From Anaerolineales bacterium (lineage in GTDB: Bacteria; Chloroflexota; Anaerolineae; Anaerolineales; UBA6663), in the NCBI GenBank assembly GCA_020845955.1, contig JADLEU010000220.1, positions 19,364 to 83,363 on the forward strand: a stretch of DNA of 64,000 nucleotides, given 5' to 3'. Position numbers and translations under genes: made by a program. Below the pieces are notes generated by a model. The model was given only the letters and a program-made list of their open reading frames with translations, had not been told where the DNA came from and made no database searches. This document shows, piece after piece, positions 1-64,000 of this stretch; position 1 is the stretch's first letter; every line of letters begins with the position of its first letter.

Positions 1-1548
1 ACGTACATCGTCTCGAAAGACAACCTCGGCACCCTGCCCTCGCTCGTGGCCGGCGCGGCGCTGCTCATCGACTACGTACTGACGGTGGCAGTCAGCATCG
101 CGGCGGGCGTCGCCGCGCTGTTTTCCTGGCTGCCGTTCCTGCTGCCCTATCGCGTGCCGGTGGCGATTGCCGCTATCGCCGCCGTCACCCTCATCAACCT
201 GCGTGGCGTGCGCGAGTCGGCGAGCATTTTTGCCGCGCCGACCTACGTCTTCGTCCTCTCGGTCCTTCTCCTGCTGGCCGCCGGCCTGTACCGGCTGATC
301 GCCGGCACGCTGGCCCCGATCGATTACTCGCCCGCCGAGCTGGCCGCGCCGATGCAGACCATCGGCATCTTCTTCATCTTGCGCGCCTTTTCGGCGGGGT
401 GCACGGCCCTGACCGGTATCGAAGCGATTGCCGACGGCGTGCCCGCGTTCCGTAAACCCGAGGCGGTGAATGCCGGCCACACGTTGATTGCCATGATCAT
501 CCTGTTGGGCAGCATGTTCATCGGCATCTCGCTTCTCTCGCATCAGCTCGGCATCGTGCCCATCCACGGTGAAACCGTGCTGTCGCAAATGGCGCGCGCC
601 ATCCTGGGCCAAGGCCCGGCCTACGTGGTGGTCCAGCTCGCCACAGCCTTGATTTTGATCCTGGCCGCCAACACCGCTTTTGCCGACTTTCCCCGGCTTA
701 GCTCCTTTATCGCCCGCGACGGTTTTCTGCCGCGCCCGCTGGCCAACCTCGGCGACCGGCTGGTTTTCTCCAACGGTATTATCCTGCTCGGGACGCTGGC
801 CTCCCTCTTGATCATCGCCTTTCAAGGCGACACCCACGCGCTGCTGCCGCTGTATGCCATTGGCGTGTTCCTGTGCTTCACGCTCTCCCAGGCAGGCATG
901 GTCGTGCGCTGGTTCCGGCTGCGGCCGGCCGGCTGGCACAGCCTGGCCCTGCTCAACGGCGCGGGCATGCTCACGACGTTCCTGGTGCTGGTCGTCATCG
1001 TCTTGACGCGCTTTACGCATGGCGGTTGGATCGTCGTGGCGCTGATCCCCGCCATCGTCTGGATGTTCTTCAGGATTCACGACCACTATCGCAGCACTGC
1101 GGCGCAGTTGTCGCTCGACGCCTATGGCGCGCCGCCGCGCATCCGGCGCAACCGCGTGGTCGTACCCATTGCCGGCGTGCATCGCGGCGTGCTGGAGGCC
1201 CTCAATTACGCCCGCACGCTGTCCAACGACGTGACCGCGGTGTACGTCGAAACCGACCCGCAGGATACGGCCAGGCTGCGCGACAAGTGGGCACGTTGGG
1301 GCGATGGCGTCCGGCTGGAGGTGCTGCCATCGGAGTATCGCTCGATCATCGAGCCGCTCATCGGTTACCTCGACCGCCTGGATGCCTGCCAGCGCGACGA
1401 CGTGATTACCGTTGTCATGCCGCAGTTCCTGCCTTCCCGCTGGTGGCATAACATCCTCCACAACCAGACGGCGCTGCTGCTGCGGCTGAGCCTGCTGCTG
1501 CGCCGCGGCATGGTCGTCACCGATGTGCCCTACCGGCTAAAGGACTGA
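1..1548 (+). CDS. APC-superfamily permease with C-terminal USP-like cytosolic domain (KimA/YdaO-like K+ transporter candidate); 5' truncated by window edge
   Basis: Frame is open from base 1 (TYIVSKDNLGTLPSL-VAGAALLIDYVLTVAVS...). Multiple TM segments, then a soluble tail VVVPIAGVHRGVLEALNYARTLSNDVTAVYVETD typical of KimA-type APC proteins. Confidence 0.8.
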   Translation, partial: TYIVSKDNLGTLPSLVAGAALLIDYVLTVAVSIAAGVAALFSWLPFLLPYRVPVAIAAIAAVTLINLRGVRESASIFAAPTYVFVLSVLLLLAAGLYRLIAGTLAPIDYSPAELAAPMQTIGIFFILRAFSAGCTALTGIEAIADGVPAFRKPEAVNAGHTLIAMIILLGSMFIGISLLSHQLGIVPIHGETVLSQMARAILGQGPAYVVVQLATALILILAANTAFADFPRLSSFIARDGFLPRPLANLGDRLVFSNGIILLGTLASLLIIAFQGDTHALLPLYAIGVFLCFTLSQAGMVVRWFRLRPAGWHSLALLNGAGMLTTFLVLVVIVLTRFTHGGWIVVALIPAIVWMFFRIHDHYRSTAAQLSLDAYGAPPRIRRNRVVVPIAGVHRGVLEALNYARTLSNDVTAVYVETDPQDTARLRDKWARWGDGVRLEVLPSEYRSIIEPLIGYLDRLDACQRDDVITVVMPQFLPSRWWHNILHNQTALLLRLSLLLRRGMVVTDVPYRLKD

Positions 1549-1563
1549 CCCAAGGAGCTCGGC

Positions 1564-2241
1564 ATGAGGCCATACAAGCTGGATCCCATCATCGTTGTCG
1601 GGTGCGGGCGGGTCGGCGCCGAGCTGGCCATCTCCATCGACCGGCAACATCACGCCTTGGCGGTCATGGACGCTAATCCGCGCGCGTTCGACCGGCTGAG
1701 CCCGGAATTCAAAGGGCGCACCGTGCAAGGCGATGCCCTGGACCAGGACGCCCTGCGCCGCGCCGGCATTGAGCAGGCTCGCGGGCTGGCAGCGGTCACC
1801 TCCTCTGACAGCGCCAACATCATCACGGCCCGCATCGCGCGCGACATCTTTCACGTCGAGCACGTCGTCGCGCGGGTCTACGAGCCGCAGCGCATGCCCA
1901 TCTACGAACGGCTTGGCCTGCAGGCGATCGCGTCATCGTCGTGGGGCGCCACGCGCATCGAGCAGCTCCTGCTGCACCCCGGCCTGCAGAGCGTCTACAG
2001 CGCCGGCAACGGCGAGGTGCAGATCTACGAGATCACGGTGCCCGAGCGCTGGAACGGGAGGCGGTTGAGCGACCTGCTGCCCGCGGGCGAAGCCCTGGCC
2101 GTGGCCCTGGCGCGCGGCGGGCGCGCCGTGCTCCCTGGCGCCGCCAGCGAGATCCAGGCGCACGACATTCTGCAGGTCAGCGCCAGTTCGGCTGGGGCCG
2201 CCGAGCTGCGCCGCCTGCTCAACGAAGCGCGAAAGGGTTAG
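1564..2241 (+). CDS. TrkA-family (RCK: TrkA-N + TrkA-C) NAD-binding K+ transport regulator
   Basis: IIVVGCGRVGAELA Rossmann motif, GDALDQDALRRAGIEQA, C-terminal TrkA-C-like domain; 15 nt after the permease. Confidence 0.88.
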   Translation: MRPYKLDPIIVVGCGRVGAELAISIDRQHHALAVMDANPRAFDRLSPEFKGRTVQGDALDQDALRRAGIEQARGLAAVTSSDSANIITARIARDIFHVEHVVARVYEPQRMPIYERLGLQAIASSSWGATRIEQLLLHPGLQSVYSAGNGEVQIYEITVPERWNGRRLSDLLPAGEALAVALARGGRAVLPGAASEIQAHDILQVSASSAGAAELRRLLNEARKG

Positions 2242-2243
2242 GT

Positions 2244-2933
2244 ATGTTCGTCATCATTGCCGGCGGCGGGCGGACCGGCTCACACCTGGCCGAGCTGCTG
2301 CTCAGTCAGGGGCACGAGGTCCGGCTGGTCGAAGGGCGCCCGGACACGCTGGTCAACCTTCATCGTGAGCTGCCCACCGAGGTCGTGTTCGAAGGCGACC
2401 CAACCGATCCCGCCGTGTTGCTGGCTGCCGCCATCGACCACGCCAACGTCGTCGCGGCCGTCACGGCCAACGACGCCGACAACCTCGTCATTGCCTCCCT
2501 GGCGCGCTTCCATTTTGGCGTGCGCCGCATCATTGGCCGAGTGAACAATCCTCGCAACGCCTGGTTGTTCGCGCCAGAATTCGGCGTGGACGTCTGCCTC
2601 GACCAGGCCGACGTGATGGCCAAGCTGATTGAAGAAGAAATGTCGCTGGGCGACATGATGACGCTGCTCAAGCTGCGCCGCGGCAACTTCTCGCTCGTCG
2701 AGGAGAAGATCCATCCGGAGGCCAAGGCCGTCGGCATGGCCATTAAAGACCTACCTCTGACCGAACACTGCATCATCTCCGGCATCCTGAGGCATGGCGA
2801 AATGGTCCTGCCCCGCGGCGCCACGCAGATGGAAGGGGGCGATGAGGTCCTCGCCCTGGTCGATGACGAAGGCCGCGACCGGCTGGCAGAACTGCTCGGA
2901 AAGCCGGGCGACGGAGCGATCACCGGCCGTTAG
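2244..2933 (+). CDS. TrkA-family (RCK) NAD-binding K+ transport regulator, second copy
   Basis: ATG at 2244; MFVIIAGGGRTGSHLAELLLSQGHEVRLVEG Rossmann motif; the longer ORF call from 1941 overlaps the preceding gene. Confidence 0.88.
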   Translation: MFVIIAGGGRTGSHLAELLLSQGHEVRLVEGRPDTLVNLHRELPTEVVFEGDPTDPAVLLAAAIDHANVVAAVTANDADNLVIASLARFHFGVRRIIGRVNNPRNAWLFAPEFGVDVCLDQADVMAKLIEEEMSLGDMMTLLKLRRGNFSLVEEKIHPEAKAVGMAIKDLPLTEHCIISGILRHGEMVLPRGATQMEGGDEVLALVDDEGRDRLAELLGKPGDGAITGR

Positions 2934-3221
2934 CCCAAGCCCGAGCCGGTTCAGCGGGCCGGCCGGGGGTCGACGCCCCCCTCCTGGCTCGAAGAGAGCG
3001 TCTGCGCTGCCGTGCAACCAGCCTTGGCCGCCTCGGGCCTGGAAGCGGTCTTGGCCTGTGCCAGAGTGGCGCGCCCGCGAGAGCCGGCGGCCTGGCCGGC
3101 GCCAGACCGGCACGCCGAGCAGACTTACGCGTTGCGAGTGCCTGGCTCTGTTACCGGCGGCCTGTCGCCTGGCCGCCTCGATTGGCCTCGACCTGAGGCC
3201 GTCGATAGTCAAGCCCGAATC

Positions 3222-3869
3222 ATGATACTGCGCGCCGCCCTGCGCCTGGCCTTTGGGCTACTCTATAATCAGCTGGCCTGGGCGTATGACCTTGTCAGCT
3301 GGACCGTCTCCATCGGCCAATGGCGCAGCTGGCAGCGGGCAGCTTGGCCTTATCTGCGCGGGCGGCGAGTGCTGGAAGTGGCGCACGGGCCGGGCCACAT
3401 GCTGCTGGATCTGATTGCGCTGGGATTTGAGCCCGTGGGGATTGATCCCTCACGCGCCATGAGCCGCCTGGCGCGCCGCAGGCTACAGCGCGCCCTGGGT
3501 GAGGCCGGCGCCTTCGGCCGTTTGCTGCGTGGGCGCGCCGAAGCGCTGCCGGTCGCCGCAGGGAGTTTTCAGTGCATCCTTGCGACCTTCCCAACCGAGT
3601 TTGTCGGCCACCCGCGGGCCGCGGCCGAGTTCTACCGAGTGCTGGCGCCTGGCGGGGCCTTGGTCTGCGTGCCCGCCGCGCGCATCACTGGCGGGGCCTT
3701 CGCCGATCGTTGGGCCGCCTGGCTCTTTCGCATCACCGGGCAGAGCAGCCTTGACTGGTTCATGCCCCTGTTGGAGCGTTACACCGCCGCTGGCTTTCAG
3801 GCGCGGCTGGAGCACGTGCGGCTGCCGCGTAGCGTGGTGACGGTCATGATCGCTGAACGAATGCCATAA
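3222..3869 (+). CDS. class I SAM-dependent methyltransferase
   Basis: VLEVAHGPGHMLLDLIALGFEPVGIDPSRAMSRLARRR motif I/II; start chosen at ATG 3222. Confidence 0.82.
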   Translation: MILRAALRLAFGLLYNQLAWAYDLVSWTVSIGQWRSWQRAAWPYLRGRRVLEVAHGPGHMLLDLIALGFEPVGIDPSRAMSRLARRRLQRALGEAGAFGRLLRGRAEALPVAAGSFQCILATFPTEFVGHPRAAAEFYRVLAPGGALVCVPAARITGGAFADRWAAWLFRITGQSSLDWFMPLLERYTAAGFQARLEHVRLPRSVVTVMIAERMP

Positions 3870-3882
3870 TCGCCGGTAGGGC

Positions 3883-4587
3883 ATGGAAGTCCAGGTCGCT
3901 GTCGCCAAGGTCGCCAAGTGGGCCAGCCGGGAATCGGGCGATACACTCGAGATGATTGAGCGGCCCACCGGGGGATTATCGTGGGTTCTCGTGGATGGGC
4001 AGCAGTCCGGCCGCGGCGCCAAGGTCATCTCCAACCTGGTAGCTCGCAAAGCCATCAGCCTGCTGGCAGAAGGGGTCCGCGACGGCGCTACGGCGCGGGC
4101 CGCGCATGATTACCTGTACGCGCTCCACAACGGAAAAGTGCAGGCCACGCTCAACATTGTCTCCGTCGACCTCGTTACCAAGACCGTCGTCCTGGCCCGC
4201 AACAATCCCAACCCCATCTATGTCGTCGCCACGGCCGGCGTAAGCGAATACTCCGAGCCCAGCCAGCCGGTCGGGCTCTATCGCCATACAAAACCCGCAA
4301 TGCACGAATATCCCCTGGCGCCTGAGACCGGGTTTGTTGTCTTCACCGATGGTCTGCCTTCGGCCGGTGTCCGGCGGGGTCAGCCGCTCGACGTCCGCGC
4401 CGAAATCGAGCAACTGCATGCCGGCGGCTTGGGTGCCGCCCAGACTTGGGCCGACGCGTTGCTGGAACGGGCGCTGGCGCGTGACGACCAGCGCGCTGCT
4501 GACGACATCAGTATCCTGGTCGTAGCGGTGCTGCCGCGGCAGGTCGAAGACAGCGCTCGCCGGCTGCTGCTGCGCGTGCCGCTGTGA
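3883..4587 (+). CDS. PP2C/SpoIIE-family serine phosphatase-like protein
   Basis: LSWVLVDGQQSGRGAKVISNLVARKAI, VVFTDGLPSAG, DDISILVVAVLP motifs. Confidence 0.75.
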   Translation: MEVQVAVAKVAKWASRESGDTLEMIERPTGGLSWVLVDGQQSGRGAKVISNLVARKAISLLAEGVRDGATARAAHDYLYALHNGKVQATLNIVSVDLVTKTVVLARNNPNPIYVVATAGVSEYSEPSQPVGLYRHTKPAMHEYPLAPETGFVVFTDGLPSAGVRRGQPLDVRAEIEQLHAGGLGAAQTWADALLERALARDDQRAADDISILVVAVLPRQVEDSARRLLLRVPL

Positions 4588-5642
4588 GGCCGCCCCACCC
4601 GCGCCGGCCGCTCTGGGTTCGCCGCCTGGCGATCACCGCTCGCGACGTCACGATCTTGCTGCGGCAGTTTCGCGGCTCGCTGCTGGCATTCGCCGCAACC
4701 GTGATTGGCGGGGGCAGCCTTTTCTTCAGCCTTGCCCAGCGCGCGGGGCAGAACCATCCCGCCAACCTGATCGAGGCTTGGTACCTGGCGCTGCTGATGG
4801 TCTTTTTGCAGGCCGGCGATGCCCTGCCGGCGGCGTGGCAGCTGGAACTGTTTTATTTCGTGCTGCCCATCCTCGGCCTGGCGATCCTCAGTCAGGGCGC
4901 GGCGGACTTTGGCCTGCTGCTGTTCAACCGGCGAGCACGCGGGGAGGCATGGCAAGTGGCCCTGGCTCAGACGTTTTCCAATCACATTGTCATCATCGGA
5001 CTTGGACACCTGGGTTTTCGCGTGGCTCGGGCGCTGCACCAGCTTGGGGAGAGCTTCGTGGCTATTGAATTGGACCCCGAGGCCGACTTGCTGGCGCAGG
5101 TGCAGTCGTGGGACGTGCCCATCATCCAGGGCGATGCCAACAAGTACGACGTCCTGCGCCAGGCCGGCATCGACCGCGCCCACACCGTAGTCATTGTCAC
5201 CAGCGACGACACGCTTAACCTGCAGATCGCCATCCATACTCGGGCCGTTAACCCGAAGATCCGCACGATCGTCCGCCTGTTTGACGACGACTTCGCGCGC
5301 GAGGTGCGGATTGCCTTTGGCATCACGGCCGCGTATAGCGCCTCGGCGCTGGCAGCCCCCGCCTTTGCCGCGGCCGCGGCCGACCTCGACCTGACCCAAC
5401 CCATCGACGTGGGCGGCCGCAGCCTGAGCATGCACCACTTCACCCTGCGGCGCGGCTCGCCCCTGGCGGAACTCACCGTGGGCGAGGTCGAACGCGCATA
5501 CGACCTCAGCATCGTCCTCCTGCGGCGCGAAGACCGCGCCGAGCTGCACCCGGCCGACGAACTGCGGTTGGCGGCTGGCGACCAGATCAGCGTCTTTGCC
5601 GACAGCGCCGCCCTGCGCCGCCTGAACCGGGTAAACCGCTGA
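4584..5642 (+). CDS. two-TM ion-channel-like protein with RCK (TrkA-N/TrkA-C) domain, degenerate pore
   Basis: Two TM helices flanking YLALLMVFLQAGDALPAAW, then IVIIGLGHLGFRVARALHQLGESFVAIELD RCK domain. ATGA-type overlap with the preceding gene. Confidence 0.85.
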   Translation: MRPPHPRRPLWVRRLAITARDVTILLRQFRGSLLAFAATVIGGGSLFFSLAQRAGQNHPANLIEAWYLALLMVFLQAGDALPAAWQLELFYFVLPILGLAILSQGAADFGLLLFNRRARGEAWQVALAQTFSNHIVIIGLGHLGFRVARALHQLGESFVAIELDPEADLLAQVQSWDVPIIQGDANKYDVLRQAGIDRAHTVVIVTSDDTLNLQIAIHTRAVNPKIRTIVRLFDDDFAREVRIAFGITAAYSASALAAPAFAAAAADLDLTQPIDVGGRSLSMHHFTLRRGSPLAELTVGEVERAYDLSIVLLRREDRAELHPADELRLAAGDQISVFADSAALRRLNRVNR

Positions 5643-5669
5643 CCGGTCGGGCCGGATGGAGAGAAGCGC

Positions 5670-6056
5670 TTGGAAGCGGACCCGCAAGCCCTGGTCATCG
5701 GCGTCGTCGGTCCCTGCTGCGCGGGCAAGTCAACCCTGGTGCAGGCCCTGCTGACGCGCGGCTATCAGGCCCGGCACATTGCTCAGGAGCACTCCTTCGC
5801 GCCCCGTATGTGGCAGGTCATTGCCCGGCCGGATGTGCTGGTCTTTCTCGACGTGTCGTTTGGGGTGGCCCAGCAGCGTCGCTGGATGAATTGGCGGCCG
5901 GTCGACCTGGAAGAGCAGCAGCGCCGCCTGGCGCATGCCCGCCAGCACTGCGACCTGTACGTTGCCACCGACCCGCTCGGCCCCGAAGCCGTCTGCGAGC
6001 GGGTGCTCAACTTTTTGGCCGAGCGCGCTCGACACGCCAGCAGCCGGGGGGTATAA
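5670..6056 (+). CDS. small P-loop NTPase/kinase-like protein
   Basis: GVVGPCCAGKSTLVQALLTRGY Walker A; TTG start. Confidence 0.6.
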   Translation: MEADPQALVIGVVGPCCAGKSTLVQALLTRGYQARHIAQEHSFAPRMWQVIARPDVLVFLDVSFGVAQQRRWMNWRPVDLEEQQRRLAHARQHCDLYVATDPLGPEAVCERVLNFLAERARHASSRGV

Positions 6057-6139
6057 TGGCGCCCGTTCGGTTAGCCCGCCCGGCCGGAGTTACGCGCCGC
6101 ACGGCGGGCCTTTGTTTGAGTTCGGAGGCTTGCGTCAGA

Positions 6140-7573
6140 ATGCAGCAGCGCACCATCACCTGGCTCGTGGTGACCCTGATCCTGGCAGCCCTGGCGACGT
6201 ATGTCGTGCTGCCAGGCCCCGGTCTCAACCTGACCATCGGCGGCACGACCATCGCGAAGGACCTGAACGTCCGCCAGGGGCTGGATCTGCAGGGCGGTCT
6301 GCAGGTTCTCCTGGAGGCCGACGTGCCGGAGGAGACCGACGTCGCCGCCAGCGCCATGGCCGTGGCGAAAGAAATCGTCGAAAACCGCGTCAACGCCCTG
6401 GGGTTGACCGAACCGCTCGTGCAGCTCCAGGGGGACCGACGCATCGTGGTCGAATTACCGGGCGTGTCTGATCCCCAGCAGGCTATTGAGACCCTCAAAG
6501 AAACTGGCCTGCTCGAGTTCGTGGACGTCGGCAATGATCCGGTGACTAGCGGCATGGTCCTGCAGACCGACTGCCTCGACCCAACCAAAGTCGACTGCGG
6601 CAACCCGAGCGGCATTCTGCCTACCCCGGCGCCCACAGCGGTGGTTTCGCCCATCCCCGGCGCGACCCCGGCCGCCACGGCCGAACCCACGCCCGCCGGC
6701 CCGGTCTACCACACGGTGATGACCGGGGTGGCGATTGCCGATACGCAGGTCGCGACCGATGCGGTCGGCCGCATCCTGATCAACTTCACCTTGACCGACG
6801 ATGGCGCGCGCATCTTCGGCGCGCACACCAGCACGCACGTCGGGCAGACGCTGGCGATTGTGCTCGACAAGACCGTCATCTCCGCGCCGACTATCGAAAG
6901 CGCCATCACCACCGGCAGCGGCACCATCAGCGGCAACTTCACGCAGGCCTCGGCCAACCAGCTCGCCCTGCAGCTGCGCTACGGGTCGCTGCCCGTGCCT
7001 CTCAAGGTCGTCCAGTCGCGCGAGATCGGCCCCAGTTTGGGCCAGGACTCGATCCAGAAGAGCACGGTGGCCGGCATCATCGGGGTGGCCGTGGTCGCCC
7101 TGTTCATGCTGCTCTACTACCGACTGCCAGGCGCCATCGCCGTCATTGCGCTGGCGATCTACGCTGTCCTGACCTTTGCGCTCTTCATCCTGATCCCTGT
7201 TACGCTGACGCTGCCGGGCATCGCCGGGTTTGTGCTGTCGATTGGCGTGGCGGTCGATGCCAACATCCTGATCTTCGAGCGCATGAAAGAAGAATTGCGC
7301 GGCGGGCGCAGCCTGCGCCAGGCGGTGGACGCGGGCTTCAACCGCGCCTGGCCGTCGATCCGCGATTCGAACATCTCAACCCTGATCACTTGTGCCATCT
7401 TATTCTGGTTTGGGAGCACCTTCGGCGCCAGTATCGTCAAGGGCTTCGCCTTGACCCTGGCGCTCGGCGTGGGCGTCAGCCTGTTCACGGCGATCGTCGT
7501 CACGCGCAGCATCCTGCACCTGTTCCTTGACCGGGTCGATTTCACCACCCGGCACAGCTGGTTCGGCATCTGA
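6140..7573 (+). CDS. secD: protein translocase subunit SecD
   Basis: GLDLQGGLQVLLEAD, ENRVNALGLTEPLVQLQGDRRIVVELPGV, GVAVDANILIFERMKEELRGG. Start ATG 6140, not 5810. Confidence 0.95.
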   Translation: MQQRTITWLVVTLILAALATYVVLPGPGLNLTIGGTTIAKDLNVRQGLDLQGGLQVLLEADVPEETDVAASAMAVAKEIVENRVNALGLTEPLVQLQGDRRIVVELPGVSDPQQAIETLKETGLLEFVDVGNDPVTSGMVLQTDCLDPTKVDCGNPSGILPTPAPTAVVSPIPGATPAATAEPTPAGPVYHTVMTGVAIADTQVATDAVGRILINFTLTDDGARIFGAHTSTHVGQTLAIVLDKTVISAPTIESAITTGSGTISGNFTQASANQLALQLRYGSLPVPLKVVQSREIGPSLGQDSIQKSTVAGIIGVAVVALFMLLYYRLPGAIAVIALAIYAVLTFALFILIPVTLTLPGIAGFVLSIGVAVDANILIFERMKEELRGGRSLRQAVDAGFNRAWPSIRDSNISTLITCAILFWFGSTFGASIVKGFALTLALGVGVSLFTAIVVTRSILHLFLDRVDFTTRHSWFGI

Positions 7574-7590
7574 GGCCCAGCGGAGCTACC

Positions 7591-8520
7591 ATGCTTGAAA
7601 TTGTCAAACGTCGCTATTGGTACTTTGGCTTGTCGCTGCTGATCATTATTCCAGGCATCATCGCCCTGCTTGTCTGGAGGTTGCCGCTGGCGATCGACTT
7701 CACCGGCGGCAGCCTGCTCGAGGTGCGCTTCACCCAGTTGGCCCAGCCACTCGACAGCGCTGTCATCCGCGAGATCTACGCCCGCCACAATCAGCCGGAC
7801 GTGACGATCCAAATTTCGGGCGGCGATGTGGCCGTCATCCGCAGCAAGGCCCTCACCGAGGCCGATCAGGCCGCCATCCTGACTGACCTGCAGACCCGCT
7901 TTGGCCCGCTGACGCGCGAGACCGCCGAAACGGTAGGGCCGAGCGTCGGCGCCGAAGTCGCCGAGCGAGCCGCGCTGGCAGTGGGATTGGCCGCGCTCGG
8001 CATCCTCGGCTATATCACCTACGCCTTCCGCCGCGTGGAGCACGCCTTGCGCTACGGTGTGGCTGCGATTGTGGCCATGCTCCACGACGTTCTGGTGGTC
8101 ATCGGCTCCGCCGCTATTTTTGGCAGGCTCTTCGGCTGGCAGGTCGACTCCCTGTTCCTGACGGCGCTGCTGACGGTGGTAGGGTTCTCCGTCCACGATA
8201 CCATCGTGGTGTTTGACCGCATCCGTGAGAACCTGCTGCTCTACCGGCGGTTGGACTACGAGGCCGTCGTCAACCACAGCATCATCCAGACCCTGGACCG
8301 CTCGCTAAACACGCAGCTCACCGTCATGTTCACGCTGCTGTCCTTGGCCCTGTTTGGGGGCGAAACAATCCGTCACTTCGTCGTTACGCTGCTGATCGGG
8401 GTTTTCTCCGGCACCTACTCATCGATCTTCAATGCCGCGCAGCTGTTGGTGGTCTGGGAGAACCGTGAGTGGACCACCTGGTTCCGTGGCAGAAAGCCGC
8501 AAAAGCCGGCGACCGTCTAG
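7591..8520 (+). CDS. secF: protein translocase subunit SecF
   Basis: IDFTGGSLLEVRF, GFSVHDTIVVFDRIRENL; directly follows secD. Confidence 0.95.
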   Translation: MLEIVKRRYWYFGLSLLIIIPGIIALLVWRLPLAIDFTGGSLLEVRFTQLAQPLDSAVIREIYARHNQPDVTIQISGGDVAVIRSKALTEADQAAILTDLQTRFGPLTRETAETVGPSVGAEVAERAALAVGLAALGILGYITYAFRRVEHALRYGVAAIVAMLHDVLVVIGSAAIFGRLFGWQVDSLFLTALLTVVGFSVHDTIVVFDRIRENLLLYRRLDYEAVVNHSIIQTLDRSLNTQLTVMFTLLSLALFGGETIRHFVVTLLIGVFSGTYSSIFNAAQLLVVWENREWTTWFRGRKPQKPATV

Positions 8521-8531
8521 ACCCCCGGGGA

Positions 8532-8592
8532 ATTTTCCATCGGGAAAATGCGCGGCGCCGGGCCAGATGGCTTGTCTGGTCCGGCGCCGCGC
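8532..8592. terminator. tandem hairpins between convergent secF and the secreted-protein gene
   Basis: ATTTTCC-atcg-GGAAAAT (8532-8549), then an 18-bp stem GCGCGGCGCCGGGCCAGA/TCTGGTCCGGCGCCGCGC (8550-8592, one G-U, 7-nt loop) followed by TTT. Confidence 0.7.
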
Positions 8593-8618
8593 TTTGGCAG
8601 CCTGTCGGCGCCAGTGCG

Positions 8619-9371
8619 TCAGCGGAACACGAGGGGCAAGGCGATCTTCGCGACTACGTCAACTTCGTTGCCTTCCAACTTGAAAAGCAGGTCGGGGTTG
8701 ACGCTGTCGGCCGGCCGGTTGCAGACCGCAATTCGCGGCTGAAATGTGACACAGGCCGAGCCGTAGCCGCCGCCAGGCTGGCGCCAGGTCGACGCGCTCA
8801 GGAACTGCTGCGTGCTCTCATGCCAGCCCCAGCGCTCCAGCGACGGGGCGGAGTTCATGTTCGCCTGGACGGCGAGCCAGTAGCGTCCCGGCCCCAGGCC
8901 TGCCGGAGCAGCCAGGTTCATTACGAAGACCCCGGTGTCGCGGCCAGAAATCTGTGCTGGCGGGACGACTTCGCTGCGCACCAAACTGCTGGGCAAGTTG
9001 CTGCCGCCATTGACATAGAATTGAATGAGCACGGAGTCGGCCTGGGCCAAGCCCTCATATTGTCCGTGCGCAGTTACCGTCGAAATTAGCCAGATTTTGT
9101 CGGTTGGCACTTGAAAATCGTCTGCCCCCTGGCTGTCGAAGCCGTCGTAGACAGCCTTGAGGTCGGTTGACTCGGCATAGTCGAAGCCCGGGTCAGCCGT
9201 GCTCGTTTGGTCATAAAGCACGACCAGGGGCCCGGCGGGCGCGCGCAGGCTATAGGCCCGCGGGCGGTCGTACCAGGCAGCCGAAGCGTTGGAACTGCCG
9301 GCCGCTAGGCATGTGCCCACCAGCAGCAGGGCCGTACCCGCTCGGAATAGTTGCCTGGTGAGTTGGAACAT
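8619..9371 (-). CDS. secreted protein of unknown function (signal peptide)
   Basis: MFQLTRQLFRAGTALLLVGTCLAAGSSNASA signal peptide, preceded by GGGAGGTG Shine-Dalgarno; longer ORF start rejected. Confidence 0.65.
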   Translation of the reverse strand: MFQLTRQLFRAGTALLLVGTCLAAGSSNASAAWYDRPRAYSLRAPAGPLVVLYDQTSTADPGFDYAESTDLKAVYDGFDSQGADDFQVPTDKIWLISTVTAHGQYEGLAQADSVLIQFYVNGGSNLPSSLVRSEVVPPAQISGRDTGVFVMNLAAPAGLGPGRYWLAVQANMNSAPSLERWGWHESTQQFLSASTWRQPGGGYGSACVTFQPRIAVCNRPADSVNPDLLFKLEGNEVDVVAKIALPLVFR

Positions 9372-9442
9372 TGGAGCACCTCCCAGATTGGCTTTCCAAC
9401 CACTTTCTAACCATTCTATATCAAAACTGGAAGCGTGGCAAC

Positions 9443-10318
9443 CTACCTGCCGGCCACGAAGATCGCCGCCAGGTTCTTGCCAAAGAGGTAAATAACCAGC
9501 GCGCCAAGCACCAAGAATGGGCCATATGGGAAGACGCTGTGGGGAGTATACCGGCGCCGTGCCAGCTGCACCAGGATGAAAACCAGGCTGAATAGGCCGC
9601 CGGCTACAATGGCGATGGTAAGAGACAGAATAACGCCGGGCCATCCGACCGCCAGCCCCACCAGGCCGGCCAGATTCACGTCGCCGCCCCCAAAGGCGAC
9701 CTCTTCCAGCGGCTGGCCCCGCACCACGCGGACCACCCGGATGTAGACCTCAGCCAGGACAAAGATGGCCAGCGTAACGCCATAGCCAGCCAGCCCGCCC
9801 AGTAGTGACTTGACCAGATCGTTTCCCGCCATCTCCAGCCCCGGCATCACCAGCGGGGCCAGGCTGCGCAGGGCGGAAAATGCCAGGATGGCTAGAGCTG
9901 TCGGCCAGACAACTACCCACAGAATCAGGCGATGCTCGACATCGATCACTGTCACCAGGATCAGGCTTAGCACCAGCACCAGGGCGGCCAGATACCGCAC
10001 AGCAAGATCGGGCAGCGAGCCGACCGCCGCGCCAGCCCACACCCAAAGATACGCCGTGACAAAGCCCGCGGCGAGCTCGACCAGCACCGGGCGCCAGCGC
10101 CGCGGGCTGCCGCAGTGCTCACAGCGCCCGCGCTGCAAGAGCAGGCCGGCCACCGCCAGCCAGTACGGCGGCCGGTGCGAACGCCCGCAATGGGGACAGC
10201 GCGGGCGCCGCGGTGCGTGACGGACATCGTCGGCGTCCGGCGGCAGATTGTCCGCCAAGCTGTTTAGCACCGCCCCGAAAAGCAATCCAGCCGCAAAAAG
10301 CAGCGTCAGCAGCCACAT
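9443..10318 (-). CDS. prepilin peptidase, A24 family (PilD/GspO-like)
   Basis: CPHCG...CEHCG zinc motif, DVEHRLILW and FGGGDVNLAGLVGLAVGWPG motifs, TM segments. Start ATG 10318 (10327 also possible). Confidence 0.88.
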   Translation of the reverse strand: MWLLTLLFAAGLLFGAVLNSLADNLPPDADDVRHAPRRPRCPHCGRSHRPPYWLAVAGLLLQRGRCEHCGSPRRWRPVLVELAAGFVTAYLWVWAGAAVGSLPDLAVRYLAALVLVLSLILVTVIDVEHRLILWVVVWPTALAILAFSALRSLAPLVMPGLEMAGNDLVKSLLGGLAGYGVTLAIFVLAEVYIRVVRVVRGQPLEEVAFGGGDVNLAGLVGLAVGWPGVILSLTIAIVAGGLFSLVFILVQLARRRYTPHSVFPYGPFLVLGALVIYLFGKNLAAIFVAGR

Positions 10319-10325
10319 GGGCGGC

Positions 10326-10378
10326 ATTATATCGGAGAAGCCGCTTCTTTTGACAATTCCTGGGTGCCCCCCTAGAAT
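10326..10378. promoter_or_regulatory. overlapping divergent promoters
   Basis: + strand TTGACA (10350-10355)-N17-TAGAAT (10373-10378); - strand TATAAT (complement of 10326-10331) with overlapping TTGTCA at 19-nt spacing; AGAAGC-C-GCTTCT palindrome at 10336-10348. Confidence 0.65.
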
Positions 10379-10384
10379 CGATCC

Positions 10385-11221
10385 GTGCAGCCCACCCGCC
10401 ATTTGCCCAGCCGCGACCGCCTCAGCGTCCTGACGGCCGTCATCCTCCTGGCATTTGCCCTCTCCCGCTTTCTCAACCTGCCCACCCGCTCTTACGGCAC
10501 GACCATCTTCGGTTCCCCCTTGGGCATCGAGCTCAACGGTCCCGTTCTGATGCTGCTCCTGGTCGCTACCCTGATCAGCACTGGAGCGGACGCCCTCATT
10601 CGGTCGCACCCGGCTCTTGCTGGCCATCCCGAAGCGCGGACCGCCGCCCACTGGATCTTGCCTGGCGCCACCGCCGTGGTGCTCGGGGCCGCCCTCAACC
10701 AGGCGCCGGCCGGGCCACTCTGGTGGCTTGGACTGGGTCTGACGGCTCTCGCGTTGATCCTGGTATTGGTGGCGGAGTATACGGTGGTCGATCACCACGA
10801 CCCGGCCTGGGACCTGGCGGCCCTGGGCCTCACTGCACTGGCTTATGTATTGGCCCTGATCCTATTCGCCCTGCTCCGCAGCCTGGGGGCGCGAGCCCTG
10901 ATTTCGGCCAGTATCGGCGGCATGGTGGCGGCGGCCCTGGCGTGGCGCCTGTTTACGCTCAAGGCCGCGGCGCCCAGCCGGGCTGCGCTCTACGCGGCCG
11001 TTGTCGGCGTGGTTGTGGCCGAGGCCGTTTGGGCGCTCAATTACTGGCGCGTCGTGCCTCGCAGCGCGGGGCTGTTGGCGATGATCCCGTTCTATCTGGT
11101 GGTTGGTCTGTCACAGCAGCACCTCCTGGCCGGTCTCACCCGGCGCATCTGGCTTGAGTATATCGTCGTGGGCAGTCTCGGGCTGGCTGTAGCGCTGTTC
11201 TACTCGCTCGGTGAGGGTTGA
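10385..11221 (+). CDS. conserved multi-TM membrane protein of unknown function
   Basis: 278 aa with many hydrophobic segments; GTG start 6 nt after a -10 box. Confidence 0.65.
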   Translation: MQPTRHLPSRDRLSVLTAVILLAFALSRFLNLPTRSYGTTIFGSPLGIELNGPVLMLLLVATLISTGADALIRSHPALAGHPEARTAAHWILPGATAVVLGAALNQAPAGPLWWLGLGLTALALILVLVAEYTVVDHHDPAWDLAALGLTALAYVLALILFALLRSLGARALISASIGGMVAAALAWRLFTLKAAAPSRAALYAAVVGVVVAEAVWALNYWRVVPRSAGLLAMIPFYLVVGLSQQHLLAGLTRRIWLEYIVVGSLGLAVALFYSLGEG

Positions 11222-11246
11222 CACCTTGGCGCGCCGCCCCTATACT
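11218..11246 (+). promoter_or_regulatory. sigma70-type promoter upstream of peptide ABC operon
   Basis: TTGACA-N17-TATACT, overlapping the stop codon of the upstream gene. Confidence 0.7.
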
Positions 11247-11401
11247 CCGCGCTGTACGAGCGCCCCAACCCGCTTGCCCCGCCAAAGTTGCTTGCGAACC
11301 TGCGCCGCGAAGGGAGGTGCCGCCCGCCCCACAGCAACCACAACCCGTACACTCGCCGCAACTGATGTGCGTGTCGAAGCACTCTCTGGAGGAGATTCAA
11401 A

Positions 11402-13093
11402 ATGAAACGTTCGCATAGCCTTATGCGACTCGCCGGAATCCTGCTAATGGCGGCGCTCGTCATTTCGGCCTGTGGTGGCGCTGCCACCGCGGTGCCCCCC
11501 ACGACCGCGCCGACCCAAGCCCCACCCACCGAGGTGGCCTTTGCGCCGCTCACTTACGAGGCCCCAGATTGCGATTATGGCGGCAACTTCCGGTCTATGG
11601 AAGCCGTGGACCGCTACACGGTCAAGTTCACGCTCTGCAATCCCGACGTGGCTTTCCCGTCCAAGATTGCCTTCTCAGCCTTCGCCATCAATGACTCAGA
11701 CTATCTAGAATCCACCGGCGGCGGCGGAACGCTCGTGGAGAGCCCCAACGGCACCGGCCCGTACAAGATCCAGGAATGGGTGCGGGGCGATCACATCACC
11801 ATGGTCCGCAACGACGACTACTGGGGCGAGGCCGCCCTGACCGAAACGCTCATCTTTCGCTGGAGCTCGGAGGCCGCCCAGCGCCTGCTCGAGCTGCAGG
11901 CAGGGCAGGTGGACGGCATCGACAATATCGGCACCGACGACTTCGAAGTGGTCGAGAACGATCCAAACCTGGCGCTCTATCCGCGGCCCGCTCTCAACGT
12001 GTTCTACCTGGGCATTAACAACACGGTTGCGCCATTTGACAACGAGAATGTGCGCCAGGCGTTGGCCATGGGCATCGACCGCCAGCGCATCGTCGACAAC
12101 TTCTACCCGGGCGGTTCGACGGTCGCCTCGCACTTTACGCCCTGCTCGATCCCGGGCGGCTGCGAAGGTGAGCCGTGGTACGAGTTCGACCCCGAGGCGG
12201 CCCGCACCCTGCTGGAGGAGGCCGGCTTCCCCGATGGCTTTGAGACCACGCTGTCGTACCGCGACGTCGTGCGCGGCTATCTCCCCCAGCCCAGTGTCGT
12301 CGCCCAGGACCTGCAGGCCCAACTCGCCGAGAACCTCAACATCACGGCGGAGATCGTGGTGATGGAATCGGGCGCCTTCATCGACGCGGCCGACCGCGGC
12401 GAACTCAGCCTGCACCTTCTAGGCTGGGGCGCCGACTACCCCGACGCCACCAACTTCCTCGACTACCACTTCGGGGCGGGGGCTTCGGCCCAGTTCGGCG
12501 ATGGCTTCCCCGATATCCAGGAGGCACTGCAGACGGCCGGTTCGCTGTCAGACCAGGCCGAGCGCAACGTGCATTACGCCGAGGCCAACAACCTAATCAA
12601 GCTGCATGTGCCGGTGGTGCCGATCGCCAACGGCGGTTCGGGGCTGGCCTTCAAGGCCACGGTGGAGGGCGCGCACGCCAGCCCGCTTAGCAACGAGACC
12701 TTCCGCGTCATGCAGATCCCCGGCCAGGATACCTTCGTGTGGATGCAGAATGGCGAGCCCGCTGGCCTCTACTGCCCAGACGAGTCCGACGGCGAGGCGC
12801 TGCGCGCCTGCGAGCAAATCAACGAGTCGCTGCTCTCCTACGAAATTGGCGGCACCGCGGTTGAGCCTTCGCTGGCCCAGTCCTACGAAGCGAATGATGA
12901 TCTCACCGAGTGGACCTTCCACCTGCGCGAAGGCGTCAAGTTCCACAACGGCGCCGACTTCGACGCCAACGACGTCGTCACGAGCCTGGCTGTGCAGTGG
13001 GACGCCGCGCATCCGCTCCACGTGGGTCGCGACGGCTCGTTCACCTACTGGCCAGGGCTGTTCGGCCCGTTCCTGAACGCTCCCGCCGAGTAG
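11402..13093 (+). CDS. ABC transporter family-5 (peptide-type) substrate-binding lipoprotein with circularly permuted domain order
   Basis: Lipoprotein signal LLMAALVISACGG; GTGPYKIQEWVRGDHITMVRNDDYWG, NVRQALAMGIDRQRIV; canonical N-terminal block LTEWTFHLREGVKFHNGADFDANDVV is found at the C-terminus. GGAGGAG RBS. Confidence 0.88.
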   Translation: MKRSHSLMRLAGILLMAALVISACGGAATAVPPTTAPTQAPPTEVAFAPLTYEAPDCDYGGNFRSMEAVDRYTVKFTLCNPDVAFPSKIAFSAFAINDSDYLESTGGGGTLVESPNGTGPYKIQEWVRGDHITMVRNDDYWGEAALTETLIFRWSSEAAQRLLELQAGQVDGIDNIGTDDFEVVENDPNLALYPRPALNVFYLGINNTVAPFDNENVRQALAMGIDRQRIVDNFYPGGSTVASHFTPCSIPGGCEGEPWYEFDPEAARTLLEEAGFPDGFETTLSYRDVVRGYLPQPSVVAQDLQAQLAENLNITAEIVVMESGAFIDAADRGELSLHLLGWGADYPDATNFLDYHFGAGASAQFGDGFPDIQEALQTAGSLSDQAERNVHYAEANNLIKLHVPVVPIANGGSGLAFKATVEGAHASPLSNETFRVMQIPGQDTFVWMQNGEPAGLYCPDESDGEALRACEQINESLLSYEIGGTAVEPSLAQSYEANDDLTEWTFHLREGVKFHNGADFDANDVVTSLAVQWDAAHPLHVGRDGSFTYWPGLFGPFLNAPAE

Positions 13094-13165
13094 CGTTAAC
13101 TCGAAGCCAACCCGCGCCGGGGCCGAGGTCGGTCCCGGCGCGGGCCGCACCAGCCCGAACGCTGC

Positions 13166-14239
13166 ATGCACCGGTACATCTTCCAGCGCCTGTTGTTGGC
13201 CCTGCCCGTCCTCGTCGGCATCCTGTTTGTCACCTTCGCGCTGGCGCGCCTGATCCCCAGCGATCCCTGCCGAGCCGTCCTGGGCGAACGCGCCACCGAC
13301 GCCATCTGCGACGACTTCATCCGGCGCCACGGCCTCGATAAGCCCATCCCTGTGCAGTTCGCCGTCTACATGGGCGAGGTGCTTCAGGGCAATCTGGGCA
13401 ACTCCATTCGCTTCAACCGGCCGGTCATGGATCTGCTCATCGAGCGTTTGCCAATGACGATGGAACTCAGTCTAGCGGCGCTTACCATCGCGATCGTAGT
13501 GGGCGTGCCCCTGGGCATCATCTCGGCCGTCCGCCACAATACGACCGTCGACGTGGTGACCATGGTCGGCGCCAACATCGGCGTGTCGATGCCGGTGTTC
13601 TGGCTGGGCTTGATGCTGGCTTATGTGTTCGCGCTGCTGCTGCGCGACACCCCGCTGCAGCTGCCGCCGTCGGGGCGGCTGACCTCCGGCATCAGCCTGC
13701 CGCCGCTCACCACGACCTGGCACCTCGAGTTAAGCGGCGCCGCGCTCAACGTCGTCGATTTCTTGTCCAACTTGTACGTCTTCAACGCGCTGATCACGGG
13801 CAACTGGCGGGTGCTCATCGACGCCCTGCGGCACCTGATTCTTCCGGCCGTAGCCCTGGCGACGATCCCCTTGGCGCTGATCGCGCGCATTACGCGCTCC
13901 AGCCTGCTGGAGGTGCTCAGCCTGGATTACATCCGCACCGCCCGGGCCAAGGGCCTGCGCGAATGGCCCGTGGTCATGAAACACGCCCTGCGCAATGCCC
14001 TGCTGCCGGTCGTCACCGTCGTCGGATTGTCGCTTGGGGGCCTGCTGAGCGGCGCCGTACTGACCGAGACGATCTTCAGCCTGCCTGGCGTGGGCCGGAT
14101 CCTGTACGACTCGATTACGGCCCGCGACTACACCGTCGTCCAGGCGTTCACGCTCGTCATCGCCATCGGCTTCGTGGGCATCAACCTGCTCACCGACCTG
14201 TCCTACGCGTACCTGGATCCCCGCATCCGGCTCAGTTAG
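13166..14239 (+). CDS. peptide-type ABC transporter permease (DppB-like)
   Basis: MHRYIFQRLLLALPVLVGILFVTFALARLIPSDPC, DYIRTARAKGLREWPVVMKHALRNALLPVVTVVGL. Confidence 0.93.
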   Translation: MHRYIFQRLLLALPVLVGILFVTFALARLIPSDPCRAVLGERATDAICDDFIRRHGLDKPIPVQFAVYMGEVLQGNLGNSIRFNRPVMDLLIERLPMTMELSLAALTIAIVVGVPLGIISAVRHNTTVDVVTMVGANIGVSMPVFWLGLMLAYVFALLLRDTPLQLPPSGRLTSGISLPPLTTTWHLELSGAALNVVDFLSNLYVFNALITGNWRVLIDALRHLILPAVALATIPLALIARITRSSLLEVLSLDYIRTARAKGLREWPVVMKHALRNALLPVVTVVGLSLGGLLSGAVLTETIFSLPGVGRILYDSITARDYTVVQAFTLVIAIGFVGINLLTDLSYAYLDPRIRLS

Positions 14240-14243
14240 CGCG

Positions 14244-15233
14244 ATGGCCACGGCAGACTCGACCGCCTCCCCGGCTCCAGCCGGCGCGCCCTCTCCCCTG
14301 GCTGGCGCCGAGGGACTGCGCACTGCCGCTCCCAGCACACCCCTGTACGACACCTGGCGCCGGCTCAGGCGGCGCCGCTCTGCCATCTACGGCATGGCCA
14401 TCCTCGGCGCCCTGATCCTCGTCGCACTGTTTGCGCCAGTCATTGCGCCCTACGCTCCCAACACGGTGTTGATCGGCGTGGAGCCAGTCCGGCCGCGGGA
14501 CAACCCCTGTATCCACCTGCTGGGCTGCCCGGCCGATCAGCCCCAGCATTTGCTGGGCATTGACGGTAATGTGCGCGATCTGTTCAGCCGCGTCGTGTAC
14601 GGCGCGCAAGTCTCCCTGTTCATCGGCATCTCGACCGTCTCCTTCGCCATCGTGATCGGCGTCCTCCTGGGAGCGCTGGCCGGTTACGCCGGGGGCTGGG
14701 CCGACAATGTCATTATGCGCCTGATGGACGTGCTGCTCGCCTTTCCCGCGCTGCTGCTGGCCATTGCTATCGTGTCCGTGCTTGGCCCCGGTCTGAGGAA
14801 CGCCTTGATCGCCATTGGCATCGTTTCGATCCCGGCCTACGCGCGCGTGGTGCGTGCCAGCGTCCTGTCGATCAAGGAGCAAGACTTCATCGCGGCCTCC
14901 CGCGCGCTGGGCGCCTCGCCGTGGCACATCCTGTTCTTGCGCGTGCTTCCCAATGCCCTGACCCCTCTAATCGTCCAGGGGACCCTGGGCATCGCCTCCG
15001 CCATCCTGGATGCGGCGGCCCTCTCGTTCCTGGGCCTCGGCGCCCAGCCGCCGACCCCTGAGTGGGGCTCAATGCTCGGGCAAGAACGCAACCAGGTGTT
15101 CACCGCGCCGCATCTGGTCTTCTTCCCGGGTGTGGCGATCATGCTCACCGTCCTGGGCTTCAATCTTCTGGGCGACGGTCTGCGCGATGCCCTCGACCCT
15201 CGCCTCGCCCAGGTTGGCATCAAGATCAGGTAG
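14244..15233 (+). CDS. peptide-type ABC transporter permease (DppC-like)
   Basis: RLRRRRSAIYGMAILGALILVALFAPVIAPY, DFIAASRALGASPWHILFLRVLPNALTPLIV. Confidence 0.93.
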   Translation: MATADSTASPAPAGAPSPLAGAEGLRTAAPSTPLYDTWRRLRRRRSAIYGMAILGALILVALFAPVIAPYAPNTVLIGVEPVRPRDNPCIHLLGCPADQPQHLLGIDGNVRDLFSRVVYGAQVSLFIGISTVSFAIVIGVLLGALAGYAGGWADNVIMRLMDVLLAFPALLLAIAIVSVLGPGLRNALIAIGIVSIPAYARVVRASVLSIKEQDFIAASRALGASPWHILFLRVLPNALTPLIVQGTLGIASAILDAAALSFLGLGAQPPTPEWGSMLGQERNQVFTAPHLVFFPGVAIMLTVLGFNLLGDGLRDALDPRLAQVGIKIR

Positions 15234-15246
15234 CCTCCGCTCGTCC

Positions 15247-17022
15247 ATGACGATCACGGCCAGAGGCCTGCGCACACGCCCGGCGGCGTGTTTGGCTGCT
15301 GCAGTATTGAGCCTGGTCGTATTGTCCGCCTGTGGCCGCGCCGCGCCGCCCAGCCCTGGCCCGGTCACGCCGTCGGCGGCCACCAGCGCCGAACCGCCCG
15401 CCGAGGAGACGCCCGCGGTGGTCCCCACCCGCGCGCCATCGCCCACCTCCCTGCCCTCGCCTACCCCTGGGCCGCGCATCTTCACGATCGGCCTCGTCAC
15501 GATGCCGGGCACGCTCGATCCCGCCAACGCGCTCGACCGCTCGGCCCTGATCATCGCCCGCCACCTGTACGCTGGCCTGACCACCTTTGCGCCCGGTTCC
15601 ACCTGGCCGATGCCAGCCCTGGCTGAAACCTGGGACCTGTCGCCCGACGGGCTTACCTGGACCTTCAGACTTCGGCGCGGCGCTGTCTTCAGCGATGGCA
15701 GCCCCGTGACGGCCGAAGCAGTCCGGCTCAACTTCGAACGGTGGCTGTCGGCGGCCCCTCCGGGCCACTACACGTTCTGGCGAGCCGTGTTTGGCGGGTT
15801 TGTGGGCGAGCAAGATGCGACCGGCGAGCCACTGGCCCTGCTCGCCGAGGTCACGGTGGCCGATGAGCTGACGGTGGCCCTGACCCTCCACCGGCCCGAC
15901 GCCACCCTGCCCAACAGCCTGGCCCTCCCCAGCTTCGGGATTGTGAACCCGCGAGTTTTCGCCGCCGGCAGCCCTGCTGCGCTGGACCAGACTTCCGCTG
16001 GCGCTGGTCCCTACGTCCTGGCTGAGGCCGGGCAGCCCGACTTGGTGCGCCTGGTCCGCAATGTCCACTACTGGGGCGCTGCCGCCGACCCTGGCTGGGC
16101 CGCCGGGCCCGATGAGTTGGTGTTCAAGGTCATCCCTGACGATACCCAACGGCTGCTGGCGCTCCGCACGGGCGAAATCGAGGCGATGGCCGAGGTCAAC
16201 CCCGCCGACTATGCCACCGTGTCCGCGCCGGACAGCGGCACCCGCCTCGAGTTCGATCCGGCTCTGAACGTGCTCTATCTGGGGATCAATCAGGCCCACG
16301 CGCCCTGGGATCAATTGGAGTGCCGCCAGGCACTGGCCCACGCACTGGATCGTGAGCGCTATGTCCGCGACTATTTCCCGGGCGATGCGCAATTGGCCAC
16401 CGCCATGCAGCCGCCCACCGTGTGGGGATTTGCGCCCCCCCACGAAGACTACGTCTTCGATCCGGCGCTGGCGCGTGAGCAATGGCAGACCTGTCTCGAG
16501 GCCGGCATCGCGCCGCCCGCCAGCGTCACGCTTTACGTGCCCCCGATCCCCCGTTCGTACCTGCCTGACCCGGCTGGCCTGGGCGGGGCCATCCGCGCCG
16601 ATCTCGCGGCGCTGAGCCTGACCGTCGAGATCGCGTCACCCGATTGGCAGACCACCTGGTTGGCCGATGTGCACAGCGGCCGCGCCGATCTGTTCTTGCT
16701 GGGCTGGACGGGCGTCAATGGGGATCCCGATGCCTTTCTCTGCCCGCTGTTCTGCGGACGCGAGGGGGCCTTCAACGCAGATGCGGACGGGAACCCGATC
16801 CCACCCGACGCCGATTTAGCCGAGGTCCTCCGGGCCGCCCGCACGACGGGAGATCGGCAGCAGCGCGAAGTCCTGTACGCGCAAGCGCACAAACTCATTC
16901 GGGCCAACCTGCCGGCCGTGCCCTTGGCGCACCGCCAGACAGCTTGGGCGTTCCGGGCCGAAGTCCACGGATATACGCCCAGCCCGATTGAGAGCCTGTT
17001 CACCGGCCTCGTTCTCCCCTAG
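15247..17022 (+). CDS. ABC transporter family-5 substrate-binding lipoprotein, canonical domain order
   Basis: LSLVVLSACG lipobox; LAETWDLSPDGLTWTFRLRRGAVFSDGSPVTAEAV near the N-terminus; ATG 15247. Confidence 0.9.
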   Translation: MTITARGLRTRPAACLAAAVLSLVVLSACGRAAPPSPGPVTPSAATSAEPPAEETPAVVPTRAPSPTSLPSPTPGPRIFTIGLVTMPGTLDPANALDRSALIIARHLYAGLTTFAPGSTWPMPALAETWDLSPDGLTWTFRLRRGAVFSDGSPVTAEAVRLNFERWLSAAPPGHYTFWRAVFGGFVGEQDATGEPLALLAEVTVADELTVALTLHRPDATLPNSLALPSFGIVNPRVFAAGSPAALDQTSAGAGPYVLAEAGQPDLVRLVRNVHYWGAAADPGWAAGPDELVFKVIPDDTQRLLALRTGEIEAMAEVNPADYATVSAPDSGTRLEFDPALNVLYLGINQAHAPWDQLECRQALAHALDRERYVRDYFPGDAQLATAMQPPTVWGFAPPHEDYVFDPALAREQWQTCLEAGIAPPASVTLYVPPIPRSYLPDPAGLGGAIRADLAALSLTVEIASPDWQTTWLADVHSGRADLFLLGWTGVNGDPDAFLCPLFCGREGAFNADADGNPIPPDADLAEVLRAARTTGDRQQREVLYAQAHKLIRANLPAVPLAHRQTAWAFRAEVHGYTPSPIESLFTGLVLP

Positions 17023-17047
17023 CCAACGCCAAAGGCCGCGCCAGAAT

Positions 17048-17079
17048 CAAAAAGGAGCCGCGCTGGCAGGCACGGCTCC
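17048..17079 (-). terminator. rho-independent terminator downstream of plsY-like gene
   Basis: On - strand GGAGCCG-N12-CGGCTCC followed by TTTTT. Confidence 0.7.
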
Positions 17080-17101
17080 CGCGCCTTCTCGCGTCTTCGG
17101 G

Positions 17102-17755
17102 CTAATGTCCCTTGGAGTCGCCGCCTACCCCGGCCTGCTTCATGCGCTTGGCCCGCCACCCGATCAGGCGCTCTTCTCCCCGCAGCAGCCGGCGGATATT
17201 GGGGCGCAGCGCCCAAGCCAGGAGGACAAATGCGCCCACGCCGTACAGAATGTACTCGGCCGGCGCCTGCTGGAAATAGGTTCGGTAGGCGAAGAGCAGC
17301 GTCGTGATCACGGCCACCGACATCGTCGCCACCGAGGCATAACCGATGCCAAACCATACCAAGACACCCATGGGCACGATGATGAGGACGCTCCAGGGCC
17401 AAATCGCCATGGCCGCGCCTACGCATGGCGCCCCCCCGGCACCGCCCTTGAAGCGCAGAAACACCGAGTAGTTGTGCCCCAGGATGGCAGCCAACCCGGC
17501 TAGGACCATACCCAGGGCGCGGGTTTCCGCCGGCAAGAGCCATTGGGCCAGCCAGACGCCGGCGGCGCCCTTTAGGGCATCCAGCAGCGCGGTGAGAACG
17601 CCGGCCGCCAATCCAGCCGCCCGCATGGCATTCGTACCCCCGGTTCGGCCGCTGCCTACCTGGCGCACGTCTTGACCCGAAATCGCCCTGACGATGACAT
17701 AGCCCATCGGAATCGAGCCAACTACGTAAGCAGCCAGCAAAACAAGCAATAACAT
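17102..17755 (-). CDS. PlsY-family glycerol-3-phosphate acyltransferase-like membrane protein (divergent motifs)
   Basis: GSIPMGYVIVRAISGQDVRQVGSGRTGGTNAMRAAG and GHNYSVFLRFKGGAGG. Start ATG 17755 with GGAGG RBS. Confidence 0.82.
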   Translation of the reverse strand: MLLLVLLAAYVVGSIPMGYVIVRAISGQDVRQVGSGRTGGTNAMRAAGLAAGVLTALLDALKGAAGVWLAQWLLPAETRALGMVLAGLAAILGHNYSVFLRFKGGAGGAPCVGAAMAIWPWSVLIIVPMGVLVWFGIGYASVATMSVAVITTLLFAYRTYFQQAPAEYILYGVGAFVLLAWALRPNIRRLLRGEERLIGWRAKRMKQAGVGGDSKGH

Positions 17756-17823
17756 GATAGATTCCTCCAAGGGATGATGGCCTGCCTAGCCTGCTACAGT
17801 ATAACCCGTATCGCACACAAAGG

Positions 17824-18237
17824 TTACTCGCGCAGCTCTAGCCCAACCTCCTGGACGGTCCCAGCCGCGATGAAGAATCCCCGTCCCTGCCAGACGCCGC
17901 CTTCGCCAGGCGCCAGGATGACGTATACGGCCTCGGGGTAGTACGCCTGCGCGATATCACTGGCCGATGGCGTTTCGGGGCCCGCGGGGTGCGAGTGGAA
18001 AATGCCAACCACTTCCCAGCCACGGGCCTCGATATCGATCATGGCGCCGACTTGGTCCGCCGGAGCCATCAGATAGGCGGTCCGGCTATGCAGGCTGTTT
18101 TCCACCAGGTAGACGGCATGGACCAGGCCGGGCAGTCCACCCAGCAGCCCACAGGCCTCTTCCGGCCAGCAGCGGGCCGCATGGGCGGACAGGATCTCCC
18201 AATGCGCCCGCGGGACAACAAGCTTGTCGACGGTCAT
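17824..18237 (-). CDS. JAMM/MPN+ (Mov34-type, M67-like) metallopeptidase
   Basis: PEEACGLLGG and IFHSHPAGPETPSASD (E...HxHP-x7-SxxD). Confidence 0.85.
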   Translation of the reverse strand: MTVDKLVVPRAHWEILSAHAARCWPEEACGLLGGLPGLVHAVYLVENSLHSRTAYLMAPADQVGAMIDIEARGWEVVGIFHSHPAGPETPSASDIAQAYYPEAVYVILAPGEGGVWQGRGFFIAAGTVQEVGLELRE

Positions 18238-18361
18238 TCCAGGATTGGCCGCCAGCGACCCCCGTGCTGGCAGCAGAGGCGCCATTATACAGCCTGGTTC
18301 ACTGGCCGCCAGGCAGCGCCGGCCTTGACACAACCCGTGGGCCAGACTAGAATGAAATTGT

Positions 18362-18377
18362 TTTAGTCTCGGCTAAA
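18362..18377. promoter_or_regulatory. inverted repeat TTTAG-N6-CTAAA, candidate DtxR-family operator
   Basis: Perfect 5-bp arms, 22 nt upstream of the GTG start of the DtxR-family gene. Confidence 0.45.
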
Positions 18378-18399
18378 TCGCTCGTTTGGAGCCACAAAG

Positions 18400-19086
18400 G
18401 TGATTTCGCACGCCGTCGAAGACTATTTGAAAGCAATCTACGAGCTGGCTGAAACGACTGGCAAAGTCAGCACCTCAGCGCTGGCTGAACGGCTGCGAGT
18501 GCAGCCCGGGTCGGTTACCGGCATGCTCCAGAAGCTGGCTGAAGGCCAAGAGGGCCAACCTCCGCTGGTGAACTACGAACGTCACAAGGGCGTCACCCTC
18601 ACCCGTGCCGGGCGCAAGATCGCGCTGGAGGTCATTCGCCATCACCGCCTGATCGAGCTGTACCTTTCCACCGCGCTCGGCTACGATTGGGACCAGGTGG
18701 ATGCCGAGGCTGAGAAGCTCGAGCATGTGATCTCCGAGGAGTTCGAAGACCGCATCAGCGCCATGCTCGGCCATCCCACGCACGACCCGCACGGCGATCC
18801 CATCCCGGCCAAGGATGGCTCAGTGTCGCCGCATAGCCAGGTGCCGCTGAGCGATGTTGACGCCGGCCAGTCAGCCCGTGTAGCCAGGGTGCGCGATGAT
18901 GATCCTGCCCTGCTGCGCTACTTGGGCGAGCTCGGCCTTGTGCCGGGCGCGCTGCTCACGGTCACCGATCGCGCGCCGTTCAACGGGCCCATCCACGTGC
19001 GTGTCTCCGGCGGCGATGACGCGCCCAGCCATGCGCTTGGCCGCGAGGTGACCGACAAGGTGTTTGTGGACGAAACCGGCTCTTGA
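18400..19086 (+). CDS. DtxR/MntR-family metal-dependent transcriptional regulator with C-terminal FeoA-like domain
   Basis: EDYLKAIYELAETTGKVSTSALAERLRVQPGSVTGMLQKLAE, HHRLIELYL, FEDRISAMLGHPTHDPHGDPIP. GTG start. Confidence 0.93.
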   Translation: MISHAVEDYLKAIYELAETTGKVSTSALAERLRVQPGSVTGMLQKLAEGQEGQPPLVNYERHKGVTLTRAGRKIALEVIRHHRLIELYLSTALGYDWDQVDAEAEKLEHVISEEFEDRISAMLGHPTHDPHGDPIPAKDGSVSPHSQVPLSDVDAGQSARVARVRDDDPALLRYLGELGLVPGALLTVTDRAPFNGPIHVRVSGGDDAPSHALGREVTDKVFVDETGS

Positions 19087-19096
19087 GCGGCCTTTC

Positions 19097-20578
19097 TTAG
19101 CCGCCCCCGGCGGGCCCGCCCAGCCCGCCTTCGGTCAGTTTGCGCACATCTCCCAGGACGGCGTCGACGTCAGCCAGCGTGATGGGCTGGCCGGTGTCCT
19201 TGTGCGCCAGGTCGCCGGCCGCGATGCGCTCGGCCGCGACCTCACGGATCGTCGTGTTGTGCTTCATGGCTTCCTTCACCAGTTCGGCCGCCTTGAGGTA
19301 ACCGATCAGGGGATTGAGCGCGGTCGCCACGATGGCGTTCTTGGCCAGCCAGCCCTCCGCCTTTTCTCGCTGGGCCACCACGCCGACCACGCAGCGCTGA
19401 GTGAAAGCCCGCACCGAGCCAATCATCACTTGCATGGCCTCGAACAGGTTGTGCGCCACAATGGGCATCATGACATTCAGTTCAAGCTGGCCGGCTTGGG
19501 CAGCCAGGGCCACGGTGTGATCGCAGCCTTGAATGTGGAACATCGCCTGGTTGAGCATCTCGGCCAGCACAGGGTTGACCTTGCCCGGCATAATCGATGA
19601 CCCCGGCTGAACCGCCGGAAGCCGGATTTCGTCGAGCCCAGTGGTCGGGCCGGAGGACAACAGCCGGAAGTCATTGGCGATCCGCGTCAGCGTGACCGCC
19701 GTGGTGCGCAGCGCACCCGAGAAGTCCACGGCGTCAGCCAGCGACTGCATAGACTCGAACAGGTTGTCGGACTCGCGGAGCGTCAGGCCAGTCATCTGCC
19801 CCAGCGTTGCCACCATGCGGGCGTGGTACTCGGGGTGCGCGTTCAGGCCCGTGCCGGTGGCGGTGCCCCCGATCCCCAGGCGGCGCAGCCCCTCGGCAGC
19901 GCGGGCCACCCGCTCGCGGTCGCGGGCCACGGCCCGCGCATAGCCCCCAAACTCCTGCCCCAGGCGCACCGGCACGGCATCCTGGAGGTGCGTGCGGCCG
20001 GACTTCACAATATCGTCGAACTCCACCGCCTTGGCCTGAAGCGCGCCGCTCAGCCCAGCCAGCACGCCCAACAGCTCGTCCAGCCGCCACAAGGCGCCCA
20101 GCCGGATGGCCGTTGGGATGGTGTCGTTGGTCGACTGGGCCATGTTGACGTGATCGTTGGGGCTGACGATATAGCGCCCGCGCGTCCCACCCAGCAGCTC
20201 GGTCGCCCGGTTCGCGATCACCTCGTTGGTGTTCATGTTGTGCGAGGTGCCGGCCCCGGCCTGGAAGGGGTCTACCACGAACTGGTCGTCCCATTTCCCG
20301 GCCCGCACCTCTTCGGCGGCGGCCACGATCGCGTCGGCCAGTGCCTGGCCGGCAAAGCGCCGCCCATCCACCTCACGATCGGCAAACAGGCCCAGCGCGC
20401 TGTTCACCTTGGCGGCCGCCCCCTTGATAGTGGCCATGCTCCAGATGAAGGCTCGCCAGGGGCGCAGACCGGAGATGGGAAAATTCTCCACCGCCCGCTG
20501 CGTCTGGGCCCCGAAGAGCGCCCGGGCCGGCACCTGTAGCTCTCCCAGCGAATCTTTTTCAGTTCGGTAGTCTGTCAT
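19097..20578 (-). CDS. aspartate ammonia-lyase / class II fumarase superfamily enzyme (aspartase-like motifs favoured)
   Basis: FQAGAGTSHNMNTNEVIANRA, PNDHVNMAQSTNDTIPTA, GSSIMPGKVNPV. Confidence 0.88.
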   Translation of the reverse strand: MTDYRTEKDSLGELQVPARALFGAQTQRAVENFPISGLRPWRAFIWSMATIKGAAAKVNSALGLFADREVDGRRFAGQALADAIVAAAEEVRAGKWDDQFVVDPFQAGAGTSHNMNTNEVIANRATELLGGTRGRYIVSPNDHVNMAQSTNDTIPTAIRLGALWRLDELLGVLAGLSGALQAKAVEFDDIVKSGRTHLQDAVPVRLGQEFGGYARAVARDRERVARAAEGLRRLGIGGTATGTGLNAHPEYHARMVATLGQMTGLTLRESDNLFESMQSLADAVDFSGALRTTAVTLTRIANDFRLLSSGPTTGLDEIRLPAVQPGSSIMPGKVNPVLAEMLNQAMFHIQGCDHTVALAAQAGQLELNVMMPIVAHNLFEAMQVMIGSVRAFTQRCVVGVVAQREKAEGWLAKNAIVATALNPLIGYLKAAELVKEAMKHNTTIREVAAERIAAGDLAHKDTGQPITLADVDAVLGDVRKLTEGGLGGPAGGG

Positions 20579-20618
20579 CGCTCCCTGGCCTCATCGCCTG
20601 CGCGCCCGCGCGGGCATG

Positions 20619-20648
20619 AAAAGAGGGAGCCCGCACCGCGGCTCCCTC
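20619..20648 (-). terminator. rho-independent terminator downstream of ferredoxin gene
   Basis: GAGGGAGCC-N8-GGCTCCCTC, followed by TTTT on the - strand. Confidence 0.75.
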
Positions 20649-20674
20649 TCGGCGTTGACTCCGCATCACTGCAG

Positions 20675-21094
20675 CTATTTGCCAGCGTTATAGCCTGGGC
20701 CGACCTTGTAGAAGTCGTAATTGGGCTGGATATCCTGACGCAGATCGACCACCTCACCCGCGGCCAGCGTGACGGTTTCCTCGAGAATGATGGCCTCGCC
20801 CTTGTTGTTGTGACCTTCGTAGTGCTCGGTGGCTCGCGGCGCGAAGCTGGGATCGATCGGCTTGCTCAAGCGCTCGCCGCCCTTGGCCTGGTACTTGCCC
20901 GGCACCTCGTCTTCGGTGAAAATGGCCTCGAACGGGCACTCGGGAATGCACGCGCCGCAGTCGATGCAGGTGTCTGGATCGATGTACATCCAGGGCCACT
21001 CGCTCTCGGGTTTACCGGGCACGATGCATTCGACGGGGCAGACCTCGATGCAGCCCCCGTCACGCAGGCACAAACTGGTAATGATGTGAGTCAT
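20675..21094 (-). CDS. ferredoxin, two Fe-S cluster (bacterial 7Fe/8Fe type)
   Basis: CLRDGGCIEVCPVECI and CIDCGACIPECPFEAI cysteine motifs. Confidence 0.92.
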   Translation of the reverse strand: MTHIITSLCLRDGGCIEVCPVECIVPGKPESEWPWMYIDPDTCIDCGACIPECPFEAIFTEDEVPGKYQAKGGERLSKPIDPSFAPRATEHYEGHNNKGEAIILEETVTLAAGEVVDLRQDIQPNYDFYKVGPGYNAGK

Positions 21095-21180
21095 GTAGTC
21101 CTCCAGAAAAGTGAGGCCAGCCGCCGCAGGCGGCTTGAGCGGGCGTCAAGCCGGGCGGAGGCCAGCCTGTTTAGGATCCG

Positions 21181-21798
21181 TTAACGCCCCTTGGCGGCGG
21201 CGTAGCGCCTGGCAACCTCTTCCCAGTTCACCACGTTCCACCACGCCTTGAGGTAGTCCGGCCGGCGGTTCTGATACTTGAGATAGTAGGCGTGTTCCCA
21301 AACATCGACCCCAAGAATAGGCTGCAGGCCTTCCATCAGCGGACTGTCTTGGTTGGCAGTCGAATGCACGAGCAGAGCGCCGCTCTTGTTTAGCGACAGC
21401 CAGGCCCAGCCGCTGCCAAAACGGGTGGCCCCGGCCGTGTTGAGCTTCTCGACACAGGCGTCAAACCCTCCGAAGGCAGCGTCAATCGCGGCGGCCAGTT
21501 CGCCAGCGGGTTTGCCGCCCCCATTGGGGCCCATGATCTTCCAGAACATCGAATGATTGGCATGCCCGCCCCCATTGTTGCGCACGGCCGTGCGGATAGC
21601 CTCCGGCAGCGCGCCCAGATCAGAGATGAGTTGTTCGGCTGTCTTGTTCTGAAAATCTGGGGCGCTCTCAAGGGCCTTGTTCAGGTTCGCAACGTAGGCC
21701 GCATGGTGTTTGCCATGGTGGATCTCCATGGTCTGCGCGTCGATGTACGGTTCTAGAGCGTTGGGAGCGTACGGAAGCGGGGGCAATTCATGAGCCAT
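21181..21798 (-). CDS. sodA: superoxide dismutase, Fe/Mn family
   Basis: [65 protein letters not shown]; metal specificity not resolved. Confidence 0.95.
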
Positions 21799-21859
21799 GA
21801 GCGTGTCTCCTTCGACAGCGCGGTCGGAGAAATTGACCGCATAAACCAGATAGAGTAAT

Positions 21860-22879
21860 ATGGCACAAGCGCTTGTGATTTTAGTCCCACCCCTACACTT
21901 TTGTCAAGTTAGGTGCCCCATTTTCGCGCGCGCAGCACGCCGCACCGCCGGCGCTCCCTACTTCGGGATCTTCATCGGCATCGCCGCAGTCTCTACGGCC
22001 TCGTTGTTCATCCGCTACGCCCAACAGGGCGGCGCCCCGTCGTTGGTCATCGCGGCCTACCGCCTGACCCTGGCCAGCTTGCTGCTGGCCCCGTTAGCCG
22101 CCTGGCGCCGTCGGTCCGAGCTGGGCCAACTGAGCCGCCGTCACTGGGCGCTCGCCCTGGTTTCGGGCGGGTTCCTGGCCGCACATTTCGCCGCCTGGAT
22201 CAGCTCACTGGCCTTTACCTCCGTAGCCAGCTCGGTGGTGTTGGTCAGCACCAGCCCTCTGTTCGTGGCGCTGGTGGCAGCGTTGGCGCTGCGCGAGCGC
22301 CTAACCCGGACCGTGCTGGTCGGGCTGGCGCTGACCCTGGCTGGCGCGGCTGTGGTGGCCCTCAGTGATGCCTGCGCCAGGGGATGCCCGCCCTGGCAGA
22401 CCTTCGTGCGCGGGCCTGCCTTTGGAGGCGACCTCTTGGCGCTCCTGGGGGCAGCGGCCGGCGCGGTCTACTTCACGATTGGCCGGGCGTTGCGCGCAAC
22501 CATGTCCCTCACGGCCTATGTCTCGCTGACTTATGGCACGGCAGCGGTTGGGCTGCTAGCGGCGGCCTGGGCTGCTGGGCTGCCCATGACCGGCTATGCG
22601 CCCCAGGTCTATGGCTGGTTTGTGCTGCTGGCCCTGGTCCCCCAATTGGTCGGGCACAGCGCCTTCAATTGGGCGCTGAGATACCTGCCGGCCACCTATG
22701 TGGCGGTGACGGTGCTCGGCGAACCGATTGGCTCCATCGTTCTGGCCGTGCTGCTCTTGGGCGAAGTGCCATCGCCCCTCAAGTTGGCCGGCAGCGCGTT
22801 GATCGTCGCCGGCATCGCCGTCGCCTCCTGGCGTTCAGCCACAATCACGAGCACGCCGCATGAGCAGATCGCCAGTTGA
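21860..22879 (+). CDS. EamA/DMT-superfamily transporter
   Basis: Ten-TM-like hydrophobic protein with [29 protein letters not shown] and [17 protein letters not shown]. Exact start uncertain. Confidence 0.85.
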
Positions 22880-22927
22880 TTTCTCAAGTATTTGTTGTAT
22901 ATTCAAACTGCCCCAAGGAGATGGCGC

Positions 22928-23422
22928 ATGAACACACGGTGCTACCGATGTGGATGGAGCTTTTCCCTCAGTCGGGAAGTCATCGAGAACGCGGTCGCCA
23001 ATGCCGGTAACGACAATATCCACGTGGAGCATTGCCCACGTTGCCGGCAGGTCATCAAGATCCCTATACAACAGCTGCGGCGCGCCCTGCCACCCGGTTG
23101 GACCCCGGCCAACCGGCCGGCCGACGAGGTCACTGGCCCTAACGGGGCCACCATGGAGATGCCCGCGGCGGCCGCCCCAGAAGCATCAACACCGGCGCCA
23201 GAGCTCGAGGCAGGTCCTAAGGTTGCTCCGGGACCCGCCCAGGCCCGCAAGCGGTCCCGCCGCACTCAGGCGTCCGAGCCCGTTGACGAACTGCTCGCAG
23301 AGGAGGCCAGCCCCGCTACGAAACCCAAGACCCCAACCCGCCGCCCGAGGAAGACCGGCGCGGCCACCACTCCGGCCGCAAAGACCACGAAGAAGCCCGC
23401 GCGCAAGCAGACCAAGCCTTAG
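22928..23422 (+). CDS. small protein with N-terminal zinc-ribbon-like CxxC..CxxC and disordered basic A/P/K-rich tail
   Basis: MNTRCYRCGWSF...HCPRCRQVIKI; tail TRRPRKTGAATTPAAKTTKKPARKQTKP. Confidence 0.65.
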   Translation: MNTRCYRCGWSFSLSREVIENAVANAGNDNIHVEHCPRCRQVIKIPIQQLRRALPPGWTPANRPADEVTGPNGATMEMPAAAAPEASTPAPELEAGPKVAPGPAQARKRSRRTQASEPVDELLAEEASPATKPKTPTRRPRKTGAATTPAAKTTKKPARKQTKP

Positions 23423-23431
23423 GAGGAACCC

Positions 23432-23701
23432 ATGAGTGATATGAGCGACATGCCCGCTGTGCCCGCGATGGAGGCGCCCGCGGAGCCGGCCCCAATGCCC
23501 GAGCCCCCCGCGGCTGCCCCAGCTCGCAAGGCTGCCAAGAAGAGCAGCAAGAAGGCGGCTGGCAAGAAGACCGCCAAGAAGGCGGCTGCCAAGAAGACTG
23601 CCAAGAAGACCGCTAAGAAGGCCGCTGGCAAGAAGGCCGCCAAGAAGGTCGCTGGCAAGAAGACCGCTAAGAAATCGGCCAAGAAGGGCAGCCGGAAGTA
23701 A
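23432..23701 (+). CDS. histone H1-like lysine/alanine-rich protein
   Basis: Acidic/proline N-terminus, then repeated KKAAxKK/KKTAKK units; AGGAGG RBS upstream. Confidence 0.75.
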   Translation: MSDMSDMPAVPAMEAPAEPAPMPEPPAAAPARKAAKKSSKKAAGKKTAKKAAAKKTAKKTAKKAAGKKAAKKVAGKKTAKKSAKKGSRK

Positions 23702-23716
23702 CTAGCGTTGAGGGTG

Positions 23717-23749
23717 AAGCCCGCCCTGGGCCGCGGTCCGGGCGGGCTT
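23717..23749. terminator. hairpin terminator
   Basis: AAGCCCGCCC-N13-GGGCGGGCTT between convergent genes. Confidence 0.65.
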
Positions 23750-23771
23750 GTGCTGTCTGGCGCCAGTCTAT

Positions 23772-24374
23772 TCAGCAGTACAGGCCGCGATCCTGGATGA
23801 GCCGAGCTACGGCGGGGGGGACGAGTTGGTCAATCGGCCGGCCCGCTCGCACCCGTTGGCGCACCTCGTGCGAGGCGATATTCAGTGGGGGCACATCGAC
23901 GAACTCAAGACGTTCGGTGACTCCTGGGATCTTCTGCTCCAGGCTCGCCAGGTCAACCTCATCCCCCGGGCGCCGCAGCACGCCGAGCGTGCAGCCGGCC
24001 ACAAACTCCCTCGGGCGCCCCCAGGTGGGCAGGTCGCGGAGGGAATCCCCGCCCATCAAGTAGAACAGCTCAGCGTTCGGGAACTCTGCCTGCAGCAGCG
24101 CCACCGTGTCGGCGGCCCAATGAGGACCGGGCCGATCCACGTCAACGCGCGAAATGGCAAAGGCTGGCTCGCCGGCGATGGCCGCGGCAACCAGGTCCAG
24201 GCGATCGGCCACGGGCGTAATCTGGCGCTCTTGCTTGTGCGGCGGGTCGGCTGTTACCACCCACAGGACGAAGTCCAGGTTGAGTTGCGCGCGCGCCGCC
24301 CTGGCCAACAGCAGGTGCCCATTGTGAGGCGGATCAAAGGTGCCGCCCAGCAAGCCGAGCCGCGTGGCAGGCAT
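23772..24374 (-). CDS. nadD: nicotinate-nucleotide adenylyltransferase
   Basis: LGLLGGTFDPPHNGHLLLARAA, YLMGGDSLRDLPTW, SSHEVR-like IASHEVRQRVRAG. Confidence 0.93.
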   Translation of the reverse strand: MPATRLGLLGGTFDPPHNGHLLLARAARAQLNLDFVLWVVTADPPHKQERQITPVADRLDLVAAAIAGEPAFAISRVDVDRPGPHWAADTVALLQAEFPNAELFYLMGGDSLRDLPTWGRPREFVAGCTLGVLRRPGDEVDLASLEQKIPGVTERLEFVDVPPLNIASHEVRQRVRAGRPIDQLVPPAVARLIQDRGLYC

Positions 24375-24377
24375 GTC

Positions 24378-24779
24378 CTACGTACGGCGAATGAAGAAGT
24401 ACACGAGGACGGCCAAGGGGATGTAGGTCGCGAGATTAGCCGCTAGAGACGCAATCGCCCCCAGGCGCGCCTTTGGCCGGTCCATCAAGGCCAACACCCC
24501 TGCCTCGATCAGCACTGAGAGCACAAAGGCCAGACTCAGCCAGACGAGGTACCCAACGGAAAACACAAACCCGGTCAGGAAGAGACCGACCACCCCGCTG
24601 CCAACGTTCATCACCACGGCCGCCAGCAGGGCGCGCCCGACCCCGGACCAGCGCAGCACGGTCAATATCCCTGCCTCCACCAGGACCACGGCGACAAACG
24701 CCGCCAACCCGGCAGCCACGCCTAACCCCAACGCGACGATCAGGCCGGGGCCGGCCACGTCAAGTGGAAAGTTGGGCAT
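24378..24779 (-). CDS. small membrane protein of unknown function
   Basis: 133 aa, four hydrophobic segments; sits between nadD and obg. Confidence 0.6.
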   Translation of the reverse strand: MPNFPLDVAGPGLIVALGLGVAAGLAAFVAVVLVEAGILTVLRWSGVGRALLAAVVMNVGSGVVGLFLTGFVFSVGYLVWLSLAFVLSVLIEAGVLALMDRPKARLGAIASLAANLATYIPLAVLVYFFIRRT

Positions 24780-24796
24780 GGGTTCGGCTCCTTAGC

Positions 24797-27340
<2,544 letters not shown>

Positions 27341-27341
<1 letters not shown>

Positions 27342-28801
27342 CAGGCTTGGGGCTCGATGAGGTCAAACTGACCTCGCGTCGGCTCTGCTCAACAGAACCA
27401 GTCCTCTGTCAGGCGCGGCGGATCTGGCCGCGCGGGCAGTCTGTCCGGCAGGGTGCGGGCTATCCTATCTGGCCCGGCCTGGGCGGCCGTCAGGGCCAAG
27501 GCCCGCACCGCGGCATACGTTTCCGGGGCGGGTTCGCGGCGCTCGTCCGCCAGGGCCAACCTGGCTGCCACCTGACCGTGCAGCCGGTCCATGCGCGCGT
27601 CGGGGTGTTCCCAGCGGTAGGTGAAGTTGGATGCATCCAGTTCGCGGAGCCACAGAACGGCGTCGGGCGCATGGATCAGCGGCGAGCCCGGCGGCAGCAA
27701 CAGCCGGATGCCGAGCTGGATCGGCGGGATGTGAGTCTGCAGCCCGCGCGCTTCGACGAAATCGATCAGCGCGACGTAGTCCTCGAGCCTCGTCCACGGC
27801 GTGAAGGCCACCAGCGTTGGCCGCAGCGCCAGCCCAGCGTTGTCGAGGATATCCAGAGCCATGTCGATGTCGGCAGCCGTGTGCCCCTTCTGCAGGCGCT
27901 CGAGCACCAACGGACTGAGCGATTCGATCGCCGACGTGACGAACGTTGCGCCCAGATCGGCCAACTCGGCAAACAGGGCGCGATGCTTGATGATGTGCTC
28001 CACTTTAGTCGTGAAGTCAAACGTCAGCCGCGGAAACTCGGCATGCAGCGCCCGCGTGACCTTACGGGCCTGGCCCGGCCCATTCAAGAAATCGGGGTCG
28101 CCAAAGGTAATGTGCTCCGCGCCAGCCGCCACCTGTTGCCGAACGTGGGCCAGCACAACCTCGGCCGGCACGACAAAGAACCGCCCGCCGTACACCGGGA
28201 CAATCGGGCAATGCTGGCAGGTGTGCAGGCACCCGCGGCTCGCCTCGACATAGCCCGCCAGGCGCGCAACACCCTTGCTGACGTAACGAGCGTAACGATC
28301 AAGCGGCGGCAATCCCCGGCTGTCCGGCACCGGAAGCACCGGCCGAGCCAGGGGAGGTCTATCCCTGCCGTCCACGAGCGCCCCGGCCCAGAGACCTGCC
28401 GGGCGGGCGCCAGACGCTAGTGCCTCGGCCAACCGGACCAGCGCCGCCTCGTCTTCGCCGCCCACCACGGTGTCGGCCACCGTCTCCAGCAGGATGGCGG
28501 CATTGAGGCCGGCATATAGGCCCCAAAAACAGATATGGGCCTGCGGGTTGCTACGCCGCACCTGCGTGGCCGCCGCCACGCCCAACCGCAAGGCCGTGTG
28601 CATTGGAGCGGCAATTGCGACCAGGCGCGCCGCGCGCGCCGCCGCCAGGTCAAATGGCTGCACCGCCAGGTCTAGCGTCGATACCGAGAACCCGGCCTGC
28701 CGGATCAGGGCCTGAGGCCAGGCCAGGCTCAATGGCTGGTGGCCCAGCTCATAACACGAGATCAGCAGGATCGGGACTCGCTCGGGAGCTCGGTCACTCA
28801 T
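27341..28801 (-). CDS. radical-SAM protein, probable selenoprotein (CUAEP-tail type); TGA at 27389-27391 read as Sec
   Basis: CLHTCQHC 4Fe-4S motif and B12-binding-like N-terminus. ORF tracker stops at ...LTEDWFC-TGA; in-frame continuation AEPTRGQFDLIEPQA-TGA ends in TGATG overlap with the next gene. Total 486 residues including Sec. Confidence 0.87.
27359..27375 (-). promoter_or_regulatory. candidate bacterial SECIS stem-loop
   Basis: On - strand, 13 nt after the TGA: GAGGTCA-GTT-TGACCTC, a perfect 7-bp stem with G first in the loop. Confidence 0.7.
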
Positions 28802-30041
28802 AGCGCAGCGCGTCGATTGGGTTGAGGGCCGAGGCGCGCACCGCCGGGTACATGCCGAAGAATAGGCCGATGGCCGCTGAGAACCCGGTAGCCAGCAGCA
28901 CGCTGTCGAGCGTGACAGCGACCGGCAGATCTGGCTGGAAGCTGGCGACCAGGTACGAGCCAGCCGCGCCGATGGCAATGCCGAACATGCCGCCCAACAG
29001 CGCCAGCGTGACGGCCTCAATTAGGAATTGGGCCAGGATATCGCGCCGCCGCGCGCCGACGGCCTTGCGCAAGCCAATCTCACGCGTCCGTTCGGTCACG
29101 GACACCAGCATAATGTTCATGATCCCGATCCCGCCCACCAGCAGCGAGATGCCGGCGATCGCCCCCAGGAAGATCGTCAGCACGCCGGTGACCTCGCCAA
29201 AGGCTGAGATCAGGTCATTCTGGGTCACAACGGTGAAGTCATCCTCGTCGCGGAAATCGATGTCATGGCGCTCGCGCAGCGCGGCAGCGACTTCCCGCGC
29301 GGCGCTTTCCATCGCCTCGCCGCTGCGCGCCTGCACGTAGACAATGGACAGGCCGTAGCGCCCATCCGGCTGGCGCGCATTGAAGAGGCGCTGTTGAGCC
29401 GTGGTCAGCGGCACGAGGACGATCGAGTCCTGATCGCCAAACAAGCTGCCGCCCTGCGCCTCCAGCACGCCCACCACTTTGAACGGCACCTGGCTGATCT
29501 TGATCGTCTGGCCCATCGGAAACTCGCCATTGGGAAACAGCGTTCGGACGACTGTCTGGCCGAGGACCGCGATCCGCGCCACGGAGCGTTCATCAGCCTC
29601 GGTTATAAAGTCGCCCTCCCCCACGTAGAACTGGCGCACCTCCTGGTAATTGGGGCTGACACCGCTCACCTGCACATTCATCGTCTCGCGGCTGTATTCC
29701 ACCGGCGCAAATCCCAGGTACTCTAGCGCAACGCCTTGCGCGCTCGGCACCAGAACCGGATCGCCCAGGGCCAGACCGTCGTCGTTAGTGAGCGGCTGGT
29801 CGCGGTTGGCGCCGACCGGGGGACCTTCTTGGTCTGCTGGCCCGCCCGGAAAGACGAAGAGCAAATTGGAGCCGATGCCCTGGAACTGGGCCGTCACGTA
29901 GCGCTCGACACCCTTGCCGACCGACAACAGAGTGATGACCGCGCCCACGCCGATGATAATCCCCAGCATCGTCAGCGCTGCCCGCAGTTTGTTGGCCGCC
30001 AGTCCCCGCCAGGCCACCCGCAACAACTCGCCAATCGGCAC
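28794..30041 (-). CDS. MacB/FtsX-family ABC transporter permease
   Basis: NKLRAALTMLGIIIGVGAVITLLSVGKGVERYVTAQFQGIGSNLLFVFPGG; GGIGIMNIMLVSVTERTREIGLRKAVGARR. Confidence 0.92.
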   Translation of the reverse strand: MPIGELLRVAWRGLAANKLRAALTMLGIIIGVGAVITLLSVGKGVERYVTAQFQGIGSNLLFVFPGGPADQEGPPVGANRDQPLTNDDGLALGDPVLVPSAQGVALEYLGFAPVEYSRETMNVQVSGVSPNYQEVRQFYVGEGDFITEADERSVARIAVLGQTVVRTLFPNGEFPMGQTIKISQVPFKVVGVLEAQGGSLFGDQDSIVLVPLTTAQQRLFNARQPDGRYGLSIVYVQARSGEAMESAAREVAAALRERHDIDFRDEDDFTVVTQNDLISAFGEVTGVLTIFLGAIAGISLLVGGIGIMNIMLVSVTERTREIGLRKAVGARRRDILAQFLIEAVTLALLGGMFGIAIGAAGSYLVASFQPDLPVAVTLDSVLLATGFSAAIGLFFGMYPAVRASALNPIDALRYE

Positions 30042-31471
30042 TATGGCCCATCCAGTAAATTCAGCGTATCGCGGGCGGTGCTGACCGCAGCCACCTCCCC
30101 AGGCGCGGCGCCTGCCAGCACTTCAGTATAGGCCCCGCCCCGCAGCCCTGTGGTGATCGGCACTTCGACCAGTCTCCCGTCGCGCTGCAGGCTGATAAAG
30201 GCCTGGCCGGTGCGCCGGTCGCGGCGGATAGCCCAATTGGGCGCTACCACCACGTCCTCGGCCGCGGCTACTACGATCTGGGCCGTGGCGCTCATGCCAG
30301 CGCGCAGGGCGGGGGCCGTCTCGTCGAGACTGAGCCGCACCGCATAGCTGGCTAATCCCCCCGTGGTGTCGGCTGTCGGCGCGATCCGCTCTACGCGGCC
30401 GCCCAACCGCTCATCGGGCAGCGCGTCCACCGTCACGGAGGCGGTCTGTCCCACGGTTAACCCAGCCACGTCCACCTCATCCACGGTAACGTCCAGGTGG
30501 AATCGAGACACATCCAGCAGCACAATCGGCGGGACGCCAGTGGCGGCGGGCTCGTCGGCCTTGATGCCCACGCTGGCCACTAAACCTGAAAAGGGCGCTA
30601 CCAGCTCGGCCTGCCTCAGCCGCTGGCTGGCCCGCTCCAGCGCCGTCCCGGCCTGGCGCACCGACAGGTCAGCTTGCAGAAGCTGCAGCGTGGTTGGCCC
30701 GGCCAAGGTCTGCGATAGCACCGCGCGGGCCTGCGCCACTTGGGCATAGGCCACAGCCGCTGGCCCTTGCCCGCCGCCTTCCTGCGCCTGCGCCAACTGT
30801 AGGCGCGCAATCTCGGCGGTGAAGTAAGCGTTCTCCACGTTGGCCTTCAGGCTGTCTAGCGTCTCCTGGGGGGGCGCAAACCGGGGGTTCTCCTGCGCGA
30901 ATTGCGCCAGGCTGTTGTACTGGTTCGACAGGGCCTGGTAGTCGGCGAGCAGGTTGCTGTACTTGAGTTCGGCGATGGCGACTTCCTGCTCCCCTGCGCC
31001 CACCAGCACATCGCTCAGTTGGGCATTAGCGCTGCGAAGGTTTGCTTCGGCCACAGCGATGTCGGCAGCGGCGGGACCGGCGCGCAGCTTTTCGCGATTG
31101 AGATCAGCCACCCGGGCGGCATCCTGCGCCTGCTGCCAGGCCAGGCGTAGAGCAGTGTCGTCGAGCCGCGCCAGCACCTGGCCGCGTTCAACCGTCTGGC
31201 CGCTTTCCACCAGCACCGCAGCCACAGTGCCTGGCACGCCGAATGACAGATTGGCCTCGTGCTCGGGCAGGATGGCGCCCGTCGCGCTGACGCTGGCGAC
31301 GATGTCACCGCGCTGGATGGCTTCCGTACGGAGCGCCGCCGCCTCGGCCGCCCGCGCCTGCTCGGCGCGATAGCTCTGATAGAAAGTCCAACCCGCGTAT
31401 CCGCCGGCCGCCAGGGCTAAGAGCACCAGCCAGGGAATGATGGATCGCAACCGAGCCGCCAGTGCGTTCAA
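30041..31471 (-). CDS. HlyD/MacA-type efflux adaptor (membrane fusion) protein
   Basis: N-terminal TM anchor, SATGAILPEHEANLSFGVPGTVAAVLVESGQTVERGQVLARLDD lipoyl-type domain, coiled-coil, LVAPFSGLVASV. Confidence 0.88.
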   Translation of the reverse strand: MNALAARLRSIIPWLVLLALAAGGYAGWTFYQSYRAEQARAAEAAALRTEAIQRGDIVASVSATGAILPEHEANLSFGVPGTVAAVLVESGQTVERGQVLARLDDTALRLAWQQAQDAARVADLNREKLRAGPAAADIAVAEANLRSANAQLSDVLVGAGEQEVAIAELKYSNLLADYQALSNQYNSLAQFAQENPRFAPPQETLDSLKANVENAYFTAEIARLQLAQAQEGGGQGPAAVAYAQVAQARAVLSQTLAGPTTLQLLQADLSVRQAGTALERASQRLRQAELVAPFSGLVASVGIKADEPAATGVPPIVLLDVSRFHLDVTVDEVDVAGLTVGQTASVTVDALPDERLGGRVERIAPTADTTGGLASYAVRLSLDETAPALRAGMSATAQIVVAAAEDVVVAPNWAIRRDRRTGQAFISLQRDGRLVEVPITTGLRGGAYTEVLAGAAPGEVAAVSTARDTLNLLDGP

Positions 31472-31486
31472 GGCCGACTGTCCCGG

Positions 31487-32878
31487 CTACTGTCCGAAAA
31501 AACTGAACTGTTCGCGCTGATCGCTGACCGCCACGATGTCGCCAGCCCGTATCCCCTCCACGACTTCGCTGTACTCCTCGTCGCGTAGGCCCAGCGTCAC
31601 CGGCGCCTCCTCGATCAGGCCATCGCGCAGCAGGCCGACAAACGCCTGCCCCGTGTCGCGGTCCCGGCGAACGGCCCAGTTCGGCACGAGAAGCACATCG
31701 CGCACTTCCCCCACCACGATGGCGGCCGTGGCCGTCATGCCGCCGCGCAAGGCGGCCTCCAGCGTGTCCAGGGAAAGGCGAACCGGATAGCTCACGACGC
31801 CGGCATTGATCTGGGCGGCGGGCGCGATCTTGTCCACTTGTGCCCTCAGCGCCAGGTCAGGCAGCGCATCCAGTGTGACTGTGACCGGATGTCCGGGGCG
31901 GACACTGGCCACATCCACTTCGTCAACGAGCACTTCCAGATAGAAGCGGCTGACGTCGGACAGCACGACGGCCGGCAGGGCGTCCGTGGCCGGCTCTCCC
32001 AGGCGCAAGTTCACGGCCGCCACAACTCCGTCAAAGGGCGCAACGATGGCAGCCCTTTCCAGATCATGCCGCGCAATCTCCAGCCCCGCTTCGGCCTGGC
32101 TGATCTGCAGCCGGGCAATTTCCAGATCTTCCTGGCCAGGCCCTGCGCGCAGGCGCTCGAGCGCCGCTTCGGCTTGCTCGACGGCAGCTTGGGCCGCCGC
32201 CGATTGCCCGTAACCTGGCTGCTCCTGGGCCTGGTGAAAGCGCAAGTCGGCGATTTGGGCCGCCTCCACCTGAGCGTCAGCCTGGGCCTGCAAGGCATTC
32301 TTTTCGGCCCAGCGGCCTTGCTCCACCAGGCGGTCCATGGCCGCGTATGTTTGGTTAAGGGTATTCTGGGCCAATACCAGGTTAAGGCGGGCGATCTCAA
32401 CCGCTTCGGGCGGCTGCCCCAGAGAGGCGGCATAGACCTGGTTGCGTGCCACCCGCAGGTTAGCCTCCGCCACGGCGATATCCTCGGGTCGTGGGGGCGC
32501 CTGCAGCAGCGCCAACTGCAGCCGGGCCGCTTCCAGCGCTTGGCCGGCCTCAGTCACCGCCAGGCGCAGCTCGGCGTCGTCAAGGCGCGCCAAGACGTCG
32601 CCGGTGCGAACGTCGTCACCCAATGCCACGTTGATTTCGACGACAGGCAGGCCTGCGGCGCTTGAGAAATAGAGGTTGACCTGTTCCTGGGCTGCCAGGA
32701 ACCCTGTAGCGTTTACGGTTGATAGGATCGTGCCGGGTTGGACCGTTTCCTGACGGCTTACAACCGCCACAGCGCGCCGGGCGGCGGCCTGCTGCTGCCA
32801 GAAGTAACCACCACCGCCCACCGCTATCGCCACGACCACCACGACAATCAGATTTCGCAGAGTGCGCCCACGTGCCAT
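31487..32878 (-). CDS. HlyD/MacA-type efflux adaptor protein
   Basis: NLIVVVVVAIAVGGGGYFWQQQ TM anchor, VEINVALGDDVRTGDVLARLDDAEL, AIVAPFDGVVAAVNLRLGE. Confidence 0.88.
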   Translation of the reverse strand: MARGRTLRNLIVVVVVAIAVGGGGYFWQQQAAARRAVAVVSRQETVQPGTILSTVNATGFLAAQEQVNLYFSSAAGLPVVEINVALGDDVRTGDVLARLDDAELRLAVTEAGQALEAARLQLALLQAPPRPEDIAVAEANLRVARNQVYAASLGQPPEAVEIARLNLVLAQNTLNQTYAAMDRLVEQGRWAEKNALQAQADAQVEAAQIADLRFHQAQEQPGYGQSAAAQAAVEQAEAALERLRAGPGQEDLEIARLQISQAEAGLEIARHDLERAAIVAPFDGVVAAVNLRLGEPATDALPAVVLSDVSRFYLEVLVDEVDVASVRPGHPVTVTLDALPDLALRAQVDKIAPAAQINAGVVSYPVRLSLDTLEAALRGGMTATAAIVVGEVRDVLLVPNWAVRRDRDTGQAFVGLLRDGLIEEAPVTLGLRDEEYSEVVEGIRAGDIVAVSDQREQFSFFGQ

Positions 32879-33062
32879 ACCAACTCCTGTGAACCTGCGC
32901 GCATTATATCCGACTCGCGGCGCGCTTGCCGCCAGGTACGAACCATGCTAAAGTTAGGTCAAGTTTTCACAATAGGCTGAAATCGCCGCTCCTAGCGAGG
33001 CAACAAATTCGGACAGGCACGACATCCCACGACTGGAATCTTCGATTTGGAGGCATGACGGC

Positions 33063-33680
33063 ATGACATCGGCCGCGATTCCTGACATTGTCATCAGCAG
33101 GCTTCCGGTTTACCTGCGTGCACTTACGCGCATGCTGGGCGATGGCCAAGAGGTTACGTCGAGCAAAGATCTCGGTGAGCACCTGGGCATCAGTTCCGCC
33201 CAAATCCGCAAGGATCTTTCGCACTTCGGCGAGTTTGGCAAGCAGGGCACGGGCTATCAGATCCGGTTCCTGGTCGATCAGTTACGGCGAATCCTGAAAG
33301 TTGAGAAGGAGTGGGATGTCGCACTGGTCGGCGCAGGCGCCATCGGCCACGCCCTGGCACACTACAACGGGTTTCGCGACCGGGGCTTCCGCATCAGCAT
33401 GATCTTCGACAAAGACCCGTCCAAGATTGGCACCCTGATCAATGGCTTCGAAGTCCAGAACGTCAGCCGGCTGAGCGATGTCATCCCGCAGCGCGGTATC
33501 ACGCTGGCCATGCTGGCCGTGCCGGCCGAGGCCGCTCAGGCCGTCGCCAACGAACTCATCAAAGCCGGCGTGCGCGGCATCCTCAGCTACGCGCCCATCA
33601 ACATCTCTGTGCCCGAGGGGATCCACGTCCAACAGATCGACCCCGTCGTGCATCTGCAGCGGATCACGTATTACGTCTGA
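33063..33680 (+). CDS. rex: redox-sensing transcriptional repressor Rex
   Basis: [60 protein letters not shown]. Confidence 0.97.
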
Positions 33681-33704
33681 AAGCCAGGTTTCAACAGAAT
33701 GTGA

Positions 33705-33727
33705 AACGCCCCCACCGCGGGGGCGTT
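33705..33727. terminator. hairpin terminator between convergent rex and mreB-like gene
   Basis: AACGCCCCC-ACCGC-GGGGGCGTT. Confidence 0.75.
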
Positions 33728-33755
33728 CTTCGTTTCGACCTCAGAGCCGCTCACG

Positions 33756-34763
33756 CTATGGCCGGGTGAGCACACGCCGAAGCAGGTCGAGATGCCGAAA
33801 GGCCTTGCTGGTGCCCAGAGCCACGCAGGCCAGGGGGTTTTCGGCCACGTAGGTCGGCACGCCGGTTTCCTTGGTCAGGAGTTTGTCGATATTCCGCAAC
33901 AGGCTGCCACCGCCGCACAGCACCATGCCGCGGTCGATGATGTCCGAGGCCAATTCGGGCGGTGTCTTCTCCAGGACCGCCTTGACTGCACCGACAATCA
34001 GGCTGGTGGGCTCCTGCAGCGCCTCCACCACCTCACCGGAGCTGATCTCGATCGAGCGCGGCAGGCCATTCACCTGGTCGCGCCCCTGCACCTCCATTGT
34101 CAGCTCTTCATCCAGCGGATACGCGGCTCCGATCTGGATCTTGATCTCTTCGGCGGTTGGATCGCCAATGACCAGCCCGTACTTCTTGCGCACATAGCCG
34201 ATGATGGCCTCGTCCAGCTTCATGCCGCCCGTGCGCACCGTGTGAGCGGCGACGATGCCATTCATGGACACCACGGCGGCCTCGCTGGCTCCGCCACCCA
34301 GGTCGACGACCATGTTGCCTGTCGGTGTCGACACGGGCAGGTCCGCCCCGATAGCGCCCGCCAGCGGCTCGGGGATTAGGAAGGCCTCGCGGGCGCCAGC
34401 CTGCAACGTGGCTTCCTGCACCGCGCGGCTCTCAACGCTGGTCACCCCGTAGGGGACGGTGATGATCACATGCGGGCGAAAGAGCCGAAAACTGCCGCAG
34501 ACTTTGGCGATGACGTGCTCGAGGAGTTTCTGCGTCACCTCGTAGTCGGCAATGACACCGTCCCGCAGCGGCCGCATCACCTCAATGCTGTCAGGCGCGC
34601 GGCCATACATATCGCGCGCCTCCTGGCCGACGGCTACGATCTTAGCTTCGGCTGAAGCAATCGCCACCACTGTGGGCTCGTGCAGCACCACCTCCCCGCG
34701 CTCACACACCAGGGTGTTTATGGTGCCGAGGTCGATCCCCAGTTCCTTGGCAAAGAGCGGCAT
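33756..34763 (-). CDS. mreB: rod shape-determining protein MreB/Mbl family
   Basis: [49 protein letters not shown]. Confidence 0.92.
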
Positions 34764-34778
34764 AGGGTGAGCCGGCTG

Positions 34779-35216
34779 TCAGAGGTTGATGTCGATGCGT
34801 GGTACGCTGCCCCGCCGGCGCCGTGCGACCTGCAGGCGCAGATTGGACCGCCGCAGCGCCGCCTCGGCCGCCAGGTAGACCTCCGAATTGCGCGGGACCC
34901 CCGACCGCAGCGACTCTTCCGCCCTGCGGCGCGCTTCTTCGGCCCGGGAGATGTCGATTTCTTCGGCCGCCTCGGCGGCGTCGGCCAGCACCGTCACGAT
35001 GTCCGGCCGGACTTCCATCACCCCGCCGGAAATGGCAAACAGCTCGTCCCGCCCGCCCTGGCGCACACGCAGCACGCCGGGTTTCAGCGTGGTCAGCAGC
35101 GGGGCGTGATGGGGCAGGATGCCCAATTCACCGTCCGCGCCGGGGGCGACAACGATATCGACGTCGCCCTCGAACACGGCGCGATCCTGGCTCACGATTT
35201 CACAGCGGATTGGCAT
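34779..35216 (-). CDS. atpC: F-type ATP synthase epsilon subunit
   Basis: MPIRCEIVSQDRAVFEGDVDIVVAPGADGELGILPHHAPLLTTLKPGVLRV; start ATG 35216. Confidence 0.95.
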   Translation of the reverse strand: MPIRCEIVSQDRAVFEGDVDIVVAPGADGELGILPHHAPLLTTLKPGVLRVRQGGRDELFAISGGVMEVRPDIVTVLADAAEAAEEIDISRAEEARRRAEESLRSGVPRNSEVYLAAEAALRRSNLRLQVARRRRGSVPRIDINL

Positions 35217-35305
35217 AGTTGGTTGCTCGTCCCTGGCTGGCCGGCCGGGCGCGGGGCCCAGCACACTCGCTTGCGCCCAGGCCCTACCGCGCACCCGCCG
35301 CCGGC

Positions 35306-37707
<2,402 letters not shown>

Positions 37708-37769
37708 AGTGATGCCGTTAGGCGGCGAGCAGCCAGCGCTGCACGCGCCGGCCGCCCTGCGCCGAGCAG

Positions 37770-39281
37770 TTACCGATGGGTCCAGCCCGAATTGAAGGCC
37801 TGGATGGCGTCTTTGAGCCGCGCCTCCGTCTCGGGGGTCAGCACCTTCTTCTCGTCGATGTCACGACCAACCTCGGGATAAGAGGTTTCCATGAACCGCC
37901 GGAACCCGGCTTCCCAATCCTTCATTTGATCGACTGGGATCGCATCGGTGTAGCCACGCGTGCCGGCGTAGATCGTCGACACTTGGTCTTCCAGCGACGC
38001 CGGCTGGTATTGCGGCTGTTTGAGGACCTCGGTCAGGCGGTAGCCCCGCTCAAGCTGGCGTTGAGTCGATTTGTCGAGATCGGAGCCAAAGGTTGCAAAG
38101 GCCGCCAATTCGCGGAAGGCGGCCATGTCACCCTTGAGTTGCCCCGCCACCTGTTTCATCGCCTTTGTCTGGGCGTCGCCGCCCACGCGCGACACCGAAA
38201 TGCCGATGTTGACAGCCGGGCGAATGCCAGCATAGAACAGGTCCGATTCCAGGTAGATCTGGCCGTCGGTAATCGAGATGACGTTCGTGGGGATATAGGC
38301 CGATACGTCACCCAGCAGGGTCTCGATGATCGGCAGGGCCGTCAGCGAACCGCCGCCGCGGTCGTCCGAAAGCTGCGCGGCCCGTTCCAGCAACCGCGAG
38401 TGGAGGTAGAAGACGTCACCCGGGTATGCTTCGCGGCCCGGCGGGCGGCGCAGGAGCAGCGACACTTGGCGGTAGGCCCAGGCGTGCTTGGACAGGTCAT
38501 CGTAGATGATCAGCGCATCCCGCCCCGACTCCATGAACTCTTCGCCGATCGCGCAGCCGGAATAGGGCGCGATATACTGCATGGCGGCCGGATCGTCAGC
38601 TGAGGCCGTGACGATAATGGTGTAATCCATCGCGCCGTGTTTTTCCAGCGTGCCCAGTACGCGCGCCACCTGGGCTTTCTTCTGCCCAATCGCCACGTAT
38701 ACGCACAGCAGGCCTTTGCCCTTCTGGTTAATGATCGTGTCAATCGCGATCGCCGTCTTCCCCGTCTGGCGGTCGCCGATGATCAACTCGCGCTGGCCGC
38801 GGCCAACCGGGATCATGGCGTCGATGGCTTTGATGCCGGTCTGGACGGGGCGCTTGACGTCCTTGCGCTCGATTACGCCCGGCGCGATGCGCTCGATCGG
38901 GCGGTAGCGGTCGGTTGCGATCGGCCCCTTGCCGTCGATCGGCTCACCCAAAGCATTCACAACTCGCCCGATCAAGGCGTCGCCAACAGGCACCGAGGCG
39001 ATGCGGCCGGTCCCGCGCACGCTCATGCCTTGCTCGATCCCGCTGAACTCGCCCATAATGATGATGCCGACGACCTCTTGTTCCAGGTTGAAGGCGATCC
39101 CCATCACACCGTTCTCAAACTGCACCAGTTCTTGAGCTTGGACCCCGCCGAGGCCAGCGACCCGCGCGATACCGTCGCCGTCTTCCAGCACCGTGCCGAC
39201 ATCTTTGGCCCGCACCTCGGGCTGGTAGGCGTCTATTTGCTGCTGAAGCGAGGCAGTGAGTTCCCTGACGAAATCCGACAT
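37770..39281 (-). CDS. atpA: F-type ATP synthase alpha subunit
   Basis: [41 protein letters not shown], canonical C-terminal region. Confidence 0.98.
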
Positions 39282-39467
39282 GCTACCTCCAGTAAGGGGA
39301 CGCAGTGATAGGACGTTGGGTTATCGGTCGGGCGGCAAGCCCGACCGCAGGATGACAACCGGAACAGGACGTGCTCGGACGCTGACAATCCACCCCTGCG
39401 CCAGGTCCAGCGCTTTTGGGTGTCGAAGGACCAATTTCCGGACAAAATATACAGGAGAACGAATTGT

Positions 39468-39485
39468 TTGTCCAGTAGTTCACAA
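39468..39485. promoter_or_regulatory. candidate Rex operator upstream of atpA
   Basis: TTGTCCA-GTAG-TTCACAA versus TTGTGAA-N4-TTCACAA (12/14 consensus positions). Confidence 0.5.
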
Positions 39486-39516
39486 ACGGCGGCGCCGGAT
39501 GATACGCCATCTTGGG

Positions 39517-40368
39517 TTAAGCCCGATCCACATCTGGCGTCGGCCCACGGCGGCGGCCGGCACCGAGGGCCGCGCTGCGCAAGTAGGCGGCCCAGACAGC
39601 GCGTGATATGGCCGTGCGGAAGCCGGCTTTCTCCAAGTAGTACAGCGCCTCGGCCGTCGTGCCCCCTGGCGAGGTGACCTGATTGCGCAGGCGGGCCAGG
39701 TGGTTGGGAGAATGACGATAGAAGTCGACCGATCCCTTGACCGTCTGCACCACCAATTGTTCCGCGACCCGCCGGGAGAAGCCCAAGTGCACCCCGGCAT
39801 CCACCAGCGCCTCCATGAACATGAAGACATAAGCCGGGCCGGTGCCCGAAAGCGCTGTGGCCATGTCCAGTTGGTCTTCGTTGTCGGCCTCGACCTCGTC
39901 GCCCAGGGCGCGCAACAGCAGGCGCGCCTGCTGGCGCTGGCCGTCTGATACGCTGGGAGCCGCAATCCAGACCGTGATCCCCTCGCCGATCTGAGCAGGC
40001 GTATTCGGCATCGAGCGCACTACGCTGGCATGCGCCAGGCCCGTCACGACCGTATCGATCCGGGCGCCGGCCACAATCGAGAATACCAGCGCCTCGGAGT
40101 CGATCTTGCCGCGCAGCCCGGGCAGCGCGGCCGGCAAGACCTGCGGCTTGACGGCCAGAACAACCACGTGCGCGCCGTGCACGGCGGCGCAATTGTCCGT
40201 CGTCGCCGCGATGCCGAAACGCTCGGCCAGGGCCTGCCCGCGTTCTTCCCGCGGTCCCGAGGCAGTTATGTTCTTCGCCTGCGCGATCCCCTCGCTGAGC
40301 AAGCCCTGGATCATCGCTTCAGCCATCGCGCCAGAACCTATAAAGGCAATGCGTGAGTCAATGAGCAT
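39517..40368 (-). CDS. proC: pyrroline-5-carboxylate reductase
   Basis: IAFIGSGAMAEAMIQGLL, VLAVKPQVLPAAL, SGTGPAYVFMFMEALVDAGV, TSPGGTTAEAL. Confidence 0.95.
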   Translation of the reverse strand: MLIDSRIAFIGSGAMAEAMIQGLLSEGIAQAKNITASGPREERGQALAERFGIAATTDNCAAVHGAHVVVLAVKPQVLPAALPGLRGKIDSEALVFSIVAGARIDTVVTGLAHASVVRSMPNTPAQIGEGITVWIAAPSVSDGQRQQARLLLRALGDEVEADNEDQLDMATALSGTGPAYVFMFMEALVDAGVHLGFSRRVAEQLVVQTVKGSVDFYRHSPNHLARLRNQVTSPGGTTAEALYYLEKAGFRTAISRAVWAAYLRSAALGAGRRRGPTPDVDRA

Positions 40369-40375
40369 AGGTCTC

Positions 40376-40966
40376 TCAGCTAGAGAAATATTGCAGCGCC
40401 AGGCGTATTTTGTCTTCGACCGTCTCGCCCTCGCCCTTGGGCACGCTCTGAACTGCCGCCTGCGCCTCCACCACGCTGTAACCCAGCGCCGTCAGGGCCG
40501 CCATGACTTCGGTCTCCAGACCGGAAGCGCCCGCTGCCAGCATGCCCAGCCCGGGTTCCCCTGGCCCCAGCTTATCCCGAAGGGCAAATACGATCTTCTC
40601 GGCCGTCCGGCGGCCCACGCCCGGCACGCGGTCGATCACCTCGGCCTGGTCGTGGGCCACGGCACGCCGCAGCACGTCGAGCGACAGCGACGACAGCACG
40701 GCCAGCGCCAGCCGCGGCCCCACTCCCTGGACCGTCAGCAATAACTCAAACACGCCGCGCTGCTCTTCGGTGGAGAATCCGTACAGCGTCAGGGCGTCTT
40801 CCCGCACCAGCAGGTAGGTGTGCAGATAGATCGAGCGCCCCACCCCATCGAGCTCGTCGAAAACAGAGGCGGGCACGTTGACCTTAAAGCCAACGCCGCC
40901 CACCTCGACGACGACAAAGGCCGGCTGAACGGCTTGCACTACGGTGCCATGCAGCGAGGAAATCAT
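40376..40966 (-). CDS. ruvA: Holliday junction branch migration protein RuvA
   Basis: MISSLHGTVV, LLTVQGVGPRLALAVLSSL, VPGVGRRTAEKIVFALRDKL. Confidence 0.95.
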   Translation of the reverse strand: MISSLHGTVVQAVQPAFVVVEVGGVGFKVNVPASVFDELDGVGRSIYLHTYLLVREDALTLYGFSTEEQRGVFELLLTVQGVGPRLALAVLSSLSLDVLRRAVAHDQAEVIDRVPGVGRRTAEKIVFALRDKLGPGEPGLGMLAAGASGLETEVMAALTALGYSVVEAQAAVQSVPKGEGETVEDKIRLALQYFSS

Positions 40967-41454
40967 TCGTCCGTCAAAGCCCGCAAGCGCGCTGAATGCA
41001 GATGACAGATCGCCACGGCCAGCGCATCGGCGGCGTCGTCGGGCCGGGGCGCCTCGGGCAGGTTGAGGATCGCCCGCACCATGCCCTGCATCTGCGGCTT
41101 GTCGGCCGCGCCGTAGCCGGCCACGGCCAGCTTGACGTCGCGGGGATTGTACTCGCCGATGCTCAACCCCGCTTCGGCCATAGCCAACAAGGCTACGCCC
41201 CGCGCCTGACCCACGGTCATCGCCGTGCTGACATTCCTCTGAAAAAACAGCTTCTCCACCGCGCCCGTGTCTGGGTGGTGGAGCGCAATCAGCCGCTGGA
41301 TCTCGCGGTAAATCGCAAGCAGGCGTTCGGCCATGGGTGCGCCGGCCGGCGTCAGGATGACGCCGTAGGTCACGACTGCCGGCGCGCCCTCCATTTCGCG
41401 CACCAGGCCATACCCGGTGGTAGCCGTACCGGGGTCAATTCCAAGGGCAAGCAT
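40963..41454 (-). CDS. ruvC: crossover junction endodeoxyribonuclease RuvC
   Basis: MLALGIDPGTATTGYGLV, VEKLFFQRNVSTAMTVGQARGVALLA; overlaps ruvA start. Confidence 0.95.
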   Translation of the reverse strand: MLALGIDPGTATTGYGLVREMEGAPAVVTYGVILTPAGAPMAERLLAIYREIQRLIALHHPDTGAVEKLFFQRNVSTAMTVGQARGVALLAMAEAGLSIGEYNPRDVKLAVAGYGAADKPQMQGMVRAILNLPEAPRPDDAADALAVAICHLHSARLRALTDE

Positions 41455-41531
41455 GCTGGATCAGGCCGCGTTTGTCCGCGAGCGTGGGGATTAAGGAGGC
41501 CCTGCTGACTGCCGATCGTCCAGAGATGGGT

Positions 41532-42287
41532 TCAGGCAGCCTGCATGGCCGCAATCGCCGCGTCGCTGAATTCCAGGTTGCTGTAAACGGCCTGGACGTC
41601 GTCCAGCTCCTCGATTTGCTCGATGAGCTTCATCACCTGGACGCTGCCTTCGGGGTCAAGCTCCAGCTTCTGGTTTGGTTCCATCCGGAGCTCAGACTCG
41701 TTTAGCTTAACTCCTGCTTTTTCCAGCCCTTGGACGACCGCGTGATACTGTTCGGCCGGCGCGAAGATCTCGATTTCCTGATCACCTGGCAGCACGTCGT
41801 CGGCCCCAGCATCCACGGCGATCTCGAAAATCCTGTCGGGATCATTGCCTGCGGCCGGCACGGTGATGTAGGCCTTGCGCGTGAACTGCCAACCCACGGC
41901 GCCGGCCTCGGCCATTGTCCCATTTGCGCGGGTCAACACCCGCCGCAGGTCGGCAATAGTGCGATTGCGGTTGTCAGTGACCACCTGGATCAGGATCGCG
42001 GCGCCGTGCGGGCCGTACCCCTCGTACATCATGGACTCAAACGCGGCGCCATCCTTATCCTCGCCAGTCCCGCGGCGGATCGCGCGCTCGATGTTGTCTT
42101 TCGGCATTGAATTGGAGCGTGCCTTGTCAACCGCCAGCCGCAGCTTGAAATTCGTATCGGGGTTGCCGCCGCCTTCGCGGGCAGCTATCGCGATTTCGCG
42201 CGCCAGGCGTGTGAACAGTTGCCCGCGCCGGGCGTCTGCCACGCCTTTCTGGTGCTTAATCGTCTTCCATTTTGAGTGACCTGACAT
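41532..42287 (-). CDS. yebC: YebC/PmpR family transcription/translation regulator
   Basis: MSGHSKWKTIKHQKGVADARRGQLFTRLAREI; start ATG 42287. Confidence 0.96.
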   Translation of the reverse strand: MSGHSKWKTIKHQKGVADARRGQLFTRLAREIAIAAREGGGNPDTNFKLRLAVDKARSNSMPKDNIERAIRRGTGEDKDGAAFESMMYEGYGPHGAAILIQVVTDNRNRTIADLRRVLTRANGTMAEAGAVGWQFTRKAYITVPAAGNDPDRIFEIAVDAGADDVLPGDQEIEIFAPAEQYHAVVQGLEKAGVKLNESELRMEPNQKLELDPEGSVQVMKLIEQIEELDDVQAVYSNLEFSDAAIAAMQAA

Positions 42288-42372
42288 CGCGAGTGCTCCT
42301 GGCAATCCAACGGGGCGACGGCACGCTCCGGGAGTTATCCTGTCGAGGGGTAAACGCGATTATACCATGAGC

Positions 42373-42378
42373 TATAAT
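42373..42378 (+). promoter_or_regulatory. TATAAT -10 box 8 nt upstream of ATG 42387 (leaderless-type)
   Basis: TATAATcatggccgATGcag. Confidence 0.5.
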
Positions 42379-42386
42379 CATGGCCG

Positions 42387-43577
42387 ATGCAGCGGACCGA
42401 GTTGGCAGCACTGCTGAACGCGGGAATCGCGGCAGTCCAGGCCGGCGACCTGGCCCATGGGCGGGAACTGCTGCTGCGTGTGGTCGAGGCCGACGAGCGC
42501 GTCGAGCCAGCCTGGCTGTGGCTCAGCGCCGCCCTCGAGCAGCCGGCCGACCAACTGCTGGCGCTCGAAAACGTGTTGGCGCTCAACCCAAACAACACCC
42601 GGGCGCGGTTCGGCGTGCTGGCGCTGCGGCGGCGGCTCGGCCTGCCGGAAACGCCGGCCCTCGCGGCGCCTGGGCCGCCATCGGCCACACCGGCCTCAAC
42701 CGCTCGGCCGAGCACCCCGGAAGCGGCACAACCGCCGCTCCGGTCCGCGGCGCTCGCGGTGGATCCGGCTCAGCACAGCGAGCCAGGCGCCGAGGACGAC
42801 CCCGACCAATGCGTCTACTGCGGCCGGGCCGTGGCCCCTGAGGCCAACCGCTGCCCGCATTGCGGCCGAGCGCTGCTGACCAGCGGGGCGTGGCGCGCCG
42901 GCGGTTACCAATATCTGCTGCTCATCATGGTTGGATTGCAGCTTCAGGGCGGCCTATTGCAGGGCATTGTCGCCTACCTGTGGGACAATTACCCGAGCAG
43001 CCTGGATTTCCTCCCCTGGGAGGCTCTGCTGGCCCACAATCCCCTTCTCCCGGCGGTGGTGCGCATGTTTGGCTGGGCCGTGGTGTTGATGATGCTGTTG
43101 TGGGATTCGCTGGCCGCCTACCGCTGGGCGGCCGTTCTGGCCCTGGTCGACCTGGCCTGGGCCGGCGCCGGCTGGGGGATCAGTTGGCTCGCCAGGGAGA
43201 TCGCCGCCGTCAACGCCGTTCTGGCAGGTGGAATTGTCTTGGTGGGCTTCTCGGCCGTCATAAGCCAGGCCCAAGCGCGCCGCCGGCTGCACGTCGCGGT
43301 CGACCGGGGTATCCACAGCGGCTTGATGCTCCACCAGCGGGCCGAGCGCTACGCCCGCCGCGGAATGTGGGCCCTGGCCGCGGTGCACTGGCAGCGGGCC
43401 ATCGCCCGGCAGCCGCGCGAGCCGCTCTACTACAAAGCGCTGGGCAAGGCCCAGGCGCGGCTCGGCCGCCGTGGGGCCGCGCTGCGATCATTCCAGTCGG
43501 GTGCGGAGGTCGCGCCTGGCGACGGCGATTTTGCGCGGCTGATCGTCGCCGTGAAAGCAGACGACCACGAACGCTAG
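42387..43577 (+). CDS. TPR-like membrane protein with central zinc ribbon, unknown function
   Basis: N-terminal TPR-like repeats, CVYCGRAVAPEANRCPHCGRAL, several TM helices, C-terminal TPR-like RGMWALAAVHWQRAIARQP. Confidence 0.7.
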   Translation: MQRTELAALLNAGIAAVQAGDLAHGRELLLRVVEADERVEPAWLWLSAALEQPADQLLALENVLALNPNNTRARFGVLALRRRLGLPETPALAAPGPPSATPASTARPSTPEAAQPPLRSAALAVDPAQHSEPGAEDDPDQCVYCGRAVAPEANRCPHCGRALLTSGAWRAGGYQYLLLIMVGLQLQGGLLQGIVAYLWDNYPSSLDFLPWEALLAHNPLLPAVVRMFGWAVVLMMLLWDSLAAYRWAAVLALVDLAWAGAGWGISWLAREIAAVNAVLAGGIVLVGFSAVISQAQARRRLHVAVDRGIHSGLMLHQRAERYARRGMWALAAVHWQRAIARQPREPLYYKALGKAQARLGRRGAALRSFQSGAEVAPGDGDFARLIVAVKADDHER

Positions 43578-43584
43578 GGCAGCG

Positions 43585-45441
43585 CTACGGCGTGTAGGTC
43601 GCGCGTGCCACCCGCAGGCCGTCACTGGCCTGAACCTCAAGGACCGGACGGCTAGCGCCTGCCAGAAGCTCGGCGGGCACGAAGAATGCCGGGACGGCGC
43701 TTTCCGGCTCCAGCAGCAGCCAATTGGCGCCCCCATCTGGTGAGAAACTGGCACGATAGGCCAGCCCTGGCATCCGCGGGGCGCTGGACAGCGACCAGAG
43801 CTGCCCGCCCGGGTGTTCCACGGCAACAATGCCGGTGCGCAAGCTCGCCACCGGACCGGACACCTGGCGCTCGTAGACGAGTTGGGACGAGCGATAGACG
43901 CGCAGGCCGCGCGCCCCGGCCGCGGGCGGGAGCGCCACCTGGAAACCCAGAGTCTCGCTGGCGGCATCCACCTCGCCCTGGGGGCTCCAGGGGTCGACAA
44001 GATATGGAACGGCGTCGAAAGACCGGCTCGCCAGCACAGCGCCCGCGCCATCAACCAGATCGAGCCGATACGGTCCCGCGTCAGCCAAGCGCGCTGCCGG
44101 CGCCTTTTGCGCGAAGGCCGGACCCAGGTGGAGCGTGCCCGCCGCGTCAACGTAACCGCTGAGCACGAGCGCCTCACGCGCGTCCACTTCCGGGGCCGCT
44201 CCAAAGGGTTGGCTGGCCCAACTCCACGCATCGTAAATCGCCCGGTAGGTGAAGTCCGACGTCCACTCGGGGCTGCAATAACTCATGTAGTCCCGATAGC
44301 TGGTGGGCGGATAGAGTTGGCCGTCAGCCAGATCGTACCCCCACTGCCCAATGGGCGCCCCACCGCCGTATGGGTACGGGCCGACCCCGTTACTTGTGCC
44401 GCACGGCGCATGCGGCCGGCCCAAGTTGTGTCCCATCTCGTGGGTGAAGGTCGGGCTTGCCTCGCCGCGGGCGCTCGGGAAGCCGGCGAAGCCAACCGCG
44501 GTCTTGCTGGCAAAGCCATACGGGCTGTTCACCCAGCCGATGCCGGCAATGCAGCCTCCACTGCAGCCATCCACGGCTACCGTGTCGACCAGGCCATAGT
44601 AGACCTTCTGCTCGCTCAGGTCCTCGACGGCGTGGATATTCGTAATCTGCCCGAGCAAGGTCGACCAGGCGCCGGTAGAGCGGAGATCGCCCGAAAAAGT
44701 GTGGGTGGCACTTCGGACAGTGTACACGACCTGCGCCACGGGAAAGACCTTTATCGGCATCCAGGTCAGGTAGCTCAAGTCGCTCGTGTCGGGCACACTC
44801 TCCGGCGCGCCCGAGCGGGCATATCGGATGGGCACCACCACGACTTCCAGCAGCGGGGCATTGACGAAATCGAACGACTGGACGCCGCTACCCGGATAGC
44901 GATTGTTGGTCTCGTCGGTCTCGCGGATGGCGTTGTCGGGGTCCAACTCCAGCGCGTATTGCGTCCCCGGCGCCAGCCAGTCGCTGGGAAGAAAGAAATT
45001 CAGTGTCTGGGCCAGATTGCCTTCGTCGGTACTGGCCGGCAGCGTGATCGGGCCCGCCTCCAGCGCGTCCTGCGGCACACCGCCGGCGGTGTGCCGTGTC
45101 AGGCGTCCAAGCACGCCCGCCAGTTCAGACTGGCCGGTGAGGCTCAAAAAGACCCGCAGCACCGCCGGCCGATTGGCCACATGTACGGTATAGCTGTCCG
45201 CCATCGTAATCCCCTGGACAATCTCAATACGGCTGACCGAAATATCCACTACGGGGGGCGGCCAATCGTGCGCCAGAACCGGCAGCCGGACGAGGTGAGG
45301 CGGCGCGGTGCCGGCGGGTCCGCCGGGGGCAGCGCTCAGCGCGCCGCTGGCCTGGGCCGGCAGGCGCGCAGGCAGCGCCGAGAGACTCGCGAAGACGCAC
45401 AAGAACAATAGCGGCCGGAGCGCCGAGCTGGCCTGTTGCAT
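43585..45441 (-). CDS. secreted metzincin-type zinc metalloprotease
   Basis: Signal peptide; FTHEMGHNLGRPH (HExxHxxGxxH) and downstream Met-turn-like YRDYMSYCS; N-terminal beta-rich CARDB-like domain. Confidence 0.78.
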   Translation of the reverse strand: MQQASSALRPLLFLCVFASLSALPARLPAQASGALSAAPGGPAGTAPPHLVRLPVLAHDWPPPVVDISVSRIEIVQGITMADSYTVHVANRPAVLRVFLSLTGQSELAGVLGRLTRHTAGGVPQDALEAGPITLPASTDEGNLAQTLNFFLPSDWLAPGTQYALELDPDNAIRETDETNNRYPGSGVQSFDFVNAPLLEVVVVPIRYARSGAPESVPDTSDLSYLTWMPIKVFPVAQVVYTVRSATHTFSGDLRSTGAWSTLLGQITNIHAVEDLSEQKVYYGLVDTVAVDGCSGGCIAGIGWVNSPYGFASKTAVGFAGFPSARGEASPTFTHEMGHNLGRPHAPCGTSNGVGPYPYGGGAPIGQWGYDLADGQLYPPTSYRDYMSYCSPEWTSDFTYRAIYDAWSWASQPFGAAPEVDAREALVLSGYVDAAGTLHLGPAFAQKAPAARLADAGPYRLDLVDGAGAVLASRSFDAVPYLVDPWSPQGEVDAASETLGFQVALPPAAGARGLRVYRSSQLVYERQVSGPVASLRTGIVAVEHPGGQLWSLSSAPRMPGLAYRASFSPDGGANWLLLEPESAVPAFFVPAELLAGASRPVLEVQASDGLRVARATYTP

Positions 45442-45567
45442 GGCACGCACCTGGGCTTTGGGGTCTGCCCATTATACCTGAGTCATTGCGTGAAAGTAGA
45501 TGGGTCTTGGGTCATGGGTCAAGCTCGTCGCGCTTTGCACCCAGGCAAGCCGCGCCATTGCAGCGCT

Positions 45568-45602
45568 GGTCGAGGACACGCCTCATTGGCGTCTTCTCGA
45601 CC
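45568..45602. other. intergenic stem-loop
   Basis: GGTCGAGGAC ACGCC-TCATT-GGCGT CTTCTCGACC: about 14 pairs with one mismatch and one G-U; downstream of the VWA gene on the - strand. Confidence 0.5.
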
Positions 45603-45653
45603 AACGTCCAGAGCCGGGTCGAGTTTCCGGCCGGTTGGACCAAGACGGCAAAC

Positions 45654-47033
45654 TCAGTGGTGAATGAATAGCTTGTCGACGGCCTCGCCCAACTGCGCCA
45701 GGTTGCTGACCTGGTGGGTGGCATCGCATAGAGGCGCGTACTTATGCATGTCACTGTCGCCCGTGCCCCACAAATAGTGCTCTTCGGGGTTGAACCACAC
45801 CACCCGCCGCGCGCGCCGTCGGATTAGCTCGAAAAGCTCCAGGCGGGGGTCGTTGTAGTTATTCCGGCCGTCGCCCAGGAAGATCACGGTCGTGCGCCGG
45901 TCGATCGCATCGAGGTGTCGAGCGCACAGGTTGTCGAGGCTGTGCCCCAGGTCGGTGGCATAGTAACCGGGGGGAATGCGGTGCAGCACCAGCGGGATCG
46001 CTTCACCAGGCCTGCCGGCAATAAACTCGTCGCTGACTTCCTCCAAATGATCGTTGAAGGCAAACGAGCGCGCCTTGCCGACCTGGTCCTGCAGGTCATA
46101 CATCAGGCGCAGCATGAACTCGGCCACCGGCCGCATAGACGTGGACACGTCACAGATCAAGGCAAACTTGGGTTTCAGATGGCGTTTCTTGAAGTGCAGC
46201 ACGAAAGGCACACCGGCCGTGCGCAGATTGGCCCTGAGGGTCGTCTTGGGATCGAGCGTCTTGCCACCACCCTTTTTCTGGCGCAACGCGGCCCGCGTGC
46301 GTAGCTGAGCCGCCAGACGGCTCACCTGCCGCCGCAGCTCGCGCGCTTCGGCCTGGGTCAGGTCTGCGAAGGGCCGCTGCATCAGGTCATGGCCGTCCAG
46401 TTTCTGTGGCGGCTGCTCCGACATGTGCCGGGCGATACTTTGGCCGACGTGCTGCGCCGCCTGTTCGGCCAGCGCTTCCCGGTTCGCGGCGAGGAGATCC
46501 AGCACAGCCTGCTGGCCCTCGGGCGTCATCCCCATGCGCTGCAGCTCGGCCAGCAGTTTCTCGATCTGCTCCGCCAGCGCTTCCAGGCCCATCCGGCGCA
46601 GCATTTCCCGCGTCAGCCAGGGTTGCTGCTCAGGCCGCTGCGCCCGATCCGCGCCTGCTGCCCGTCCGAACTGTGCCAGCTCTTCCTGGGTTGGGGCCTG
46701 GCCGGAGGCGAGCATCTGCAGCAGCCGGCCCAACTCGCCGGCGAGCGCGCGCAGCGCGGCTTCGAGTTTCTTTTGATCTTGGGGAGACAGCGCCTCCTGC
46801 GGCGGCATAAAGGGCGGGCCGCCCGAGCCGAAAAAGAGCGGGAAGAGCCTATCGAAGATGGGCTGATCCGCGCGCTCCTTGACTAGCGTCGTCCGCAGCG
46901 CCGACTTGAACTGCTCGCGATTTATCACGCCCAGCTGTTCCATGGCGCGAAAGGCGTCCTGGCTCTCGGCCAATGAGACGCGCAGGCCGGCGGCCCGCAG
47001 GCCGGCGATAAACTGCACGACGCGATCGTCCAT
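45654..47033 (-). CDS. VWA-domain (CoxE-like) protein
   Basis: FALICDVSTSMRPVAEFMLRLMYDLQ MIDAS-type DxSxS; VIFLGDGRNNYNDPRLE. Confidence 0.85.
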   Translation of the reverse strand: MDDRVVQFIAGLRAAGLRVSLAESQDAFRAMEQLGVINREQFKSALRTTLVKERADQPIFDRLFPLFFGSGGPPFMPPQEALSPQDQKKLEAALRALAGELGRLLQMLASGQAPTQEELAQFGRAAGADRAQRPEQQPWLTREMLRRMGLEALAEQIEKLLAELQRMGMTPEGQQAVLDLLAANREALAEQAAQHVGQSIARHMSEQPPQKLDGHDLMQRPFADLTQAEARELRRQVSRLAAQLRTRAALRQKKGGGKTLDPKTTLRANLRTAGVPFVLHFKKRHLKPKFALICDVSTSMRPVAEFMLRLMYDLQDQVGKARSFAFNDHLEEVSDEFIAGRPGEAIPLVLHRIPPGYYATDLGHSLDNLCARHLDAIDRRTTVIFLGDGRNNYNDPRLELFELIRRRARRVVWFNPEEHYLWGTGDSDMHKYAPLCDATHQVSNLAQLGEAVDKLFIHH

Positions 47034-47056
47034 CTCCCGCCTTCCGCTCAGCCTGT

Positions 47057-48016
47057 TCAGCGCAGCGGGCGCAGGCGCCGGACCTCGTTCGACGGCGGCT
47101 CATCACTGCGCCCGCGCTCCTCGCGTGACAGTCCGCGCCGCGCCCGCTGCAGGTCAGCCTCATGCTTCAGCAAGATCGACAGCGTGGTATCCAGCGTCTT
47201 CGGATCGAGCGCTTTGGCGTTGAGCAAGACCAGCGCGCGAGCCCAATCCAGTGTCTCGCTCACCGAGGGGCTCTTCTTGAGGTCAAGGCGCCGCAGGCGC
47301 TGAACTAACTCCACCGCCTGCCTGGCCAGGCTGGGCGCCAGTTCTGGCACGCGCAGGCGCACGATGCGCAGCTCGGCTTCAGCGGTCGGGTAGTCGATGA
47401 AGATATAGATGCAGCGGCGCTTCAGCGCCTCCGACAGCTCGCGCGTGTTATTCGAGGTGAGCAGCACCAGCGGTTGGTGCCGCGCGCGCAGCGTGCCCAA
47501 CTCGGGGACCGACACTTGGAAGTCAGACAGCACCTCCAGCAGAAAGGCCTCAAACTCAGCATCAGCGCGGTCGATCTCGTCGATCAGCAATGTGACCGGC
47601 TTGTCAGCCATGATCGCCTGCAGCAGCGGCCGCGGCAGCAGGAAGCGCTCGGAGAAGAAGACGTCGTCTTCGCTGGCCAGACGGTCGGCGGCAGCAGTCA
47701 GCGAGGTAGCATCGGATAGCAATTGGCTGAGCTTGTCGCGCAGCAGCTGCGTGTACAGCATCTGCTTAGCGTATTCCCACTCATAGAGCGCTTTGGTCTC
47801 GTCCAGGCCCTCGTAGCACTGCAGCCGGATGAGTTCGCGGCAAGACGCCGCGGCCCAAGCCTTGGCCAGCTCGGTTTTGCCTACCCCGGCCGGCCCCTCG
47901 GCCAGCACCGGTTTGCCCAGCTTCTCGGCCAGGTACAGCACTGTTGAGATCTCCTCCGTAGCGATATACTGCTGCCGGCCAAGCGCCTCCCCGACTTCGG
48001 TCGTTGTCGCAAACAT
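47057..48016 (-). CDS. MoxR-family AAA+ ATPase
   Basis: VLAEGPAGVGKTELAKAWA Walker A, TLLIDEIDRADAEFEAFLLEVLSDF Walker B; paired with VWA gene. Confidence 0.93.
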   Translation of the reverse strand: MFATTTEVGEALGRQQYIATEEISTVLYLAEKLGKPVLAEGPAGVGKTELAKAWAAASCRELIRLQCYEGLDETKALYEWEYAKQMLYTQLLRDKLSQLLSDATSLTAAADRLASEDDVFFSERFLLPRPLLQAIMADKPVTLLIDEIDRADAEFEAFLLEVLSDFQVSVPELGTLRARHQPLVLLTSNNTRELSEALKRRCIYIFIDYPTAEAELRIVRLRVPELAPSLARQAVELVQRLRRLDLKKSPSVSETLDWARALVLLNAKALDPKTLDTTLSILLKHEADLQRARRGLSREERGRSDEPPSNEVRRLRPLR

Positions 48017-48081
48017 TCGTCACCTTTCGCTTTGCTGGCGGCTGCCTGATGGGTGGGCGGGCCATCGCGCCAGTGACCGTT

Positions 48082-49089
48082 TCACGGCACCAGCACGGCC
48101 GCGCCTTGGATTTCGCTGCGCTTTAGGCGCTGCAGCGCCCGGTTGGCCTCTGCCAACGGCATTGTCTCCACCGTCGCGTGGAGCGGCAGTACGGCTGCCA
48201 GCCGCATAAATTCTATCGCGTCCTGCCGGGTTGCGTTGGCAACGCTGCGGACCGTCCGCTCGCCATATAGAAGAGTGTAGTGGAATTCAGGGATCAGGCT
48301 CATGTGAATCGCGTTAACCGCCAGGGTTCCGCCTTTGCGCAGGCGGGCCAGGGCCAGCGGCACCAGGGGCCCGGCCGGCGCGAAAATCACGGCCCGATCG
48401 AGCGGCCAGTCGGGTTGATTGTCGGATGAACCGACCCAGGCAGCACCTAGCGATTCGGCTAGTTTACGGTGGGCGGCGGCGCGCGTAAACACCGCCACCT
48501 GGCAGCCCCAATGGCGTGCCACTTGCAGGGCCAGGTGAGCGCTGGCCCCAAAGCCGAAGAGGCCCAGGCGCTCGCCAGGCACGAGGTCAGCCTGCTTTAG
48601 AGAGCGATAGCCAATGACGCCAGCGCACAGCAGCGGCGCCGCTGCCTCCGCTGCAAGCGTGGCTGGCAGCGGCACCACAAAGCCAGCGTGCGCCAGCAGA
48701 TACTCGGCGTAGCCGCCATCGACATCCCAGCCCGTGAATTGCGCCTGGTCGCAGAGATTCTCGAGACCCGCACGGCAGAAGCGGCAGCGGCCGCAGGTGA
48801 CATACAGCCAGGGCACGCCTACCCGGTCACCTGGCTTCACCTCGGTACACCCGGGGGCCGTGGCCGCCACGGTCGCCACAACCTGGTGCCCGGGCGTCAC
48901 CGGCAGTTGGTGGGCCGGAAGCTCGCCTTCCACGAGGTGAAGGTCGGTTCGGCACACAGCGCAGGCGAGCACGCGCAGGAGAACATTGGGGCGGCCGGCC
49001 TCCGCCGGCAGGGCAGGCGCCGGCACTTCGCTCAGGCGCAGGCCGGCGTCGTCGATCGGGCCAGGAACGGCAAGCCGCAGCGCGCGCAT
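48082..49089 (-). CDS. zinc-dependent alcohol dehydrogenase family protein (MDR superfamily)
   Basis: CAVCRTDLHLVEGELP, PGHQVVATV, CGRCRFCRAGLENLCDQAQFTGW; start at MRAL (49089) assumed. Confidence 0.9.
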   Translation of the reverse strand: MRALRLAVPGPIDDAGLRLSEVPAPALPAEAGRPNVLLRVLACAVCRTDLHLVEGELPAHQLPVTPGHQVVATVAATAPGCTEVKPGDRVGVPWLYVTCGRCRFCRAGLENLCDQAQFTGWDVDGGYAEYLLAHAGFVVPLPATLAAEAAAPLLCAGVIGYRSLKQADLVPGERLGLFGFGASAHLALQVARHWGCQVAVFTRAAAHRKLAESLGAAWVGSSDNQPDWPLDRAVIFAPAGPLVPLALARLRKGGTLAVNAIHMSLIPEFHYTLLYGERTVRSVANATRQDAIEFMRLAAVLPLHATVETMPLAEANRALQRLKRSEIQGAAVLVP

Positions 49090-49152
49090 CAGCCCCACCG
49101 GGGGATAAGTGCCCTATAATGTGGCATCGGTCGCGTAGCCTGGGAGGACCCT

Positions 49153-49563
49153 ATGAGCGGCACCGTCATGGATTGGATGAGCAGGCCGGCCATCGTCATC
49201 GACCCCGATGCCAGCGTTTCGTACGCCCTCACGCTCATGCGCCGGCGCAAGATCCACAGCCTGGTCGTCGATCTTTCCGCAGGCGGCCGGCCAGAGTATG
49301 GCATCGTCACGTCTACTGACATTCGCGACAAGATCATTGCTGCCGAGCGCAACACCGCTGAGACCACCGTGCGCGACATCATGAGCGCCCCGGTCATTAC
49401 GGCCAGCCCGAGCTGGACGCTGCGTGAGTGCTCCATCAAGATGCAGGCTCACAACATCCACCACCTGCCGGTCATCGACGCCAACGGTCTCCTGGTCGGC
49501 CTGATATCGGCCACCGACTTGTTCACGGCGGCCGAAGAGCGCGGCTGGGGCAACAGCGGCTAG
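49153..49563 (+). CDS. tandem CBS-domain protein
   Basis: VMDWMSRPAIVIDPDASVSYALTLMRRRKIHSLVV and DIMSAPVITASPSWTLRECSIKMQAHNIHHLPVID. Confidence 0.93.
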   Translation: MSGTVMDWMSRPAIVIDPDASVSYALTLMRRRKIHSLVVDLSAGGRPEYGIVTSTDIRDKIIAAERNTAETTVRDIMSAPVITASPSWTLRECSIKMQAHNIHHLPVIDANGLLVGLISATDLFTAAEERGWGNSG

Positions 49564-49565
49564 GC

Positions 49566-49979
49566 TCACGGGCCCTGGGGGGCACTCAACGCCTGCTCGA
49601 CCAGTTTGTCGGCCGCGCTTCCGGCCAGAGCGATTCCGGATTTCCAGGCCATCTGGAACGCCGTGCCCACCGCTGCGGCGCTTCCGGCCTCGGCCGAACC
49701 CAACACGCCGCGCATCTGGGACACTAATTGCTCATACTCCGCTTGCTCAATGGCCGGCACCGGCGCGCCAATCGCCTGGCGCAGCGCCTGGGTGGCGCCT
49801 AGCAGCTGCGCCGATCTCTGGCATCCGGCTGTCGTCCCGGCGCTGGCCGCTGTCGCCGCCAACGCTTCCAGCGCCTCGGCCAACCCTTGCCGGTCGCCCA
49901 TTTCCTTCCGCAGCTGGAGGCTTTCCTTCAAGAGCGCCGAAGCCCGATCCCGTTCGCCCTGCCGATACAGCAGGCTTTT
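49566..49979 (-). pseudogene. C-terminal remnant of a TPR/ATPase-type regulator (LuxR/AfsR-like)
   Basis: LLYRQGERDRASALLKESLQLRKEMGDRQGLAEALEALAATAAS...SAQLLGATQALRQAIGAPVPAIEQAEYEQLV matches the extreme C-terminus of large regulators; frame stopped by TAG at 49980-49982 with no upstream body. Confidence 0.6.
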
Positions 49980-50011
49980 CTATTGACGGCTGTGGCCGGA
50001 CCAGAGGCAGC

Positions 50012-50656
50012 CTAACCCGCAAACGGCGCGGTCAAGAAGACCAGGCCCAGGTAGACAAGATACACGCCACAGATGACGATCAGCCATTTGTAGACAGCGT
50101 CCGTAATCCAACGGCGACCACGCCCAACCACGCCTGACAAAATACTGTCCCACAGCAGATCACCCGAGATGTGGCCCAGATAGAAAGCAGCCAGACCCGC
50201 CAACCCCAGGGCTTGCACCGCTGGGTAGGCCAGGTACGCGGCCCCGACCGTGACCCACCAGGCATACCAAAAAGGATTGACCAACGTAGCCGCCACGCCT
50301 AGCCCCAGCAGTTGCCAGTTCGACAACAGGCTGATCTGCGCTCCAGGGCGCGCCAGCCGGAGGCGGCCGCGATACGCGCCCCAGGCCATGCTGGCCCCCA
50401 TCCAGACCAATAATCCGCCTCCCAGAAGGCCAATGACGACGGTCACGCTAGGCGCATTGAGGCCAGATGCCAGTCCCAGCGCCAGCAGTAGCACCATCCC
50501 TAACTCCAGCGCACAGTGGCCAGCCGCCACAAGCGGGCCGACGATAAACCCGCGGCGGGCACTCTCGCTGACGATGGCGGTCGATACCGGACCCGGCGTG
50601 ATCACCGCGCCAAAGCCGATCACAAAGGAAAAGGCAAAGATCAGCGGCAGGCTCAT
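50012..50656 (-). CDS. LysE-family amino acid exporter-like protein
   Basis: FVIGFGAVITPGPVSTAIVSESARRGFIVGPLVAAGHCALE. Confidence 0.82.
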   Translation of the reverse strand: MSLPLIFAFSFVIGFGAVITPGPVSTAIVSESARRGFIVGPLVAAGHCALELGMVLLLALGLASGLNAPSVTVVIGLLGGGLLVWMGASMAWGAYRGRLRLARPGAQISLLSNWQLLGLGVAATLVNPFWYAWWVTVGAAYLAYPAVQALGLAGLAAFYLGHISGDLLWDSILSGVVGRGRRWITDAVYKWLIVICGVYLVYLGLVFLTAPFAG

Positions 50657-50662
50657 GCAGGC

Positions 50663-53086
50663 TTAGCCTTCGTCGAGCGGCTCGACGTCGTCCTCTTCGA
50701 CGCCGCTCATCAACCGCGCTGCCCGCTCGCCGATGGGGTCGTCATCGCCGCGGACGAAGACCTCACGCGTCTTGCCGCCGGTTTGCTCGCGCCCCACGAT
50801 GCCCATGTCGCGCAGCTCATCCATCAGGCGCGCAGCGCGCGGATACCCAATGCGCATCTTGCGCTGCAGCAGCGAGGCGCTGGCATTGCCGTACTTCTTG
50901 ACTATGGCGATGGCCTGCTCGATTTGGCCATCCTTGTCCTCCACCACCGCCTCGCGCGCCAGCATGGCGTCCCAGGGGGCTTGCCCGGCGGGAAGCGCGT
51001 CAGGCGGCGCGTTGGGGTCGGTCTCGACCGGCGCTGCCTGGTCGTCGTCGCTCAATTCCAGCGGTTCAGCCGACTCGGCCGCCTGCTCCTTCCAGTACGC
51101 CACGATCCGGTCGATCTCGCGATCGCTGACAAAACAGCCCTGCAGCCGCATGGGAGCAGCCGCCTCCGGGCTGAGGTAAAGCATATCGCCGCGGCCCAGT
51201 AGTGACTCCGCGCCGGGCGTGTCCAGGATCACGCGCGAATCGACCATAGAGGTTACGGCGAAGGAGATCCGGGCCGGGAAGTTGGCCTTGATGAGCCCCG
51301 TGACGATGTCGGTGCTGGGTCTCTGGGTCGCCACCACCAGGTGGATGCCGGTGGCGCGCGCCATCTGCGCCAGGCGCACGACGGTCCGCTCGGTTTCGTC
51401 CGGCGCCCGCATCATCAAGTCAGCCAACTCATCGATCATGACCACGATGCGCGGCAGCCGCTCGGTGCTGGCTTTCTTCGCGGCCTTGTTGTTGTACGTC
51501 TCCAGATTACGGGCGCCCACGGTCTCAAAGACCTTATAGCGCCGATCCATTTCCCGCGTCACCCAGCGTAGCACGCCCGTGATGCGGTCCAGGTCCGTCT
51601 CCACCTTGCCAAACAGGTGAGGCAAACCATTGAAGCGCACCAGTTCAACCATCTTCGGGTCGATTAACACCATGCGCAGGTCATCGGGCGTGTTGTTGGT
51701 CACCAGGCAGGTGACCAGGGAGGCGATGCACACGCTCTTGCCGGAGCCGGTAGTGCCCGAGATCAGCAAGTGCGGCATCTTGCCCAGGTCTGCCGCAATG
51801 GCCGCGCCCGATACGTCTCGCCCCAGAGCAACGGCCAGTGGCGAATTGACCTTCTGAAAGCCGTCCGATTCCATAACGGGCCGCAAGCTGACCGTGGCCG
51901 TGCGGCGGTGCGGCACCTCGATGCCCACGTAGTTCTGTCCAGGCACCGGGGCTTCGATGCGCAGTGTGTTGGCCGACAGCGCCAGGGCCAGATCATCGGC
52001 CAGCGACGAGATCTGTGCCACGCGCACCTTCCACTGCTTGCTGGCGCCGTCCGGCCCCGGCCGCTCGACAAAGCCCGGCTCGACCTGATACTGCGTTACG
52101 CTCGGGCCAACCCGGGCGCCGATCACGTTCACCGGCACGCCGAATTCCTTGAGCGTCTTGATGATGATAGAGCCGGTCTCGTCGATTTCCTTTTGGGCCG
52201 GGCGGCGCTGTTCCCGGTTGTCGAACAGATCTAAACTGGGCAGAGTCGCGGGCCGCTTTTTCTGCTTCGTCTTGACGACCGGCTGGACCGTCTCCACGGG
52301 AACGCGCACGCGCTCATTGGCAGCGATCTTTGCCTTGTGTTTGCGCGCTGGCGCCGTGTCACGGGTCGTTGCCGGCTCGGCGGCCGGCGAACCCGGCGCG
52401 GCCTGGCGGTCCGGGGCTACATCAGGCTGCGTGCCGCCGCCGGCGCCGGCAAAGCCGAACGACTGCAGCCAGTCGAGCAGCCGCCCAAGCCGGTCGGCGG
52501 TCACATCAGTCGCCAGGAAGAGCCCAAACAGGAACAGCGCCAATAGCAGCAGCAAGTCAGCGGGAGGCGGCAGGATGGCGGCGAGCACATAGCCGATGCC
52601 CCAGCCCACCTGCCCGCCGCCCAGGCCTGACGCGGCCAGGGCCGCATTTGAGCCGATCGCCAGGTTCAAAATCCCCAGCAGCGCGATGGCAGCGCCTTCC
52701 GCATAGATGATGCGGCCCCAGCGCAGCCGTGGCGCCGCCGCTGGCCCGCGCAAATTCGCCAGAAGCTGTACCCAACCGATCCACCCCAGCGTGACCGGCA
52801 CCAGCATGGCCCCCCACCCGAGCCAGCCTCTTAGAAACGCCGCCCAGGCGCTGAGCACCGTGCCCGACGAAAGACCCACCAGACCGAACAAGGTGACCAG
52901 CGCAAGCGCCAGCACCAAGACCGCGCCCAGGTCACGCCAATACTTGTGCAGGCGCGAGACCAGGACGGTCACGCGGCCCGGCCTTGGGCTCAAGGGGGCG
53001 GCGGGATGGCGCGGCGTTTCTTCTTGGGGGTAACGCCGCGTCCGCGGCGCCGGAGATCCATTCTCAGCTTGCGTCTTTGGCTTCAT
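50663..53086 (-). CDS. ftsK: DNA translocase FtsK/SpoIIIE
   Basis: N-terminal TM region; PHLLISGTTGSGKSVCIASLVTCLV; DIVTGLIKANFPARISFAV; C-terminal gamma winged helix. Confidence 0.95.
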   Translation of the reverse strand: MKPKTQAENGSPAPRTRRYPQEETPRHPAAPLSPRPGRVTVLVSRLHKYWRDLGAVLVLALALVTLFGLVGLSSGTVLSAWAAFLRGWLGWGAMLVPVTLGWIGWVQLLANLRGPAAAPRLRWGRIIYAEGAAIALLGILNLAIGSNAALAASGLGGGQVGWGIGYVLAAILPPPADLLLLLALFLFGLFLATDVTADRLGRLLDWLQSFGFAGAGGGTQPDVAPDRQAAPGSPAAEPATTRDTAPARKHKAKIAANERVRVPVETVQPVVKTKQKKRPATLPSLDLFDNREQRRPAQKEIDETGSIIIKTLKEFGVPVNVIGARVGPSVTQYQVEPGFVERPGPDGASKQWKVRVAQISSLADDLALALSANTLRIEAPVPGQNYVGIEVPHRRTATVSLRPVMESDGFQKVNSPLAVALGRDVSGAAIAADLGKMPHLLISGTTGSGKSVCIASLVTCLVTNNTPDDLRMVLIDPKMVELVRFNGLPHLFGKVETDLDRITGVLRWVTREMDRRYKVFETVGARNLETYNNKAAKKASTERLPRIVVMIDELADLMMRAPDETERTVVRLAQMARATGIHLVVATQRPSTDIVTGLIKANFPARISFAVTSMVDSRVILDTPGAESLLGRGDMLYLSPEAAAPMRLQGCFVSDREIDRIVAYWKEQAAESAEPLELSDDDQAAPVETDPNAPPDALPAGQAPWDAMLAREAVVEDKDGQIEQAIAIVKKYGNASASLLQRKMRIGYPRAARLMDELRDMGIVGREQTGGKTREVFVRGDDDPIGERAARLMSGVEEDDVEPLDEG

Positions 53087-53215
53087 GACACCACTGGTCT
53101 AACCACTACCGATTCCGACCCTAGAATCATAACGGGCCAAGACGGATTTGTCACCCGCCTCGGCCCGACCCGTCAAAGCGCCGAGGGGCCTCGCCCCCCC
53201 GGCCGCGGCTGCGCC

Positions 53216-54217
53216 TCAGGGATTAGCCGCGACTTGGCCGCTGGCCGCCAGGTCGCCCTGGGGCGCGTCCGCGGGCCGGTTCAGCCGGCGCAGGCTGAGA
53301 CCCAGCCGGCGGCCGGGGCCATCGATACTGACGACACAGGCTCGCACGCGGTCGCCTTCGCGGACGACGTTGCGTGGATGAAGGAAATGCCCATCGGCCA
53401 ATTCAGAAACGTGGACGAGCCCCTCAAGCCCTTCCTCAATACCGACAAAGGCGCCGAAGTTCACAACGTTGGTGATCGTTCCCTCCACCACCTGGCCCAA
53501 CTGGAAGCGCTGTTCGACATTTGCCCACGGGTCAGGCCGCATCCGCTTCAAGCTGAGCGCGACGCGGCTCTGGTCTGGGTCAACCGACAACACCGTCACC
53601 TGCACAGATTGGTTGCAGTTGAGGACGTCGCGCGGGTGTCCCACCCGGCTCCATGACACCTCTGAGACGTGGATCAGGCCCTCGATTCCGCCCAGGTCGA
53701 CAAAGGCGCCAAAGTCACAGACATTGGTGACGTTGCCCGTGACGACTGAGCCGGGACGCAAACGGCTGAGCACGGCCTGGCGCGACCCGGGCCCAGCTTG
53801 GGCGGCCCGCTCCGAAAACACCACGCGCCCCTTAGCGGGATCATACTCAATGACTTTGAGGTTGAGCCGCATCCCCACCTTGCGCGACAGCGCCAGCATC
53901 CGCTCATCTTCGCTGAGCTGATTTGGGAAATCCACGACGTGCGAGGCCGGGACAAAGCCCTGGAGCGAATGAAATCCAACCAGCAGCCCGCCGCGGTTGC
54001 AGCCCACGACGTCGAGCTGGATCGGCTCGTCCACCTCGTACAGCTGCCGCGCCGCCTGCCAATCGGCGACTGGGTCGCCGGCCGCCGTCGTTGGAGTTCG
54101 GCCATTCGCTCGTTTCGGCGTGTAGTGATCTTCCTCTTCCTGCAAGACCGCCGCCCACCACCCCTCATCTAGAGACGGCCCACCTGACTCTGACTGCCGA
54201 TTGAGAGACATACGCAT
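53216..54217 (-). CDS. S1 RNA-binding-domain repeat protein (ribosomal protein S1-like)
   Basis: GSVVTGNVTNVCDFGAFVDLGGIEGLIHVSEVSW and GQVVEGTITNVVNFGAFVGIEEGLEGLVHVSELADGHF. Confidence 0.88.
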   Translation of the reverse strand: MRMSLNRQSESGGPSLDEGWWAAVLQEEEDHYTPKRANGRTPTTAAGDPVADWQAARQLYEVDEPIQLDVVGCNRGGLLVGFHSLQGFVPASHVVDFPNQLSEDERMLALSRKVGMRLNLKVIEYDPAKGRVVFSERAAQAGPGSRQAVLSRLRPGSVVTGNVTNVCDFGAFVDLGGIEGLIHVSEVSWSRVGHPRDVLNCNQSVQVTVLSVDPDQSRVALSLKRMRPDPWANVEQRFQLGQVVEGTITNVVNFGAFVGIEEGLEGLVHVSELADGHFLHPRNVVREGDRVRACVVSIDGPGRRLGLSLRRLNRPADAPQGDLAASGQVAANP

Positions 54218-54325
54218 TACCCTCTGCAAATGTGCCTGGCGCGCACATAGCATACTCGGAATGCGAGAAAGCGCAAATCGCGGGCGGGGCGGGTAGATCC
54301 AGGGTACCAGCGGCCCGCGGCCGGC

Positions 54326-56299
54326 CTAGGGCACTTCGGACCGGGCCGGGGGCCTGGCCTCCGCCAGTCCCTGGTGGGCGGCCTCCCGGGCCGCCTCCTG
54401 CTCCATCTGGACGATCGCCCGCGCGACCTGTTCGACCGCCGACCGCTGCTTGCGATAAAGATCGGCCTCCGAGACAGCCAGACGCAGCGCGACCTCTCGG
54501 ACGCGGCGGTTCTGCAGGAATTTCATCTCCAGGATGTTGTACAGGATCCACTCCGCCGTGAATTTCCGCTGGCCGTCAGGCTTAATGCGCTCGATCGCCT
54601 GCTGCAAGACGGCTCGCAGTGCGTTAACGGCGTTGCCGTTGTGGTCGCGCAGCGCCTGCTCGACCACTCGCAGACGCATCAACGGGCTGTTGGCCAGCCT
54701 AGGCCCTCCCCAATAATCACTCAGCGCATTCTTGATGAGCGCGGGCAGATCAGGGCTCTCAATCGGGTTGCGGGCGTCGGCCGGGGCCTGCCCGCCGGCC
54801 GTATGCGCGGAGGCGCGCAGACGCTGAATGACCTCGATTTGCGGCAGCAGCCGGTCCAGCGCCCGCAGAACCTCGCGTTGCAGCCGCCGGTCCTCCAGCG
54901 CAATGGCGGCCTGCTGCGCTACGGCGTTAACCGTCTCGGCGACCTCCGGTGTAAGCGCTCCTTGCGCCATGCGGCGCCACCCGAGGAGGCCGATCGGTTG
55001 GACGTGTCCGGCCCCGCGCAGCGGCGCCATAAGGTAGTCGCCCCACTCGAAAATGCCCGCCTCCAGGTGTCCAGTTGGATGGCCGTTGGTACGCGCCGCA
55101 TCCAAGTCGGCCGCACGCAGCGCGGTGTAGGGCGGCAGCTCGCCCGCCGCGCGCGTGGGAGCCTCACTCCCGAGGCTCACCTCGTACTCCAGCTTGCCAT
55201 CGTCGTTGAAGGCCGCCACAAAGGCATCGCGCACACGCAGCGCGTCGCTCAAGCTTGCTAAAAGGGCCTCCAGGAACTGCCGCAGGTCGCTGGAAGTCAG
55301 CAGACGTTCGGAAAGCACCTGCAGACGCCGAAGTTCGGCCCTATCGTCGCCGTAGAACAGCACGCGTTCGATCGGCAGACGTGCCAGGTTTATGCCGAAT
55401 TGCAGCACTAGGAGCACCGCTACCAGAATGACGGGGAGCAAGCGCGGATCGTAGCCGGGCAGGCGAGGCCCAACGCGGCCCAGGAAGACAAACACGGCTA
55501 GCACGGTGGAGGCGACCACAGGGCCGCGCAGCAACCACTGGAACAGCCGTCCTTTGATCACCCGGTCAGGCAAGGCCACACCATAGTAAGCGACGGCGTA
55601 GGCCATGATGACAAGGAGTAACGTCACCGCGACGTTAGACAGGACCGCGATGGTCCAGAAGATGAGTGGGTGAAGCGCGGCAACCCGCCCCGCCAGCAGC
55701 AGGAATGGAAATGTCCCCACCGCCGGAGCCGCGGCCGAGGCCATCAGATAGAGCATGCGGCGGCGCGTGGTTGAGGTCTGCGTGCGCCGGTAGGCGCGCA
55801 GGAAGTTCCAGCCGGCCCAGAGCAGGGACCCTGCAAAGTAGGCCAGGAAGACGGGGAACAACGGCCCGGCCTGCAGCCGGGCGGCATGCGCTTCCACAAT
55901 CGCGTCGTGCACCAGGGCGTCGGTGAAGGCAGCCGCCACCAAGAATGTGCCCGCAATCAAGTAAAGCAGCCGGATGGCCAGGCGGCGCCGGCCGCGCGAC
56001 GGTTGTCCGGTAGTGGCCAACAGCGCATCGGAAAAGTGGAGGTACGCCACAGGGATAAAGGCGATGCCGATCCATTGCAGCCGGAGCCAGACTTCAACGC
56101 CCACCCGGCCCGCGGTGGTGGCAACGGCGTCGAAGAAATAGACGACCGTCACAAAGGCCAGCAGCGCCGCAAAGGCGCGCGCCACTCGGTCGCGCAGATT
56201 GAACGTCAGGGAATACAGCAAGAGCGAAAAAGCCGTTATCGCGATCCCGGCCGTAAGGACCTGGTTAACCGAGGTCAGACTGTCGATCAATAATTGCAT
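54326..56299 (-). CDS. 7TM sensor (histidine-kinase N-terminal-type) + GAF-like protein with C-terminal HTH-like domain, no kinase core seen
   Basis: Multiple N-terminal TM helices; GAF-like middle; C-terminal SPLMRLRVVEQALRDHNGNAVNALRAVLQQAIERIKPDGQRKFTAEWILYNILEMKFLQNRRVREVALRLAVSEADLYRKQRSAVEQVARAI. Confidence 0.72.
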   Translation of the reverse strand: MQLLIDSLTSVNQVLTAGIAITAFSLLLYSLTFNLRDRVARAFAALLAFVTVVYFFDAVATTAGRVGVEVWLRLQWIGIAFIPVAYLHFSDALLATTGQPSRGRRRLAIRLLYLIAGTFLVAAAFTDALVHDAIVEAHAARLQAGPLFPVFLAYFAGSLLWAGWNFLRAYRRTQTSTTRRRMLYLMASAAAPAVGTFPFLLLAGRVAALHPLIFWTIAVLSNVAVTLLLVIMAYAVAYYGVALPDRVIKGRLFQWLLRGPVVASTVLAVFVFLGRVGPRLPGYDPRLLPVILVAVLLVLQFGINLARLPIERVLFYGDDRAELRRLQVLSERLLTSSDLRQFLEALLASLSDALRVRDAFVAAFNDDGKLEYEVSLGSEAPTRAAGELPPYTALRAADLDAARTNGHPTGHLEAGIFEWGDYLMAPLRGAGHVQPIGLLGWRRMAQGALTPEVAETVNAVAQQAAIALEDRRLQREVLRALDRLLPQIEVIQRLRASAHTAGGQAPADARNPIESPDLPALIKNALSDYWGGPRLANSPLMRLRVVEQALRDHNGNAVNALRAVLQQAIERIKPDGQRKFTAEWILYNILEMKFLQNRRVREVALRLAVSEADLYRKQRSAVEQVARAIVQMEQEAAREAAHQGLAEARPPARSEVP

Positions 56300-56362
56300 A
56301 GACACACAGACACCCGGGCCGCGCCGCCCGGCACCGGCCCTGCCATCGTCAGAGCCGACCTG

Positions 56363-56908
56363 CTATTTGAGCGCCATACCAAAGAACAAGGCGACATCCT
56401 GGCTTGGGTAATAACGGTCGTTGTAGCCACAAAAAACCAGGCCGTGCTTTTGTGCGAAACTAATCGCCGGATAGTTCTTAGACTGCATTTCTAGGATGAG
56501 GCGCTTGAGACGGTTGGCGCGCGACCACTGTACGCTGGCGGCGATGAGCACGCTGCCGACGCCAGCGCGCCGAAAACGGCGCTCGACTACGCACGCTGTC
56601 ACCCAGGCCGTCTCAGGCGACGACGCCAGCACCAGGTTCAGATAGCCCTTGACGATGCCATCCTGCTCGGCCACCAGAAAGCACACACGGCGGTTCCAGT
56701 CGGCTGCCAGGTGCCGGGGATCGCGCACACTGCCTACGCGCATCGGCCGCGGCAAGCGCACCGGCCTGAACACCGCCTGGATTTCGCCCGCGGCGCTGTC
56801 TTCGCGTAGATCCATTTGCCAAACATAGTCGGTGCTGTAGCCATGGTCGAACGCGGCCAGACGCGGCAGGTCTTCCAAGGCAGCGGGGCGCACTTGTACT
56901 TCAGCCAT
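56363..56908 (-). CDS. GNAT-family N-acetyltransferase
   Basis: AWVTACVVERRFRRAGVGSVLIAASVQWSRANRLKRLILEMQSKNYPAISFAQKHGLVFCGYNDRYY. Confidence 0.88.
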   Translation of the reverse strand: MAEVQVRPAALEDLPRLAAFDHGYSTDYVWQMDLREDSAAGEIQAVFRPVRLPRPMRVGSVRDPRHLAADWNRRVCFLVAEQDGIVKGYLNLVLASSPETAWVTACVVERRFRRAGVGSVLIAASVQWSRANRLKRLILEMQSKNYPAISFAQKHGLVFCGYNDRYYPSQDVALFFGMALK

Positions 56909-56922
56909 GCGGTGATTGTACC

Positions 56923-57588
56923 CTAATCAGGTGACGGAAGGTCGGGGCTGACGAGCGTGACGGCCACCACGCACGGGGGCGGCGAGTTGCCGGCGCTGTC
57001 GAGCACCACCAGCCGGAAAGCGTAGTGGCCGCTCTCCCGAGCGCTCGCGTCGAACCGGCCGAGGAAGTCATCGACCACCGGCGTCGTCCCCACTCCCAAT
57101 GCCAGCCACTCGCCGCCCGTGCTGGCGCCGCTGATTTCAAATTTGTAGAAGGCAAAATTGGGAATGTCGGCCGTTCCGCGCACTTCGAAGGCGCCGGCAA
57201 TCCGCTCGTCGGGCTGCGGAGCGGTCAGGGTGGCGTTTGGGTTCTCGCAGCCGCTGGAATCCACGACCAAATCATTGGCCGCCGCAACCGGGCTGGGGCT
57301 GGGCGTCGGGGTGAACTGCGGTGTCGGCGTCTGTCGCGGCCCTGTCAATTCGGGCAGGATGAGCCGCTCGGCGAGGTAGATCACAACTGCCACGCCAACC
57401 AGCAGGCTCAACACGACCAGCGCGCCATTCTGCCGGCGCAGGGCCTCTTCGCGCTCCAGGCCAAAGGGCGTGGCCGTCAGGTGGCCGCGCGCCCGCACCA
57501 ACCGCGCCGCGAAGAATAGGGCCGCCAGGCTTAGCCCGCCGAGGATGTAGTATTGGTAGCGAACAATGAGTTCAAGGGCCGCCGTCAT
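56923..57588 (-). CDS. membrane-anchored protein with extracellular Ig/FN3-like domain, unknown function
   Basis: Two N-terminal TM helices, PTPQFTPTPSPSP linker, beta-rich C-terminus; ATGA overlap with PNP. Confidence 0.65.
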   Translation of the reverse strand: MTAALELIVRYQYYILGGLSLAALFFAARLVRARGHLTATPFGLEREEALRRQNGALVVLSLLVGVAVVIYLAERLILPELTGPRQTPTPQFTPTPSPSPVAAANDLVVDSSGCENPNATLTAPQPDERIAGAFEVRGTADIPNFAFYKFEISGASTGGEWLALGVGTTPVVDDFLGRFDASARESGHYAFRLVVLDSAGNSPPPCVVAVTLVSPDLPSPD

Positions 57589-58448
57589 GCCTGCCGCTGC
57601 GCCGGCCACTGGCGCAGAACGCCCCGAATCAGGGCCGTGAGCTTGGGAACAATGTTCTGCCCCGCTGCCAGGACCTCTTCGTGGGTCGTGGTCGTACTCC
57701 CGTCCAGGTTGGCGGCGTTGCTGATCCCCGAGAAACCAAGCACGCGCAGCCCGCCGTGCCGCGCCACGGTTACCTCAGGCACCGTTGACATGCCCACCGC
57801 ATCTGCCCCGATCAGCCGCAGAAAGCGGAGGTCTGCCGGAGTCTCAAAGGACGGCCCGCCCAGGCAGACGTAGACTCCCTGATACAGCGTTAGGCCGGCC
57901 TGGGCCGCCACCTCCAGCGCCAAGCTGCGCAGGCCCCGATCGTAGGCCTGGCTCATATCCGGGAACCTGGGGCCGAAGCTGGCCTCGTTGGGGCCGCGCA
58001 AGGGCGAGACACCCGCCATGCCCATGAAGTTGATATGATCCGTGATGAGCATGACGTCGCCGGGCCGAAAGTCAGGATTGATCGCGCCGGCCGCGTTCGT
58101 CACGATCACGGCCTCCAGGCCCAACAGCTGCATCACGCGGATGGGCAGGGTGACGCGCTGCATACTGTGGCCCTCGTAGTGGTGGGCCCGCCCCTGCTGG
58201 ACCAGGACCGTCTGGCCCTCTAGTTGGCCGATCACCACCCGGCCCACGTGCCCTTCAACGGTCGAGCCGGGCCAGTGCGGAATATCAGAGGCCGGGATGC
58301 TATCGGCCTGCCCCACGGCTTCGGCCAGGCTGCCCAGCCCCGAGCCCAACACCAGCCCAATCCGGGGCTGCTGTGGCGTACGGGCGCGGATGGCCGCGGC
58401 CGCGGCCTCAAACTGCGCGCGCGTCAGCTCTACTTCCATCGACCCCAT
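57585..58448 (-). CDS. purine nucleoside phosphorylase (trimeric PNP-I type)
   Basis: IGLVLGSGLGSLAEAV, GRAHHYEGHSMQRVTLPIRVMQLLG, VTNAAGAINPDFRPGDVMLITDHINFMG, GLSFETPA-like GGPSFETPADL. Confidence 0.95.
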   Translation of the reverse strand: MGSMEVELTRAQFEAAAAAIRARTPQQPRIGLVLGSGLGSLAEAVGQADSIPASDIPHWPGSTVEGHVGRVVIGQLEGQTVLVQQGRAHHYEGHSMQRVTLPIRVMQLLGLEAVIVTNAAGAINPDFRPGDVMLITDHINFMGMAGVSPLRGPNEASFGPRFPDMSQAYDRGLRSLALEVAAQAGLTLYQGVYVCLGGPSFETPADLRFLRLIGADAVGMSTVPEVTVARHGGLRVLGFSGISNAANLDGSTTTTHEEVLAAGQNIVPKLTALIRGVLRQWPAQRQA

Positions 58449-58456
58449 GCCTGCCT

Positions 58457-59341
58457 TTAGACGCTAGGCGGAAGCAGTTCGCTCGGCTCGCTCGGCTGCC
58501 GGTAGACCTGCGTCGTGGAGAGGTTGGCATGTCCCAGCAGTTCCTGAACACGCCGTAGATCCTCGCCCGCGCCGAGCTTATGTTTGGCGAATGAATGGCG
58601 CAGTGTGTGCGGGGTGACGTCGCCATCCAAGCCAGCCACCTCGGCCGCCTCTTTCAAGATCAGCCACACGCCCTGTCGGGTCAGCTTCTGGCCACGGTGG
58701 TTGAGGAACAACATGTCCGGCGATCCATCGCGCGCGAAGCTGGGGCGGCCGCGCTGCAAATACTCGCCCAACGGCTCGGCCGCGCTCGCCAGCGGGATCC
58801 GCCGCCGCCGCTCGGCCTTGCCAGGACAATCCACGAACCCAGCCTCCCAATCCAGGTCCTCGAGCCGCAGGTTAACGACTTCTGTGACCCGCATGCCGGT
58901 GGCGTAGAGCAGTTCCAACAGGGCGCGGTCGCGCATGGCCTTGGCGCCGCCGGCGAGGGCCGGCGCGGCCAGCAGGCGCTCCATGTCGGCTGGCGCCAGG
59001 GTCTTTGGCACGTGCTTCTTCACCTTGGGCGAGTTCAGACGCGCGGCCGGGTCGGCGCTCAGCAGGCCCTGCTCGACCAGTGAATGGAAGAAGGATTTCA
59101 CAGCAGCGATCTTGCGCGCGACGGTCGAAGGCGCATACTCGTTCGGGCCCCGCTGCAAGTCTTCGACATAAGCCTCGACTACCTCAGGCGTAATGACGCC
59201 AAGCTCCACCGAGCCACCTTGCCAGGTGCGCAGGAACTCCCAAAACTGGCTGAGGTCATTGCGATAGGCGGAAATCGTATTATCGGAATATCGCTTTTCC
59301 ACTGCCAAGGTGTTGAGGAATTGGGCAAGATGTTGGTCCAT
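58457..59341 (-). CDS. Xer-type tyrosine recombinase
   Basis: N-terminal SAM-like integrase domain; ELLYATGMRVTEVVNL, TPHTLRHSFAKHKLGAGEDLRRVQELLGHANLSTTQVY. Confidence 0.92.
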   Translation of the reverse strand: MDQHLAQFLNTLAVEKRYSDNTISAYRNDLSQFWEFLRTWQGGSVELGVITPEVVEAYVEDLQRGPNEYAPSTVARKIAAVKSFFHSLVEQGLLSADPAARLNSPKVKKHVPKTLAPADMERLLAAPALAGGAKAMRDRALLELLYATGMRVTEVVNLRLEDLDWEAGFVDCPGKAERRRRIPLASAAEPLGEYLQRGRPSFARDGSPDMLFLNHRGQKLTRQGVWLILKEAAEVAGLDGDVTPHTLRHSFAKHKLGAGEDLRRVQELLGHANLSTTQVYRQPSEPSELLPPSV

Positions 59342-59617
59342 GACGAGCCTCCTGGATGGCGCCTGGGATGGGCAAGCCCGCACACGCAGTTGAGCGGCAC
59401 GAGGATCAGCGCCGCCTCGACCCGCCCGCTCGCGATGCCAGCGTCAAATTGGATCGCGAACGGGACATATTATATTCGCTTTTCATAAAACTGCATCTGG
59501 CATGGAGCAGCCGGGGCTCCGTTATTCGCGAGCGCCTTATCCGCCTTCGGGTTGGCCTGGCTGGCACCGCCTACGCTATGACCGGCGGCAGATTCAGGGT
59601 ATAAATGAGGCGGCCAC

Positions 59618-61159
59618 ATGATCAGCACACCTCACGCCGGTTACGTCGCTGGACTGGCGGGCGCCCTCTTCGACGCCACGCGCAGCCTGCACCATCAATC
59701 GCCGGCGGTGCGGACCATGCTTGTCGCCGCTGCCAGGCTGCATGAGCTGGCGGCGGGCGACAACGGCGCCGCCCCCGCTGGCGCCGGCGAGGCGCCAGGT
59801 GACGTGCGCTTGGCCGCCGGCCTGCCCCGCGGCCAGCGCGCGATCCTGCTGGCCGCGCTTAGGCTGGCGGCATGGCCAGGGGACCCCGCCAAGCCGGGCG
59901 CGTCCCTGCCCGAGGTAAAAGCTCACCAGAAGAAAGTAGTGCGCTTGATCGCCGCTCTGCTGCAGGCCGCTGACGCTCTTGATGAGGCACAAGATCAAAG
60001 CATCCGCCTGGAAGCGGTCACCATCGAGCCGGGGCGCGTCGTGGCCCGGCTGAGCGGGCCGCGCGCGCCCCGCGTGGCCCGCCAGGCGCATGACCGGGCA
60101 CGCCTGTGGCGTTCGGCCTTGAGAACACGCCTGGAGTTCACGTTTACGCCGCTCTCGCCGGCCGAACTGGCCCAATTGGCCACTTCACCTCCCGCCTCTG
60201 ACTGGATGCTGTCGCGCGGGCTCCAGCGCCTCCTGGCCGGCGCCCTGCTGCGCTGGCAGGCGTCCCTCGAATCGGTCGTGGCCGGGCAGGCGGGCGCAAT
60301 GGTGGCCGCCGAACAGGCGACAACCTACCTGCGCCAGGCCCTGGCTGCTTTCCAGGCGGCGTTGAAGCGCAAACCGAGCCGCAGACTGCGTCAGGACCTG
60401 GGCGCGCTGGAGACTCTCCTGCGCGAAGCGAACGATTGGGACCGCCTGCGGGGCAGCCTGCTCGCCTTCCAATCCAGGCAGCGGCCAGACGCTGCTGCCG
60501 GTCTACAGCCATTCGTCGACGCCGCCGGCCAGGCCGCTCAGCAAGCGCAGGGGATCGCTTCGGCCTGGCTGCACGGGCCAGCCGCCTTCGAGTTGGCCGA
60601 GACCCTTGTAGATTTCGCTGGGCTAGTGCCAGTCCGGCGCAAGCAGGAGGTCGCTTTCAGCGCCGCCGTGCCTGAGCAGTTGCGCGCCGCGGCGGCCGCG
60701 ATGGGGACAGCCCAGGCGAAGTTCTCGGCCCAAGAGCCAAAGGCGTTGCGCCGGCTCGCCAACAGCGCCCTGCGCTGCCGGGCGTGGCTTGACGCGGCTG
60801 GAGACGCGGGCAGGCTGGACATTGCCGCCGCGGATCTTGGAACGGACCTGGGCCAACTGGCGCAGCGCCTGGATGTCTTACGCCAGCTCGACACGGCCGA
60901 TGCGGCTGTTGGCGCGTTCTTGGATCGCTGGGCCGTGCGCCAGGCCCGTCGCAAGGCGCCCCAACTGCACGGAGCCGAGCCTGTGCTGGCGTTTCGACAG
61001 GCTGTGCGAGCCCAGCGCCGGCAGGAGCAGCGGGCCCTGGCTGGCGACTGGCGTCCCGTCCGCGGCAGAACCCTAAACCGGCGTCTGGCGAAAGTCCTCG
61101 CTGCGCTGGCGCGCGGTCCAGCTCGACCTGACCTGCCGGCTCAGACATCCGCTTTGTAG
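59618..61159 (+). CDS. CHAD-domain protein with N-terminal degenerate Ppx/GppA C-terminal (HD-like) domain
   Basis: C-terminal CHAD-like helical repeats (LRQALAAFQAALKRKPSRRLRQDLGALETLLREANDWDRLRGSL...); N-terminus aligns by eye with the Ppx/GppA protein at 62831-64000. Confidence 0.78.
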   Translation: MISTPHAGYVAGLAGALFDATRSLHHQSPAVRTMLVAAARLHELAAGDNGAAPAGAGEAPGDVRLAAGLPRGQRAILLAALRLAAWPGDPAKPGASLPEVKAHQKKVVRLIAALLQAADALDEAQDQSIRLEAVTIEPGRVVARLSGPRAPRVARQAHDRARLWRSALRTRLEFTFTPLSPAELAQLATSPPASDWMLSRGLQRLLAGALLRWQASLESVVAGQAGAMVAAEQATTYLRQALAAFQAALKRKPSRRLRQDLGALETLLREANDWDRLRGSLLAFQSRQRPDAAAGLQPFVDAAGQAAQQAQGIASAWLHGPAAFELAETLVDFAGLVPVRRKQEVAFSAAVPEQLRAAAAAMGTAQAKFSAQEPKALRRLANSALRCRAWLDAAGDAGRLDIAAADLGTDLGQLAQRLDVLRQLDTADAAVGAFLDRWAVRQARRKAPQLHGAEPVLAFRQAVRAQRRQEQRALAGDWRPVRGRTLNRRLAKVLAALARGPARPDLPAQTSAL

Positions 61160-61207
61160 CGCTTGGCAGGTTCTGCTCGTAAGTCAAACCCGGCTGCCGC
61201 GCCGGGC

Positions 61208-62056
61208 TCAGCCCCGGGCGCCCTGGGTGGTGGCGCCCGGCTGCTGGGTATCAGCCTGGGAGGTCGCGACCAGGCCGCGCGGACCCCCAGAACGGTCGCG
61301 CCCGGCCCCGGCCGGTGAGCGGCGGCGGCGCGTGCGGCGGCGAGAGACTCCGCTTTCGGCCGGCGCCTGCATGTCGGCCACAATCGTCGAGATAGCCGCG
61401 CGCAGGTCGCCGAACACTTCGGGCACGTTCCGCGTTGCGTCTACCACGTGGAACTGATACTCGGTCGCCATGGCATCGAATTGCTCAATCAGCAGCGTCT
61501 GATGGCGCACGTAGTTCTCGTACAGGTCATCACCCCGCAGGTAGTCGGTGCCTGACTCCCAATAGTCGAAGCCGCGGCTGTTGATCACGCGCGGCAGTAA
61601 GTGGTCGATGTCGATCTTCAGATAAAAGACCGCGTCGGGGATCAGGGCAAAGCCGAGCACGTCACGGATCCATTGCGGGTCGACGCCGCGCACCTGGGCC
61701 CGCGCGATAAGGGAGTAAATATAGCGGTCAGTCAGCACCACGAACCCGGCCCGCAGCGCGGGGACGATCTGTTTCTCAAGCCGGTCGACAAAGTCGGTGG
61801 CATAGAACAGGTTCATGGTCAGGTCGCCCATGGTGTGGCCGCGCTTGGCCTTCTTCAGGCCGGCTGCTGCCAGCTCAGAGCGCGTCAACCCTGTTTCGGT
61901 GGCGGCAAATCCGTTGGCTTCCAGCCATTCACGCAGCAACGCGATCTGGGTCGACCGCCCCACCCCATCAGTGCCTTCCACCACAATCAGCTTGCCCGGC
62001 AGCCGCGTGTCGGCCAGGCCTGGCAGCGGATGGCCGTAATACAGCACCTGCGTCAT
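61208..62056 (-). CDS. thymidylate-kinase-like P-loop protein with K->R Walker A and basic disordered tail
   Basis: GKLIVVEGTDGVGRSTQIALLREWLEANGF, VLTDRYIYSLIARAQVRG; tail GVSRRRTRRRRSPAGAGRDRSGG; start ATG 62056. Confidence 0.85.
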   Translation of the reverse strand: MTQVLYYGHPLPGLADTRLPGKLIVVEGTDGVGRSTQIALLREWLEANGFAATETGLTRSELAAAGLKKAKRGHTMGDLTMNLFYATDFVDRLEKQIVPALRAGFVVLTDRYIYSLIARAQVRGVDPQWIRDVLGFALIPDAVFYLKIDIDHLLPRVINSRGFDYWESGTDYLRGDDLYENYVRHQTLLIEQFDAMATEYQFHVVDATRNVPEVFGDLRAAISTIVADMQAPAESGVSRRRTRRRRSPAGAGRDRSGGPRGLVATSQADTQQPGATTQGARG

Positions 62057-62817
62057 GTGCCTTGCTCTCCGTCGGCGGCCGAAGTGTTCAAGTAGCGGCC
62101 GTGCAGCCCTTCTCTGGCCAGCACCCCCCGCCAGGGACGATGCTGCACTTTGCGCGCCCCCTTGAGGTGAGGCGTAACCAGGCGGCGCATGCGCGCCTGC
62201 TGCTGCACCAGCGGCTGTGTGGCATCCACCACCGTCAGGCCGAACTCCGCTACGATGTGCTCGTATTCCGCCAGGATGCGGCCCTGAAACAAGCGGAACG
62301 CCTCGTAAGGATCGTCGGACAGGCCCAAGTCCTGCCCAGCTTCGTAGTACTTGAGCTCTGGCCGCCCCACGAGTATGCGCTGCAGCGACTCTTCCAGCGG
62401 CACGCGAAAATAGAGCGCCAGTGTAGGCTGGATGGCAAACCGGTAGATGGCTCGCACCCATTCCCGGTCGATGCCGCGCGCCACGTCGCGCGCAAAGGCC
62501 GTATAGATGTAGCGATCGGCCAGCACGATGGCGCCCGCTCGCAGGGCTGGCAGGATGTGGTGCTCGATGCGGTCGGCGAGGTCAGCCGCGTGGATGAGCG
62601 AAAAGGACGTCGGCGACAGCAACCGGCGGTTCTTGCCCCGCTTGGTTGTCTGCCGAACGACCGGCGACGAATTCCACTCGGTGAAGGCCACCAGGTAGCC
62701 GCGGCTGACCAGCCACTTGTGCAGCAGGTCGAGCTGCGTGCTCTTGCCCGAGCCGTCGATGCCTTCCACGATAAAGAGCTTGCCGCGCAGCGGCGTTCCG
62801 TCGGGCAGCGTCGCCAT
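62053..62817 (-). CDS. thymidylate-kinase-like P-loop protein
   Basis: GKLFIVEGIDGSGKSTQLDLLHKWLVSRGY, VLADRYIYTAFARDVARG; ATGA overlap with the downstream paralogue. Confidence 0.88.
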   Translation of the reverse strand: MATLPDGTPLRGKLFIVEGIDGSGKSTQLDLLHKWLVSRGYLVAFTEWNSSPVVRQTTKRGKNRRLLSPTSFSLIHAADLADRIEHHILPALRAGAIVLADRYIYTAFARDVARGIDREWVRAIYRFAIQPTLALYFRVPLEESLQRILVGRPELKYYEAGQDLGLSDDPYEAFRLFQGRILAEYEHIVAEFGLTVVDATQPLVQQQARMRRLVTPHLKGARKVQHRPWRGVLAREGLHGRYLNTSAADGEQGT

Positions 62818-62830
62818 AGCCTGCTCCTGC

Positions 62831-64000
62831 CTATTGGGCCTCGATCTCCAGCCGGCAGTCAAACGCCTGCTCAAACAAGCCGGCGTTGCGCTGCGCCTCC
62901 CAGATCTCAACCTGGCCGTCGGCGCCGGCACGCACCAAAGCCCGGAGGCGCACCCGCCGGCCGCCGGCCGCAGTGACGCGCAGGCGGGTGATGCTTTGTG
63001 TGCGGCTGCGGTCCAGGTACTCAGCCAGCCGGAGCAAGGCAGCCAGCCGGTTGGCACGCAGCCGGTCGCCAGCCTGAGCCGGCAGCCGCAGGTTTTCCAG
63101 GGCTGGCTGCCCCTTGCGATGATACAGGCACAGCAGCGCAATCCAGGCCGTCTCGCGGTGCGAATAGCCGGGCAGCCCCGCATTGAGAATGATGTAGGCT
63201 GAGTGCTTGTGGTGATCGTAATACTCCACGATCGTGCCAATATCGTGCAACTGCCCGGCCGCCCACAGGCAGCCGCGCTCAAATTCGCCGTAACCGTGCC
63301 GGTCCCTGAGCTGGTCGTACAGCGACAGCGCCAGCCGTGTCACGTGGCTGGCATGTATCGGCTCGAAGCCGCATAGCCGGCCCAGATTGAATACGCTGAA
63401 TTCGCGCAGGCGCCGGACCACCGGCGCAGCCGGCCGCAGAAATTCGGCAAAAAATAGCCCTTCGCGCAAACCGTGGCCGCAAACTGTCAGGCGATCAGCC
63501 GTGGCCCATCGCAGCGCGCCCAGCACCGTCAGCGCGCCCGCTAGGATTATGTCGGCCCGGTCCACTGGCAGCGCCGGGATCCGGCGGGGCCGCTCGTCGA
63601 CCGGCAGAGCCGCTATTTGGTCGACGAGGTCACGGAGCCGCGAGCGCTTGAGTTCGTAGCCGTTGAGGAGGGGAAACGCGTAGCCACGAGCCTCCCGGTC
63701 GATGCGCGCCAGCGCGCGCACTGTTCCCCCAATGCCTACAAAGATCCCGCCTGGCGCCAGCGCCATCCCCCCAAAAGCCTCCAGGGCCTCCGCTACATGG
63801 TCTTCCAGCGCCGCAACGGCCCGAGGTTTGGCCCGACCAGAACCGGCAAGGAACATCTCCGTCAGGCGCACGGCACCCAGCGCGGCTGTTCCGCCACGCC
63901 GGAAGCGCCCGCCCACTACCTGGCTCACCTCGGCGCTACCGCCCCCCACGTCCAGCACCAGTCCATCGCGCAGCCCGAGCCCGTTGACCACACCCACCGA
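62831..64000 (-). CDS. Ppx/GppA phosphatase family protein; 5' truncated by window edge
   Basis: GLVLDVGGGSAEVSQV, GIGGTVRALARI, AGQLHDIGTIVEYYDHHKHSAYII; frame open to base 64000. Confidence 0.92.
   Translation of the reverse strand, partial: SVGVVNGLGLRDGLVLDVGGGSAEVSQVVGGRFRRGGTAALGAVRLTEMFLAGSGRAKPRAVAALEDHVAEALEAFGGMALAPGGIFVGIGGTVRALARIDREARGYAFPLLNGYELKRSRLRDLVDQIAALPVDERPRRIPALPVDRADIILAGALTVLGALRWATADRLTVCGHGLREGLFFAEFLRPAAPVVRRLREFSVFNLGRLCGFEPIHASHVTRLALSLYDQLRDRHGYGEFERGCLWAAGQLHDIGTIVEYYDHHKHSAYIILNAGLPGYSHRETAWIALLCLYHRKGQPALENLRLPAQAGDRLRANRLAALLRLAEYLDRSRTQSITRLRVTAAGGRRVRLRALVRAGADGQVEIWEAQRNAGLFEQAFDCRLEIEAQ

What the first reader, a model, noticed from the sequence alone, without database searches (positions are those of the whole stretch)
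27341..28801. Radical-SAM selenoprotein hidden by an in-frame TGA (C-U-A-E-P tail)
Seen directly: the - strand ORF stops at 27389-27391 after ...PPRLTEDWFC, but the frame continues TGA GCA GAG CCG ACG CGA GGT CAG TTT GAC CTC ATC GAG CCC CAA GCC TGA, i.e. C-U-AEPTRGQFDLIEPQA. With readthrough the stop overlaps the next gene's ATG as TGATG; the upstream junction is also an overlap (ATGAGTGA). Without readthrough a 47-nt gap would break this coupling. The CLHTCQHC motif supports radical SAM. From memory, NCBI protein families include a 'CUAEP/CCAEP-tail radical SAM (seleno)protein' class, so the tail is probably a known but functionally uncharacterised signature. Standard gene callers would truncate 16 residues including the likely functional Cys-Sec pair.
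Basis: partly seen in the sequence, partly recalled or inferred. Interest (0 to 1): 0.92.

Follow-up and report, generated by a model that had tools for sequence, protein, structure and literature searches.

The report
Radical-SAM selenoprotein with ATP-grasp partner
The gene is real and reads an internal stop codon as selenocysteine, giving an enzyme of a named but unstudied family; comparing genomes shows that this enzyme almost never occurs without one particular ligase, so the two probably make an undiscovered small molecule together.

Summary
The minus-strand ORF 28801→27341 carries an in-frame TGA at 27389-27391 and continues C-U-AEPTRGQFDLIEPQA. The read-through protein matches NCBIfam NF040546 'CUAEP/CCAEP-tail radical SAM (seleno)protein' with 656 bits (cut-off 500). 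The genome has selA, selB, tRNA-Sec(UCA) and a selD that is itself Sec-encoded. In 128 distinct homologues the codon is only TGA (91), TGC (25) or TGT (12). A covarying SECIS hairpin follows the codon in Sec forms and is absent in Cys forms. So it is a genuine selenoprotein of a family already named, though I found no paper on it.

It occurs in 40/40 family-positive and 2/40 family-negative Chloroflexota genomes, in 41/45 positive genomes recorded under other phyla (three only as contig-end pieces), and in exactly the same 2 of 100 genomes of a Nitrospira phylum. The window's own genome has it elsewhere, near a YggX-like iron protein. The nearest relative is ArsL of arsinothricin biosynthesis. 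Best mechanism (inferred): the tail Cys-Sec pair holds a soft substrate atom while SAM-derived radical chemistry builds an amino acid that the ligase then joins.

The parts
27341..28801 (-). CUAEP-tail radical SAM selenoprotein gene, 486 residues with Sec at 471
   Evidence: NF040546, 656 bits, profile 1-467 of 468
27389..27391 (-). in-frame TGA read as selenocysteine (Sec471)
   Evidence: TGA/TGC/TGT only in 128 homologues
27380..27394 (-). C-U-A-E-P tail motif codons
   Evidence: invariant in A1
27359..27375 (-). SECIS-like hairpin GAGGUCA-GUU-UGACCUC; loop at nt 24-26 counted from the U of UGA
   Evidence: z -2.25; comparative: core stem 84% paired in Sec forms, 47% in Cys forms
28208..28231 (-). 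radical SAM [4Fe-4S] motif CLHTCQHC (C191, C195, C198)
   Evidence: PF04055, 42.7 bits; all three Cys invariant
26097..27341 (-). MacB-like ABC permease, start codon overlaps the selenoprotein stop (TGATG)
   Evidence: PF12704, PF02687
28794..30041 (-). MacB-like ABC permease, stop overlaps the selenoprotein start (ATGAGTGA)
30041..31471 (-). HlyD/CusB-type membrane-fusion protein of the same gene run
31487..32878 (-). second HlyD/CusB-type membrane-fusion protein

Best explanation
Shown by sequence: 27341-28801(-) encodes a 486-residue radical SAM selenoprotein of the CUAEP/CCAEP family. UGA471 is decoded by the genome's own SelA/SelB/SelD/tRNA-Sec system, helped by a hairpin whose loop lies 23-27 nt downstream. 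Shown by co-occurrence: it works in one pathway with an unnamed ATP-grasp ligase that carries an L-amino-acid-ligase C-terminal domain, usually with an iron-supply or Fe-S partner (YggX-like or NifU-domain protein) and often with a Met-tRNA-formyltransferase-like enzyme. Inferred: like its nearest relative ArsL, it cleaves SAM with its CxxxCxxC cluster and adds a SAM-derived carbon fragment (most likely the 3-amino-3-carboxypropyl group) to a soft, thiophilic atom. The Cys470-Sec471 tail folds over the active site and holds that atom, as the CC of ArsL's RCCLKC tail may hold As(III). The amino-acid product is then amide-linked by the ATP-grasp ligase and sometimes N-formylated. In this genome the neighbouring MacB/HlyD genes may export it.
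For: NF040546 match over cut-off. Sec machinery present, and SelD itself Sec-encoded. Codon is TGA/TGC/TGT only in 128 homologues. At least 11 Sec/Cys changes on the tree, 5 forced by well-supported branches. SECIS stem: 84% paired in 74 non-redundant Sec forms against 68% with shuffled partners (0 of 500 shuffles reach it), and 47% in 34 Cys forms; z-scores differ, P = 3e-7. ATP-grasp partner: 40/40 versus 2/40 (Fisher 1.6e-20), 41/45 outside Chloroflexota, and the same 2 of 100 genomes in the Nitrospira phylum. Own copy G000:C233:39924-41153 with LAL_C2, YggX-like gene 1.4 kb away. Formyltransferase paralogue in 27/40 versus 0/40. ArsL is the second-best family, 33-37% identical, tail CC aligned with C-U. 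ATP-grasp with the same domains in ArsL-type clusters of Priestia, Pantoea and Alicyclobacillus. ArsL chemistry from PMC8552651. Ordered tail in the model, block pLDDT about 77-88.
Against: The chemistry is by analogy only. The CUAEP protein is below ArsL's cut-off (306 of 450 bits), and the tail alignment rests on two residues across a long gap. Arsenic genes are almost absent around CUAEP genes: ArsM-like and ArsR-like hits together at one locus (L106) and weak ArsM-like hits at two more, ArsB-like at six, among 120 loci. So the substrate atom is probably not arsenic. The ATP-grasps of the two groups are homologous but not the same family (24% identity, 85-135 bits). The ligase is unlinked in the window's genome and the formyltransferase paralogue is missing there. 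The closest solved fold is AprD4, a dehydratase.
Confidence: 0.6

Rival explanations
1. The Cys-Sec pair is a redox or hydrogen-atom donor: the enzyme makes a conventional 5'-deoxyadenosyl radical, and the tail quenches the substrate radical (as in radical SAM epimerases and AprD4-type enzymes), the ATP-grasp then ligating the product.
For: Closest solved fold is AprD4 (TM about 0.67-0.72). No B12 signature: PF02310 is below cut-off and there is no DxHxxG in the sequence. Repeated Cys/Sec exchange is typical of redox or nucleophilic residues.
Against: The sister family is ArsL, with ACP-to-As chemistry, and its tail also carries adjacent cysteines.
Confidence: 0.3
2. The tail is a metal ligand: the enzyme builds or repairs an iron or other metal centre, which explains YggX-like and NifU-domain neighbours.
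For: YggX-like neighbour gene in 17 loci, plus 11 loci where the caller read a frame that appears antisense to it; NifU-domain gene in 20 loci; a YggX-like gene also lies near the unlinked ligase.
Against: An amino-acid-type ATP-grasp ligase and a formyltransferase as co-occurring partners point to a small-molecule product. Iron proteins may simply supply the Fe-S cluster.
Confidence: 0.15
3. The UGA is a plain stop; the real protein ends at ...DWFC and the tail is decayed.
For: Standard gene calling stops there.
Against: AEP conserved after the codon in all homologues, only TGA/TGC/TGT used, SECIS covariation only in TGA forms, full Sec machinery.
Confidence: 0.02
4. The ATP-grasp association is only shared ancestry or linkage, not function.
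For: The genes often lie side by side and could be inherited together.
Against: Gene order and strand vary. The ligase is unlinked in many genomes and yet present. Within single genera both are present or both absent: G246 versus G012, G024, G061; G375 versus G094, G198, G230. The same 2 of 100 genomes carry both in a second phylum.
Confidence: 0.06

Closest known systems
NCBIfam NF040546 rSAM_CUAEP (CUAEP/CCAEP-tail radical SAM (seleno)protein)
   Same: whole-length match over cut-off, CUAEP tail, Sec/Cys interchange
   Different: nothing that excludes membership; the family has no assigned function, and no paper on it was found in the library
ArsL, arsinothricin biosynthesis radical SAM enzyme (NF040542, RCCLKC tail)
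   Same: same fold class and core motifs, adjacent Cys pair near the C-terminus, ATP-grasp with LAL_C2-like domain in several clusters
   Different: 306 bits against a cut-off of 450; tail CUAEP not RCCLKC; ars genes nearly absent around CUAEP genes; Sec instead of Cys in most members
AprD4 / OxsB / TsrM (B12-type radical SAM folds)
   Same: predicted fold
   Different: 13-19% identity; no cobalamin signature; no Cys-Sec tail known to me
ATP-grasp L-amino-acid ligases (BacD, DdaF, PRK02186-type)
   Same: partner ligase has ATP-grasp_4 plus LAL_C2
   Different: far below the cut-off of every named NCBIfam ligase

Membership tests
NF040546 rSAM_CUAEP | HMM score over 500 bits | tested here: met
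   656.1 bits
NF040546 rSAM_CUAEP | C-(U/C)-A-E-P tail | tested here: met
Selenoprotein | selA, selB, selD and tRNA-Sec in the same genome | tested here: met
Selenoprotein | in-frame UGA aligned with Cys in homologues | tested here: met
   91 TGA, 25 TGC, 12 TGT
Selenoprotein | bacterial SECIS hairpin just downstream of UGA | tested here: met
   covariation in Sec forms only; window z -2.25; Rfam has no match
Selenoprotein | selenium found in the protein | not testable with these tools
   needs 75Se labelling or mass spectrometry
ArsL (NF040542) | HMM score over 450 bits | tested here: not met
   306.3 bits
ArsL (NF040542) | RCCLKC tail | tested here: not met
   tail is CUAEPTRGQFDLIEPQA
ArsL (NF040542) | ars gene neighbourhood | tested here: not met
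   MacB/HlyD neighbours in the window; ars companions nearly absent in 120 relatives
ArsL (NF040542) | aminocarboxypropyl transfer from SAM | not testable with these tools
   enzymology needed
Cobalamin-dependent radical SAM | B12-binding domain over cut-off | tested here: not met
   PF02310 30.1 bits, cut-off 32.1; no DxHxxG on reading the sequence
Radical SAM superfamily | CxxxCxxC and PF04055 | tested here: met
   42.7 bits over 29.5; three Cys invariant

The most novel reading that the evidence does not exclude
CUAEP selenoprotein plus its private ATP-grasp ligase is an unrecognised pathway, spread over about ten phyla, that makes an amino-acid-derived metabolite by a new C-X bond reaction in which a Cys-Sec tail holds the soft atom X (not arsenic), with ArsL as a side branch specialised for arsenic.
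Probability: 0.3. Interest if true: 0.87.

Novelty: new member of a known kind. Interest (0 to 1): 0.63.

Why it matters
The protein belongs to a named but unstudied selenoprotein family. The near one-to-one co-occurrence with one ligase gives that family its first testable pathway context, and the ArsL kinship gives a testable chemistry. The Cys forms (for example in Thermogemmatispora and Nitrospira) can be expressed in E. coli without Sec insertion. The conserved SECIS, lost in Cys forms, is also a clean example of RNA structure following the genetic-code reading.

Tried and rejected
SelB presence does not separate Sec from Cys forms: 37/38 and 37/40 over cut-off, against 64/80 in family-negative genomes, because SelB is common in this phylum. 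Arsenic as substrate was tested through companion genes and not supported. Rfam found no SECIS family match. Orthology of the ArsL-cluster ATP-grasp and the CUAEP partner was tested and rejected. The two Haft papers on new selenoprotein families are not held. NF040546 and CUAEP are not mentioned in a 2026 selenoproteome review (PMC13188914). Viral structure search and metagenome scans were not needed.

Full report
Observation. The minus strand was read directly. The gene starts at ATG 28801-28799, inside the last codons of a MacB-like permease gene (ATGAGTGA). It reaches TGA at 27389-27391 after ...PPRLTEDWFC and continues in frame as UAEPTRGQFDLIEPQA to TGA 27343-27341, which overlaps the ATG of the next MacB-like permease (TGATG).

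Is it a selenoprotein? The read-through product scores 656 bits against NCBIfam NF040546 'CUAEP/CCAEP-tail radical SAM (seleno)protein' (cut-off 500), over profile positions 1-467 of 468. The window's own assembly (6.06 Mb, 431 contigs) has selA (540 bits), selB (over cut-off), tRNA-Sec with anticodon TCA and selD (370 bits). That SelD itself needs an in-frame TGA to be read (CAGUASK), which is an internal control. In 400 genomes of the same phylum 93 carry the family over cut-off, and more than half of those have exactly one TGA in the matched stretch. In 128 distinct homologues the codon after the invariant Cys is TGA in 91, TGC in 25 and TGT in 12, never anything else, and AEP always follows. 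On a tree of 111 members, at least 11 Sec/Cys changes are needed and 5 are forced by well-supported branches.

SECIS. Downstream of the window's UGA lies GAGGUCA-GUU-UGACCUC, stem from nt 17 and loop at nt 24-26 counted from the U of UGA (z -2.25, 4 of 200 shuffles fold as well). I tested the same position across homologues. In 74 non-redundant Sec forms the six core pairs are standard in 84% of cells (68% when partners are shuffled between sequences, none of 500 shuffles reaching it; 19-64% when slid), with up to six pair types per position. In 34 Cys forms the figure is 47%, little better than shuffled (55 of 500 reach it). Fold z-scores also differ (P = 3e-7). The protein sequence around the hairpin is similar in both groups, so selection for the RNA structure follows the Sec reading. 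The shuffle control does not correct for relatedness.

A near-obligate partner. Clustering the neighbours of 41 Chloroflexota loci and then about 120 loci from many phyla gave: an ATP-grasp protein (38 loci), a Met-tRNA-formyltransferase-like protein (27), a NifU-domain protein (20), a YggX-like iron-trafficking protein (17 loci, and 11 more where the caller took a frame that appears antisense to it) and DUF169 (14), in varying order and strand. The ATP-grasp protein has ATP-grasp_4 and an L-amino-acid-ligase C-terminal domain, but is far below every named NCBIfam ligase. Its profile was searched in 40 family-positive and 40 family-negative Chloroflexota genomes: 40/40 positive, and 2/40 negative at the same score level (Fisher 1.6e-20). 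One of the two exceptions sits on a 5.5-kb contig (L196) and the other shows a TAG within the match. Within single genera, both genes are present or both absent (G246 against G012, G024, G061; G375 against G094, G198, G230). In genomes recorded under other phyla 41 of 45 have it, three of them only as contig-end pieces. As an out-of-sample check, 100 genomes of the phylum of a Nitrospira were searched for each gene separately: the ligase was in G405 and G529 only and the selenoprotein family in G405 and G529 only. The window's own genome has the ligase at G000:C233:39924-41153, 557 bits, with a YggX-like gene 1.4 kb away. The specific formyltransferase paralogue (over 240 bits) is in 27/40 positive and 0/40 negative genomes, but not in the window's genome.

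Relation to ArsL. The second-best family is ArsL (306 bits, cut-off 450). Plasmid-borne RCCLKC-tail proteins are 33-38% identical. In a joint alignment the radical SAM cysteines and many core residues are shared, and the CC of RCCLKC falls on C470-U471, although across a long gap. ArsL makes hydroxyarsinothricin, and is predicted to do so by moving the 3-amino-3-carboxypropyl group of SAM to As(III) (PMC8552651). ArsL-type clusters of Priestia, Pantoea and Alicyclobacillus also hold an ATP-grasp protein with similar domains, but it is only a distant homologue of the CUAEP partner. Other arsenic companions (ArsM, ArsR, aquaporin, ArsQ, ArsN1) are nearly absent from 120 CUAEP loci. So 'works like ArsL' is plausible, and 'is ArsL' is excluded.

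Structure. AlphaFold2 on 35 sequences gave mean pLDDT 91.8 and an ordered tail. The best solved fold is AprD4, followed by OxsB and TsrM. The B12-binding Pfam match is below cut-off.

Verdict. The selenoprotein claim is about as secure as sequence can make it (about 0.97). The functional link to the ATP-grasp ligase is strong (about 0.9). The chemistry, a SAM-derived aminocarboxypropyl group added to a soft atom held by the Cys-Sec tail and followed by ligation, is inferred (about 0.35); a redox or hydrogen-donor role for the tail is the main rival. The family name is already in NCBIfam, so the gene is a new member of a known kind; the ligase pairing and the SECIS covariation were not found described in the papers I could search, which do not include the two Haft papers.

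Noticed in passing
L048 (G000:C162:12747-13688): The genome's selD is itself a selenoprotein gene: in-frame TGA in CAGUASK.
   Followed up: yes
window 23432-23701 (+): Small Lys/Ala-rich histone-H1-like protein (repeated KKxAKK units).
   Followed up: no
L106 (JACQED010000548.1): The one CUAEP locus that also has an arsenite-methyltransferase-like gene and an ArsR-like match, together with the ATP-grasp and formyltransferase partners; a good place to look for the substrate.
   Followed up: partly
L052, L056, L083, L113, L119, L155: ArsB-like or related transporter genes a few genes upstream of CUAEP in Ktedonobacteria-type genomes.
   Followed up: partly
L072, L073, L098, L105, L111, L115, L116, L126, L127, L152 and others (14 loci): DUF169 (COG2043) proteins next to CUAEP genes, mostly Nitrospirota and some Chloroflexota; role unknown.
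   Followed up: no
L166, L170: CCAEP forms on contigs labelled Euryarchaeota MAG, with a NifU-domain neighbour; a full-length ATP-grasp partner was not found there (small or incomplete genomes).
   Followed up: partly
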